DNA from: Singulisphaera sp.
GTDB taxonomy: Bacteria; Planctomycetota; Planctomycetia; Isosphaerales; Isosphaeraceae
NCBI GenBank assembly: GCA_027451445.1
Contig: DAIDJG010000307.1
Span: 1 to 37,573 of the forward strand
Reading direction: 5' to 3'
Length of the DNA: 37,573 nt
A program made the translations under genes and the position numbers. This document shows, piece after piece, positions 1 to 37,573 of the stretch. Position 1 is the stretch's first letter; the number at the start of each line of letters is the position of its first letter. The notes under the pieces are model-generated. The model worked only from the letters and a program-made list of their open reading frames with translations, ran no database searches and was not told where the DNA came from.

Positions 1-96
1 TGGCCGGGGCAAAGCGGAGCGCAGCTCCCCGTGCCCCGGTGGGCCGCGCGACGCTTCCGGGGCACGTCGGCCTTCTGGCCTCCTCTGCCCCGGCCA
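1..96. repeat. Nested palindrome A (cloverleaf-like repeat)
   Basis: The outer arms TGGCCGGGGCA (1-11) and TGCCCCGGCCA (86-96) are perfect reverse complements, extendable to 14 bp with one mismatch. Between them are three further hairpins: GGAGC/GCTCC (16-20 and 24-28), a 10-bp stem CGTGCCCCGG/CCGGGGCACG (30-39 and 57-66) and GGCC/GGCC (69-72 and 77-80). Folded as single-stranded DNA or RNA this gives a four-arm cloverleaf. It lies 3' of the WD40 relic. It resembles a small non-autonomous repeat or a structured terminator. The left flank is outside the window, so its true left end is unknown. Confidence 0.6.
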
Positions 97-417
97 CCCC
101 AGGTCTCCCACATTCACGCACAATCTCTTGGGCGCCAGGAAGTTTTTTACGCAACGAAAAATCGAGGGGAACCGGGTCAGGCTAACCTTTCGTAGTCAAT
201 TTCGCAAGTTTCCCAGGGGCGCAGATGTATACATCGGGTTGGTCCTTGTCACGCTAACATCCCGTACCCCAACGTCTTATGCCAACCCCCAAAAAACCGA
301 CTGCTTCTGCCGTCAGAACCTGACCCGCCAGCCCTGGAAGATCATGGCCGCGCACGGAATCGGGGAGCACGACCTGGTGTAAGTTGCGCTGGAATGCCTG
401 GGCGCGGCCATCATTCC
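97..417. other. Non-coding stretch between palindrome A and the WD40 relic
   Basis: No convincing gene is visible. A short plus-strand reading frame at 128-382 has no recognisable domain and no good ribosome-binding site. A few coding-like words downstream of 290 are interrupted by stops and could be further gene debris. This cannot be demonstrated from the sequence alone. Confidence 0.4.
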
Positions 418-1790
418 CTACTCCTGTCGCTTTCCAGCCTGGAGTGACTCGACTCGCTTCAGGAACGCGGAGTGGGTCAGGAGGTCGAGACCGCCTCGCG
501 CGTTTTCGACCGTGTAGACGAGGTCCTTCTCCACGCGCTTGGGGTCGCCGTAGAGCAGCTCGCCGGCGGGGCTAAAGACGGCGACGTGGTCGTCGCTCAG
601 GGGAATGGCGGACCAGAGCGGAGCGCGGGTGGCCGAGTCCCAGAGGGTAAGCTTGCCGGAATGATCCGACGTCGCCAGTCGCTCACCGCGCGGGTCCCAC
701 GCGATCGATACGATGGTCCGGTCGTGGTCGACCAGCGTTCACAGGGCCTCGCCTTCGGCCGACCAGAGCCGCACGCCCCCGTTGGGGTCACCACTGGCGA
801 ACCGCTTCCCGCTTGGGTCCCATGCCACCGCATACAGCGCTGAGGGTGCGGTGAAGACCGTCTTGGACCGGCCCCCTGGCTCCCAGAGCCGGATCGTGCC
901 ATCGTTGCCCGCTGAGGTCACGTCTTGCCGTTGGGGTTCCAGGAAAGGCCCCACACCGGTCCGGTGTGTCCCTCGAGGACGGGACCGGCCGTGCCGTTGG
1001 CTTGCCGGTGACGGATCTTGCCATCACCGCCGCCGGTCGCCAGCCACTCTCCCTTGGGGTCCCATGCGAGAGACCACACGTGAGTCCCCGCCTCATGCTC
1101 TGCGCTGCGCGTTCCGTCGACGTTCCAGACCCGCACCCCCCAATCCTCGTGGGCGACCGCCAAACGCTGGCTGTCCGGGCTCCAGGCCAGCGCCGTGACG
1201 TTATGTCCCTGGTTTTCGGGGAACGTCCGCGCCGGACGCCCGTCGGCGTCCAACAGCGCGATCCGGCTTTCACCGCCGTCAAATCCGTAGACCGCGATCC
1301 ATTTTCCGTCCGGCGACCACGCGGCGCGCCCGGCGACCGGGGAGATCGTGTTATTGTTCCAGGGGGGACGCAAGACCGGGCCGCGCCGGCCATCGGCCGA
1401 GAGACTTACGAGGCCCGTGGCCGCGGTGCCGCTCGCCAGGGCCAGCCGGGTGCCATCGTGGTCCCAAAGGATATTGCCCCCGCCCCGTCCCTCGAGCGAG
1501 ATGAGGGGAGTGCCGTCGGATTGCCAAACCTTGAGGAATCGCCCCCCCGCCGCGGCGAAGCTACGGCCGTCGGGCGCCCACGCCGCCGCCAGGGCAGCTC
1601 CCGCAATCCCGACCGCACCCGGCTTGCCATCGGATTCCCAGGTTCTCGCCTTCCAATCCCAACTGCCCGAGAGCAGCCACTTACCGTCAGCGGTCCAGGC
1701 GAGGCTGGCGACCGATCCCACCTCGCTCGCGAAGACCGGCCCGGCGGTCCCGTCCGGGTTCCATAGGATCCGGGAAAAACCCGCATGCAT
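418..1790 (-). pseudogene. WD40-repeat protein, broken (frameshift and nonsense codon)
   Basis: The conceptual product is about 450 residues of WD40 (beta-propeller) repeats, with recurring blocks such as WSPDGKW, WDPKGEW, LAWTADG and IRLWEPG. The first frame runs from 1790 to a stop at 918. The repeat pattern then continues in another frame after a one-base deletion near 920, just after the residues WNPNGK. That frame meets an in-frame TGA at 739-741, but WD40 sequence resumes directly after it (IVSIAWDPRGERLATSDHSG) and ends at a TAG at 418-420. There is no good start or Shine-Dalgarno site at 1790, and the protein begins mid-repeat. The 5' part is therefore probably lost. In planctomycetes such C-terminal propellers are often attached to serine/threonine kinases, but no kinase domain remains here. 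I read it as a decayed gene. A sequencing error could explain one lesion but hardly both plus the missing start. Confidence 0.7.
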
Positions 1791-2016
1791 TTTGCGTACT
1801 TTCCCTATTCCAAACTGAACTCGTCCTCGGGTAGTTTACACCCCGGCGTTTGGTCCGGGGGCACCACGACGACTCTCTCCCGCCCGGCCAGCCACCGATC
1901 AATTCGCGCCGCCGCGACAGCATCTTTGTGGAACAGGGAAGGCTGTGCGGCGGCGCGATTTTTTTTCCTGGCAGTTCGTCGTGTGCTGGAGGCGGCAACG
2001 AACGTCGCGTACCTCG

Positions 2017-2325
2017 ATCCGTTACCACGGAATCGCGAAGGGTCGTCTGGAAGTACCGGTCGGGTGGGACGCGGAGATCGTCATTACGCGTGAGAATACG
2101 GTGATCGGTTGACGCGCGCTGGGAAACACCGATGTGGACAATGCAAGCCTGGTCCATTTCGTCCCGATGTCCGACGGGCGCGCGACCGAGGTAAGACTCG
2201 TCTTGAAGTAGGACCCGCCCGCCAAAAAACTCGGCGTTGCGGTCAGCGAATTGCCCGACGGACAGATCCAGGGGGACTTGCACTGGTTCAAGCGGGTGAT
2301 GGAAATCGACGCTCCCCTCGTCCAG
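2017..2325 (+). pseudogene. START/SRPBCC-domain ('cyclase', COQ10-like) relic
   Basis: Reading through two stops gives a recognisable C-terminal half of an SRPBCC/START-domain protein of the polyketide-cyclase/COQ10 type. The pieces are VPVGWDAEIVITRENTVIG, then TGA (2110-2112) where family members usually have Trp, then RALGNTDVDNASLVHF, then GRATEVRLVLK, then TAG (2209-2211) where an aromatic residue is usual, then DPPAKKLGVAV and the terminal helix GDLHWFKRVMEID. The N-terminal half, with the usual FWRDL..LP.FM segment, is not visible upstream. The relic points toward the 3' end of the minus-strand oxidoreductase and lies behind the WD40 relic, so 418-2325 is a patch of decayed genes. Both limits are approximate. 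Confidence 0.65.
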
Positions 2326-2385
2326 GGACGAAACCCGCGGTCGCGAGGAGAGAGGCACTCCGTCCCGAACGCGCCGCGGCTGATG

Positions 2386-5280
2386 CTACGAGGGGACGAC
2401 CACGGATTGGGGGGCGCTCTCCTTGATCATGGTGTCGACCCACGCCTGCTGACGTTGATTTTGTCCGTTCAGGTGCAGGCAGAGCTCGTGCAGCGCGTCA
2501 TCCCGCAGCTCCCTGGCGGCGTCATCCACGACCTTTGCCGCGACGTGGGCATCGGCCGCGAGAACATACAGCGAGTGCAGGTCCCTGAGCAGCCCGAAGC
2601 CCCCGGCCCGCGGCTTCGGAAAGAGGGCACGCCGCAGCTCTCTGGGCTCCTGCTGCGATCGGTCGCCGTACTTCTCGAGGAATGGGCCCAGGCTCTCAAT
2701 GGCGCGTCGGGAGAAGTTGCCGATGAGCTTTGCCCCCTCCCGGATCTCGGCGTTCTGCACGTGCTGTGAGGAGAGATGCTCGCAGGCCGTGGCAAACTCC
2801 TCGTTCGCGTCCTTCAGGAAGCCCAGGTAGTCGGCCAAGTGACTCCGCTCCTTCCCATGAGTCCCGCCCATGACGGCGTCGGCGAGCGCCGAGGCGCGGT
2901 CGGCCACCTGCGACGCCGCTCCGACGACCTTCGCGGCGAGCGACGTGTGGCCGGCCTTGGTGACCTTCACCGCGGCATACTTGAAGCTCGGCTGCTTGCT
3001 CACGACGTCCCAGGCCGTGAGTGTCAGTTCATTGGCCGCGTGGGCGTGCCCGTCCGGGCCGTAGCGATCCGACTCGGGGTCGTCCCAGTAACCGTAATGG
3101 AACGGGATGAAGACGTGCCCCGGGAGGATGTCGCCGATCTGGGCCGTCGCACGCACTGTCGCCCGACGCGACGTGATCTCCACCATATCCCCTTCCATGA
3201 TGCCTAGGCGCTCGGCATCCGCCTCGTGGATCTGGACGAACGCCTCGGGTGCCGCTTGTTGCAGCTCGGGCGTGCGGCCCGTCTTGGTCCGGGTATGGAA
3301 GTGGTAGACGATCCTGCCAGTGGTCAGGGCGAACGGGTAGTCCTCGTCCGGCTCCTCGTGCGGCGGATGGTATTCGGCGGGCTTCAGCCATGCGCGGCCA
3401 GCGGGGTCGTTGGCTTTGTAATCAACCGGCAGGATATGCCCCCCCGTCTCGAGGTCGTGGCCGAAGTCGCCGCAGTCGTCGTAGCCGGTCGGAAAGCGGA
3501 AGTCGTCGTAGAGCCGTTCCTTGCCTTCGGGGTAGGGCTCGTTGCAGGGCCACTGAATGCCGGACCGGGCGCTGAGCTTGGCGTAGCTCAGGCCGCTGTA
3601 GTCGCACGGCATGCCCTTCGAGCAGGCCTTCCATGCCTCGAACGCCCCCTCGGAATCCGACCATTTCAGCAGAGGCCCGCCGTCCTTGTCCCGGAAGTCC
3701 ATGCGGCGGGCGAAGTCGAGGAAGATGTCCATGTCCGCCCTGGCCTCGCCCGGCGGCTCGATGGCCTTGTGGGCGATGTGGACGGTGCGCTCATAGTTGG
3801 TGAACGTCCCGGTCTTCTCGCCCCAGAGCGCCGCCGGCAAGACGACGTCGGCCAGCATTGCCGTCTCGGTGAGGAAGGCATCCTGGACGACGACGAAGAG
3901 CCGTTCCTGTTCCAGAATGCGCCGGATACGGTGGAGCTCCGGCAGGGAGACGGCGGGGTTCGTCGCCACCACCCAGAGGAATTTGATGGAGCCCTCCTCG
4001 GCCAACCGGAAGATCTGCAGGGCATGTGTGGGCGGTCCCCAGGCGGGGATCGTGTGCGGCTCGACGTTCCAGACGCGGGCGAGCTGCGCGACGTGTCGGG
4101 GGTTGTTCCAGTTGCGGAAGCCCGGGAAGTCGCCGTCGCAGCCGGTCTCGCGGGTGTTCTGCGCCGTGGGCTGGCCGTTGGACTGGATCACCCCGCACCC
4201 GGGCTTGCCGATCATCCCCCGGATGAGCACGAGGTTGTTCACCTGGCAGGCCGCGGCAGTCGCCTCGCTCGCCTGGTAGAAGCCCTGCAACACGGTACAG
4301 ATCAATCGCTGCGCCGAGCCGAGAACTCGTGCGGCTTCGTGCAGCCGATCGGCTGGGATGCTGGTGATCTCCTCCACCCGCTCGGGCGGGTACTTCGCCA
4401 CGACATCCCGCAGTCTCTCGAAGCCCACGGTGTGATTGTCGATGAAGTCCTGATCGACGTTGCCCTGGCGGATGATCAGGTTGATGAGTCCGTTCATGAC
4501 GGCCACATTCGTACCCACACGGGGAGCGAGATGAACGTCGGCCTCCTTGGCCGTGTCGGTGCGCCTGGGATCAACGACGACGAGCTTCGGCGGGTTCGGA
4601 CCGCGTCGTCGGTCGAGGATGCGCATCCAGGCCACGGTCTGGGTGGCCGCGACGTTGTGCCCGAAGTGAGCGATGCAGTCGGCGACGTCGTAGTCGGTCA
4701 CACTGGCGGGGTTGCCGTCGTTGCCGAAGGTCTCGCGGAGTGCGAACGAGGCGGTCGCGGTACAGAGCCGGGTGTTGCCGTCGACGTGCTTGGTGCCCAG
4801 GCCGGCATGGGCCACCACGCTGAGGGTGTAGTAGTCCTCGATGAAGAGCTGGCCTGAGTTGTAAAAGCCCACGGCGCCTGAGGTGTACTTTTCGCGTACT
4901 TCCTTGCAGCGGCCGACGATCCGATCCATCGCCTCGTCCCACGACGCCTCGCGGAGCGCTCCGCCGGGCTTCCTGCCGTCCCGGATGAGCGGCCGGGTGA
5001 GTCGGTCGCGGCTGGCGTTGGCCTGCCAGCCGTTGAGTCCCTTGGGTCCGAGGCGTCCGTGGCTGACGCGGTCGTCGGCCCTGCCGCGAACGCCCACGAT
5101 CCTGCCCCCTTTGACACCGATGTCCAGACCGCAACCGTTGGTGCACAGGACGCAGCACGACTGAACCCAGCGCTCGGGTTCCTCGTCGGTCCGCGCGTCG
5201 ACCCGGACGGGCCATTCGGCCTCGCCGAAGTACGGAGTGCGAGTTCCCCAGACGTCCTTGATACTGTCGCGCGACTTCAT
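2386..5280 (-). CDS. Molybdopterin oxidoreductase (formate dehydrogenase/nitrate reductase-like) with C-terminal helical extension
   Basis: A 964-residue catalytic subunit of the DMSO-reductase superfamily, expected to bind Mo/W-bis-MGD and act with a separate electron carrier. An Fe-S motif lies at C43-x2-C46-x3-C50. The usual fourth Cys is replaced by Gly78 in RLGPKG, while Lys80 remains. NTRLCTATA (Cys173) matches the molybdenum-ligand region of NapA/NarB-like enzymes. The Mo-domain blocks [38 protein letters not shown] and the C-terminal dinucleotide-binding domain ([19 protein letters not shown]) are all present. From about residue 795 a roughly 170-residue helical segment with many His, Cys and acidic residues extends beyond the normal end. 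No Tat signal is seen, so the protein is probably cytoplasmic. GGAG lies 7 nt before the ATG. No fdhD, accessory Fe-S or membrane subunit is adjacent. The substrate cannot be assigned. Confidence 0.85.
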
Positions 5281-5531
5281 GGGTTTCTCCGGCTCATCGA
5301 TCGTTGACCCACAGCGGCCACGCGAGTCGTCTCGACTGAGGAGGAAAGCACATGCACTTCAAGGCGGTCCCGAGTGTCTCTGCTCCGCACCCCCAATGCG
5401 TGTCCTGGACTTTGAAGGGCGATCGCGGCGGCCTCGTGCGCGCCGCGCGGCGAGCCCAAACACGGATTAAGGCCGGGCGACAGCCGACGGGGGAACCGTC
5501 GACGCGCCCGGCCCGAGATTGCGCCGGGATT
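5281..5531. other. Intergenic: oxidoreductase 5' side and LEPR gene 3' side
   Basis: This stretch contains the leader of the molybdopterin enzyme (minus strand) and, toward 5471-5513, a strong hairpin behind the LEPR-type gene, listed separately. No gene is recognisable in the remainder. Confidence 0.5.
5471..5513 (-). terminator. Hairpin downstream of the LEPR-type gene
   Basis: A 9-bp outer stem GGCCGGGCG/CGCCCGGCC (5471-5479 and 5505-5513) encloses a second stem CGACGG/CCGTCG (5485-5490 and 5496-5501). It begins about 18 bases after the stop codon of the minus-strand gene. There is no strong U-run, so intrinsic termination is plausible but unproven. Confidence 0.45.
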
Positions 5532-6680
5532 TTACAGGCCGAGACCACCAAGCAGCGAGGTCACGCCGCCGGTAAGGGTGCCGACGGCGTTGTTAACCTG
5601 GCTCGTCGTGGTTGTGTTGACCAGAGTGCCGGCATCGCCGAGCAGCGTGCCGATGTCGGTCGTGACGTTGTTGAGCAGCGAGCTCACGTTGTTCGTGCCG
5701 CCGCCGATGGCCGTCGTGAGGCCGCTCACCAGTGAGTTGATGTCGCCGGTCACGGTGTTCAGTTCCTGGTTGACCTGGCCAAGCAGCGAGGTCACGTCGC
5801 CGAACACACTCTTGACGGTGTTCGCGAGATCGCCGGTCAAACCCCCAACAGTGCCTGCCACGCCGCTCAGGGCCTGGTTGAGGGTGTTGACCGTGCTGCT
5901 CAAGTCGTTGAAGACCGAGCCGATCAGTTTGCCGACATCAGGGGTTCCGCCGCCGAGGGCACCGGTCACGTCGCTGAGCAGGGTGCCGATCCCGCTGCTG
6001 ACGCCGGCCAGCGCGCCATCGAGTGCAGTGGTGGCGCCGGTGGCCACCTTATTGATCTGGCCGATCAGCGTGTTGATTTCGCCTTCGACGGTGGAGGGCA
6101 GCGAGGTGTTGTTCAGCAGGTCTTGCAGCTTGCTCGTCACGCCGGTGAGCGTGGTGTTGATCGTGCTGGCCAGCCCGGTCACGTCGTTGGTCACCTTGGT
6201 CAAGGCGCCGGTCAGGTCGCTCGCCAGTTTCCCGAGATTGGCGGTGCCGCCGCTGAGCAGGCCGCTGTCGCTCAAAATTGGGCCGATCAGGCCGTAGAGG
6301 TCGCCGGTGACGTGTCCGATGGTGCTTTGCACCGAGCCCGCCAACTGGCCGATGCTGCCGGTCGCGCTGTGGAGCGTCGACGAAACGCTGCCGAGGATCT
6401 GGTTGAGGTCCGTGGTGACGCTCTTCACCGCGGTCTGCAGTTGGTTCTCGAGTGACTGCACTGCGCCGGTCACGCCGCCCAACGCCGATGAGCCTCCGCC
6501 GTTATTGTTGTCGCCCTGGTTGTTTTGGACGTTGATGTGGCCGCGTACATTCACGCTCGCCGGCATCACGCTCATGTGCGAGAGCACTGTGCGCTGTTCA
6601 AGCCCCTCGAGTGCCAGCGCCGCACGTACCGGACGGCGGCGGGTTTCAGCGTCAGAACGAAGGATCTTCACGATGTTCAT
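5532..6680 (-). CDS. LEPR-XLL-type repetitive exported/surface protein
   Basis: A 382-residue protein. Its N-terminus RRRPVRAALALEGLEQRTVLS matches the planctomycete LEPR-XLL motif (basic stretch, then LE.LE.R.LLS) found at the start of many large surface or secreted proteins. The motif's role is not established; targeting or processing is assumed. The rest is low-complexity and rich in Ser, Thr, Gly, Val, Leu, Asn, with recurring units such as LSDVTGAL, LLGQVNQEL and VTGDINSLVSGL. Their hydrophobic spacing suggests long amphipathic helices or a fibrous structure. No enzyme domain is visible and there is no Cys after the start. GGAG lies about 10 nt before the ATG. A 43-base hairpin follows the stop. 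A structural or envelope role is inferred only from composition. Confidence 0.7.
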   Translation of the reverse strand: MNIVKILRSDAETRRRPVRAALALEGLEQRTVLSHMSVMPASVNVRGHINVQNNQGDNNNGGGSSALGGVTGAVQSLENQLQTAVKSVTTDLNQILGSVSSTLHSATGSIGQLAGSVQSTIGHVTGDLYGLIGPILSDSGLLSGGTANLGKLASDLTGALTKVTNDVTGLASTINTTLTGVTSKLQDLLNNTSLPSTVEGEINTLIGQINKVATGATTALDGALAGVSSGIGTLLSDVTGALGGGTPDVGKLIGSVFNDLSSTVNTLNQALSGVAGTVGGLTGDLANTVKSVFGDVTSLLGQVNQELNTVTGDINSLVSGLTTAIGGGTNNVSSLLNNVTTDIGTLLGDAGTLVNTTTTSQVNNAVGTLTGGVTSLLGGLGL

Positions 6681-7773
6681 CTCTGTTTACTCCGTCACTT
6701 GGTGCCACGATGTTGTCCATCCTCCCGGTGATCTGAGCCAGCGGACCCCTCCTGGATCCCTCGCCGACAGAGGGCGCACCCGCCCTATCGTCGCGTTCCG
6801 ATGTCCGGCGAAACACCAGCGCGGAGCGGAATGGAACCGCGCAAACGCGGCCATGATTGCGACTGCTCGTAAGGTGCGATTCAGCGGCTCGTGCGACGTT
6901 CCCTCGCAGGACTGGTGCCGGGCACAACCGGCCCGGGAAGACGGAATATGGGCAAGGCAACGATCGTGCCACGCCGATATAATACGGTGTAGATTCAAGG
7001 ATGTTTGGTTAGCGAAGCCTCGTCGATCTGTCCTAAGTTAGTACGCCGACGCATCTAATGCGACATCCCGTGGGACAAATTGATTCTGACGTCGGCATGG
7101 TTGCATGTGATCGCGCAGGCGAGCTTACGGGCGTGAGAAAGTAGGCTTCCCAGGCTCGGAAAACCGCTTGCGCACGGTGCGAGCCGCAGTTTGTGGGGTC
7201 GCCGAGGTTGTCTCAGTTTTCCTAGCTTGGACAAAGTCCAGAGAAATATCAGGCTCGCTGCCCACCGCAATTTCGCCGAGGCAGCCATGGCCCAGGCGGA
7301 TCCGTTACCGCTGGTCTTCTCCATCGGCCAGATATTCCAGTCGACGCGGGCAGTCTTTAGCCGTGGTGCGAGCGCCGGACGAAGGAGCGAGGAAAGGACG
7401 CTCGCTTCAACGCAGCCGTGCGAGTTTCTGGTTCGGCGTCCCCACAATGCCTGGTCTGAGCTCAGCCTGTGGCTCAGGGACGCCGGCCGAGCGGGTGGGT
7501 GATCACCAGGGGACGCCCGAATGCCGGGTGCATCGCGTACACCCACGCCCGGGAGATCATCCTTCGCCGAACGAGCCTGGACGAAGCGTTTCACGAGCGC
7601 CGCCGAGGTGTTCGTGGCGAGTTTGGCCGGTTGTTCGAATCGCGATTACGGCCTGGCCCGCCGCTCCTGTTCCTCACCCCGGAATCTGAACTAAAGTCAG
7701 GGCAGAAGAGTATTTATAAAAGGAACCAAGAATCGAAGAGATGATCGGCCCGCTCGATCGAGGAGATAACGTA
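6681..7773. other. Long stretch without a convincing gene
   Basis: About 1.1 kb. Open frames exist on both strands (for example 7055-7594 minus and 7168-7689 plus), but none has a recognisable domain, coding-like composition or a good ribosome-binding site. Isolated promoter-like words occur, such as TATAAT at 6978-6983 and an AT-rich TATTTATAAAA just upstream of the 80-residue gene at 7774. Decayed genes or a non-coding RNA cannot be excluded. Confidence 0.4.
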
Positions 7774-8016
7774 ATGAGATGTCTGGAGAACTACATTCTA
7801 AAGTATGGTCAGGAGTTCGGCCCCGTGCTTTACCACGCGCTTCAGAGCCAGGCCGCGCACGCCGGTGTGAGCGCGCGGCTTCGTCGTAAGCTTGCCGTCC
7901 TTACCGGGAAAACCCCTGCCGTTCTGAAGAATCCACCCGCCGAGAAGCCACTGCCGCTTTTCCCAGAGCCTGTCGCGGCTCTTGAAGACACCGAGGTCAT
8001 GGCGCTCGGGGCCTGA
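7774..8016 (+). CDS. Small hypothetical protein (80 aa)
   Basis: The ATG at 7774 is chosen because GAGGAGA precedes it by about 8 nt; an in-frame ATG at 7741 has no such site. The product has a helical N-terminal half (CLENYILKYGQEFGPVLYHALQSQ), a basic middle (SARLRRKLAVLTGK) and a Pro-rich tail (PPAEKPLPLFPEP). No family is recognised. An AT-rich promoter-like stretch (TATTTATAAAA, about 7711-7721) lies upstream. The gene ends 6 bases before nested palindrome B, which may serve as its terminator. Confidence 0.65.
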   Translation: MRCLENYILKYGQEFGPVLYHALQSQAAHAGVSARLRRKLAVLTGKTPAVLKNPPAEKPLPLFPEPVAALEDTEVMALGA

Positions 8017-8022
8017 GCTCTC

Positions 8023-8199
8023 AGAGTCTGTCCCAATAGTGCGAGAAGCGTGGAAATGGGGACTGGCTCCGGACGTCTTCGGACGGTGCCAGTCCCCATT
8101 TCCACGCTTCTCGCTCCGCCGGAAAAGGGGGACAGGCACCTCGAAGACTCGGAGCCGGTCCCCCTTTTTCGGCTCCGCTTCACTTCCGGGACAGACTCT
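8023..8199. repeat. Nested palindrome B (MITE-like element, two long hairpins in an outer stem)
   Basis: The outer arms AGAGTCTGTCCC (8023-8034) and its complement (8188-8199) enclose two hairpins. Hairpin B1 is a perfect 27-bp stem (8041-8067 and 8088-8114). Hairpin B2 is a 16-bp stem with one G:T pair (8118-8133 and 8158-8173). The B1 loop holds GTCTTCG (8075-8081) and the B2 loop its complement CGAAGAC (8142-8148). The 9-mer CTCTCAGAG occurs at both borders (8018-8026 and 8196-8204). With it as target duplication, the element would be 8027-8195 with 8-bp terminal repeats TCTGTCCC/GGGACAGA. The 9-mer is itself nearly palindromic, which weakens that reading. The GGGGACAGGCACC-like words resemble repeats that I associate with IS200-type/REP elements in many GC-rich genomes. 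The element fills the gap between two convergent genes. Confidence 0.75.
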
Positions 8200-8228
8200 C
8201 AGAGGCGCGGCACGTCTTCCGAACGATC

Positions 8229-8831
8229 TCAGGAGGGCTTGAGGACCGATTCGAGGTCGAGGCTGGCCGAGGGTCGTATATCGGCCTTCAGGACCTTCTC
8301 CATCTGTTCGAGAGCGTGCTTGTTCTCCTGCTCCGTGTTGGACGCGACACAGTCACCAGGGACGAACAGGCGGTAATCTCTCATGTAGGCATCGTTCGCC
8401 GTGAAGAGGACGCAGATATTGGCGGCGATGCCGGTGACGATCAGTGTCTCGGCCCCGAGGTATTCCAGCAGGATGTCGAGGGTCGTCGAGAAGAACCCCG
8501 AGTGTTTCGGTTTCAGGACGAAGTAGTCGTCCTGGTCGGGGACGAGGAGCTCGGCAACAGGCCGGCCTCTTACGGCGTCCTTGAGGCAATGTTCGACCTG
8601 GGTGTGGAAATTCGACCGCCACCGGCCGAAGTTGTCGTTGACATAGACAGCAGGGATGCCCAGGTCCTTCGCCCGCTTCTTCAGCGCCACGAGATTGCGC
8701 GCCATCGGCAACGCGTACCTCAGGATCTCCTCTCCGTCCGAGAACTCGAGGTCGTTGATGACGTCGATGAGGATCAGGGCGGCCGCGGCCTTGTCCGGCG
8801 CGTTCCCATGAAGGTCTTCATTTCGAGACAT
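8229..8831 (-). CDS. Isochorismatase-family cysteine hydrolase
   Basis: About 200 residues from the ATG at 8831, which follows GAGGG; an upstream in-frame start is possible but would overlap the preceding gene. The catalytic triad is visible: Asp23 in LILIDVINDLEF, Lys in FVLKPKHSGF (about 107-109) and Cys140 in VTGIAANICVLFTA with the preceding cis-peptide region. The family includes nicotinamidases, isochorismatases and N-carbamoyl hydrolases. The substrate cannot be read from the sequence. The gene starts 19 bases after the stop of the DUF892 gene, so the two form an operon and are probably co-expressed, perhaps under stress. Confidence 0.9.
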   Translation of the reverse strand: MSRNEDLHGNAPDKAAAALILIDVINDLEFSDGEEILRYALPMARNLVALKKRAKDLGIPAVYVNDNFGRWRSNFHTQVEHCLKDAVRGRPVAELLVPDQDDYFVLKPKHSGFFSTTLDILLEYLGAETLIVTGIAANICVLFTANDAYMRDYRLFVPGDCVASNTEQENKHALEQMEKVLKADIRPSASLDLESVLKPS

Positions 8832-8850
8832 TGGGCCGCCCTCGCGATCG

Positions 8851-9339
8851 TCAGACCGCCTGTAGGTTGATCGTGCTCTCGGCAAGCTCGCTCAGGGCCT
8901 TATCCGTCGCCACCTCCTCGGCCATCGTCTGCTTCAGGAGCTGGAGGACGACTCGCTCTTTCAGAAGCTTGGCATAAGTGCAAACGGTGCCGTAGCCCGC
9001 CATCTCGTAATGCTCGACACGTTGGGCAGCGGCGATCAATGCCGCGTCCCTCACCTCGGGTTCAGCGTCCTCCTTGATCGTCTCTTCGCCCTCCTCGATG
9101 ATGCCCTTGATCGCCTGGCATGTCTTCTTCTTCGCCTTCTCGCCAAGCGCCTCGAAGGCCTGCTCCAGTCGGTCGACGTGGGTTTCGGTCTCGGCGAGGT
9201 GCTTCTCAAACGCGGCCTTCAGTTCGGGCGCGGTCGCGGCCTTCACCATTTTGGGCAAAGCCTTGGTGATTCGGTTCTCGGCATCGTAGAGATCCTGGAG
9301 CTGCTCGACGAGCAGATCACGCAAAGATTCGAGCGTCAT
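8851..9339 (-). CDS. Ferritin-like DUF892 (YciE/YciF) protein
   Basis: 162 residues from the ATG at 9339, with AGGGA 7 nt upstream. The sequence is a four-helix ferritin-like bundle. The first helix reads LLVEQLQDLYDAENRITKALP, and the paired acidic/His motifs include ELKAAFEKHLAETETHVDRLEQ and AAQRVEHYEMAGYGT, typical of YciE/YciF proteins. These are stress-associated, probably di-iron, bundles of uncertain activity. It is the first gene of a two-gene operon with the isochorismatase-family hydrolase. Confidence 0.92.
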   Translation of the reverse strand: MTLESLRDLLVEQLQDLYDAENRITKALPKMVKAATAPELKAAFEKHLAETETHVDRLEQAFEALGEKAKKKTCQAIKGIIEEGEETIKEDAEPEVRDAALIAAAQRVEHYEMAGYGTVCTYAKLLKERVVLQLLKQTMAEEVATDKALSELAESTINLQAV

Positions 9340-9505
9340 GATTGGTCCCTTGGTTGTTTTGCGAGTATGTGCAACCGATCGTGAGAGGTTGACGCCGCCG
9401 CTCATCACGAGCAAACGGCATTCCGCGCTCGCGCATCAGTACGAAACGTCTGGACGGCGCGCGAAGTGCAGCCCCAAGGAGGAATCGAATCGGGAGGTAT
9501 GCGTC

Positions 9506-9742
9506 TTGTTGCGCAACGATTTCCCCGCGATTTCCCCTTCGACACGTACCAGTTGGAAGACTCTCCTTGGTGAGAGCGGCCCCCTCTTGCTTCCCGCGGC
9601 GCACGGCGCCCTCACGGCGCGGCTGATTGCCCGGGCCGGCTTCCGCGCCTACCAGGTCGGGGGATTCGCGCTGGCAGGGACTCGATACGCCTATCCCGAC
9701 ATCGACCTTGTGCATTTCTACGAAGAATTCGCTGGGGTTTAA
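9506..9742 (+). pseudogene. PEP mutase/isocitrate lyase-family gene, 3'-truncated
   Basis: The frame encodes the N-terminal strand and helix of the PEP mutase/methylisocitrate lyase fold: TLLGESGPLLLPAAHGALTARL, then IARAGFRAYQVGGFALAG, then a piece resembling PDIDLVHFYEE. A TAA stops it after 78 residues, where family members continue with the metal-binding DADxGYG region to about 280 residues. A TTG at 9506 preceded by GGAGG is a credible start. The stop overlaps the last bases of the convergent antiporter gene (9739), so a deletion probably joined the two 3' ends. It is most likely non-functional. Confidence 0.65.
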
Positions 9743-10785
9743 GGCGCATTCAGATGATAGAAGCCGACGCCCAGGATCGCGTAGACGCAGACCAGCAACA
9801 TCCCTTCCAGCCAGTTCGACTCGCCGTCAATCGTGATGTGTCTGCCGATCAGAACCGCGATCGCGATCGAGACGACTTCGAACCGGCTGAACAGCAAGTC
9901 CATCGGGTGGCCCAGCCAGTGGCTGGCAAAGACCAGCACCGGCGCGACCAAAAGGGCGGCCTGCGTCCCGCCGCCGAGCGTGAGCGATACGGTCAGGTCG
10001 GTCCTGTTCCGTCGGGCAAACTGGACGGCGTTGATCAGCCCGGAGATGTTACCGACCGTGGCGAGCAGGAAGATCCCCGCGAAAATCGGCGACAGCCCCA
10101 GAAGCTTCGCCGCCGGTTCGACCGCTCCGGTGAGCGCCTCGCTCATCACGGCGAGCGCCAGCGAAGTGACACCGAGGACGCCGAGCGCCCGGCCGACGCT
10201 CCAGGGTTCGTGGCCCGTCTCCATGGGCCCCTCCGGCTCATTGCGCGTGAAGAGCCGCCGGTGCGTGACGAGCGTGAACGCGAGACTCGCCACGTAGGCG
10301 GTGAGAAGGATCGCCGAGATCTCGAGGCTGATTCGACGGTCGCTGCCGGACGTGAAGTGGAAAAGGGATGGCACGATCAGACCGATGGCCGCGAGGAGCA
10401 GGAGTTTCGCATTCACCCCGGCAAGATGGAGGTTGTACCGCTGAACGTCGAAGCGAGTACCCCCCGCGATGAGCGAAACTCCCAGAATGAACAGGACGTT
10501 GCCGAGAATCGAACCCGTCATCGATGCCTTCACGACGGTCTGAAGCCCGCGGTGCAGCGCGAAAAGGCCGATGACCATCTCGGGAACGTTGCCCATTGTG
10601 GCGTTGAGCAGCCCGCCCAAGGTCTCGCCGAGACGGACGGCGAGATTATCGGTGGCGCGCCCGATGATCGCCGTCAGCGGGACGATCGCCAGCGCCGAGG
10701 CGGCGAAGACGACGAGCGGGTTGGCGCCATACCATTTGAGAGCCAGCGCGACCGGAATGAACAACAGAAGCGAATTCAGGACCAA
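9739..10785 (-). CDS. CaxA-type calcium/proton antiporter with degenerate second motif
   Basis: A 348-residue inner-membrane protein with about 10-11 hydrophobic segments, of the CAX branch of the cation/Ca2+ exchanger superfamily. It would export Ca2+ (or another divalent ion) in exchange for protons. Motif c-1 is intact: GLLNATMGNVPEMVIG, Glu69. Motif c-2 reads GNISGLINAVQFARRN, with Gly249 where the essential Glu of GNAAEH is expected, and the following GSSTQ is GGGTQ. An acidic, hydrophilic stretch (RNEPEGPMETGHE, about 181-193) lies between the two halves as usual. The gene is convergent with the truncated PEP-mutase gene. Family is certain; activity is questionable because of the c-2 change. 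Confidence 0.88.
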   Translation of the reverse strand: MVLNSLLLFIPVALALKWYGANPLVVFAASALAIVPLTAIIGRATDNLAVRLGETLGGLLNATMGNVPEMVIGLFALHRGLQTVVKASMTGSILGNVLFILGVSLIAGGTRFDVQRYNLHLAGVNAKLLLLAAIGLIVPSLFHFTSGSDRRISLEISAILLTAYVASLAFTLVTHRRLFTRNEPEGPMETGHEPWSVGRALGVLGVTSLALAVMSEALTGAVEPAAKLLGLSPIFAGIFLLATVGNISGLINAVQFARRNRTDLTVSLTLGGGTQAALLVAPVLVFASHWLGHPMDLLFSRFEVVSIAIAVLIGRHITIDGESNWLEGMLLVCVYAILGVGFYHLNAP

Positions 10786-11207
10786 GATATCTGCTCCGCC
10801 GAGGGCCTCCGTGGCGAACAGCGTGCAAGAGCGATGCCGCCCCGGCCGGCGGTGCTCCTGACTACGAACGAATTCGTCCTACAGCAGCTTACGCCCGCGT
10901 CGCGCGCACCCTGGCGGCGAATCCCCAATACTAACCCGAAGCACGAGCGATGGTGTTATATAATCATTCCTCGATGGCGCTTCGGGTTAGTGTAAGAGCT
11001 CAATCGAATCGGCCTCGGCTGAACCCCCACGAGCCCGCAGGCTGACTGTCCCGTTGTCGCGTCTCCTGGTCGGTAGCGGGCGCGAAAAGTTTGCTTCCGG
11101 CTCGCATCTTCTCGTCTAATCACCTATATTTATCTTGCCAATGGCCGTTCGTCGCGACGTCCGCGAACCATCGCGTTCCCGTCGAAGCCGACACCTGGGA
11201 GAAGCCC
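10786..11207. other. Divergent intergenic region (antiporter / LEPR gene)
   Basis: Contains the leaders of the antiporter (minus) and the LEPR gene (plus) plus the inverted repeat at 10930-10991, listed separately. No gene is seen. GTTATATAATC inside that repeat is a good plus-strand -10 candidate, though about 250 bases before the LEPR start. Confidence 0.5.
10930..10991. repeat. Inverted repeat D (ACTAACCCGAAGC palindrome with AT-rich loop)
   Basis: ACTAACCCGAAGC (10930-10942) and its exact complement GCTTCGGGTTAGT (10979-10991) flank a centre where CGAG/CTCG (10944-10947 and 10970-10973) can also pair. The loop is AT-rich and contains TATAAT. I recall ACTAACCCGAAGC-type repeats from other planctomycete genomes, but cannot verify that here. 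It is distinct in sequence and context from palindromes A-C: it lies between divergent, not convergent, genes. Confidence 0.65.
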
Positions 11208-11741
11208 ATGAACCGAAACCACCGGAGTCGAAAGACCAGGGCGCTGATCGTTGAAGCCGTGGAATCGCGCACGCTGTTGAGCACCGCGGTCCCCGCTCTT
11301 TCGGAGCGGGCGGCTCGAATTGTCGAAGCATTTGCCATCCCGGCGATCAAAGGTTTTATCAACGGCACCGTTACCGGAATTACGCAGCTTTCACCCAATT
11401 CCGAGCTCGTGACCTACTCCGGAAAAGGGAAGGCCAACATCATCGGCGACGGTAAGGGGACGGGACAGCACGTCATCACGAGCCATTTGCTCAAGAACGG
11501 GTCGAGCAACGACACCTACAGGCAAGGTTCGGCGATGATCCGGGGGACGACCGACCTCGTTTCCGTCCAATACACGGGCAAGGGCCGCACCAACCCGAAC
11601 GGCAGCTTCACGGCGACCTTACACGGCAGGGCGCGGTCGGTCAGCGGATCCGCTGCGGGCCTGAGCGGTTCGTTCACCGCGCAGATTAGCGGCAGCTCCC
11701 GCACGGGGCCGTTTACGATCAACTTTACCATCAAGGTGTGA
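11208..11741 (+). CDS. Small LEPR-XLL-type exported protein
   Basis: 177 residues from the ATG at 11208, preceded by GGGAGAA. The N-terminus NRNHRSRKTRALIVEAVESRTLLS matches the LEPR-XLL pattern (basic region, then VE.VE.R.LLS). The body (GTVTGITQLSPNSELVTYSG, then repeated short beta-type segments with Gly/Ser/Thr, ending PFTINFTIKV) looks like a small all-beta secreted domain without Cys. No enzymatic motif is visible. It shares its N-terminal signal type with the protein at 5532-6680 but not the repetitive body. A hairpin follows the stop. Function unknown. Confidence 0.7.
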   Translation: MNRNHRSRKTRALIVEAVESRTLLSTAVPALSERAARIVEAFAIPAIKGFINGTVTGITQLSPNSELVTYSGKGKANIIGDGKGTGQHVITSHLLKNGSSNDTYRQGSAMIRGTTDLVSVQYTGKGRTNPNGSFTATLHGRARSVSGSAAGLSGSFTAQISGSSRTGPFTINFTIKV

Positions 11742-11762
11742 TCACGGTTGATAAGGCGAGTG

Positions 11763-11788
11763 TGCCCCTGCGACCGGTCGTCGGGGCA
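11763..11788 (+). terminator. Hairpin after the small LEPR gene
   Basis: TGCCCC/GGGGCA (11763-11768 and 11783-11788) encloses CGACC/GGTCG, about 20 bases after the stop. There is no U-run, so this is only a possible terminator. Confidence 0.35.
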
Positions 11789-11949
11789 GCGCTCCTGATG
11801 TCATTGCGTTCCCGCCGCCGCGCAATAACCTCAGCTTTCGTTGACATCTCCACTTCGGCAACCTAACTGGTTGAAGTGGGAGTGTCCCGTGACGGATTGC
11901 GGTACCGGGTGAATCCCTTGAGGATTCCCGTCGCGAAACGAGGCCGACG

Positions 11950-12666
11950 ATGGTAATGGCCGCGGATCCAACGCTCTCCGAAGTCGATGCAGTCAAGGCA
12001 CTTAACGATGATCGTCGCAAAGAGCCGAGGTACCGTCCAACGACCGAAGACGCCAATTTGGGCTGGTGGGAAGGGTCGCAATACGAGACGGTCTCCGCGC
12101 ATTTAGATGATATCAGCAGTGGCGGAGCGGCGCTGATTCTGAACGGCGCGAACTGGCACGGAGGCGACGTCTGGGTCTGTCTTTCGGGCGGGGTCTGCTC
12201 GGAGTGGGTCCGGGGGCAAGTTGTCGGTGTTTCGACCAGGGAGGACGGCGATCAGCGCGTCCGTCTGGTCTTCCCTGAGACGTGTCCCTTCGAGTTCTTC
12301 AAGGCGGCCGTCTGGGGGCAACGTTCCCCAAAGGCTCTCGTGCGTGAGGATGCCGTCAAGAGCAGCGAGCCCCACCGCGCCTCGAGCGCCGGCGGCCCGA
12401 CCGCGGTTGACGAGGGAGCCGCCATTGTCGCCGAGATGCAGGATCCCATGAGGGCCTTGCGGATTTCAGTGGCGCTCTATCAGGAAAACCGTCCGTTCCC
12501 TCACCAGAGCTTGAAGCGGATCAGCGATGAGGACGAACGGCTCGAGATCCTTCCGTCTGCCTACGTTTCAACCCTTGCCATCGTGGCCGCCGTCGTGGTC
12601 GCTTGCGTGATCGTGATCAAGTTCCTCGTGTTCTTGCGAGTCGACACCATACTGGGCGGCGTGTGA
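11950..12666 (+). CDS. PilZ-domain protein with C-terminal membrane anchor
   Basis: 238 residues. The N-terminal PilZ domain has the basic DRRKEPRYRP motif (about 21-30) and the second c-di-GMP-binding motif in LDDISSGGAALIL (about 53-65, D.S..G). It runs to about residue 115. A linker follows, and a single strongly hydrophobic segment (STLAIVAAVVVACVIVIKFLVFL) lies near the C-terminus. It is probably a c-di-GMP effector attached to the inner membrane by its tail. No diguanylate cyclase or motility gene is adjacent, so the output is unknown. ATG at 11950; a second ATG two codons on (11956) is equally possible. It converges on the TPR-GT41 gene with only 24 bases between stops. Confidence 0.8.
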   Translation: MVMAADPTLSEVDAVKALNDDRRKEPRYRPTTEDANLGWWEGSQYETVSAHLDDISSGGAALILNGANWHGGDVWVCLSGGVCSEWVRGQVVGVSTREDGDQRVRLVFPETCPFEFFKAAVWGQRSPKALVREDAVKSSEPHRASSAGGPTAVDEGAAIVAEMQDPMRALRISVALYQENRPFPHQSLKRISDEDERLEILPSAYVSTLAIVAAVVVACVIVIKFLVFLRVDTILGGV

Positions 12667-12690
12667 CACCTCGGCTCCGCAACGGAGCGA

Positions 12691-14805
12691 TCAGCGGTTG
12701 CACCAGCGGTGCCAAAGCTCGCGATAGGCGTCCTCCAGGCCCGCGGTCCAGGTCTTGCCGTCGCAGACGGGCGACTGGCGCATTCGATCGCGCAGCGCGC
12801 CCCGAAGCTGGGCGAGCGCTGCGGGATCGCTAGCCATTCGCTGTCCGATCGCGATGTAATCGGCCGGGGAGTGCGCGACCCAGTCCGCAAGGCCGAGCGA
12901 GTGAAGCACGCTGGCCGTCATCCGCCCGGCGTGGCGGTCACCCGACAGGGTGATGACGGGAACACCCATCCAGAGCGACTCGCACGCCGTGGTATGTCCG
13001 CACCAGGGGAAGACATCGAGCGAGATGTCGACAGAGTGATACACAGGAAGGTGGCTGCCCCCTTCCTTGGCGTGCCGCATCTCCACGCGGTCGTCGGCGA
13101 TCCCCTGACGCTGGAAATGCCGGCGTAAGTCGTCGCGGCGGCTGCCGGTCAGGTTGTTGCGGAACAGCAGCAGACGGGCCGAAGGGACCGCGCGGAGCAG
13201 CTCGCACCAGAGGTCGAGGACCGACTCGTTGAGCTTGGAGAGCTTGTGCAACGAGCCGAACGTCACATGGCCCAGGCGCGCTTCGGGAGGAGCAGCCACG
13301 TCGGGAGCGTCCGGCGCGGGCGTATAGCAGCAGAAAACGCCAGGTAACCGGTAAGGCTCCTCGGTCGACCAGGTCGGTTCTCCAGGCGGATCGACAAGGG
13401 CGTCGGTGAGTAAGTAATCGATCGTGGTCAAGCCGGTGGTGTTGGGATAACCGAGGTACGTCATCTGGATTGGGGCGGGTTTGCGCAGGAAGACGCCGAG
13501 GCGGTTGCCGGACGTATGGCCTGCGAGGTCGACCAGGATGTCGATGCGGTCGCGACGGATCTGCTCGGTGAGCTGGGTGTCGGACAGGGTGGTCGTCACA
13601 CGCCAGCCGGCGGCGAGTTCCTGGAGCCTGGCGGTCATCGAATCGCCCGAGGCGACCTCCGCATAACAGATCGGCTCGACGCGCCGGCGGTCATGGTGCG
13701 CGAGGATGGGCTCGAAGAAGTACGACACGGCGTGAATGCGGAAGTCGGGTGAGACGTAGCCGACGCGCAAGGGCCGGTCCGGTGTGCGGTCGTGGCCGGG
13801 GGCGGGTCCGACGACTGCCGTCGGTCCGTAAATGGTCTGCCAGTGGCGGTGTTCGTCGAGAAGCGTGGCGTGGGTCGATTTGGGGTGGTAATTGAGGCCC
13901 TTGAGCAGGTTGCTCTGCGCGTCGAGAAAGTTGGGCTTCAACCGCAAGGCGTGGCGGAATGAGGCGATCGCCTCGTCGAGCTTGCCCAGTTCGCTCAGGA
14001 CGATCCCCAGGTTGTTGTGCGCAGGGGCGAACTCGGGCCGGAGCGCGATCGCACGCCGGTAACTCTCTATCGCGGCGTCCATTTCACCGGCTTTGACCAG
14101 CAGGTCGCCCAGGTTGCTGTGCGCGGAGACGAGCTCGGGCTTGATCCTGATCGCATTCTGATAGGCGTGGAACGCCTCCACGCGGCGCCCCAGCTTGTGC
14201 TGTGCGGCACCTAGCGCGAGGTGCGCCTCGGCGAACTCGGGCTGGAGCGCCAGGGCGCGTCGTAGGAGCGCAAGCGCCTCTTCGAAGCGACCGAGCTTGC
14301 CGAGCACCACGCCGAGGTTCTTGGCGTACAGGGCGGTCTCGGGCTGGAGTACGTACGCGCGCTGATAGAGGTTGCCCGCCTCGTCGAATCTCCCCTGTTC
14401 CTCGAGCGCGGCTCCCTGGTCGTTCAGGGCCGCCGCGCACTGCTGCACCGCAACGCTCTCCCGTGTGCGGGCCAGATTCTTCCGAGCGTCCGCGAAGTCG
14501 GGCTGCTGCTGAAGGACCTGTTGAAACCGCGCGACGGCCTCCTCGAACTTGCCCAGAAGCAAGCAGACGACCCCGAGGTGATTGCACGCCTCGGGATGGG
14601 TCGGGCGCAACCGCACCGCCTCGCGCAACGCACGCTCCGCGTCCTCCATTTTGGCCAGACCGTGACAGGCCACCCCCAGCAGATAGCAGGCCACGGGATG
14701 CGCAGGCTCTGCCTGGATCACCTGTCGGTAAAGCGCCTCAGCACGCGGCAGTTGCCCCCCTTGATGGGCGGTACGCGCCTGTTCGAGGAGTTCATTTACG
14801 TCCAT
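12691..14805 (-). CDS. TPR-repeat O-GlcNAc transferase-like glycosyltransferase (GT41)
   Basis: A 704-residue cytosolic protein. Residues 1-310 are about eight tetratricopeptide repeats (for example HPVACYLLGVACHGLAKMEDA, FAPAHNNLGIVLSELGKLDEA). The rest is a GT41/SPINDLY-type catalytic domain. Marks are VGYVSPDFRIHAVSYFFEPIL with the conserved His358, IDILVDLAGHTSGNRLGVF, the FGSLHKLSKLNESVLDLW strand-helix, and HTTACESLWMGVPVITLSGD followed by AGRMTASVL, the nucleotide-sugar site. Eukaryotic members transfer GlcNAc or fucose to Ser/Thr; bacterial acceptors and donors are mostly unknown. TPRs would present the protein substrate. The start at 14805 has a weak Shine-Dalgarno site. No sugar-nucleotide genes are nearby. 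Confidence 0.92.
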   Translation of the reverse strand: MDVNELLEQARTAHQGGQLPRAEALYRQVIQAEPAHPVACYLLGVACHGLAKMEDAERALREAVRLRPTHPEACNHLGVVCLLLGKFEEAVARFQQVLQQQPDFADARKNLARTRESVAVQQCAAALNDQGAALEEQGRFDEAGNLYQRAYVLQPETALYAKNLGVVLGKLGRFEEALALLRRALALQPEFAEAHLALGAAQHKLGRRVEAFHAYQNAIRIKPELVSAHSNLGDLLVKAGEMDAAIESYRRAIALRPEFAPAHNNLGIVLSELGKLDEAIASFRHALRLKPNFLDAQSNLLKGLNYHPKSTHATLLDEHRHWQTIYGPTAVVGPAPGHDRTPDRPLRVGYVSPDFRIHAVSYFFEPILAHHDRRRVEPICYAEVASGDSMTARLQELAAGWRVTTTLSDTQLTEQIRRDRIDILVDLAGHTSGNRLGVFLRKPAPIQMTYLGYPNTTGLTTIDYLLTDALVDPPGEPTWSTEEPYRLPGVFCCYTPAPDAPDVAAPPEARLGHVTFGSLHKLSKLNESVLDLWCELLRAVPSARLLLFRNNLTGSRRDDLRRHFQRQGIADDRVEMRHAKEGGSHLPVYHSVDISLDVFPWCGHTTACESLWMGVPVITLSGDRHAGRMTASVLHSLGLADWVAHSPADYIAIGQRMASDPAALAQLRGALRDRMRQSPVCDGKTWTAGLEDAYRELWHRWCNR

Positions 14806-14945
14806 GGCACCTATCTGTTTTTCGGATTGGCGGTGCGCGGCTGGCGCGGTTCTGCGCGATTCGAGAACCGGGAGACCGTCCTGGCCTCAACAGTGTGATC
14901 GTACCGGGATCCCGTCGGCTCGAACAGACGCAATGGCGCCGAAAC

Positions 14946-14974
14946 TTGACACGTAATTAGTTGACGCGTAAACT
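14946..14974 (+). promoter_or_regulatory. Pirin promoter with overlapping palindromic operator
   Basis: TTGACA (14946-14951), a 17-base spacer and TAAACT (14969-14974) form a strong sigma-70-type promoter ahead of the pirin gene. Overlapping the spacer and -10 is the near-perfect palindrome TTAGTTGACGCGTAAACTAA (about 14957-14976; one mismatched pair), centred on ACGCGT. Its size and position fit a dimeric winged-helix repressor such as a MarR or HxlR-type protein. No such regulator is encoded in the window. Confidence 0.7.
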
Positions 14975-15050
14975 AAATTCGTGCGGTTGGTTTTGGTCGA
15001 TTTGGGCGTAGGATTCAGCTCGGATCGGAGAACGGATCCGGGAGGGAACG

Positions 15051-15749
15051 ATGATTCGGATACGGCGCGGGGGTGATCGGGGACATTTCGATCACGGGTG
15101 GCTGAACACATACCACACGTTTTCGTTCAGCGATTACTACGACCCTGAGCAGATGGGTTTTCGGTCGTTGCGGGTGATCAACGAGGACTGGGTACAGCCG
15201 AACGCGGGGTTCGGGATGCATCCGCACCGTGACATGGAGATCATCACCTACGTTCTGGAGGGGTCGTTGACGCACCGCGATAGCCTGGGTTCGTCGGGCG
15301 TCATCCATGCGGGCGAATTGCAGCGCATGACCGCAGGGACGGGAATCCGGCACAGCGAGGCGAACGAGTCCGAAAACGAAGCGGTACACCTGTATCAGAT
15401 CTGGCTCTTGCCCGAGCGCAGGGGCTTGCCGCCGAGCTACGAGCAGCGCATTTTCGACCCAGCGGAGCGGCAAGGGCGGCTCAGGCTTGTGGCGTCGCCC
15501 GACGGGCGCGACGATTCCTTGGCGATCCGTCAGGACGCACGTCTTTACCTGGGCACGCTGAAGCCGGGAGAGGCCGTTTCGCACGCGTTGACAAACGGCC
15601 GGCATGCGTGGCTGCAAGTGCTTCGTGGCGATGTGGAATTGAGTGGGGAGACCCTCGTCGCGGGCGATGGTGCGGCGCTGAGCGATGAAGCTTCGCTCAC
15701 GATCCGGGCGGATCAACCTGCCGAGGTGTTGTTGTTCGACCTGGCGTAA
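15051..15749 (+). CDS. Pirin-family bicupin (YhhW-like)
   Basis: 232 residues, with GGAGG 6 nt before the ATG. The N-terminal cupin carries the metal ligands His57 and His59 (GFGMHPHRDMEIITYVLEG), His101 and Glu103 (TGIRHSEAN). The second cupin is degenerate, as in the family. Some bacterial members act as quercetin 2,3-dioxygenases, others respond to electrophile or redox stress; the true substrate is unknown. The gene has its own strong promoter with an embedded palindromic operator, which suggests inducible expression. It is followed by nested palindrome C and converges on the esterase gene. Confidence 0.93.
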   Translation: MIRIRRGGDRGHFDHGWLNTYHTFSFSDYYDPEQMGFRSLRVINEDWVQPNAGFGMHPHRDMEIITYVLEGSLTHRDSLGSSGVIHAGELQRMTAGTGIRHSEANESENEAVHLYQIWLLPERRGLPPSYEQRIFDPAERQGRLRLVASPDGRDDSLAIRQDARLYLGTLKPGEAVSHALTNGRHAWLQVLRGDVELSGETLVAGDGAALSDEASLTIRADQPAEVLLFDLA

Positions 15750-15803
15750 AGCGTTCGGGCAGGGATAATGTCTACAGGTTGACGGATATTTATGGGTAGA
15801 TTT

Positions 15804-15962
15804 GGGAGGGCGAGGCTCCGTCCGAGCCAGCTTTGATCCTGCGGCGAGTCTTCGAGCCGCAGGATCTCCGCGAGCCGACGCCCCCTTACCACACGCGATG
15901 TTCCAATGACTCGAAGACTCGTCATCGGAACAGGGCTGGCTCGGACGGAGCCTCGCCCTCCC
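15804..15962. repeat. Nested palindrome C (28-bp outer stem, twin hairpins with complementary loops)
   Basis: A perfect 28-bp outer stem (15804-15831 and 15935-15962, beginning GGGAGGGCGAGGCTCC) encloses two hairpins. C1 is an 11-bp stem GATCCTGCGGC/GCCGCAGGATC (15835-15845 and 15856-15866). C2 is an 11-bp stem with one mismatch (15900-15910 and 15921-15931). The ten-base loop of C1, GAGTCTTCGA (15846-15855), is the exact complement of the loop of C2, TCGAAGACTC (15911-15920), and the same TCGAAGACTC occurs in the loop of hairpin B2 at 8141-8150. It fills the gap between the convergent pirin and esterase genes. The outer arm resembles a GAGGGCGAGGCTCC repeat that I recall from planctomycete genomes. 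Confidence 0.8.
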
Positions 15963-16023
15963 GCTGTTCTCGCGCTGCTCAGAAACTGCGCAAGTTCTCG
16001 GTACGCAGGCCTTAACGTGCAGA

Positions 16024-16926
16024 TCACTCCGACGGCTTGAGGTGCTTGTCAAAGAACGCGAAAAGCGCCTCGTCGGCCTTCTTCACGTCGTCGCCCTTGA
16101 AGCCGTGCCCGGCTCCGGGGAGCGTCAAAAGCTCCGCTTCGACGCCGGCGGCCTTGAGCCGATCGACGAGCCAGACGGCCTGCTCGTGGTTCACGTACTT
16201 GTCCTCGGTGCCGTGGATGCAGAGTGTCGGGGCGGCATCGGGGGTGACCCAGTTGAGCGGGCTGGCGAGGATGTGGCGTGGCTTGGCGGTTTCAAGATTG
16301 CCACCGAGCCAAAGGGGGAGAACCTCCGCGGCATCGACGCTCTTGCCGTACGATTTGGTGAAGTCGCTGGGACCGTAGACGTTGACGACGCAGGCGACCC
16401 GGCTTGAAGGTCCAGGGTTGCCACTCTCGCCTTCAAACTGGGCGACGCCGCCCGTCACCGCCAAGAACTGGGCGAGGTGGCCGCCCGCGGAACCGCCGGT
16501 CACGCCGATGCGGTCGGGGTCGATGTGATACTCCGATGCGTGCGACCGCAGCCAACGCACCGCGGCTTTCACGTCATGGACCGCAGCGGGGAACTGGTAT
16601 TTGGGAGCCAATCGATAGGTCACCGTCACCGCAACGTACCCTCGCTCGGCGAGGCGGATACAGAGCCCGTCGTACCCCTCGCGCGTTCCCGCGCGGAAGC
16701 CGCCGCCGTGGATGCAGAGAATGGCAGGGAACGGCCCGTCGCCCGATTTCGGCCGTGCCAGGTCGAGCTTGAGGTGCTGTCCGTCCGGGTTGGCGTACTC
16801 GATGCCCGGTTCGAAGACGACGGTGTCGGGAACTTTCGGCGGCGTTTGGGCCTTCTGCGCACATGCGGTCGGCACCACGGCCAGGGCGAAGACCAAACTA
16901 AGCAAAGAGAGTGGAAATCGACGCAC
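16024..16926 (-). CDS. Exported alpha/beta-hydrolase (BD-FAE/carboxylesterase-like)
   Basis: About 300 residues. The start is set at GTG 16926 because CGGAG precedes it by 7 nt and it gives a clean export signal (MRRFPLSLLSLVFALAVVPTACAQ, possibly a lipobox-like TAC). A longer TTG start at 16953 lacks a site. The oxyanion motif is HGGGF (about 73-77), the nucleophile Ser146 lies in GGSAGGHLAQ, Asp242 in HGTEDKYVNH and His274 in GAGHGFKG. It is a periplasmic or envelope esterase of the family that acts on short acyl esters, including acetyl or feruloyl groups on polysaccharides; the substrate is unknown. It converges on the pirin gene across palindrome C. Confidence 0.88.
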   Translation of the reverse strand: MRRFPLSLLSLVFALAVVPTACAQKAQTPPKVPDTVVFEPGIEYANPDGQHLKLDLARPKSGDGPFPAILCIHGGGFRAGTREGYDGLCIRLAERGYVAVTVTYRLAPKYQFPAAVHDVKAAVRWLRSHASEYHIDPDRIGVTGGSAGGHLAQFLAVTGGVAQFEGESGNPGPSSRVACVVNVYGPSDFTKSYGKSVDAAEVLPLWLGGNLETAKPRHILASPLNWVTPDAAPTLCIHGTEDKYVNHEQAVWLVDRLKAAGVEAELLTLPGAGHGFKGDDVKKADEALFAFFDKHLKPSE

Positions 16927-17106
16927 GGGACGGCTCCGAGAAGAGGTTTTCAAGCGCGTTCAACATCCCACTCCTTACGCCACCGGCCGCGTCGAATCAA
17001 GAGAGTGAAGCCGCGAGTGATTGCTTGGCGAACGCGCCGCAGATGGATAATCTCAGGGAGAACGAAACGATTTCGACGCTCACATTGACGACACGAAGGA
17101 GCCGGG

Positions 17107-17562
17107 ATGCACTATCAACACGCGGTCACACCACACATCATCATCGCCGATCAGCCGACCGAAGCCGACCTGAAGGAACTCAAGGAGCATGGATTCGTCG
17201 GCGTGATCAACCTGCGCAACGACGGCGAGCCCGAGCAGCCCATCGGTACCGCCGCCGAAGGGGAATTCGTGCGATCGCTTGGGCTCGACTATTTGCATTA
17301 CGGCGTCGGCGGCGCTCCGCTGACCGAATCCGGTGTGAAGTCGGTGCGCGACTTTCTCGATCACCACGTCGCCGGCAAAGTACTCGTCCATTGCCGAAGA
17401 GGCGGTCGCGCCGCGGCCTTGGTGTTGCTCCAGCAGGCGAAGCTCCACCGCTGGACCGCCGATGAGGCCGTTGCCAAAGGCAAGGCGATGGGCCTGAATG
17501 TTGAGGGGGGCCTCAAAACGCAGGTCGAGGAGTTCCTGCGCGAGCATCCCACCAAATCGTGA
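17107..17562 (+). CDS. DUF442/BLH-type phosphatase-like protein
   Basis: 151 residues, with AGGAG before the ATG. The N-terminal part ADQPTEADLKELKEHGFVGVINLRNDGE matches the DUF442 (beta-lactamase-hydrolase-like) phosphatase fold. The Cys-containing P-loop is VLVHCRRGGRAAAL (Cys96, Arg101), with the short CxxGxR spacing of this family. Family members include the phosphatase-like part of sulfide-regulated BLH proteins and dual-specificity phosphatases. There is no signal peptide, so it is cytoplasmic. It stands alone and converges on the flavin oxidoreductase gene with an 18-base gap. Substrate unknown. Confidence 0.85.
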   Translation: MHYQHAVTPHIIIADQPTEADLKELKEHGFVGVINLRNDGEPEQPIGTAAEGEFVRSLGLDYLHYGVGGAPLTESGVKSVRDFLDHHVAGKVLVHCRRGGRAAALVLLQQAKLHRWTADEAVAKGKAMGLNVEGGLKTQVEEFLREHPTKS

Positions 17563-17580
17563 GCGGCGAGCGAATTGAGG

Positions 17581-19023
17581 TTATGCGTCTTTCGTGACCT
17601 TGCCCGGTTCAGACCCGAGCGCTTCCTGCCAGATTGGCCCGTAGACCGCCTTATCGAACGGGGGGCAGCCCGTGGCGAACTGGCCCAAGTCATTGTGCTT
17701 GGCGCGCATGAGCGCCGTGCAGTAGCTGAATGTACGGCAGGTCCGCTTCGGGTCGAGCGGCATGCCGAGCAGGACGTGGCGGCCGAAATCGGGTTGGGAC
17801 AACGATGCGCGGCCGACGCCGACCAACGTCGTCCGCCCATCACGCACATTGGCCGCGCCGGCCTGAAACAGGTAGGCCTGGAGCCAGCTATAACCCGATC
17901 CGACAATCGCCAGCTCGGGGTACGCGGCCTGGAATTGAGCCGTCACGCGGAAATGGCGATCGACGCCGATCAGGGGATGCTCGGGCGTCTGATAACCGTC
18001 GACCGGCGCGTATTCGAATGGACGAACCAGGTGCGGGCTGGCGTACGGGTTCCCCATCGAGATGTTGACCAGGGCCACCCCGGAGTCGCGCAGCAGTCCG
18101 ACGAGGGCCAGGGGCTCGGTGAGGTCGGGCACGAAGGGGTCGTCCTCGCGCGTGCCCCAGGACGAGCGCACAGGGAGCTCGTAAGGGCAGGGGACCCCTC
18201 GAGCGTCGTCGCCTCGCTGATAGGGAATGCCGTCGAAGACATTCAGGCGAGTGGCGAGCAGCAGACCGGGACACTCGTCCTTGATGCGCTGGACGATCGT
18301 GCGGATGAATCGCGTCCGGTTCTCGAACGATCCCCCGTACTTGCCCGGTCTCGTGCGCGCCGCGAGTAATTCGTTCAGCAAATAACGGTGGCACTGCTTG
18401 AGGTCGACGAAGTCGAAACCGACCCGCGCCGCGAGTCGAGCGGCTGTGACGTAGGCGTCCTGAAGACGGTCCAGGGCATCGTCGTCGATCAGGGGATAGT
18501 CGGGTCCGGCTGTTGCTTTCGTGGTCTTGTCAACGATCGTGCGCGGGTCGAGGACCGGGTCGTGTTGCGCCAGGATGGGACGGGCCACGCTGTAGCGGCC
18601 CGAGTGCGTCAGTTGCAGGCCGACGAGAAGGTCGGAATCGTCTCGCCAGGCGGCGCGATGTCCTTCTCGGCAGAGTCGTACGATCCGTTCCAGCCCCTCG
18701 GCGTGTCGCTCGTCGGCCAGCAGTTGCCGCGTGTTGGCGCGGCCCTCGGGGACGACCGCGGCTGCTTCGCCCCAGATGAGCTTCGCGCCACCGGCTCCGA
18801 AACGCTCGTAGCGGCGAAATGTCAAGACGTCGGGAGCGCCTTCGAGCGTGCCGTCACACCCTTCCATCGGCTGAATGACGAGCCGGTTTCCCACCTGCCG
18901 GCCCGCGATGCTCAGAGGGGTCGTCAAGGGTCCCAGGTCAGGGCTCAGTCGGATGTCGAGTCCGCGGGCGCGGGCATCGTCGACGAGTGCGCCGGCGGTT
19001 TTATATTTGAAGTCGCGGGACAC
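17581..19023 (-). CDS. NADH:flavin oxidoreductase (Old Yellow Enzyme family)
   Basis: 480 residues from a GTG at 19023 with AGGAG 7 nt upstream. It is an FMN-dependent TIM barrel: RLVIQPMEGCDGTLEGAPD near the N-terminus, the active-site region LLVGLQLTHSGRYS, FDFVDLKQCHRYLLNELLA, SFENRTRFIRTIVQ and the phosphate-binding end VGSGYSWLQAYLF..VGVGRASLSQPDF. The C-terminal Cys set CRTFSYC...GCPPFDK is placed where the 2,4-dienoyl-CoA-reductase group binds a 4Fe-4S cluster, but only three Cys with atypical spacing are present. It reduces activated C=C bonds or related electrophiles; the substrate is unknown. It lies near the pirin gene, also linked to electrophile stress in some bacteria, but not in one operon. 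Confidence 0.9.
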   Translation of the reverse strand: MSRDFKYKTAGALVDDARARGLDIRLSPDLGPLTTPLSIAGRQVGNRLVIQPMEGCDGTLEGAPDVLTFRRYERFGAGGAKLIWGEAAAVVPEGRANTRQLLADERHAEGLERIVRLCREGHRAAWRDDSDLLVGLQLTHSGRYSVARPILAQHDPVLDPRTIVDKTTKATAGPDYPLIDDDALDRLQDAYVTAARLAARVGFDFVDLKQCHRYLLNELLAARTRPGKYGGSFENRTRFIRTIVQRIKDECPGLLLATRLNVFDGIPYQRGDDARGVPCPYELPVRSSWGTREDDPFVPDLTEPLALVGLLRDSGVALVNISMGNPYASPHLVRPFEYAPVDGYQTPEHPLIGVDRHFRVTAQFQAAYPELAIVGSGYSWLQAYLFQAGAANVRDGRTTLVGVGRASLSQPDFGRHVLLGMPLDPKRTCRTFSYCTALMRAKHNDLGQFATGCPPFDKAVYGPIWQEALGSEPGKVTKDA

Positions 19024-19162
19024 GCAAGGGCTCCTGGCTCAGGGGAATTTGGGCCGATGCGATCGGGCCGGTGTTTGCTTGGGCTCGAACCCGGCAGAAA
19101 CCCGGCGCTTCTTAGTCCGATCGCCGCTTCGTCGCGACCTCCATGATAACCATGACGACGCC

Positions 19163-19185
19163 GGGGCCCATTGGGATTGGGCCCC
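19163..19185. terminator. Hairpin between the coiled-coil gene and the flavin oxidoreductase
   Basis: GGGGCCCA/TGGGCCCC (19163-19170 and 19178-19185), a perfect 8-bp stem with a 7-base loop. It lies behind the minus-strand TPR/coiled-coil gene (ends 19271) and before the next minus-strand start. It has no strong U-run in either direction. Confidence 0.4.
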
Positions 19186-19270
19186 TTTCGGCGCAGCCTT
19201 ACGGCCACGCAGCCCGACGAATCATGCATCATACCGAAGCGTGTGATCGGCGTTCGTCAGCAATTGCAAC

Positions 19271-20296
19271 TCATTGCGTCTTTGCCCGGGCGCGGTACGC
19301 GTTGAGCCAATCTTTTCCCGTGTGGAGCGTCAAGTCCCGGAAGGTTTCGTCGATCTCGGCGACCTTGGGATTGCCAGCGCGTTCACAGGCGATCCCTTTT
19401 TCGACCAGGCGCTGGGCGTCGTCGGTCCAGTGATTGGTGGCGAAGCCCTGACTCAGCGCGAGGTAATACCAGACACGGGCGTCTTCAGGGCGCGAGCGTC
19501 CCAGTCTGTCGAACGCCTCAATGGCCTCGCGGTACTTTCGTTTCGTGAAGAGTGCAACGGCTCGCTGCCAATCCGAATCGTCCTGCGCCGGGGTTTGTTC
19601 CGGAGCGCTTACCCCGAGTTCGACCGGCGCCTCATCCGACGACGTAGCGTCGGTTGCGGGAGCCGTTGCAGCGTCGGAGGAGGGCGGCACTTCAAGGACC
19701 GGGAGCACGGCAGGAGTGGTCAAGGGATCACTCTTGCCTAGCTTCGATTGGAGGAGAAGGAGTTTTCGGTGTAGCAGTTCAACCTCTCGGGTCACTTCTT
19801 CGAGACGGGAGTCGACGCGTTCGACGTGCTTCGGCAGAGCAGAGACCTCGCCGGCGGTTCGGTTCAGGGTCATCATCTGACTCTGGAGCGTGACGAGCTC
19901 GGGTGGGGGTGTGTTGGAACTTGGGAGTGCGTCGACCTTTTCCTTCAGTCCTTCCACCCGCCGGCCCAGAACGGTGAGCTGATTTCGGAAGGCAACGGCC
20001 CGATGATCCGCCTCGGCGCGGGCGGTCGCCTCGACGGGACGGTTCGATACGGCGGCTTGTGACGAATTTTCAAACAGGTTCAGAGCCAGGCACGCCCCGA
20101 TCATCCCAAACACCAACGCCAGAGCGGCACTCCCCAGGAGTAGAACCAGCGGGGGCGCGGTCAAAGGGGCGTCCATCGGGACGGTGTCGGACTCGATCGC
20201 CCGGGGCAGTTCGAAATCCGCATTGGAGCCCTCGTCGAGCGTGGGCGAATTTGCCTGTAACCCTTCCTGAGTCTCACGTTCGGTAACGTCAACCAT
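19271..20296 (-). CDS. Membrane-anchored coiled-coil/TPR protein, paralogue 2
   Basis: 341 residues from the ATG at 20296, preceded by AAGGAGG at 8 nt. Layout: an acidic cytoplasmic N-terminus, one transmembrane segment (LVLLLGSAALALVFGMIGACLAL), a long coiled coil (FRNQLTVLGRRVEGLKEKVDAL to ELLHRKLLLLQSKLG), a Thr/Ala/Pro linker, and a C-terminal TPR-like domain (WQRAVALFTKRKYREAIEAF, then DARVWYYLALSQG). The C-terminal domain is clearly homologous to that of the upstream gene (20629-21645; compare LVEKGIACERAGNP with LVQKGVAREKAGTP). Function is unknown; a scaffold between the cytoplasm and the periplasm is inferred from topology. Confidence 0.8.
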   Translation of the reverse strand: MVDVTERETQEGLQANSPTLDEGSNADFELPRAIESDTVPMDAPLTAPPLVLLLGSAALALVFGMIGACLALNLFENSSQAAVSNRPVEATARAEADHRAVAFRNQLTVLGRRVEGLKEKVDALPSSNTPPPELVTLQSQMMTLNRTAGEVSALPKHVERVDSRLEEVTREVELLHRKLLLLQSKLGKSDPLTTPAVLPVLEVPPSSDAATAPATDATSSDEAPVELGVSAPEQTPAQDDSDWQRAVALFTKRKYREAIEAFDRLGRSRPEDARVWYYLALSQGFATNHWTDDAQRLVEKGIACERAGNPKVAEIDETFRDLTLHTGKDWLNAYRARAKTQ

Positions 20297-20628
20297 GACA
20301 CAATCCTCCTTGAGCGGCGCAGCGTCTCCCCCCGGATTCGACCGGGCGATCGCAGACAATAAACGTGGTCGGGTGCGATGTGAGCTAAGCTCCGGTCAGT
20401 GTGGCTGACCGGTTGAATGCGGGGCTTGGTCGAGGGGGCGCGCTGCCGACTTTGGCGAAGTGAGCGAACGGCGTGCCCGCTCACGATAATCGGGTATCCG
20501 GCGTCTCGAGTCGCCCCTTCGAGATGTCGCTGAGCGTTGCAGCGCGGAGGGCGGTGGGATTGACTGAGGCCCGGTGCCCTCAGCGGGAGAACACCGGGCC
20601 GAGACTGGCGCCGTCGGGCGGGACTGGA
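20297..20628. other. Gap between the tandem paralogues
   Basis: Holds the leader of the 20296 gene and a hairpin GGCCCGGTG/CACCGGGCC (20568-20576 and 20592-20600), which may terminate the upstream paralogue. No gene is seen. The hairpin plus separate Shine-Dalgarno sites suggest that the two paralogues are not tightly co-transcribed. Confidence 0.45.
20568..20600 (-). terminator. Hairpin after paralogue 1
   Basis: A perfect 9-bp stem GGCCCGGTG/CACCGGGCC with a small inner stem in the loop, about 30 bases behind the stop at 20629. No U-run. Confidence 0.4.
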
Positions 20629-21645
20629 CTACTTGGCGGACTTCCGGTAGAAATCCAACCACGTCTTCATGGAGGCATCAAGTTTGGCGAACTCGGCGTC
20701 GATGTCGGCGGTGGGAGGAGTGCCGGCCTTCTCGCGTGCGACACCCTTTTGAACCAGCTTCAGCGTGTCGTTTTGCCAGTCCTTGGTGCTGGCCCCTCGG
20801 CAGAGCGCTGCGTAGTACCAGACGCGGGCGTCCTTCGGGTCATTGGCTTCGGTGGTCTTGAGAACGTCACCGGCTTCCTTGTACTTGCCGGCTTTGAAGA
20901 GATCGACGGCCTGAGCGAAGGATTGGCCCTCGACGTTGACGTTCACTGGCTCGGACGGCGCCACAGGTTTGGCCGAGGTCGTCGTGGCTGCACCCTTCTT
21001 CAGGTCCGCTCGCAGCGCGACGAGTTCTTCCTTGAGCGGAGTCATTCCGGCCTGGAGCGACTGGAGCGACTCGTCCAGTCCCTCGACTCGCTTGTCGAGG
21101 CTGTCAATCTTCTTGGGCAGACCAGCGGCGGACTCAGCGCTCTTGGAGAGTTCGGCGACCTTGGCATTCAAGGGCTCGAGGTCGGGCGCGGGTGCCGGCT
21201 TGGGCATGGCGGCGAGCCGCTCCTCGAGGTCCTTGACCTGCTTTGAGAGATTGCCGACTTCCGTTTTCAGGCTCTCCGCGAGGGCGCTGAGTGCGGAATC
21301 CTTGGCGGGGGCTTCCGTAGCGGCCGCCGGCGCGGGCGCGGCCGCGGCGGGCGGTGGCTGTTGTACGGGAAGCGCGCTCAGGACCGCTCCGATCACGATA
21401 ATGGCCAGGAAGCCGAACCCGACCACCACGGGGAATACGGGGTGGCCCGGGGGGACGTCCGGCGGTGGTGGCGGCAACTCGGCCATCGTGACCGGGGCAG
21501 ATCTCGGAACATCCTCCTCAAACGCGGACGCACTGGGGGCCGGCTTATCCGAATGGCCCATTTCGTCAAAAAAATGTGATGCGAATTCACCTTCCGGCAA
21601 TAGGCCGGACTCGTCCGGTCCGGAAGCTTCGAGGGGGTCTGACAT
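20629..21645 (-). CDS. Membrane-anchored coiled-coil/TPR protein, paralogue 1
   Basis: 338 residues, with AGGAG 9 nt before the ATG. Same layout as the next gene: acidic N-terminal cytoplasmic tail, Pro-rich stretch (PPPPPDVPPG), one transmembrane helix (VFPVVVGFGFLAIIVIGAVLSAL), Ala/Pro linker, coiled coil (SLKTEVGNLSKQVKDLEERLAAM, then KIDSLDKRVEGLDESLQSLQAG), and the C-terminal TPR-like domain (FAQAVDLFKAGKYKEAGDVL, then DARVWYYAALCRG). The tandem pair probably arose by duplication. The near-identical DARVWYY blocks suggest that the C-terminal domain is the functional contact surface. No known family name can be given. Confidence 0.82.
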   Translation of the reverse strand: MSDPLEASGPDESGLLPEGEFASHFFDEMGHSDKPAPSASAFEEDVPRSAPVTMAELPPPPPDVPPGHPVFPVVVGFGFLAIIVIGAVLSALPVQQPPPAAAAPAPAAATEAPAKDSALSALAESLKTEVGNLSKQVKDLEERLAAMPKPAPAPDLEPLNAKVAELSKSAESAAGLPKKIDSLDKRVEGLDESLQSLQAGMTPLKEELVALRADLKKGAATTTSAKPVAPSEPVNVNVEGQSFAQAVDLFKAGKYKEAGDVLKTTEANDPKDARVWYYAALCRGASTKDWQNDTLKLVQKGVAREKAGTPPTADIDAEFAKLDASMKTWLDFYRKSAK

Positions 21646-21744
21646 GAAGTTCAGTCTCCTGTGCCAATTGGTGCAAGGTCCCTGGAACGGGTACGGAGAG
21701 GGTCGTGGCGGGATCGCCGCAGCGATTGGCCGAGGAATCGTCGC

Positions 21745-22602
21745 TCAGGGCTCGACTCGACTCGGTGTGCGGCGAGGGCCCGTCCTGGTTCGGTCCGGCG
21801 ACGCCTTGGACGCGTCGCGCTCACCGAAACGCGTCACGACGTACGTGCCGCTTTTCGGGTTGCGCTCGATGTCGACCAGCGCCAGGTTGTCAGCCTCTTC
21901 GAGCAGGTGGGTGAAGCTGCGGTAGCCGTAGTAGCTTTCGTCGAACGACGGCTTCTTGCGCTTCATGGTGTCTTTGATCATCGAGGCGTACAGCACCTCG
22001 TGGTTCTCGCGCCTCAAGGCGTTGCAAGCCTCGAGCAGTAGCGAATAGACCTCTCGCTTGCGCTCGGGAAGATCGGCGTAAAGGTTGGTGGCGAGCTGCT
22101 GGTCGTCCTGCTCCTGGCGCTCCAGATCTTCGTAATAGATGAACTCGTCGCAGTTGTCGCGCAGCAATTCGGACGTCGACCCCTTCATCCCCAGGCCGAT
22201 GACGTGCTTGCCGTTTTCCTTCAGCTTGGAAACCAGAGGTGAAAAGTCGGAATCGCCCGAGACGATCACGAACGTGTCGACGTGGGGCTTGCTCCACGCG
22301 AGGTCCATGGCGTCGACCACCAGGCGAATGTCGGCGGAGTTCTTGCCGGTTTGGGTACGCTTCGGGATCTCGATGAGCTCGATGGCCGATTCGTGAAAGG
22401 GAGCGGTGTATCCCTGGTAGCGGCTCCAGTCGGCGTACGACTTCTTGACGATCAGCTTGCCTTTCTCGACGAGCCGCTCCAGCACCTTCTGAATGTCGAA
22501 CCGCGTCTTGCGCTGATTCTGGAACCCCATGGCGAGGTTTTCCAGATCGATGAACACCGCGAGGTTGCGTTCCCGTTCAGCTTTGGACATGTCCGGTGTC
22601 AT
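21745..22602 (-). CDS. NYN-domain putative RNase with OST-HTH/LOTUS domain
   Basis: 285 residues. The N-terminal NYN (LabA/DUF88, PIN-like) domain has Asp19 in AVFIDLENL, Asp91 and Asp97/100 in NSADIRLVVDAMD and Asp117/Asp119 in VSGDSDFSPLVSKL, the acidic metal site of this nuclease fold. From about 170 to 255 a winged-helix OST-HTH/LOTUS-like domain follows (SLLLEACNALRRENHEVLYASMIKDTMKRKKPSFDESYYGYRSF in outline), which binds RNA in other proteins. The tail is basic and disordered. It is expected to bind and cut RNA in the cytoplasm. Start: ATG 22602 has GGGAG very close (about 3 nt); the ATG at 22590 is possible. An RRM gene lies just upstream on the same strand. Confidence 0.88.
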   Translation of the reverse strand: MTPDMSKAERERNLAVFIDLENLAMGFQNQRKTRFDIQKVLERLVEKGKLIVKKSYADWSRYQGYTAPFHESAIELIEIPKRTQTGKNSADIRLVVDAMDLAWSKPHVDTFVIVSGDSDFSPLVSKLKENGKHVIGLGMKGSTSELLRDNCDEFIYYEDLERQEQDDQQLATNLYADLPERKREVYSLLLEACNALRRENHEVLYASMIKDTMKRKKPSFDESYYGYRSFTHLLEEADNLALVDIERNPKSGTYVVTRFGERDASKASPDRTRTGPRRTPSRVEP

Positions 22603-22754
22603 CCACTCCCGGCCCGTCAGAACGACGAGGGCCGGGAGAATCGCAACGAGAGGAATGGTTCGAGGACGCTGAAATCCCCTTTAAGTTACGATGGACCGCG
22701 CGGTTACGCAATCGGTCAGCGCGTTTTGGCGTACGAGGAACGACGCAACGCGTG

Positions 22755-23051
22755 TCAACCGACGCCACCGCCGTACCAGCCGCCGCTCGCGTAGAGGTCG
22801 CGAACGGTGCGGCGGGGACGCGACTCATTGACCGTAAGCGGGCGATCGCGCACGTTGGTGCCGTTGAGGGCAGCGATCGCAGCGCGCGCTTCCTCGTCGT
22901 TCTGCATTTCGATCATCCCGAAACCGCGCGATTGGCCGGTCCGCGACTTCACCTGGACCTCGGCCAGTGTCACCGTACCGAACGGCTCGAAAAGGGCCCG
23001 CAACTCGTCCGACGTCACTGCGTAATCCAAGTTCCCGGCGTAAATCATCAT
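22755..23051 (-). CDS. Single RRM RNA-binding protein
   Basis: 98 residues. A complete RNA-recognition motif: RNP2 IYAGNL at the start, RNP1 SRGFGMIEM in the middle, the helix DEEARAAIAALNG and a short basic tail ending GGWYGGGVG. Small RRM proteins of this type in cyanobacteria and planctomycetes are RNA chaperone-like and often cold-responsive. Start: two adjacent ATGs (23051 and 23048) follow AAGGAG at about 12 nt. It precedes the NYN-OST-HTH gene by 152 bases on the same strand, so both could act on RNA together, although no shared promoter is shown. Confidence 0.92.
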   Translation of the reverse strand: MMIYAGNLDYAVTSDELRALFEPFGTVTLAEVQVKSRTGQSRGFGMIEMQNDEEARAAIAALNGTNVRDRPLTVNESRPRRTVRDLYASGGWYGGGVG

Positions 23052-23607
23052 GGCGGGCCTGAGCTCCTTCGTGTCTGCGGATTGTTCACAACTCGAACTG
23101 CGAATCGCGTCGGGTCTCCTCCCGGGATGGTTGCAACTGGGGTCGTTTGAGCTCACGACCACGCAACCGCGCGGGTGGAGAAACGCCGGCGCCGGTAATT
23201 ACCCTCTCAGCGCCTTGTCGAACGCCCAAAGGGCGGGGCAGGCAAGGGTCGACGCTGCTTGCGGCGATGGCAACAAAGGGGAAACAGGCCTTCGGTGGCA
23301 CTCGCACTCTGACGGCCCGTTTTGGGGATCCTTTGCGATCGAGGCAGCTTACCGGAAATGCCTTTGCACCGCTAGATGCTACTCTGCCGCTGGTCCCTCG
23401 TTCGCCGCTAACGGATGCGATATTTCCGGCGTGGCAAGGAGGTTAGGGAAACCGTCCCGTGCACGGGGGAGAACGGAATTCCCCAGCGTAGGGTGCGGAG
23501 TCGAAAAGCTGGGGAGCCGCCATCTGTTTCGGAAGCGCGCGGCATTCGTTCCACAGATGACCATTCGACACTCTTCCTTTTCGTACACCGAGTGCGGGCC
23601 GCCGGTC
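23052..23607. other. Intergenic stretch upstream of the RRM gene
   Basis: About 550 bases. It contains the RRM leader and the end of the terminator region of the Pro/Ala-rich gene. Open frames on both strands show no recognisable domain or good ribosome-binding site. No repeats stand out. Confidence 0.4.
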
Positions 23608-23644
23608 AAAAAAAGAATCCCCAGCCGCGAGCGCGCCTGGGGAT
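23608..23644 (-). terminator. Rho-independent terminator of the Pro/Ala-rich gene
   Basis: On the minus strand, the stem ATCCCCAG/CTGGGGAT (23617-23624 and 23637-23644, GC-rich loop) is followed directly by a T-rich run (complement of A7 at 23608-23614). It lies about 35 bases behind the stop codon. This is the clearest intrinsic terminator in the window. Confidence 0.85.
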
Positions 23645-23678
23645 CGAAGTTTTGCGAAAACCTTGCACAGCAATCGAC

Positions 23679-24218
23679 TTACTTTTCCTCTTCCTTCGGA
23701 GCAGCCGGAGCAGGAGGAGCCGGGGCCGCGGGCGCCTCAGCAGCAGCCGGGGCCGGGGGAGCCGGAGGAGCGGGCGGGGCCGGCTTCTCGGCGGGAGGAG
23801 CGGGCGGAGCCGGAGGAGCTTCCTCAGCCTTGGCCGGAGCGGCCGGGGCTTCCTGAGGCGTCGACTTCGCGGGCGGGGCGGGCGAGGCCTGAGGGGTGGA
23901 CTTCGCTGGCGGAGCCGGCATTTCCTGAGGCGTTGATTTCGCAGGGGCCTGCGGGGCCGGAGCCGGCGTTGACTTCGCGGGGGCCTGCGGGGCCGGAGCC
24001 GGGGTTACTTTCGAGGGCGCCTGCGGAGCGGGCATCGTCTTCGACGGAGCGGGCATCGTCTTCGACGGCGCCTGCGGAGCGGGGGTCGTCTTCGAGGGTG
24101 CCTGGGCTGCCGGCGTGGTCTTCTCGGGGACTTGCGGGGTCTGGGCCTGAACCGACGCGGTCAGGCCACCCGCCACGAGCGATGCGGCCGCCAGACCCAA
24201 AATACGGCGGAATTTCAT
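23679..24218 (-). CDS. Exported Pro/Ala-rich repeat protein
   Basis: 179 residues from the ATG at 24218, preceded by GAGGAGAGAG. A classical signal peptide (KFRRILGLAAASLVAGGLTASVQA) is followed by an extended low-complexity body of short repeats: APSKTTPAPQ, APSKTMPAP, APAKSTPAPAPQ, then PPAKSTPQ(E/A)(A/M/S)P, then runs of APPAPPAP, ending in a charged KEEEK tail. No folded domain or Cys is present. Such PAPAP/KTP repeats form rigid extended spacers, as in periplasmic or wall-spanning proteins, but here nothing is attached. TATAAT (complement of 24306-24311) is a good -10 site upstream, and a strong terminator follows, so it is monocistronic. Function unknown. Confidence 0.75.
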   Translation of the reverse strand: MKFRRILGLAAASLVAGGLTASVQAQTPQVPEKTTPAAQAPSKTTPAPQAPSKTMPAPSKTMPAPQAPSKVTPAPAPQAPAKSTPAPAPQAPAKSTPQEMPAPPAKSTPQASPAPPAKSTPQEAPAAPAKAEEAPPAPPAPPAEKPAPPAPPAPPAPAAAEAPAAPAPPAPAAPKEEEK

Positions 24219-24305
24219 CGGTGCTCTCTCCTCGGGTGTCAAGGAATTATCAACCAATCAGCGGAGTACCGGGCCACTCTCCAGTCTCGCCGTTAGGTTC
24301 GCTCC

Positions 24306-24311
24306 ATTATA
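24306..24311 (-). promoter_or_regulatory. -10 element upstream of the Pro/Ala-rich gene
   Basis: TATAAT on the minus strand, about 90 bases before the ATG, in a locally AT-rich stretch (24300-24420). No good -35 hexamer is visible at the usual spacing. Confidence 0.45.
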
Positions 24312-24473
24312 CTTGATCATTGAGTGCGGGCTCTGGGTATTTTGCGGAATTTTGGAAAATAAGGTTAAACGATTAGGTTGACAAAAGGGGTTTTTCTTTT
24401 TCTTGAAGAGAATCCGGGGGAAATCTACCGGGGTCAGTAGGAGTTTAACGATAAGGCAAGATAGCGGGTCTCG

Positions 24474-25499
24474 TCAAGGGGCTTTCGGTTCTTCACGGAG
24501 CATAATCCGTGCCCCGTTGATGACTTTATTCCATTGGAAGGCGGGACCTGGGTCGACCTTGTTGGTTTGAACGTGGTAGTGGCCGAGGAGCCCCTGGTAG
24601 CGGTCGAATTCCTCATCCGGAAGTTTCTTGCGGATCAAGGCACCGTCCGCATCGTGTGGGAAGTCGCAGCGGATTTTGGGAAAGATGGTGCACAGTGTCG
24701 CGGTCAGGCGAATCAGGGCATCGTACTGCTCGGGAGTGAAGTCGTATTGCCTCAGGGTCTGGCCTTGCACGTCCCCGGTGACAACTTCGTCGCGCGCGGG
24801 GCGCAATGTCAGTCCGCGCCGGCGCAGGCTTTCCAGCTCAGGGTTCGCTAGCCTGATGCGGCCCGTGTCATCGCGCTGATACCAGCGTTCGAGTGGTTCG
24901 GGGCGGTCGACGGGATAGGCCCCGACATTGGCGATTTCGATGCCTACCGAACGCGTGTTGGCCTTGGTGGCGTGCCAGGCGCGCTCCTTGAGGTCGAGCG
25001 TCTGGTAGATCGTGCCGTCGAGGTCGAGCATGAAATGGACGCTGAGCCCACGCCGATCGTGCAGCACATCGAAGCAATAACGGCTGGTCCCACGGGCATC
25101 GAAATGGATCACGAACTGGTCGACAACCGTCTGCAGCAGCGGAAGGTCCCACCCGCCCCCTCGCACCTGTTCGAGCTGCTCCGGCGTGAGCGTCGAGGCG
25201 GTCCGAAGGCTGAACCGGTTTGGGGTACGCAGGGTGCCTCCCTTTGAGGATTCAAAGTCGGACTGCTCGAGTGGAGTGAACCTGCGCTCGACGCGGTAAG
25301 CGTCATAACCGCCCGGGTCCATCCATAGGACCACGGGCGTCGTGGTGTGATAGAGCTGTCCGCAAACGACGATTTCATCGCCCCGGCGCACCAGGCGCTC
25401 GCCGATTTTGGGCTCGGCCGCATATGCGCACGAACCGCTGCCAGCGGCAATCAACGCGACAAGTCCGATGACAACGTTGTGGCAGCGTGTGTCTCTCAT
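24474..25499 (-). CDS. N-acetylmuramoyl-L-alanine amidase (Amidase_2/PGRP domain), exported
   Basis: 341 residues from the ATG at 25499, giving a signal peptide (NVVIGLVALIAAGSGSCAYA). The Amidase_2/AmpD-like zinc domain covers about 120-320: His132 in QFVIHFDARG, the strand HFMLDLDGTIYQTLDL, WHATKANTRSVGIEIANVG with His176 and Glu188, and GHYHVQTNKVDPGPAFQW with His307, Lys314 and Asp316. It hydrolyses the amide bond between MurNAc and the stem peptide in the periplasm, in wall turnover or recycling; planctomycetes do have peptidoglycan. About 100 residues precede the domain (GDEIVVCGQLYHTTTPVVLW). It is divergent from the serine-hydrolase gene, 133 bases apart. Confidence 0.9.
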   Translation of the reverse strand: MRDTRCHNVVIGLVALIAAGSGSCAYAAEPKIGERLVRRGDEIVVCGQLYHTTTPVVLWMDPGGYDAYRVERRFTPLEQSDFESSKGGTLRTPNRFSLRTASTLTPEQLEQVRGGGWDLPLLQTVVDQFVIHFDARGTSRYCFDVLHDRRGLSVHFMLDLDGTIYQTLDLKERAWHATKANTRSVGIEIANVGAYPVDRPEPLERWYQRDDTGRIRLANPELESLRRRGLTLRPARDEVVTGDVQGQTLRQYDFTPEQYDALIRLTATLCTIFPKIRCDFPHDADGALIRKKLPDEEFDRYQGLLGHYHVQTNKVDPGPAFQWNKVINGARIMLREEPKAP

Positions 25500-25632
25500 G
25501 GGGTGAGCGTATCCCGATCCGTTGAGGCCCGCAAGGGGGCGTGCTTTTGCTCGGAAACCATTTGGAGGCCGGGCTCCCACCTGCGACAATACCGCGGGTC
25601 AACCTCACCGCTCGTGAAGATGAAGTCAAGCC

Positions 25633-26559
25633 ATGAATACTCGCCCGCTGATCAGTCTCTTTGCACTGACAATTGCCTGGTGCTCTCGACTCGCGGCCGG
25701 CGCCGAGCCGACGGAATCGTCGGCGCTGGAAGCCAGGTTGCTGCCGTTGATCGAAGCGCATCAGGGGAAGGTGGCGATTGCCGTCAAGAACCTCAAGACC
25801 GGCGAGTCGTACCTTTACCGCGCCGACGAGCCCATGCCGACGGCCAGCTTGATCAAGTTCCCCGTCATGGTTGAGGCGTATCGCCAGGCGGCGGCGGGAA
25901 CGGTCGACCTCGACAAGACGGTGGCCCTCAAAAAAGCCGACAAGGTTCCGGGGTCGGGGATCCTCACCTACCACTTCTCGGACGGAGCGAGTTTTCCGCT
26001 GCGGGACGCGGTCCATCTCATGATCGTCTACTCGGATAACACGGCGACGAACCTCGTCCTCGACGCCATCGGCATCGGCTCGACGGCGGCGACGATGGAA
26101 AAAATGGGCTACCCGAATACGAAGATGCACTCGAAAGTCTTTCGCCGGGATACGTCCGTCTTCCCCGAGCGGAGCAAACAGTTCGGCCTCGGAAGCACAA
26201 CCGCTTCGGAGATGATTCGCCTCTGCGAGGCGCTCCAAGAGAAGGAATTGGTCAGCGCGTCGGCTTGCGACGAGATGCTGGCGCACATGCGTGCCTGCGA
26301 CGACAAGGACAAGTTCCCCCGCTTCCTACCGGCCGGTACGAAGCTTGCCTTCAAGACCGGGAGTGTCGACGAGATCCGAACCGCGGCTGGAATACTGGAA
26401 TGTCCCGCGGGCCCCGTCGCCCTCTGTGTTTTGACCCGTGACAACGTGGACCGTCGTTATCACCCGGACAACGCCGGAAACCGTCTCTGTGCGGAGGTCG
26501 CCCGCTCGGTCTTCGACCATTTTGCCCAGAAGAACGCGGAGCCCCCCTCGAAGCCCTAA
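25633..26559 (+). CDS. Exported class-A beta-lactamase-like serine hydrolase
   Basis: 308 residues with a signal peptide (LISLFALTIAWCSRLAAGA). The three penicillin-recognising motifs are present: Ser72-x-x-Lys75 in TASLIKFPV, Ser134-Asp135-Asn136 in VYSDNTATN, and Lys241-Thr-Gly in FKTGSVDE. The omega-loop ExxLN of true class-A beta-lactamases is not seen; the equivalent region reads PERSKQFGLGSTT. It could be a beta-lactamase, a D,D-peptidase or another serine esterase; resistance should not be assumed. It shares an intergenic region with the Amidase_2 gene and is followed 15 bases later by a small gene with a strong Shine-Dalgarno site, so a cell-wall role is likely. Confidence 0.88.
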   Translation: MNTRPLISLFALTIAWCSRLAAGAEPTESSALEARLLPLIEAHQGKVAIAVKNLKTGESYLYRADEPMPTASLIKFPVMVEAYRQAAAGTVDLDKTVALKKADKVPGSGILTYHFSDGASFPLRDAVHLMIVYSDNTATNLVLDAIGIGSTAATMEKMGYPNTKMHSKVFRRDTSVFPERSKQFGLGSTTASEMIRLCEALQEKELVSASACDEMLAHMRACDDKDKFPRFLPAGTKLAFKTGSVDEIRTAAGILECPAGPVALCVLTRDNVDRRYHPDNAGNRLCAEVARSVFDHFAQKNAEPPSKP

Positions 26560-26574
26560 TGGAAGGAGGTCGCG

Positions 26575-27063
26575 ATGAAGTTCTTCGACTCGCTGCGCAG
26601 GGCCTTGGTTCACGAGCCTGCCGCGCACGTTCCCCCCACGGACGAAGCGGGCCGGGAGCTGCGTGCCGCCTGGGGACTCGATAACGAGCGCGCAGCGGCC
26701 CCGCCGGAGGCGCATCCCGAGGGGTTCACCGATGCCAGTCTCTACGACCGGACGCAGTGGCGGAAGAAGCTTGCGCTCATCCTGAGCGAACTACCCGACT
26801 CGCGACTGCGTTGGGACGAGCTGATCGCCGAGGCCAAATCGATGAGCTTCGACCCGGCCTGGGTGACGCAGTGTCAGGTCGAAGAGTTCATGCTCTTGAT
26901 CCGCAGGGCGGTCGCCGACCGCCGGTTCACGGAGCAGGAGCACCAGACGCTCGACCTGGCGCGCGACCTGATCGGCATTCCGGAAGCCGAAGCCGAGGCC
27001 GCACTCCAGACCGTCATCACCGAGGCGCAGCAGTTTTTCGGCAAACCTGTAAGCAACGTTTGA
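26575..27063 (+). CDS. Hypothetical helical protein (TerB-like fold possible)
   Basis: 162 residues, with AAGGAGGT 4 nt before the ATG, 15 bases after the serine-hydrolase stop, so co-transcribed with it. The C-terminal half is a helical bundle: EEFMLLIRRAVADRRFTEQEHQ, then LDLARDLIGIPEAEAEAALQ. The pattern '(D)..(T/S)..E......A..IGI...E' resembles TerB/TerB-like domains, but I cannot assign it firmly. No signal peptide or membrane segment. A hairpin begins at its stop codon. Confidence 0.7.
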   Translation: MKFFDSLRRALVHEPAAHVPPTDEAGRELRAAWGLDNERAAAPPEAHPEGFTDASLYDRTQWRKKLALILSELPDSRLRWDELIAEAKSMSFDPAWVTQCQVEEFMLLIRRAVADRRFTEQEHQTLDLARDLIGIPEAEAEAALQTVITEAQQFFGKPVSNV

Positions 27064-27079
27064 GTCGAGTGCCGACTCA
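27061..27079. terminator. Hairpin at the end of the serine-hydrolase operon
   Basis: TGAGTCG/CGACTCA (27061-27067 and 27073-27079), 7-bp stem with 5-base loop. It starts at the stop codon of the 162-residue gene and lies between convergent operons. No U-run. Confidence 0.4.
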
Positions 27080-27148
27080 GGACTCCTCACGCGATTTGAA
27101 GCCGCCGAGACACGATCACCGTTTGACGCGGACCCTGGTCGGCCGGTC

Positions 27149-27547
27149 TTACTGAAGCGTATCCGGAAGCGCCTGAGGCTTGCCTTCCCGGTCGACGCAT
27201 GCCAGAGTGGAATGGCCTTCTGCGAGCAGTGTGCCGTCGCGCAACATCTCGTAACGGTGCACGATCTTGACGTGCGTGACCCGCTCGACGATCGTCCGCA
27301 GGGTGAGCAGGTCGTCGTAATAGGCGGGACGTTTGAACTTGCAACCGATGTCGACGATCACGAGGAAGTGGCCGGCGTCTTCGATCTCGCGGTAGGAAAA
27401 GCCTCGGGCGCGGAGCAGCTCGGTGCGGCCCATCTCGAAGTAGACGAAGTAATTGGCGTGGTGGAGCAGCCCCATGCGGTCGGTTTCCGCGTAGCGGACG
27501 CGGATCTGGATCTCGCCGCGGTCGGCTACGGGTTCGTCGTGCTTCAC
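27149..27547 (-). CDS. YbgC/FadM-type acyl-CoA thioesterase (hotdog fold)
   Basis: 132 residues from a GTG at 27547, preceded by AAGGAG at 7 nt. The GTGA overlap with the stop of the upstream phosphatase indicates translational coupling. The signature YAETDRMGLLHHANYFVYFEMGRTELL contains the catalytic Asp and the His-Ala-Asn of the 4HBT family (usual D..G..Y(H)xNYxxxFE), followed by the hotdog strands VIVDIGCKFKRPAYYDDLLTL and VTHVKIVHRYEMLRDG. It hydrolyses acyl-CoA or acyl-ACP thioesters in the cytoplasm; the chain length is unknown. Last gene of a three-gene unit with two phosphatases. Confidence 0.92.
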   Translation of the reverse strand: MKHDEPVADRGEIQIRVRYAETDRMGLLHHANYFVYFEMGRTELLRARGFSYREIEDAGHFLVIVDIGCKFKRPAYYDDLLTLRTIVERVTHVKIVHRYEMLRDGTLLAEGHSTLACVDREGKPQALPDTLQ

Positions 27548-28281
27548 CGCCGCGCTCCTTCCTCTCCCGGCTCGGTCTTGGCCGCGACGGCCTTGGCGTT
27601 CGCATCGGGACGCGTAATGACGACTAGCGGGAACGGGTCGTAGGGCCATTGCTCGCGTCCGGGCGTGCCGGGCTCGAACTCCTCGTTTGCCCACAGGCGA
27701 AAGTGGTCGGGTGTGTGGGGCAGGCCCGACTTGCGCAGCCAGGCCTCGTACTGGTCGAGGTGCTCGATCGTTAGCTTGCCGTCACCCGCCCTCACGAACA
27801 AATAGCGGAGCGAGAACTGCGCCTCGGCCTGTTCCAACGTCGAGCCCGGTTGCAGCAGCTCAGCGCACGCTGAGGCAAGCCCCGTGCGCTCGGCACCGCG
27901 CCAGCAGTGAATCAGAACCGGTCGTTCGCAGGTGTCAAGCGTTTGAATCAGAGTACGCATCTGGGCCCGCGACATCCATTCGCACGACGACATGGCGATA
28001 TCAATCTGCGTCGCCCCCGCGCCCAGCACCGCTTTTTTCTCGTCGCGGTACCAGGGCTCGTCCGGGTGGGACCCCCGGAGGTTCAAGACGCTCTTGATGT
28101 TGTGTTTTCGGACCGCGTCGGTCAGGGCGTTCGCGTCCATCTGGCCCGAGCGGTAGAGACGGCCTTCCTCAACGATCGCGAAGTTGTCAGTTGCCAGGTT
28201 CCAGCCGACGAATCCGAACGGGGGCACGAGCAGCAGCACAAGCGACCGGAGCAGCCATTTTCGTATGCGAGTTCCGCGCAT
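27544..28281 (-). CDS. Membrane-anchored dual-specificity-type phosphatase 2
   Basis: 245 residues, with GGAAGGA about 10 nt before the ATG. One N-terminal transmembrane segment (LLRSLVLLLVPPFGFVGWNLA) is followed by a cysteine-phosphatase domain: VLNLRG (about 65-70) and the P-loop HCWRGAERTG with Cys126 and Arg132 (Cx5R). The general-acid Asp cannot be placed with certainty. The tail beyond 180 (PDHFRLWANEEFEPGTPG) is not typical. By the positive-inside rule the domain would face the periplasm, but this is inference. It starts 3 bases after the preceding phosphatase gene ends and overlaps the thioesterase by 4 bases, so one operon. Confidence 0.87.
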   Translation of the reverse strand: MRGTRIRKWLLRSLVLLLVPPFGFVGWNLATDNFAIVEEGRLYRSGQMDANALTDAVRKHNIKSVLNLRGSHPDEPWYRDEKKAVLGAGATQIDIAMSSCEWMSRAQMRTLIQTLDTCERPVLIHCWRGAERTGLASACAELLQPGSTLEQAEAQFSLRYLFVRAGDGKLTIEHLDQYEAWLRKSGLPHTPDHFRLWANEEFEPGTPGREQWPYDPFPLVVITRPDANAKAVAAKTEPGEEGARR

Positions 28282-28284
28282 GGG

Positions 28285-28872
28285 TCAGCGTCCTTCCGTG
28301 AACGTTCCGGCGTACTGACGTTCCCGCTCGCGTGCTTCGAACGCCTTGATGAGCCTATGATCTTCCCGATCGGCGGGGGCGTCGGGCCGGGCCCAGGGGA
28401 GGCTCGCCACCTCATTCCATGCCCGCTCCGCCGACCATCCTTCATGGCGGATACGGTAGGCGGCGTGGACGAGGCTCGTTCTGTGGTGGCCGGCGACGCA
28501 GTGAAAGAACACCGGCTGCTTGCTGGGGTCGGCGAGGAGGTCCGCCGCCTCAGCCATCTGTTCGAGCGTTGCGCTCGACCCGCGCATCGGGACAAGGACC
28601 CAGTTCACTCCGGTCTGTTCGACGACCTTCGCCTGCGTGACGTATTTCGGGTCGTCTCGATTGATTGCCGTGAGTGTAACGATCGTGCGGATGTTCTCTC
28701 GGTTGATCAAGCGCGCGAGGGCACTCGGCTTCTGCCAGGCCCCTCGAATCAGGTGACCGGGGATCACGGCACGGGCGCGCTTGGGAAACCAGTGGTCCCA
28801 GAGCGCAACAGCGACGAGGGTGGACAGAAGCGTCACACCCAGTGTCAACCCGACGATCCGTCGACGGCTCAC
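28285..28872 (-). CDS. Membrane-anchored dual-specificity-type phosphatase 1
   Basis: About 195 residues from a GTG at 28872, which gives a clean basic-then-hydrophobic anchor (SRRRIVGLTLGVTLLSTLVAVAL); a longer ATG start at 28911 is possible. The P-loop FFHCVAGHHRTSL has Cys125 and Arg131 (Cx5R), and IRTIVTLTAINRDDP supplies the strand and loop before it. It is a paralogue of the next gene at low identity: same anchor, same fold. It is probably the first gene of the phosphatase-phosphatase-thioesterase unit, or the fourth if the upstream MBL, Uma2 and antitoxin genes belong to the same transcript. Confidence 0.87.
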   Translation of the reverse strand: MSRRRIVGLTLGVTLLSTLVAVALWDHWFPKRARAVIPGHLIRGAWQKPSALARLINRENIRTIVTLTAINRDDPKYVTQAKVVEQTGVNWVLVPMRGSSATLEQMAEAADLLADPSKQPVFFHCVAGHHRTSLVHAAYRIRHEGWSAERAWNEVASLPWARPDAPADREDHRLIKAFEARERERQYAGTFTEGR

Positions 28873-28965
28873 GCGCAACACCTTACTCCGGCCAGGGTCC
28901 CTCCCGCCCAATGCCGGGGAATTGTAACCGGAACCCCCTGGAGAGCAACCCCAACGGTCGACTGG

Positions 28966-29721
28966 TTAGGTCGGCAACCGGCTCACAAACTCGACGAACT
29001 TGCGTGTGTCCTTCAGCGGCGGTCCGTGCCCGAAACAGACGAGAGCGGGTTCCAGGGCAGCGAGTCGGCGGGCCGACTCGCGGTTCCGCGCGGGATCAAT
29101 CGTGAAGACCTTGGGTGCCTCCCGCAAGCGGGGCCGGAACGTCAGCCAGTCGATGTTGGCGATGACGTCGCCGAGGATCAGGACCCGGTCGTGCTCCCGC
29201 CAGTATGAGACATGCCCAGCCGAGTGGCCCGGCGTCTCGATGACGGTGAACCCACCCACTTCATCTCCCTCGCGCAGCCGGCGTGCGACAGAGTGCTTCG
29301 GTCCGCCGAAGATGGGGGCGATCGTCCGATTGAGCAACCGTTTTGGCAGCCGGTCGACGATCAAGCGCGGGTTTTCCACCGCGTCGGCATCGGCGTCCCC
29401 ACACCAAAGCGGGATGCCGAGGGCCTCGCATACAGCGTGGCTCGACCCCTGATGGTCAGGGTGGGCATGGGTCAGCGCGTGGGCGTTGACCGTGTGGCCT
29501 CGAAGCTGTTGCAGAATACGCCGATGATCAAAGCGTGTGGCCGCGTCGACGAGCACGTCGCCCATCAAGTAGACGTTGACGGCGTGCTGCGGGAAGCTCC
29601 GAAGCTGGTAGAGGTCGTCGGCCCATTGTTGCATCGCAGGAGTGTACGGTGGCAAACCCCGGCGCGGCAATGGTGGGGCAATCGCCTTGCCCGTCAGATT
29701 CGGACTGGCGGGCTCACTCAT
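28966..29721 (-). CDS. MBL-fold metallo-hydrolase
   Basis: About 251 residues if the ATG at 29721 is used, which overlaps the Uma2 stop by 8 bases; 222 if the ATG at 29634 is used, where the domain begins (MQQWADDLYQLRS). Neither has a good ribosome-binding site. Metal ligands: THAHPDHQG (HxHxDH), TPGHSAGHVSYW, the Asp in ILGDVIAN and the C-terminal His in CFGHGP. It is a glyoxalase-II/lactonase-like member without a signal peptide. Substrate unknown. Confidence 0.88.
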   Translation of the reverse strand: MSEPASPNLTGKAIAPPLPRRGLPPYTPAMQQWADDLYQLRSFPQHAVNVYLMGDVLVDAATRFDHRRILQQLRGHTVNAHALTHAHPDHQGSSHAVCEALGIPLWCGDADADAVENPRLIVDRLPKRLLNRTIAPIFGGPKHSVARRLREGDEVGGFTVIETPGHSAGHVSYWREHDRVLILGDVIANIDWLTFRPRLREAPKVFTIDPARNRESARRLAALEPALVCFGHGPPLKDTRKFVEFVSRLPT

Positions 29722-30265
29722 TGTGAGTGAACGCGATACGTTCGTAGACCCTTTGCAGCGATACTTGGCAATCGATCGAACTGAGCTGGAGTACGTCCTC
29801 AATCCGCTTCAGTCGTGTCAGATTCCATTCGTCGCGCGAACGCACGTACCGTTCCACGCGAGGTTGATCCTGAGCAACCAGAACGTACTCCCGTAACGAC
29901 TCCAACCGTTGATAGAGTTGGAACTTGCGGCCACGGTCGTATGCCTCGGTCGCGGGTGACGATACTTCGATCAGGACGGTCGGATTGAGCAGCGTGTCAT
30001 TCTCTTGATCGAGAAAACGCGGATCATGGCAAACTACGACGTCGGGATACGCGCACAATCCCGCTGTTTCAACATAGACTCTCATGCTCGCGATGTAAGT
30101 TTCGAGCCGTAGTTGACGGACCTGTGCGTCGATTTCAGCGCCAAGATTCCCGGTAATCAAGCAATGATTGCGATTGGATCGCGCCCTTGCTTGGATGACG
30201 CCGTTGTCGTATTCATGCCAGTATCCGGCGTTTCTCTCCGACGCGAGGTATTCCGACAGTGTCAT
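29714..30265 (-). CDS. Uma2-family (DUF820) putative endonuclease
   Basis: About 183 residues from the ATG at 30265, which follows GAGAGG; 190 if the ATG at 30286 is used. The restriction-endonuclease-like core has YPDVVVCHDP, IEVSSPATEAYDRGRKF (the E.x.V.S..T..YDR..K motif) and LREYVLVAQDQPRVERYVR. Uma2 proteins are abundant, often highly multiplied, in cyanobacteria and planctomycetes; their role is unclear, and some are linked to transposons. The 3' end overlaps the MBL gene start. Confidence 0.92.
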   Translation of the reverse strand: MTLSEYLASERNAGYWHEYDNGVIQARARSNRNHCLITGNLGAEIDAQVRQLRLETYIASMRVYVETAGLCAYPDVVVCHDPRFLDQENDTLLNPTVLIEVSSPATEAYDRGRKFQLYQRLESLREYVLVAQDQPRVERYVRSRDEWNLTRLKRIEDVLQLSSIDCQVSLQRVYERIAFTHNE

Positions 30266-30346
30266 GGGCAGCCTCTCGCAATCCATGGAATCGCGTCCGT
30301 CGTAAGGTCGAGCTTCTTACGCTAGCCGAATGCAAGAGAATTTAGA

Positions 30347-30574
30347 TCATAAGATGAGTGATTGATCATATTTATGGGTTGTTTCGTTCTGCCGATCCGC
30401 CTGACGGAGCTCCTTGCCAAGCCGAAGCACTTCGTCAAATTCGGGGTGATCCTTGAATGTTCCCGAGATGACGCTGATCCAGTTCGGGCGCGGGACGAGA
30501 GTCTTGATTTCGCCCTTGAGTTCGGCAAGCTCCCGTTCCACGGTCTCCAGGCGTTGTTCAATCGCCTTGGACAT
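30347..30574 (-). CDS. Small antitoxin-like protein without a visible toxin partner
   Basis: 75 residues, with GAGGAG 8 nt before the ATG. A helical N-terminus (KAIEQRLETVERELAELKGEI) is followed by the conserved block SGTFKDHPEFDEVLRLGKELRQADR. I recognise this as the type encoded upstream of VapC-like PIN toxins in planctomycetes and cyanobacteria. Directly downstream, only about 80 bases separate it from the Uma2 gene and no PIN domain is present. It is therefore an orphan antitoxin, or the Uma2 protein is its neighbour by chance. Confidence 0.7.
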   Translation of the reverse strand: MSKAIEQRLETVERELAELKGEIKTLVPRPNWISVISGTFKDHPEFDEVLRLGKELRQADRQNETTHKYDQSLIL

Positions 30575-30761
30575 CGCTGTGGCTCCTCAATCGCGAATGA
30601 GTCGAACACACGCCGTTGGGTCGCGATTGGTTCGTATTCGACTGTGGGTTCGATGCCGCTCTGCCGGGGGATTCGCTGTCGGCAAGTTCTGAGACAATCG
30701 AAGCGCTTCCTGTGGGCCAGGCATGGCGTTTCCGGAATCCCGGTAGCGTCGGTTCGACCAT
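30575..30761. other. Gap between the ThiE fusion and the antitoxin-like gene
   Basis: 187 bases. It holds the leader of the antitoxin-like gene; no hairpin or other feature stands out. Confidence 0.4.
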
Positions 30762-32297
30762 TTAACGATTGTCCAGTTTCTCCCGCAGCGCCGCCACCGC
30801 CCGCCGGGGAAACTCCGCCCGCACCACAGCGGAACTGACCGCGACGCGTGTCGCTCCCGCAGCCAACACCTCGTCGATGTTGTCCTCGTTGATCCCGCCG
30901 ATCGCAAACCAGGGTACATTCGTCGTCTCGGCGGCGAGGCGCACGTATGCGAGTCCAGCGAGGTCGGAAAAGTCCTTCGTCGCGCTCGAGAACACCGGTC
31001 CAACGCCGAGATAGCTCGCGCCCGAGACGACCGCCTGGTCAAGCTGGGGCCGGTTGTGGGTCGAAACGCCGATCAGAGCGCGAGGGCCGACGATCCGGCG
31101 TGCGTCGCGGAGCGTCACGTCATCCTGCCCAAGGTGCACGCCGTCGGCGGCGGCGAGGCGGGCGAGGTCGGGGCGGTCGTTGAGGATGAAGCGGGCGCGG
31201 GCCTGGGTGGTGAGAATGCGGACCTCGCGGGCACGGCTCAGCAACTCGCGGTCGGGGAGATTCTTCTCACGCAGTTGGATGATGTCGGCGCCCCCCGCGA
31301 GGGCCTCGTCGACGACCCACGTCAGATCACCCAGCGTCGGCTGGCCGCCAACCAGGACCATCAGACGCGCATCGCCGAGTGCGCGGTAAGCGTTCACGGC
31401 CGTGAGAACGAGCTTCTCCAGTGTGTAGACGTCGTAACGCAAGACCTCGAAGCGGCCTGCGAGCCAGACGTCGACGAGCTTGCTGTACTCTTCGAGCGAG
31501 CGGAGGGCTTCGCCGGTGCGCTTGAAGTTGGCGGTGAGAACGGCGCGGGGGTTCTCTCGCACCTGCTCCGAGGCTGTCATGATGTGCGTGCCGACGTCGC
31601 CAGGCGTATCGCGTGCGCCGATCAGAAGTTCGAGGTCGAGCCCGCGCACGGCTTCGGCCAGACGGTGGCGCACTTCCTTGAGCCGGCGCGTCAGGCCGGG
31701 ATCATCGAGCACGAACCGGACGTAATCCTCGACCACGCGCAGACCCTCTCTCGCGCGGTTGGCCGAGGCGTCGAGCATGCGGCCGAGATCAACCTCCTCG
31801 GTGGGATCAGTCAGTTCCAGGGAAGGCATCTCGCCCGCGATCAGCAGCGGTGCGGCCTCGGCGGCAACGGTTTCGACGAGGCGTTCGCGCAGGGGTTCGA
31901 GCGCCAGGCCTGCCTCGAGCAGGAGTGCATTAACCGATCCTCCCGACGAGAGCAATCCCGCGAGGAGGTGCTCTGTGCCGATCGGCCGCGTGCGATCATT
32001 CCTCCTCGCGTGGAGCTCGGCGTCGGCCAGAACAGCGCGGACGTCGAGCGAGTGGGGAAGCGGCTGCGGGGCCTCGTCATCGTTCGCGTCCAGGACGTCC
32101 GGCGCGCCGAGAGCGGCACGAAGGGCGGCGGGATCGAGTCCGAACTCGGCGAGCAGCAGGGCGGCCCGGCTCTCGGATTCATCCGCGAGGGCTGCGAAGA
32201 GATCGGCCGGCTCAACGGCCAGTGCAGCCCGGGCGCGGGCACGCGCTTGCGATTGGGAGAGGACTCTCGAAGCACCAGCCGTGTACGATTCCAGCAT
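30762..32297 (-). CDS. thiE: Clp_N-ThiD2-ThiE fusion: thiamine phosphate synthase
   Basis: 511 residues from the ATG at 32297; GGGA lies about 10 nt upstream and the Clp_N repeat starts right there. Residues 1-145 form a double Clp_N (Clp repeat) domain: LESYTAGASRVLSQSQARAR and, in the second repeat, RPIGTEHLLAGLLSSGGSV. Residues about 165-290 are a ThiD2 domain: LDASANRAREGLRVVEDYVRF, RDTPGDVGTHI and ANFKRTGEALRSLEEYSKL. From about 305 ThiE follows: DIIQLREKNLPDRELL, RFILNDRPDLARLAAADGVHLGQDD, IGVSTHN, YLGVGPVFSSATK and AIGGINEDNI. ThiE joins HMP-PP and thiazole phosphate into thiamine phosphate in the cytoplasm. ThiD2-ThiE fusions are known; the Clp_N addition is unusual. No TPP riboswitch is visible upstream. 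Confidence 0.88.
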   Translation of the reverse strand: MLESYTAGASRVLSQSQARARARAALAVEPADLFAALADESESRAALLLAEFGLDPAALRAALGAPDVLDANDDEAPQPLPHSLDVRAVLADAELHARRNDRTRPIGTEHLLAGLLSSGGSVNALLLEAGLALEPLRERLVETVAAEAAPLLIAGEMPSLELTDPTEEVDLGRMLDASANRAREGLRVVEDYVRFVLDDPGLTRRLKEVRHRLAEAVRGLDLELLIGARDTPGDVGTHIMTASEQVRENPRAVLTANFKRTGEALRSLEEYSKLVDVWLAGRFEVLRYDVYTLEKLVLTAVNAYRALGDARLMVLVGGQPTLGDLTWVVDEALAGGADIIQLREKNLPDRELLSRAREVRILTTQARARFILNDRPDLARLAAADGVHLGQDDVTLRDARRIVGPRALIGVSTHNRPQLDQAVVSGASYLGVGPVFSSATKDFSDLAGLAYVRLAAETTNVPWFAIGGINEDNIDEVLAAGATRVAVSSAVVRAEFPRRAVAALREKLDNR

Positions 32298-32449
32298 CCG
32301 CGTGGTTCCCGAGAAGCCGAGCGCGACGACCGCGCCGATTCTTGATTTCATTTGGAACGCTGGCCATGATAAGGGGGTTGTCAATAACCTCGCACCTTGC
32401 GCTCGGCTGCGCGAGGTCGGTCCCACCCTCTTAGATGCAGGAACCCACC

Positions 32450-33037
32450 GTGATTGACCGCGCCTTCGCTCTGCTGCTGACCGCTGTTGCCGTGCTGTCC
32501 GTCGCACGCATCGTGTCGGCGGACGAACCCGCCAAGAAACCGGCCTCCGTGCTCGATTTCAAGGTTCAAGACATCGATGGCAAGGAGGTCAACCTGAAGG
32601 ATTATCAGGGCAAGGTGCTCCTGATCGTCAACACCGCGAGCCAGTGCGGGAACACGCCCCAGTACGAGGGGATGGAAACCCTCTACGAGAAGTACAAGGA
32701 CAAGGGATTCGAAGTCCTCGCCTTCCCCGCCAACGAGTTTGGCAAGCAGGAGCCGGGAACGAACTCGGAGATCAAGGCGTTCTGCAGCTCCACATACCAC
32801 ACCAAGTTTCCCCTCTTCTCGAAGATCGTCGTCAAGGGGGATGGCATCCACCCGCTCTACAAGTTCTTGACCAGCAAGGAGACCGACCCCAAGTTCGGCG
32901 GCGATGTCACCTGGAATTTCGCCAAGTTCCTGGTCAACCGCAAGGGTGAAGTGATCGGGCGTTTCCAGCCTGGCGAGAAGCCGGAGTCGGAAACGGTCGT
33001 CAAAGCGATTGAAACCGCGCTGGCGCAGTCGAAGTGA
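32450..33037 (+). CDS. Exported glutathione peroxidase-like protein (Cys type)
   Basis: About 195 residues from a GTG at 32450, which follows AGGA; an ATG five codons upstream has no site. The signal peptide is IDRAFALLLTAVAVLSVARIVSADE. The peroxidatic Cys66 lies in VNTASQCGNTPQY, with Gln100 in ANEFGKQEPG and Trp155-Asn156 in DVTWNFAKFL completing the usual tetrad. FPCN is FPAN, so the resolving Cys of two-Cys thioredoxin-dependent members is not at its common position. It would reduce H2O2 or lipid hydroperoxides in the periplasm. It is divergent from the thiE fusion; a hairpin terminator follows. Confidence 0.93.
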   Translation: MIDRAFALLLTAVAVLSVARIVSADEPAKKPASVLDFKVQDIDGKEVNLKDYQGKVLLIVNTASQCGNTPQYEGMETLYEKYKDKGFEVLAFPANEFGKQEPGTNSEIKAFCSSTYHTKFPLFSKIVVKGDGIHPLYKFLTSKETDPKFGGDVTWNFAKFLVNRKGEVIGRFQPGEKPESETVVKAIETALAQSK

Positions 33038-33060
33038 CCGGAATCGGTTCGAAAACGCGA

Positions 33061-33087
33061 AGGCCAGAGGAAAGGCTCCTCTGGCCT
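33061..33087 (+). terminator. Terminator of the glutathione peroxidase gene
   Basis: AGGCCAGAGG/CCTCTGGCCT (33061-33070 and 33078-33087), a perfect 10-bp stem with a 7-base loop, then CGTTTC. It begins 24 bases after the stop codon. Confidence 0.7.
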
Positions 33088-33133
33088 CGTTTCAACTTCT
33101 GCAGTCCAATCTCGGTTGGGCCGCACGAGGGCT

Positions 33134-33275
33134 ATGGGCTACATCCCCGATCTGAGCGAGGACGGTGGCACGATCGCCATCGGCTGGTTGCACCCGGTTC
33201 ATCCCCACTTGACCGGGTCGACGCCACCGGCTTTTACCGAGCGGCTCAAGGACTTCGTCCGGCTTTCGTTCCGAC
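33134..33275 (+). pseudogene. 5' fragment of a small planctomycete protein (IPDLS..GWL family)
   Basis: The frame starting at ATG 33134 gives GYIPDLSEDGGTIAIGWLH, then PVHPHLTGSTPPAFTERLKDF. This matches the first 45 or so residues of a small conserved protein type that I associate with planctomycetes and cyanobacteria, with 'YIPDLS', 'GWL', 'HP...G..P..F..RL'. After about 33275 the resemblance ends (RRAAADPGRRGRF) and another gene begins in a different frame. It is most likely a truncated copy. The 3' boundary is approximate. Confidence 0.5.
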
Positions 33276-33381
33276 GCGCTGCAGCCGACCCCGGCCGCCG
33301 CGGGAGGTTTCTGGTATCATACAATCACTCTCAGAGAGCCGGGGTCACTGAGCTTGGGCGTTGGGCGGACTGGATCATTCG

Positions 33382-33825
33382 ATGGTTCTACCTGAGCGTC
33401 TCGAATCGGTGTACCTATCTCGGCTACAGGCTCTGGAGACGGTGCTTCGAGAGCGTTATCCGAGTCTTCTCTTCAATACGGGAGGCTTGCCGCTGGGCGA
33501 ACTCACGGACTATAAGGGGCACAACGTTTTCATCGAGTGCACGTTTCCGGATCGTCGTAGCGATCAATCTGACTCCGTAGCCCTGAGCATCACTGCCTGC
33601 CATCTCGGCCGGTCACCCCGCGTGATGGCGGACGTCTGCTGAGGCGCTCCCGATGGCCAGGTCGAAGAGAGTCTCGATCCAAGATGGACGTCGAGCGACG
33701 AGTGGCCGGGGGCCGATTCGGAGACTCTTCGACGATTGGAAGACGCGCTTCCTCGTCTCTTGGAAGCCTTCAACCGGGCCGTCGCCAGAGGTCAGCCTGC
33801 AACGCCACCTAACCGGCCGTTGTAG
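33382..33825 (+). pseudogene. Hypothetical protein gene interrupted by TGA
   Basis: The ATG at 33382 opens a frame of 86 residues (VLPERLESVYLSRLQALETVL, NTGGLPLGELTDYKGHNVFI) that stops at TGA 33640-33642. The same frame then continues for 60 coding-like residues (GAPDGQVEESLDPRWTSSDEWP, LRRLEDALPRLLEAFNRAVA) to a TAG at 33823-33825. The composition on both sides is alike, so this is probably one gene with a Trp-to-stop change. A TGGTATCAT extended -10 lies at about 33312-33320. No family is recognised. The first part may still be expressed alone. Confidence 0.55.
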
Positions 33826-34009
33826 GCGGACGAACGCATCGGTCGCTTCGCCCCCTGTTGCATTCGCCGCTCAACGGCATCAACGTTGGTCGGCGTGTTT
33901 GCGAGCTACTTCCCCAGGTCGATCGTGCGCCAGGCGTTTCGGTTCCTTTTCTGTCGTGGTAACATCGGAACTGTTGCCGTCGACCTGCGGACCTGTAAGG
34001 ACTGATTTG
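33826..34009. other. Gap after the interrupted gene
   Basis: 184 bases with no recognisable gene, hairpin or repeat; the Shine-Dalgarno site of the following small gene lies at its right end. Confidence 0.4.
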
Positions 34010-34237
34010 ATGACGATCCAGCAACTCCGCGCTGCTCATCGTGCCACCCCTTTCCGTCCGTTCACGGTGCACATGGCGGACGGTCGTGGTTTCCACGTCC
34101 CGCACCCGGATTTTCTCTCGATGTCGCCGACAGGGCGCACTGTTATTATCTACCAAGAAGGCGAGGAGTTCAGCATCCTTGACCTGCTTCTGATGACGGA
34201 GATCGAGATGGGCCAAGGTGCTAGCCAAAGAGCCTAA
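34010..34237 (+). CDS. Small conserved hypothetical protein (75 aa)
   Basis: 75 residues, with AAGGA about 8 nt before the ATG. TIQQLRAAHRATPFRPFTVHMADG, then FHVPHPDFLSMSPTGRTVII and FSILDLLLMTEIEM. This matches a small protein type that is common in planctomycetes and verrucomicrobia (pattern 'LR..H.A.PF.PF..H.ADG....VPHP.F...SP.GRT'). Function unknown. The stop is followed by a strong hairpin and the convergent acyltransferase gene. Confidence 0.75.
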   Translation: MTIQQLRAAHRATPFRPFTVHMADGRGFHVPHPDFLSMSPTGRTVIIYQEGEEFSILDLLLMTEIEMGQGASQRA

Positions 34238-34250
34238 CCGTCGGATGCAA

Positions 34251-34271
34251 CGGACCCGCGAAGCGGGTCCG
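34251..34271. terminator. Hairpin with GAA loop between convergent genes (attC-like surroundings)
   Basis: CGGACCCGC/GCGGGTCCG (34251-34259 and 34263-34271) with loop GAA: a very stable 9-bp hairpin between the stops of the small gene and the acyltransferase, suited to act in both directions. The preceding words GCCTAAC (about 34232) and GGATGCAACGGACC resemble the left part of an integron attC site, but no GTTRRRY partner follows. Confidence 0.55.
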
Positions 34272-34284
34272 CTGAACCTAGTCA

Positions 34285-35487
34285 TTATCCAATCGCTTCG
34301 CCAGCGAGTGGCAGCGCGCCACGGCGCGGCCGCAGGGCCGGCGGGTTCAGGAAGTGGGATTCAACCAGCGCGAAGAACGCCCAGCAGACGACGACAGAAA
34401 GTGTTGAGACCAGCGGAATCATCACGAGCGTTCGCCCCCAGAACCCTGTGACGCCAAGCTCGTAGAGCAAGAGGTTGCCGACGACCACGATCGGCAGGTG
34501 GGCGAGATAGATGCTGTAGCAACGCCTCCCGCACGCCCGGAGTGGCTGGAGCCACGCGAGCGTTTCGGTCTTGTAATCCCAGCGCCGAAGCGCGATGAGC
34601 AGAAGTCCGAACGCGGAGGCGGTCACTGTCTCGCGCTCGAGCATCACGAGACCGCCCACCAGCAATGCTGCGAGCCCAATGTCGACCGCCCGCCGGGCGA
34701 GCACAGTCGGCGCGACGTTCAAACGGTAATAAACCGCCAATCCGACCGCAAACTGATGCCAGAGGAGTGGGAACACGCCCCGAATTAGCCCAAGCTGTCC
34801 AAGTTCCCACGCCCCAGCACGGATTGCCAGTGCAACGGCGGAGATCCCCAGCAGCCACGCATAAAGGCGCTTGGGGGCGAGACAAAGAAGCAGGAAGCAG
34901 AGGAAGTAAAATTGTTCTTCGTAGCAGAGGGACCAGGCGATTCCCGTATAAATGTCGCGGTCCGGTCCCCAGACGTGCGGGCGCCAGGTTTCGGTGAGGG
35001 TGATGTTCCCGAGCCACCGGGGCCAATCGAGCGCAGAGGGTGAATCGAGCTGAACGGCGTAGCGTCCCTTGTGGAGACTGCTGAGGCCGGCTGCGTCGAG
35101 CGACACGACTACGGCGATGAAGAAGAGCAGGGCGGTCCAGTAGGGCGGATAAATTCGCCAAAACCGGCGGCCAAGAAACGTCCATGGGGATGCGTCCTTC
35201 TTACGCGTGGCCTCCACACTCGCGAGGATGCAATAGCCGCTGATCACGAAGAACATCGGCACGCCGAGGCTAAGCCGGTTGACCGCGTAAACGATCCACC
35301 AGCGCAACCCTGCATCGTCGTAGGTGCCAACGTCACTCCAGAGAAGGGCGTAACCCGCGTGATGCACCACGACCATCAAGCACGCGAGCCCGCGCCAGAC
35401 GTCCAACATCTGGTAGCGGGGATTGCCCTCAGCGCGCACGGGCCAACCCGCGCTCGGCTGCCGATCCATGATGTCTTCGAGCCTCAC
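34285..35487 (-). CDS. Acyltransferase-3 family membrane protein (OafA/YrhL-like)
   Basis: 400 residues with about ten transmembrane helices. LDVWRGLACLMVVVHHAGYAL carries the conserved Arg and His of helix 1, GVPMFFVISGYCI the family motif, FLGRRFWRIYPPYW the R.xRR.P motif, and YEEQFYFLCFLLL the later helix. Such proteins transfer acyl (mostly acetyl) groups to sugars or other carriers at the cytoplasmic membrane, for example for O-antigen or exopolysaccharide modification. Start: GTG 35487 or ATG 35469; neither has a strong site. No glycan genes adjoin it, so the acceptor is unknown. Confidence 0.9.
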   Translation of the reverse strand: MRLEDIMDRQPSAGWPVRAEGNPRYQMLDVWRGLACLMVVVHHAGYALLWSDVGTYDDAGLRWWIVYAVNRLSLGVPMFFVISGYCILASVEATRKKDASPWTFLGRRFWRIYPPYWTALLFFIAVVVSLDAAGLSSLHKGRYAVQLDSPSALDWPRWLGNITLTETWRPHVWGPDRDIYTGIAWSLCYEEQFYFLCFLLLCLAPKRLYAWLLGISAVALAIRAGAWELGQLGLIRGVFPLLWHQFAVGLAVYYRLNVAPTVLARRAVDIGLAALLVGGLVMLERETVTASAFGLLLIALRRWDYKTETLAWLQPLRACGRRCYSIYLAHLPIVVVGNLLLYELGVTGFWGRTLVMIPLVSTLSVVVCWAFFALVESHFLNPPALRPRRGALPLAGEAIG

Positions 35488-36032
35488 GTGCCTTGAATTG
35501 CCGCCCGTCGGGCAGCGCCTAGATGGTTAAGAGCAAGTTCGGTACCACGGCGCCTGTCCTCAGGACGCTCATGAGAAGTTCACAGAACCTGCCTTCAGGT
35601 CGACCCTCACGTTCGAGGGCTTTCCCCTGATATCGATCACGGCTGAAAGGATGACCAAGAGAAAGTCACAGACATGGGGGAACTACGAATTCACAACGAT
35701 CCGTGTGACGGTCATCCCAGCCGCGAAGGATTATAGCTCCCCAAGCCGATTTCTCAAGGGTACAGAGCGGGCATCCATGACGGCCGCGCGAAAAGGCGCA
35801 GATTTCCCGCCGGAGCATGCCGGTTTTGATGTCCGCGAGCGATAGACTCCTTACAGCTCAGCGCTTAGACTAACGGGGCCGTTTCGTTGTCGATCCGGTG
35901 CTCACTCACGATCTGGAAGGACAAGAGCCAGAAACGCGACGCTGGGTTGACGCAAGGGGCTCTTGAACATTTCACGATGTGTCCGCTCGGCATGGTCGAG
36001 ATTCCGGCAGGATTGAAAGGCAAGCGACTGCG
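35488..36032. other. Intergenic stretch before cstA
   Basis: About 545 bases. A short frame at 35651-35845 has no recognisable domain. Coding-like words around 35575-35640 (FTEPAFRSTLTFEGFPLISIT) stop soon after and may be debris. AAAGG lies about 12 nt before the cstA start. Confidence 0.4.
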
Positions 36033-37573
36033 ATGACCGTGCATGCGATGTGGGTAATGCTGGGCGTGCTGGCCGTACTGGCGTTGGCGTACAGGTATTA
36101 CAGCGCGTTTCTGGCCGCGCGGGTGGCGGTGCTCGACGATACCCGAACGACTCCTGCCCACCAGCATTACGACGGACAGAACTTCCATCCGACCAACCGC
36201 TGGGTGCTGTTCGGCCACCACTTTGCGGCGATCTCGGGCGCGGGACCGCTCATCGGCCCGGTGCTCGCGATCCAGTTCGGCTACATGCCCGGTTTGATCT
36301 GGCTCGTCGTGGGAGTCTGTCTGGCGGGGGCCGTTCAGGACATGATGGTCCTCGCGGCGTCGGTGCGTCGAGGCGGTCAGAGCCTGGCCGGAATCGCCCG
36401 GGCGGAGATGGGCCGGGCGGCGGGTCTGGCGACTGCAATCGCGATCCTCTACATCATCATCATCGCGCTCGCAGGGCTTGGAATCGTCGTTGTGAAAGCG
36501 CTCGGCGGCGAAGAAGTCCCCATGAAGGCAGGCGCGATCCTTGTCTTTCCCGAGCAGAGCGAGATCCGCAAACGACTCGAGGTCGGTAAGCCGTCGATCT
36601 ACTCCGTCCCCCCGGGCGCGAAGTATCTCTTCGGCAAGGGGGAGCACGACTCGATGGTGTTCCACGAGCCGTTCCAACTGGCGGTCCCCGCCGGTGAGTC
36701 TCTCAGGCTCGACCCCGAGAAAATCGGCCTGGCCCTCCCCAGGGACTCGAAGCGGCTTGTGCCGGGGAGCTCCTGGGGGACGTTCACGATCGCGTGCACG
36801 ATTCCGATCGCCCTGTTCGTCGGCTGGTACATGTACCGCTTCCGCAAAGGGAAGGTCGTGGAGGCGTCACTCCTGGGTGCGATTGGGGTGCTCGGGGCGA
36901 CCATACTCGGCGCGAGGGTCCCCGGCTCGGATCTCGAGCGCTACTTTTCGCTCAGCCGGGACATGACGATCTACGTGATCGCGGCGTATGGGTTCATCGC
37001 CTCGGTCCTTCCCGTTTGGCTGCTCCTCTGCCCGCGTGACTATTTATCGAGCTTCCTCAAGATCGGCACGATCGCGCTTCTGGTGTTCGGCGTGATTGCT
37101 GCGAACCCGACTCTCGAGGCGCCGATGGTCAACCACCATTTCCAGAACGGTGGCGGCCCCTATTTCGACGGACCGATCTTTCCATATGTCTTCATCTGCA
37201 TCATGTGCGGCGCGATTTCCGGGTTCCACGCCCTGGTCTCTTCCGGGACGACCCCCAAGATGGTCGACAAGGAGACCGACATCCGCATGATCGGCTACGG
37301 CGCCATGCTCATGGAAGGTCTCGTCGGGATCGTGGCTCTGATCGCCGCGGCGGCCCTGCCCAACTCGATGTATTACGACATCAACATCGACCTCGCCAAA
37401 CGCCCCGATTTCCTTGCGGCCCACCCCGACTTTGCCCACGAGCTCCTGGCGTCCGACGTCGACCACGCGGGCGAGCTCGTGGCGATGGAGCAGGACGTCC
37501 AGGAGTCGCTCCACGGCCGGACCGGCGGCGCAGTCACCCTTGCCGTCGGCATGGCGCGCATCTTTTCCAACGC
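36033..37573 (+). CDS. cstA: Carbon-starvation (CstA) family transporter, 3' end outside the window
   Basis: The frame is open from the ATG at 36033 to the right edge: 513 residues seen. It is a multi-spanning inner-membrane protein of the CstA family, proton-coupled peptide/pyruvate transporters induced on carbon limitation. Landmarks: RYYSAFLAARV, HPTNRWVLFGHHFAAISGAGPLIGP in outline, GAVQDMMVLAASVRRGGQSL, WGTFTIACTIPIALFVGWYM, and later HALVSSGTTPKMVDKETDIRMIGYGAM. Between helices, residues about 158-246 form a hydrophilic insertion not present in the E. coli-type protein (EVPMKAGAILVFPEQSEIRKRL, VPPGAKYLFGKGEHD). The start has only a weak AAAGG. Confidence 0.9.
   Translation, partial: MTVHAMWVMLGVLAVLALAYRYYSAFLAARVAVLDDTRTTPAHQHYDGQNFHPTNRWVLFGHHFAAISGAGPLIGPVLAIQFGYMPGLIWLVVGVCLAGAVQDMMVLAASVRRGGQSLAGIARAEMGRAAGLATAIAILYIIIIALAGLGIVVVKALGGEEVPMKAGAILVFPEQSEIRKRLEVGKPSIYSVPPGAKYLFGKGEHDSMVFHEPFQLAVPAGESLRLDPEKIGLALPRDSKRLVPGSSWGTFTIACTIPIALFVGWYMYRFRKGKVVEASLLGAIGVLGATILGARVPGSDLERYFSLSRDMTIYVIAAYGFIASVLPVWLLLCPRDYLSSFLKIGTIALLVFGVIAANPTLEAPMVNHHFQNGGGPYFDGPIFPYVFICIMCGAISGFHALVSSGTTPKMVDKETDIRMIGYGAMLMEGLVGIVALIAAAALPNSMYYDINIDLAKRPDFLAAHPDFAHELLASDVDHAGELVAMEQDVQESLHGRTGGAVTLAVGMARIFSN

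Follow-up and report, generated by a model that had tools for sequence, protein, structure and literature searches.

The window, a stretch of 37,573 nucleotides of DNA from Singulisphaera sp. (family Isosphaeraceae), carries on its minus strand a gene whose product joins ThiD2 and ThiE, two enzyme domains of the thiamin pathway, to an N-terminal double repeat of the Clp_N type. Clp N-domains are generally regarded as parts of unfoldases, and here, in much of one bacterial class, such a domain is part of a biosynthetic housekeeping enzyme. The features at the locus are as follows:

30762..32297, minus strand: thiD2-thiE gene with an N-terminal Clp_N double repeat, 511 amino acids plus stop
31848..32297, minus strand: Clp_N domain, residues 1-150, eight helices (Pfam PF02861 and structure match)
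32109..32285, minus strand: Clp repeat 1, residues 5-63, without the E32-type glutamate, with family-specific R11, E42, S43 and R44
31854..32054, minus strand: Clp repeat 2, residues 82-148, G-T-E-H retained, E109 equivalent to ClpC E106
31806..31853, minus strand: linker, residues 149-164, low confidence (pLDDT <50 at 150-153 and 155-157)
31377..31805, minus strand: ThiD2 domain (predicted HMP-P kinase), residues 165-307 (PF17792 and modelled helices)
30771..31364, minus strand: ThiE thiamine phosphate synthase barrel, residues 312-509 (PF02581, match to 1xi3, alignments)

The open reading frame of 511 amino acids starts with the ATG at 32297, and a second in-frame ATG lies 18 codons upstream, at 32351. 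Pfam recognizes Clp_N in two stretches of the protein (E 1.4e-9, 38.4 bits against a cut-off of 20.7), ThiD2 at residues 173-295 (E 1.7e-41, 142 bits against a cut-off of 23.5) and TMP-TENI at residues 315-491 (E 1.3e-56). The NCBIfam model PRK02615 (thiamine phosphate synthase) matches residues 166-510 with 361.8 bits against a cut-off of 335, which covers positions 9-346 of its 349, and TIGR00693 (thiE) scores 183.7 bits against a cut-off of 145.1; the gene name given by NCBIfam, thiamine phosphate synthase, is silent on the Clp_N domain. Over residues 166-510 the protein thus resembles the bifunctional ThiD2-ThiE enzymes (PRK02615; PF17792 plus PF02581), unfused relatives of which occur in the same phylum, Planctomycetota, but it has about 165 additional N-terminal residues, which make up the Clp_N double repeat. 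In this N-part NCBIfam finds weak matches to ClpG (E 1.8e-5), ClpB (2.1e-4) and ClpV (0.03). Pfam lists seven families up to E 1, none of them AAA; the AAA modules behind the N-domain are missing, and the fused protein is not a Hsp100/Clp ATPase. An upstream RNA switch was considered and rejected at gathering scores, at which Rfam has no match in the window, and none of six neighbouring open reading frames scanned with Pfam is a thiamin gene. Two adjoining minus-strand frames in the window, at 27544-28281 and 28285-28911, each match phosphatase families of the dual-specificity or tyrosine type.

The predicted structure agrees with this layout. A full-length AlphaFold2 model from 21 fused sequences (pLDDT 84.2, pTM 0.62) has eight helices in two N-terminal repeats, a loose linker, a helical ThiD2 part in which residues 232-245 are of low confidence, and a ThiE barrel that matches thiamin phosphate synthases (1xi3, Z 31.4). 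When the N-domain is modelled alone (pLDDT 84.0, pTM 0.79), its best structural match is ClpC (8otk; Z 19.8, rmsd 2.0, 129 aligned residues, 23% identity), followed by a second ClpC N-domain (5hbn, Z 19.0), plant ClpT (4y0c, ClpT2, Z 18.4; 4y0b, Z 17.3), ClpB (1khy, Z 16.5), ClpA (1k6k, Z 15.6) and SMAX1 (9kkx, Z 15.1). A phmmer search of PDB sequences likewise matches residues 90-146 to ClpC1 N-domains (E about 3e-5). As modelled, the N-part has the fold of a ClpC-type N-domain, with the two four-helix repeats of ClpC and ClpB. It differs from them in that no AAA modules follow, identity to the best-matching ClpC N-domains is 22-26%, the E32-type site is lost in nearly all members, and R11, E42 and R44 are conserved positions of its own. 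A chance Clp_N match is ruled out by this fold and by the loci outside the class, where none of 24 scanned N-parts gave a score. The sequence-only reading had described a Clp_N domain with two clear repeats ahead of ThiD2-ThiE, and both the order of the Pfam domains, with Clp_N in two stretches above cut-off, and the ClpC-like fold of the N-domain bear this out.

Is the N-domain really translated as part of the enzyme? The fused protein has a match in 44 of the 45 genomes of the order, and in 40 of them this match begins at residue 1-4 and reaches at least 507. The gene is split over two contigs in G013, where the longer piece has one stop, and runs off a contig end in G036; G018 holds residues 259-508 and a scrap only, and G012 (81% complete) has no match. 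In G043 the fused gene lies in two frames (L057:3128-4668, residues 1-314 and 313-510), which is either a split gene or a sequence error. Of 20 named relatives, whose starts were picked by nearness, 17 have an ATG that corresponds to the one at 32297. In four pairs the dN/dS of the N-domain is 0.31, 0.27, 0.17 and 0.40, and it is undefined in a fifth, these being NG86 estimates with dS >1 in two of the four defined pairs; the same pairs give 0.006-0.09 for ThiD2 and 0.03-0.15 for ThiE. Identity to the window protein in the 20 relatives is 0.22-0.59 for the N-domain versus 0.40-0.96 for ThiD2 and ThiE. The N-domain is therefore coding and under purifying selection that is looser than in the enzyme part, and it evolves several times faster. 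A wrong start or frame artefact is ruled out by the matching ATG, the conservation of the N-domain and this selection. An assembly chimera is ruled out because the fusion is present in isolate genomes, including the finished genome of Singulisphaera acidiphila (NC_019892.1).

The fusion is inherited widely in the class. A pattern-based scan of the contigs of 84,980 species genomes, which reaches close relatives only, found 28 loci, including fusions in Singulisphaera acidiphila DSM 18658, Aquisphaera insulae and Paludisphaera soli and on three Gemmatales contigs; two Phycisphaerae loci match the fused protein only from residue 173 onward. Isosphaeraceae and Gemmatales both belong to the class Planctomycetia, whose families are labelled f1 (that of the window) to f5 below. 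Of the 392 genomes in the phylum sample, 205 have ThiD2, and 40 of these belong to the class of the window (its own and same-family genomes counted). A profile built from Isosphaeraceae N-parts was run on 108 N-part rows and found the fusion in 30 of these 40 genomes: 2/2 of f1, 26/27 of f2, 0/8 of f3, 1/2 of f4 and 1/1 of f5, with a weak score in the f2 genome G351 (E 9e-4). Absence of the fusion from relatives had been named in advance as what would count against it; the named isolates and the frequencies in the order and the class tell the opposite. No fused N-domain was found in 30 rows from outside the class (27 of the 165 ThiD2 genomes plus three named contigs). The open frame before ThiD2 exceeds 100 residues in 20 of these rows and has 68-96 residues in four, and the 24 N-parts thus scanned gave no score (best E 3.4); the other six rows have <40 residues there. 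At E 0.001 the Clp_N model of Pfam finds 19 of the 21 members of alignment A2 (the window and its relatives on named contigs) and only 15 of the 28 fused members from f2, f4 and f5, so that in these families it readily overlooks the fusion. Alignment A1 was made without eight loci, namely L061 and L057/L114 (one gene), in which the frame is broken, L063 and L064 (ThiE only), and L005, L007 and L067 (window duplicates), and 13 duplicate pairs were collapsed; L065 and the Clp loci have no ThiD2 hit.

In a tree of the enzyme part (107 rows, 344 columns; the short L113 dropped), all rows of the class fall together with support of 96/91. The unfused f3 rows and G401 group with the fused G211 and G413 with full support, and this group lies inside the fused rows, whereas the place of the unfused G405 is unsure. 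A single clade of fused rows on the enzyme tree is rejected (p-AU 0.0037) in a quick tree of 57 rows that left out 27 of the 33 f1 rows and 23 of the 30 outside rows, which argues for losses. In another quick tree, made without L101, L104, L109 and L115, the fused N-domains form one group apart from ClpC and ClpB (SH-aLRT 91). Since the N-domains stand together and the unfused rows are nested, the simplest account is that the N-domain was gained once, close to the root of the class, and lost at least twice.

The parent Hsp100 may have been ClpB rather than ClpC. A ClpB profile beats a ClpC profile in 61 of 68 N-domain rows, although this comparison is tilted towards ClpB by the near uniformity of the ClpC set and includes a mis-trimmed ClpB row (L198). 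With L198 excluded, as it also was from the N-domain tree and the residue counts, pairwise scores are better for ClpB in 43 of the 68 rows and for ClpC in 25.

The N-domain could be a weakly constrained passenger, left over from an old accidental fusion, tolerated as harmless to the enzyme and now decaying and repeatedly lost. Such a fate would fit probably two or more losses, the lower identity of the N-domain to that of the window and the 13 of 28 fused f2, f4 and f5 members in which Pfam misses Clp_N at E 0.001. However, dN/dS is well under 1 in the four defined pairs, the domain has been retained in Isosphaeraceae, Gemmatales and nearly all sampled f2 genomes, and R11, E42 and E109 are conserved. 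We consider a passenger unlikely.

The profiles of the enzyme part are intact. Nine ThiE residues (R343, K345, N373, D374, S412, T440, K441, G467 and G468) are invariant in the 21 fused members and in stretches aligned to solved TPS enzymes, in which they have catalytic roles. The fused protein query has a single match in the window genome, which also encodes ThiC (E 1.2e-190). Strong, full-length canonical ThiD (PF08543, E <1e-70) is found in 5 of 40 genomes of a class panel (11 f1, 18 f2, 8 f3, 2 f4 and 1 f5); PF08543 exceeds its family cut-off in 33 of the 40, and all matches beyond the five strong ones are partial and weak (E 3e-13 or weaker), the best in the window genome reaching E 2.8e-10 over about half of the model. 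Because the query match is the sole one, ThiC is present and a strong full-length canonical ThiD is missing, it is probably the enzyme with Clp_N that does the work in the cell, as its HMP-P kinase and TMP synthase. ThiD2 has been described as a version of ThiD that phosphorylates HMP monophosphate but not HMP (PMC12345177, available part), and the same name has been given to a different protein elsewhere (PMC9997740, available part). In the fused protein ThiD2 would phosphorylate HMP-P, and ThiE would join the resulting HMP-PP to thiazole phosphate.

What, then, might the N-domain bind? Going by the available text of PMC12583610, ClpC has two phospho-arginine pockets, in which E32 and E106 are the key glutamates. 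Among 67 fused N-domains (L115 left out), the equivalent of E106, E109, is retained in 65 and that of E32 in four; ClpB N-domains have the former in 22/22 and the latter in 0/22. Judged by its glutamates, the domain is thus not predicted to be a phospho-arginine-binding N-domain of the ClpC kind, failing at the E32 equivalent, and its pattern of E109 kept and E32 lost is ClpB-like and therefore gives no argument for phospho-arginine binding. The fusions also conserve residues that set them apart from ClpC and ClpB alike, namely R11 (62/67), E42 (63/67), R44 (55/67), S43 (53/67) and G8 (53/67); of these, R11, E42 and R44 suggest that one particular surface has been kept. A family match to the McsB-type ATP:guanido kinases is present once in each of the 40 panel genomes and in none of 14 controls; the one that was checked exceeds the NF002194 (protein arginine kinase) cut-off but not that of NF053707 (McsB). 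Since every panel genome has a match, phosphorylation of proteins on arginine may be widespread throughout Planctomycetia. One can imagine on these grounds that repeat 2 reads phospho-arginine through a pocket of the pArg1 type, so that arginine-phosphorylated proteins or tagging by McsB would steer the enzyme in stress. Retention of E109 and the ubiquitous McsB-family match would suit this idea, but the same glutamate in all ClpB N-domains makes it non-diagnostic and the E32 equivalent is rare, so we regard it as very improbable.

The Bacillus subtilis control was matched in the search for canonical ThiD, with neither a Clp_N nor an McsB-family match. The species is known to have both, and the control genome may be incomplete at these genes.

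ClpS is found in 23 of the 40 panel genomes, namely all of f1 (11/11), f3 (8/8), f4 (2/2) and f5 (1/1) and the unfused f2 genome G405; none of the 17 fused f2 genomes has it. ClpS is thereby ruled out as an obligatory partner of the fused family.

The surroundings of the gene provide another clue, a new observation made here. When the places of ThiD2 and Clp_N were compared in each panel genome, 22 of the 40, about half of the panel, proved to have a Hsp100 gene next to thiD2E and on the other strand (f1 0/11, f2 14/18, f3 6/8, f4 1/2, f5 1/1). Of the two f3 exceptions, one (G397) has the genes a few kb apart and the other (G318) is cut by a contig end. The DNA was read in 18 of the 22 cases, and the neighbour is ClpC because it is 74-78.5% identical to an 872-residue frame of the window genome that combines two Clp_N with AAA and UVR domains. 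The start of ThiD2 lies 0.28-1.86 kb from the clpC ATG in the 17 measured cases, always on opposite strands. Outside the class the adjacency was seen in 0 of 30 genomes; it could have been missed at contig ends in the 24 that have the genes on different contigs, and in the six with both genes on one contig the nearest are 9 kb apart (G229). Fusion and a clpC neighbour do not go hand in hand in the panel: 14 genomes are adjacent and fused, eight adjacent and unfused, 16 fused with the genes apart, and two neither (one being G318 with its contig end), and all 11 f1 genomes retain the fusion though clpC lies elsewhere.

In G301 a frame of 278 residues that has Clp_N in three stretches but lacks an AAA part (L149:3816-4649, minus strand) sits between clpC and the fused thiD2E, on the clpC strand. 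This ClpC-like frame and the head-to-head genes had hinted that the domain came from a local inverted duplication of the 5' end of clpC. The sequence gives no support to such a source, as the domain is no closer to ClpC than to ClpB and the adjacency also occurs without the fusion.

We propose, tentatively and with a probability of about 0.4, that the N-domain is a docking module on a bifunctional HMP-P kinase/TMP synthase, likely for a partner from the ClpC/Hsp100 system. The bifunctional enzyme would have gained a Hsp100-type N-domain, most simply once, near the base of Planctomycetia, and most of the lineages seen would have kept it as a non-catalytic module for docking proteins. Through a surface of the Clp_N type it would bind a partner, and because of the clpC neighbourhood the most likely one would be ClpC itself or a client or adaptor bound by the N-domain of ClpC; the amount or availability of the enzyme would thereby be tied to the ClpC/ClpP system. 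The Clp_N call and fold, the spread of the fusion through the order, the class and named isolates, dN/dS of 0.17-0.40 in four defined pairs of five, the family-specific R11, E42 and R44, the head-to-head clpC in 22/40 panel genomes versus 0/30 outside, and the probable status of the fused protein as the working enzyme all point in this direction. On the other side stand the adjacency being untied to the fusion, the lack of the N-domain in 10 of the 40 class ThiD2 genomes together with its faster evolution, the absence of ClpS from 17 fused genomes, and a parent that was possibly ClpB (61/68 by profile, 43/68 pairwise).

A narrower proposal of the sequence-only reading was that the stability of the enzyme could depend on the Clp protease. 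The neighbouring clpC and the McsB-family match in every panel genome speak for it; an E32-type glutamate in only 4/67, the missing ClpS, the possibly closer ClpB parent and a domain probably lost at least twice speak against it. The other suggestion made there, that the domain was borrowed for binding, matches the evidence about as well.

Borrowing need not involve Clp components at all. The N-domain could serve self-association, hold ThiD2 and ThiE together, or bind another thiamin enzyme such as ThiC or ThiG for the hand-over of intermediates, a docking or assembly role that ranks close behind docking to the Clp system and that, taken by itself, is somewhat unlikely. The fold is known away from an ATPase: solved plant ClpT1/ClpT2 and SMAX1 share it, and ClpT1/ClpT2 are stand-alone accessory proteins of the ClpP core. 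Mycobacterial ClpC2 also has Clp_N on a protein without an ATPase, and it does other work, in that it binds cyclomarin A, represses its own gene and acts as an antibiotic sponge; the available part of the source describes the rest of ClpC2 as a four-helix dimerisation domain, not an enzyme (PMC10030653). vWA proteins of MoxR systems fused to ClpN repeats carry them on a non-ATPase domain too, but these rare fusions are components of conflict systems, unlike a biosynthetic enzyme (PMC7159879, available part). A Clp-unrelated job would also suit the family-specific conserved charged residues and the loss of the ClpC E32 site in nearly all members. It leaves the clpC neighbourhood in 22 of 40 panel genomes unaccounted for, however, and none of the six scanned neighbours in the window is a thiamin gene.

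If the N-domain does dock Clp components, a metabolic enzyme would be physically coupled to the cell's own protease machine; if it docks none, another job for the Clp_N fold would come to light. Carried furthest, docking to the Clp system would mean that thiamin synthesis in Planctomycetia is wired to proteolysis, the N-domain recruiting the enzyme to ClpC or competing for the clients and adaptors of ClpC, so that the last shared step to vitamin B1 follows the ClpC load; the divergent clpC-thiD2E pair would have come first and the physical link with the gain of the Hsp100 N-domain. This extension we think quite improbable. A distant parallel is that THIC of the thiamin pathway is among the proteins trapped by chloroplast CLPC1 (PMC8889267, available part).

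In keeping with the statement of the sequence-only reading that no description of the architecture was known, a literature search, with subscription papers mostly outside it, found no published account of Clp_N joined to ThiD2-ThiE; a domain database may already list it.

Further Clp_N proteins without an ATPase exist in genomes of the class. In three of them, frames of 424, 156 and 277 residues (L160:1122-2393, L161:1387-1854 and L162:1206-2036) have two, two and four Clp_N stretches, respectively, and no AAA match. A different small frame, of about 200-270 residues, adjoins clpC on its thiD2E side in f3, f4 (G401) and f5 (L143-L148, L151); it has a membrane-like start, lies mostly between the two genes and, in the one case scanned, has TPR matches.
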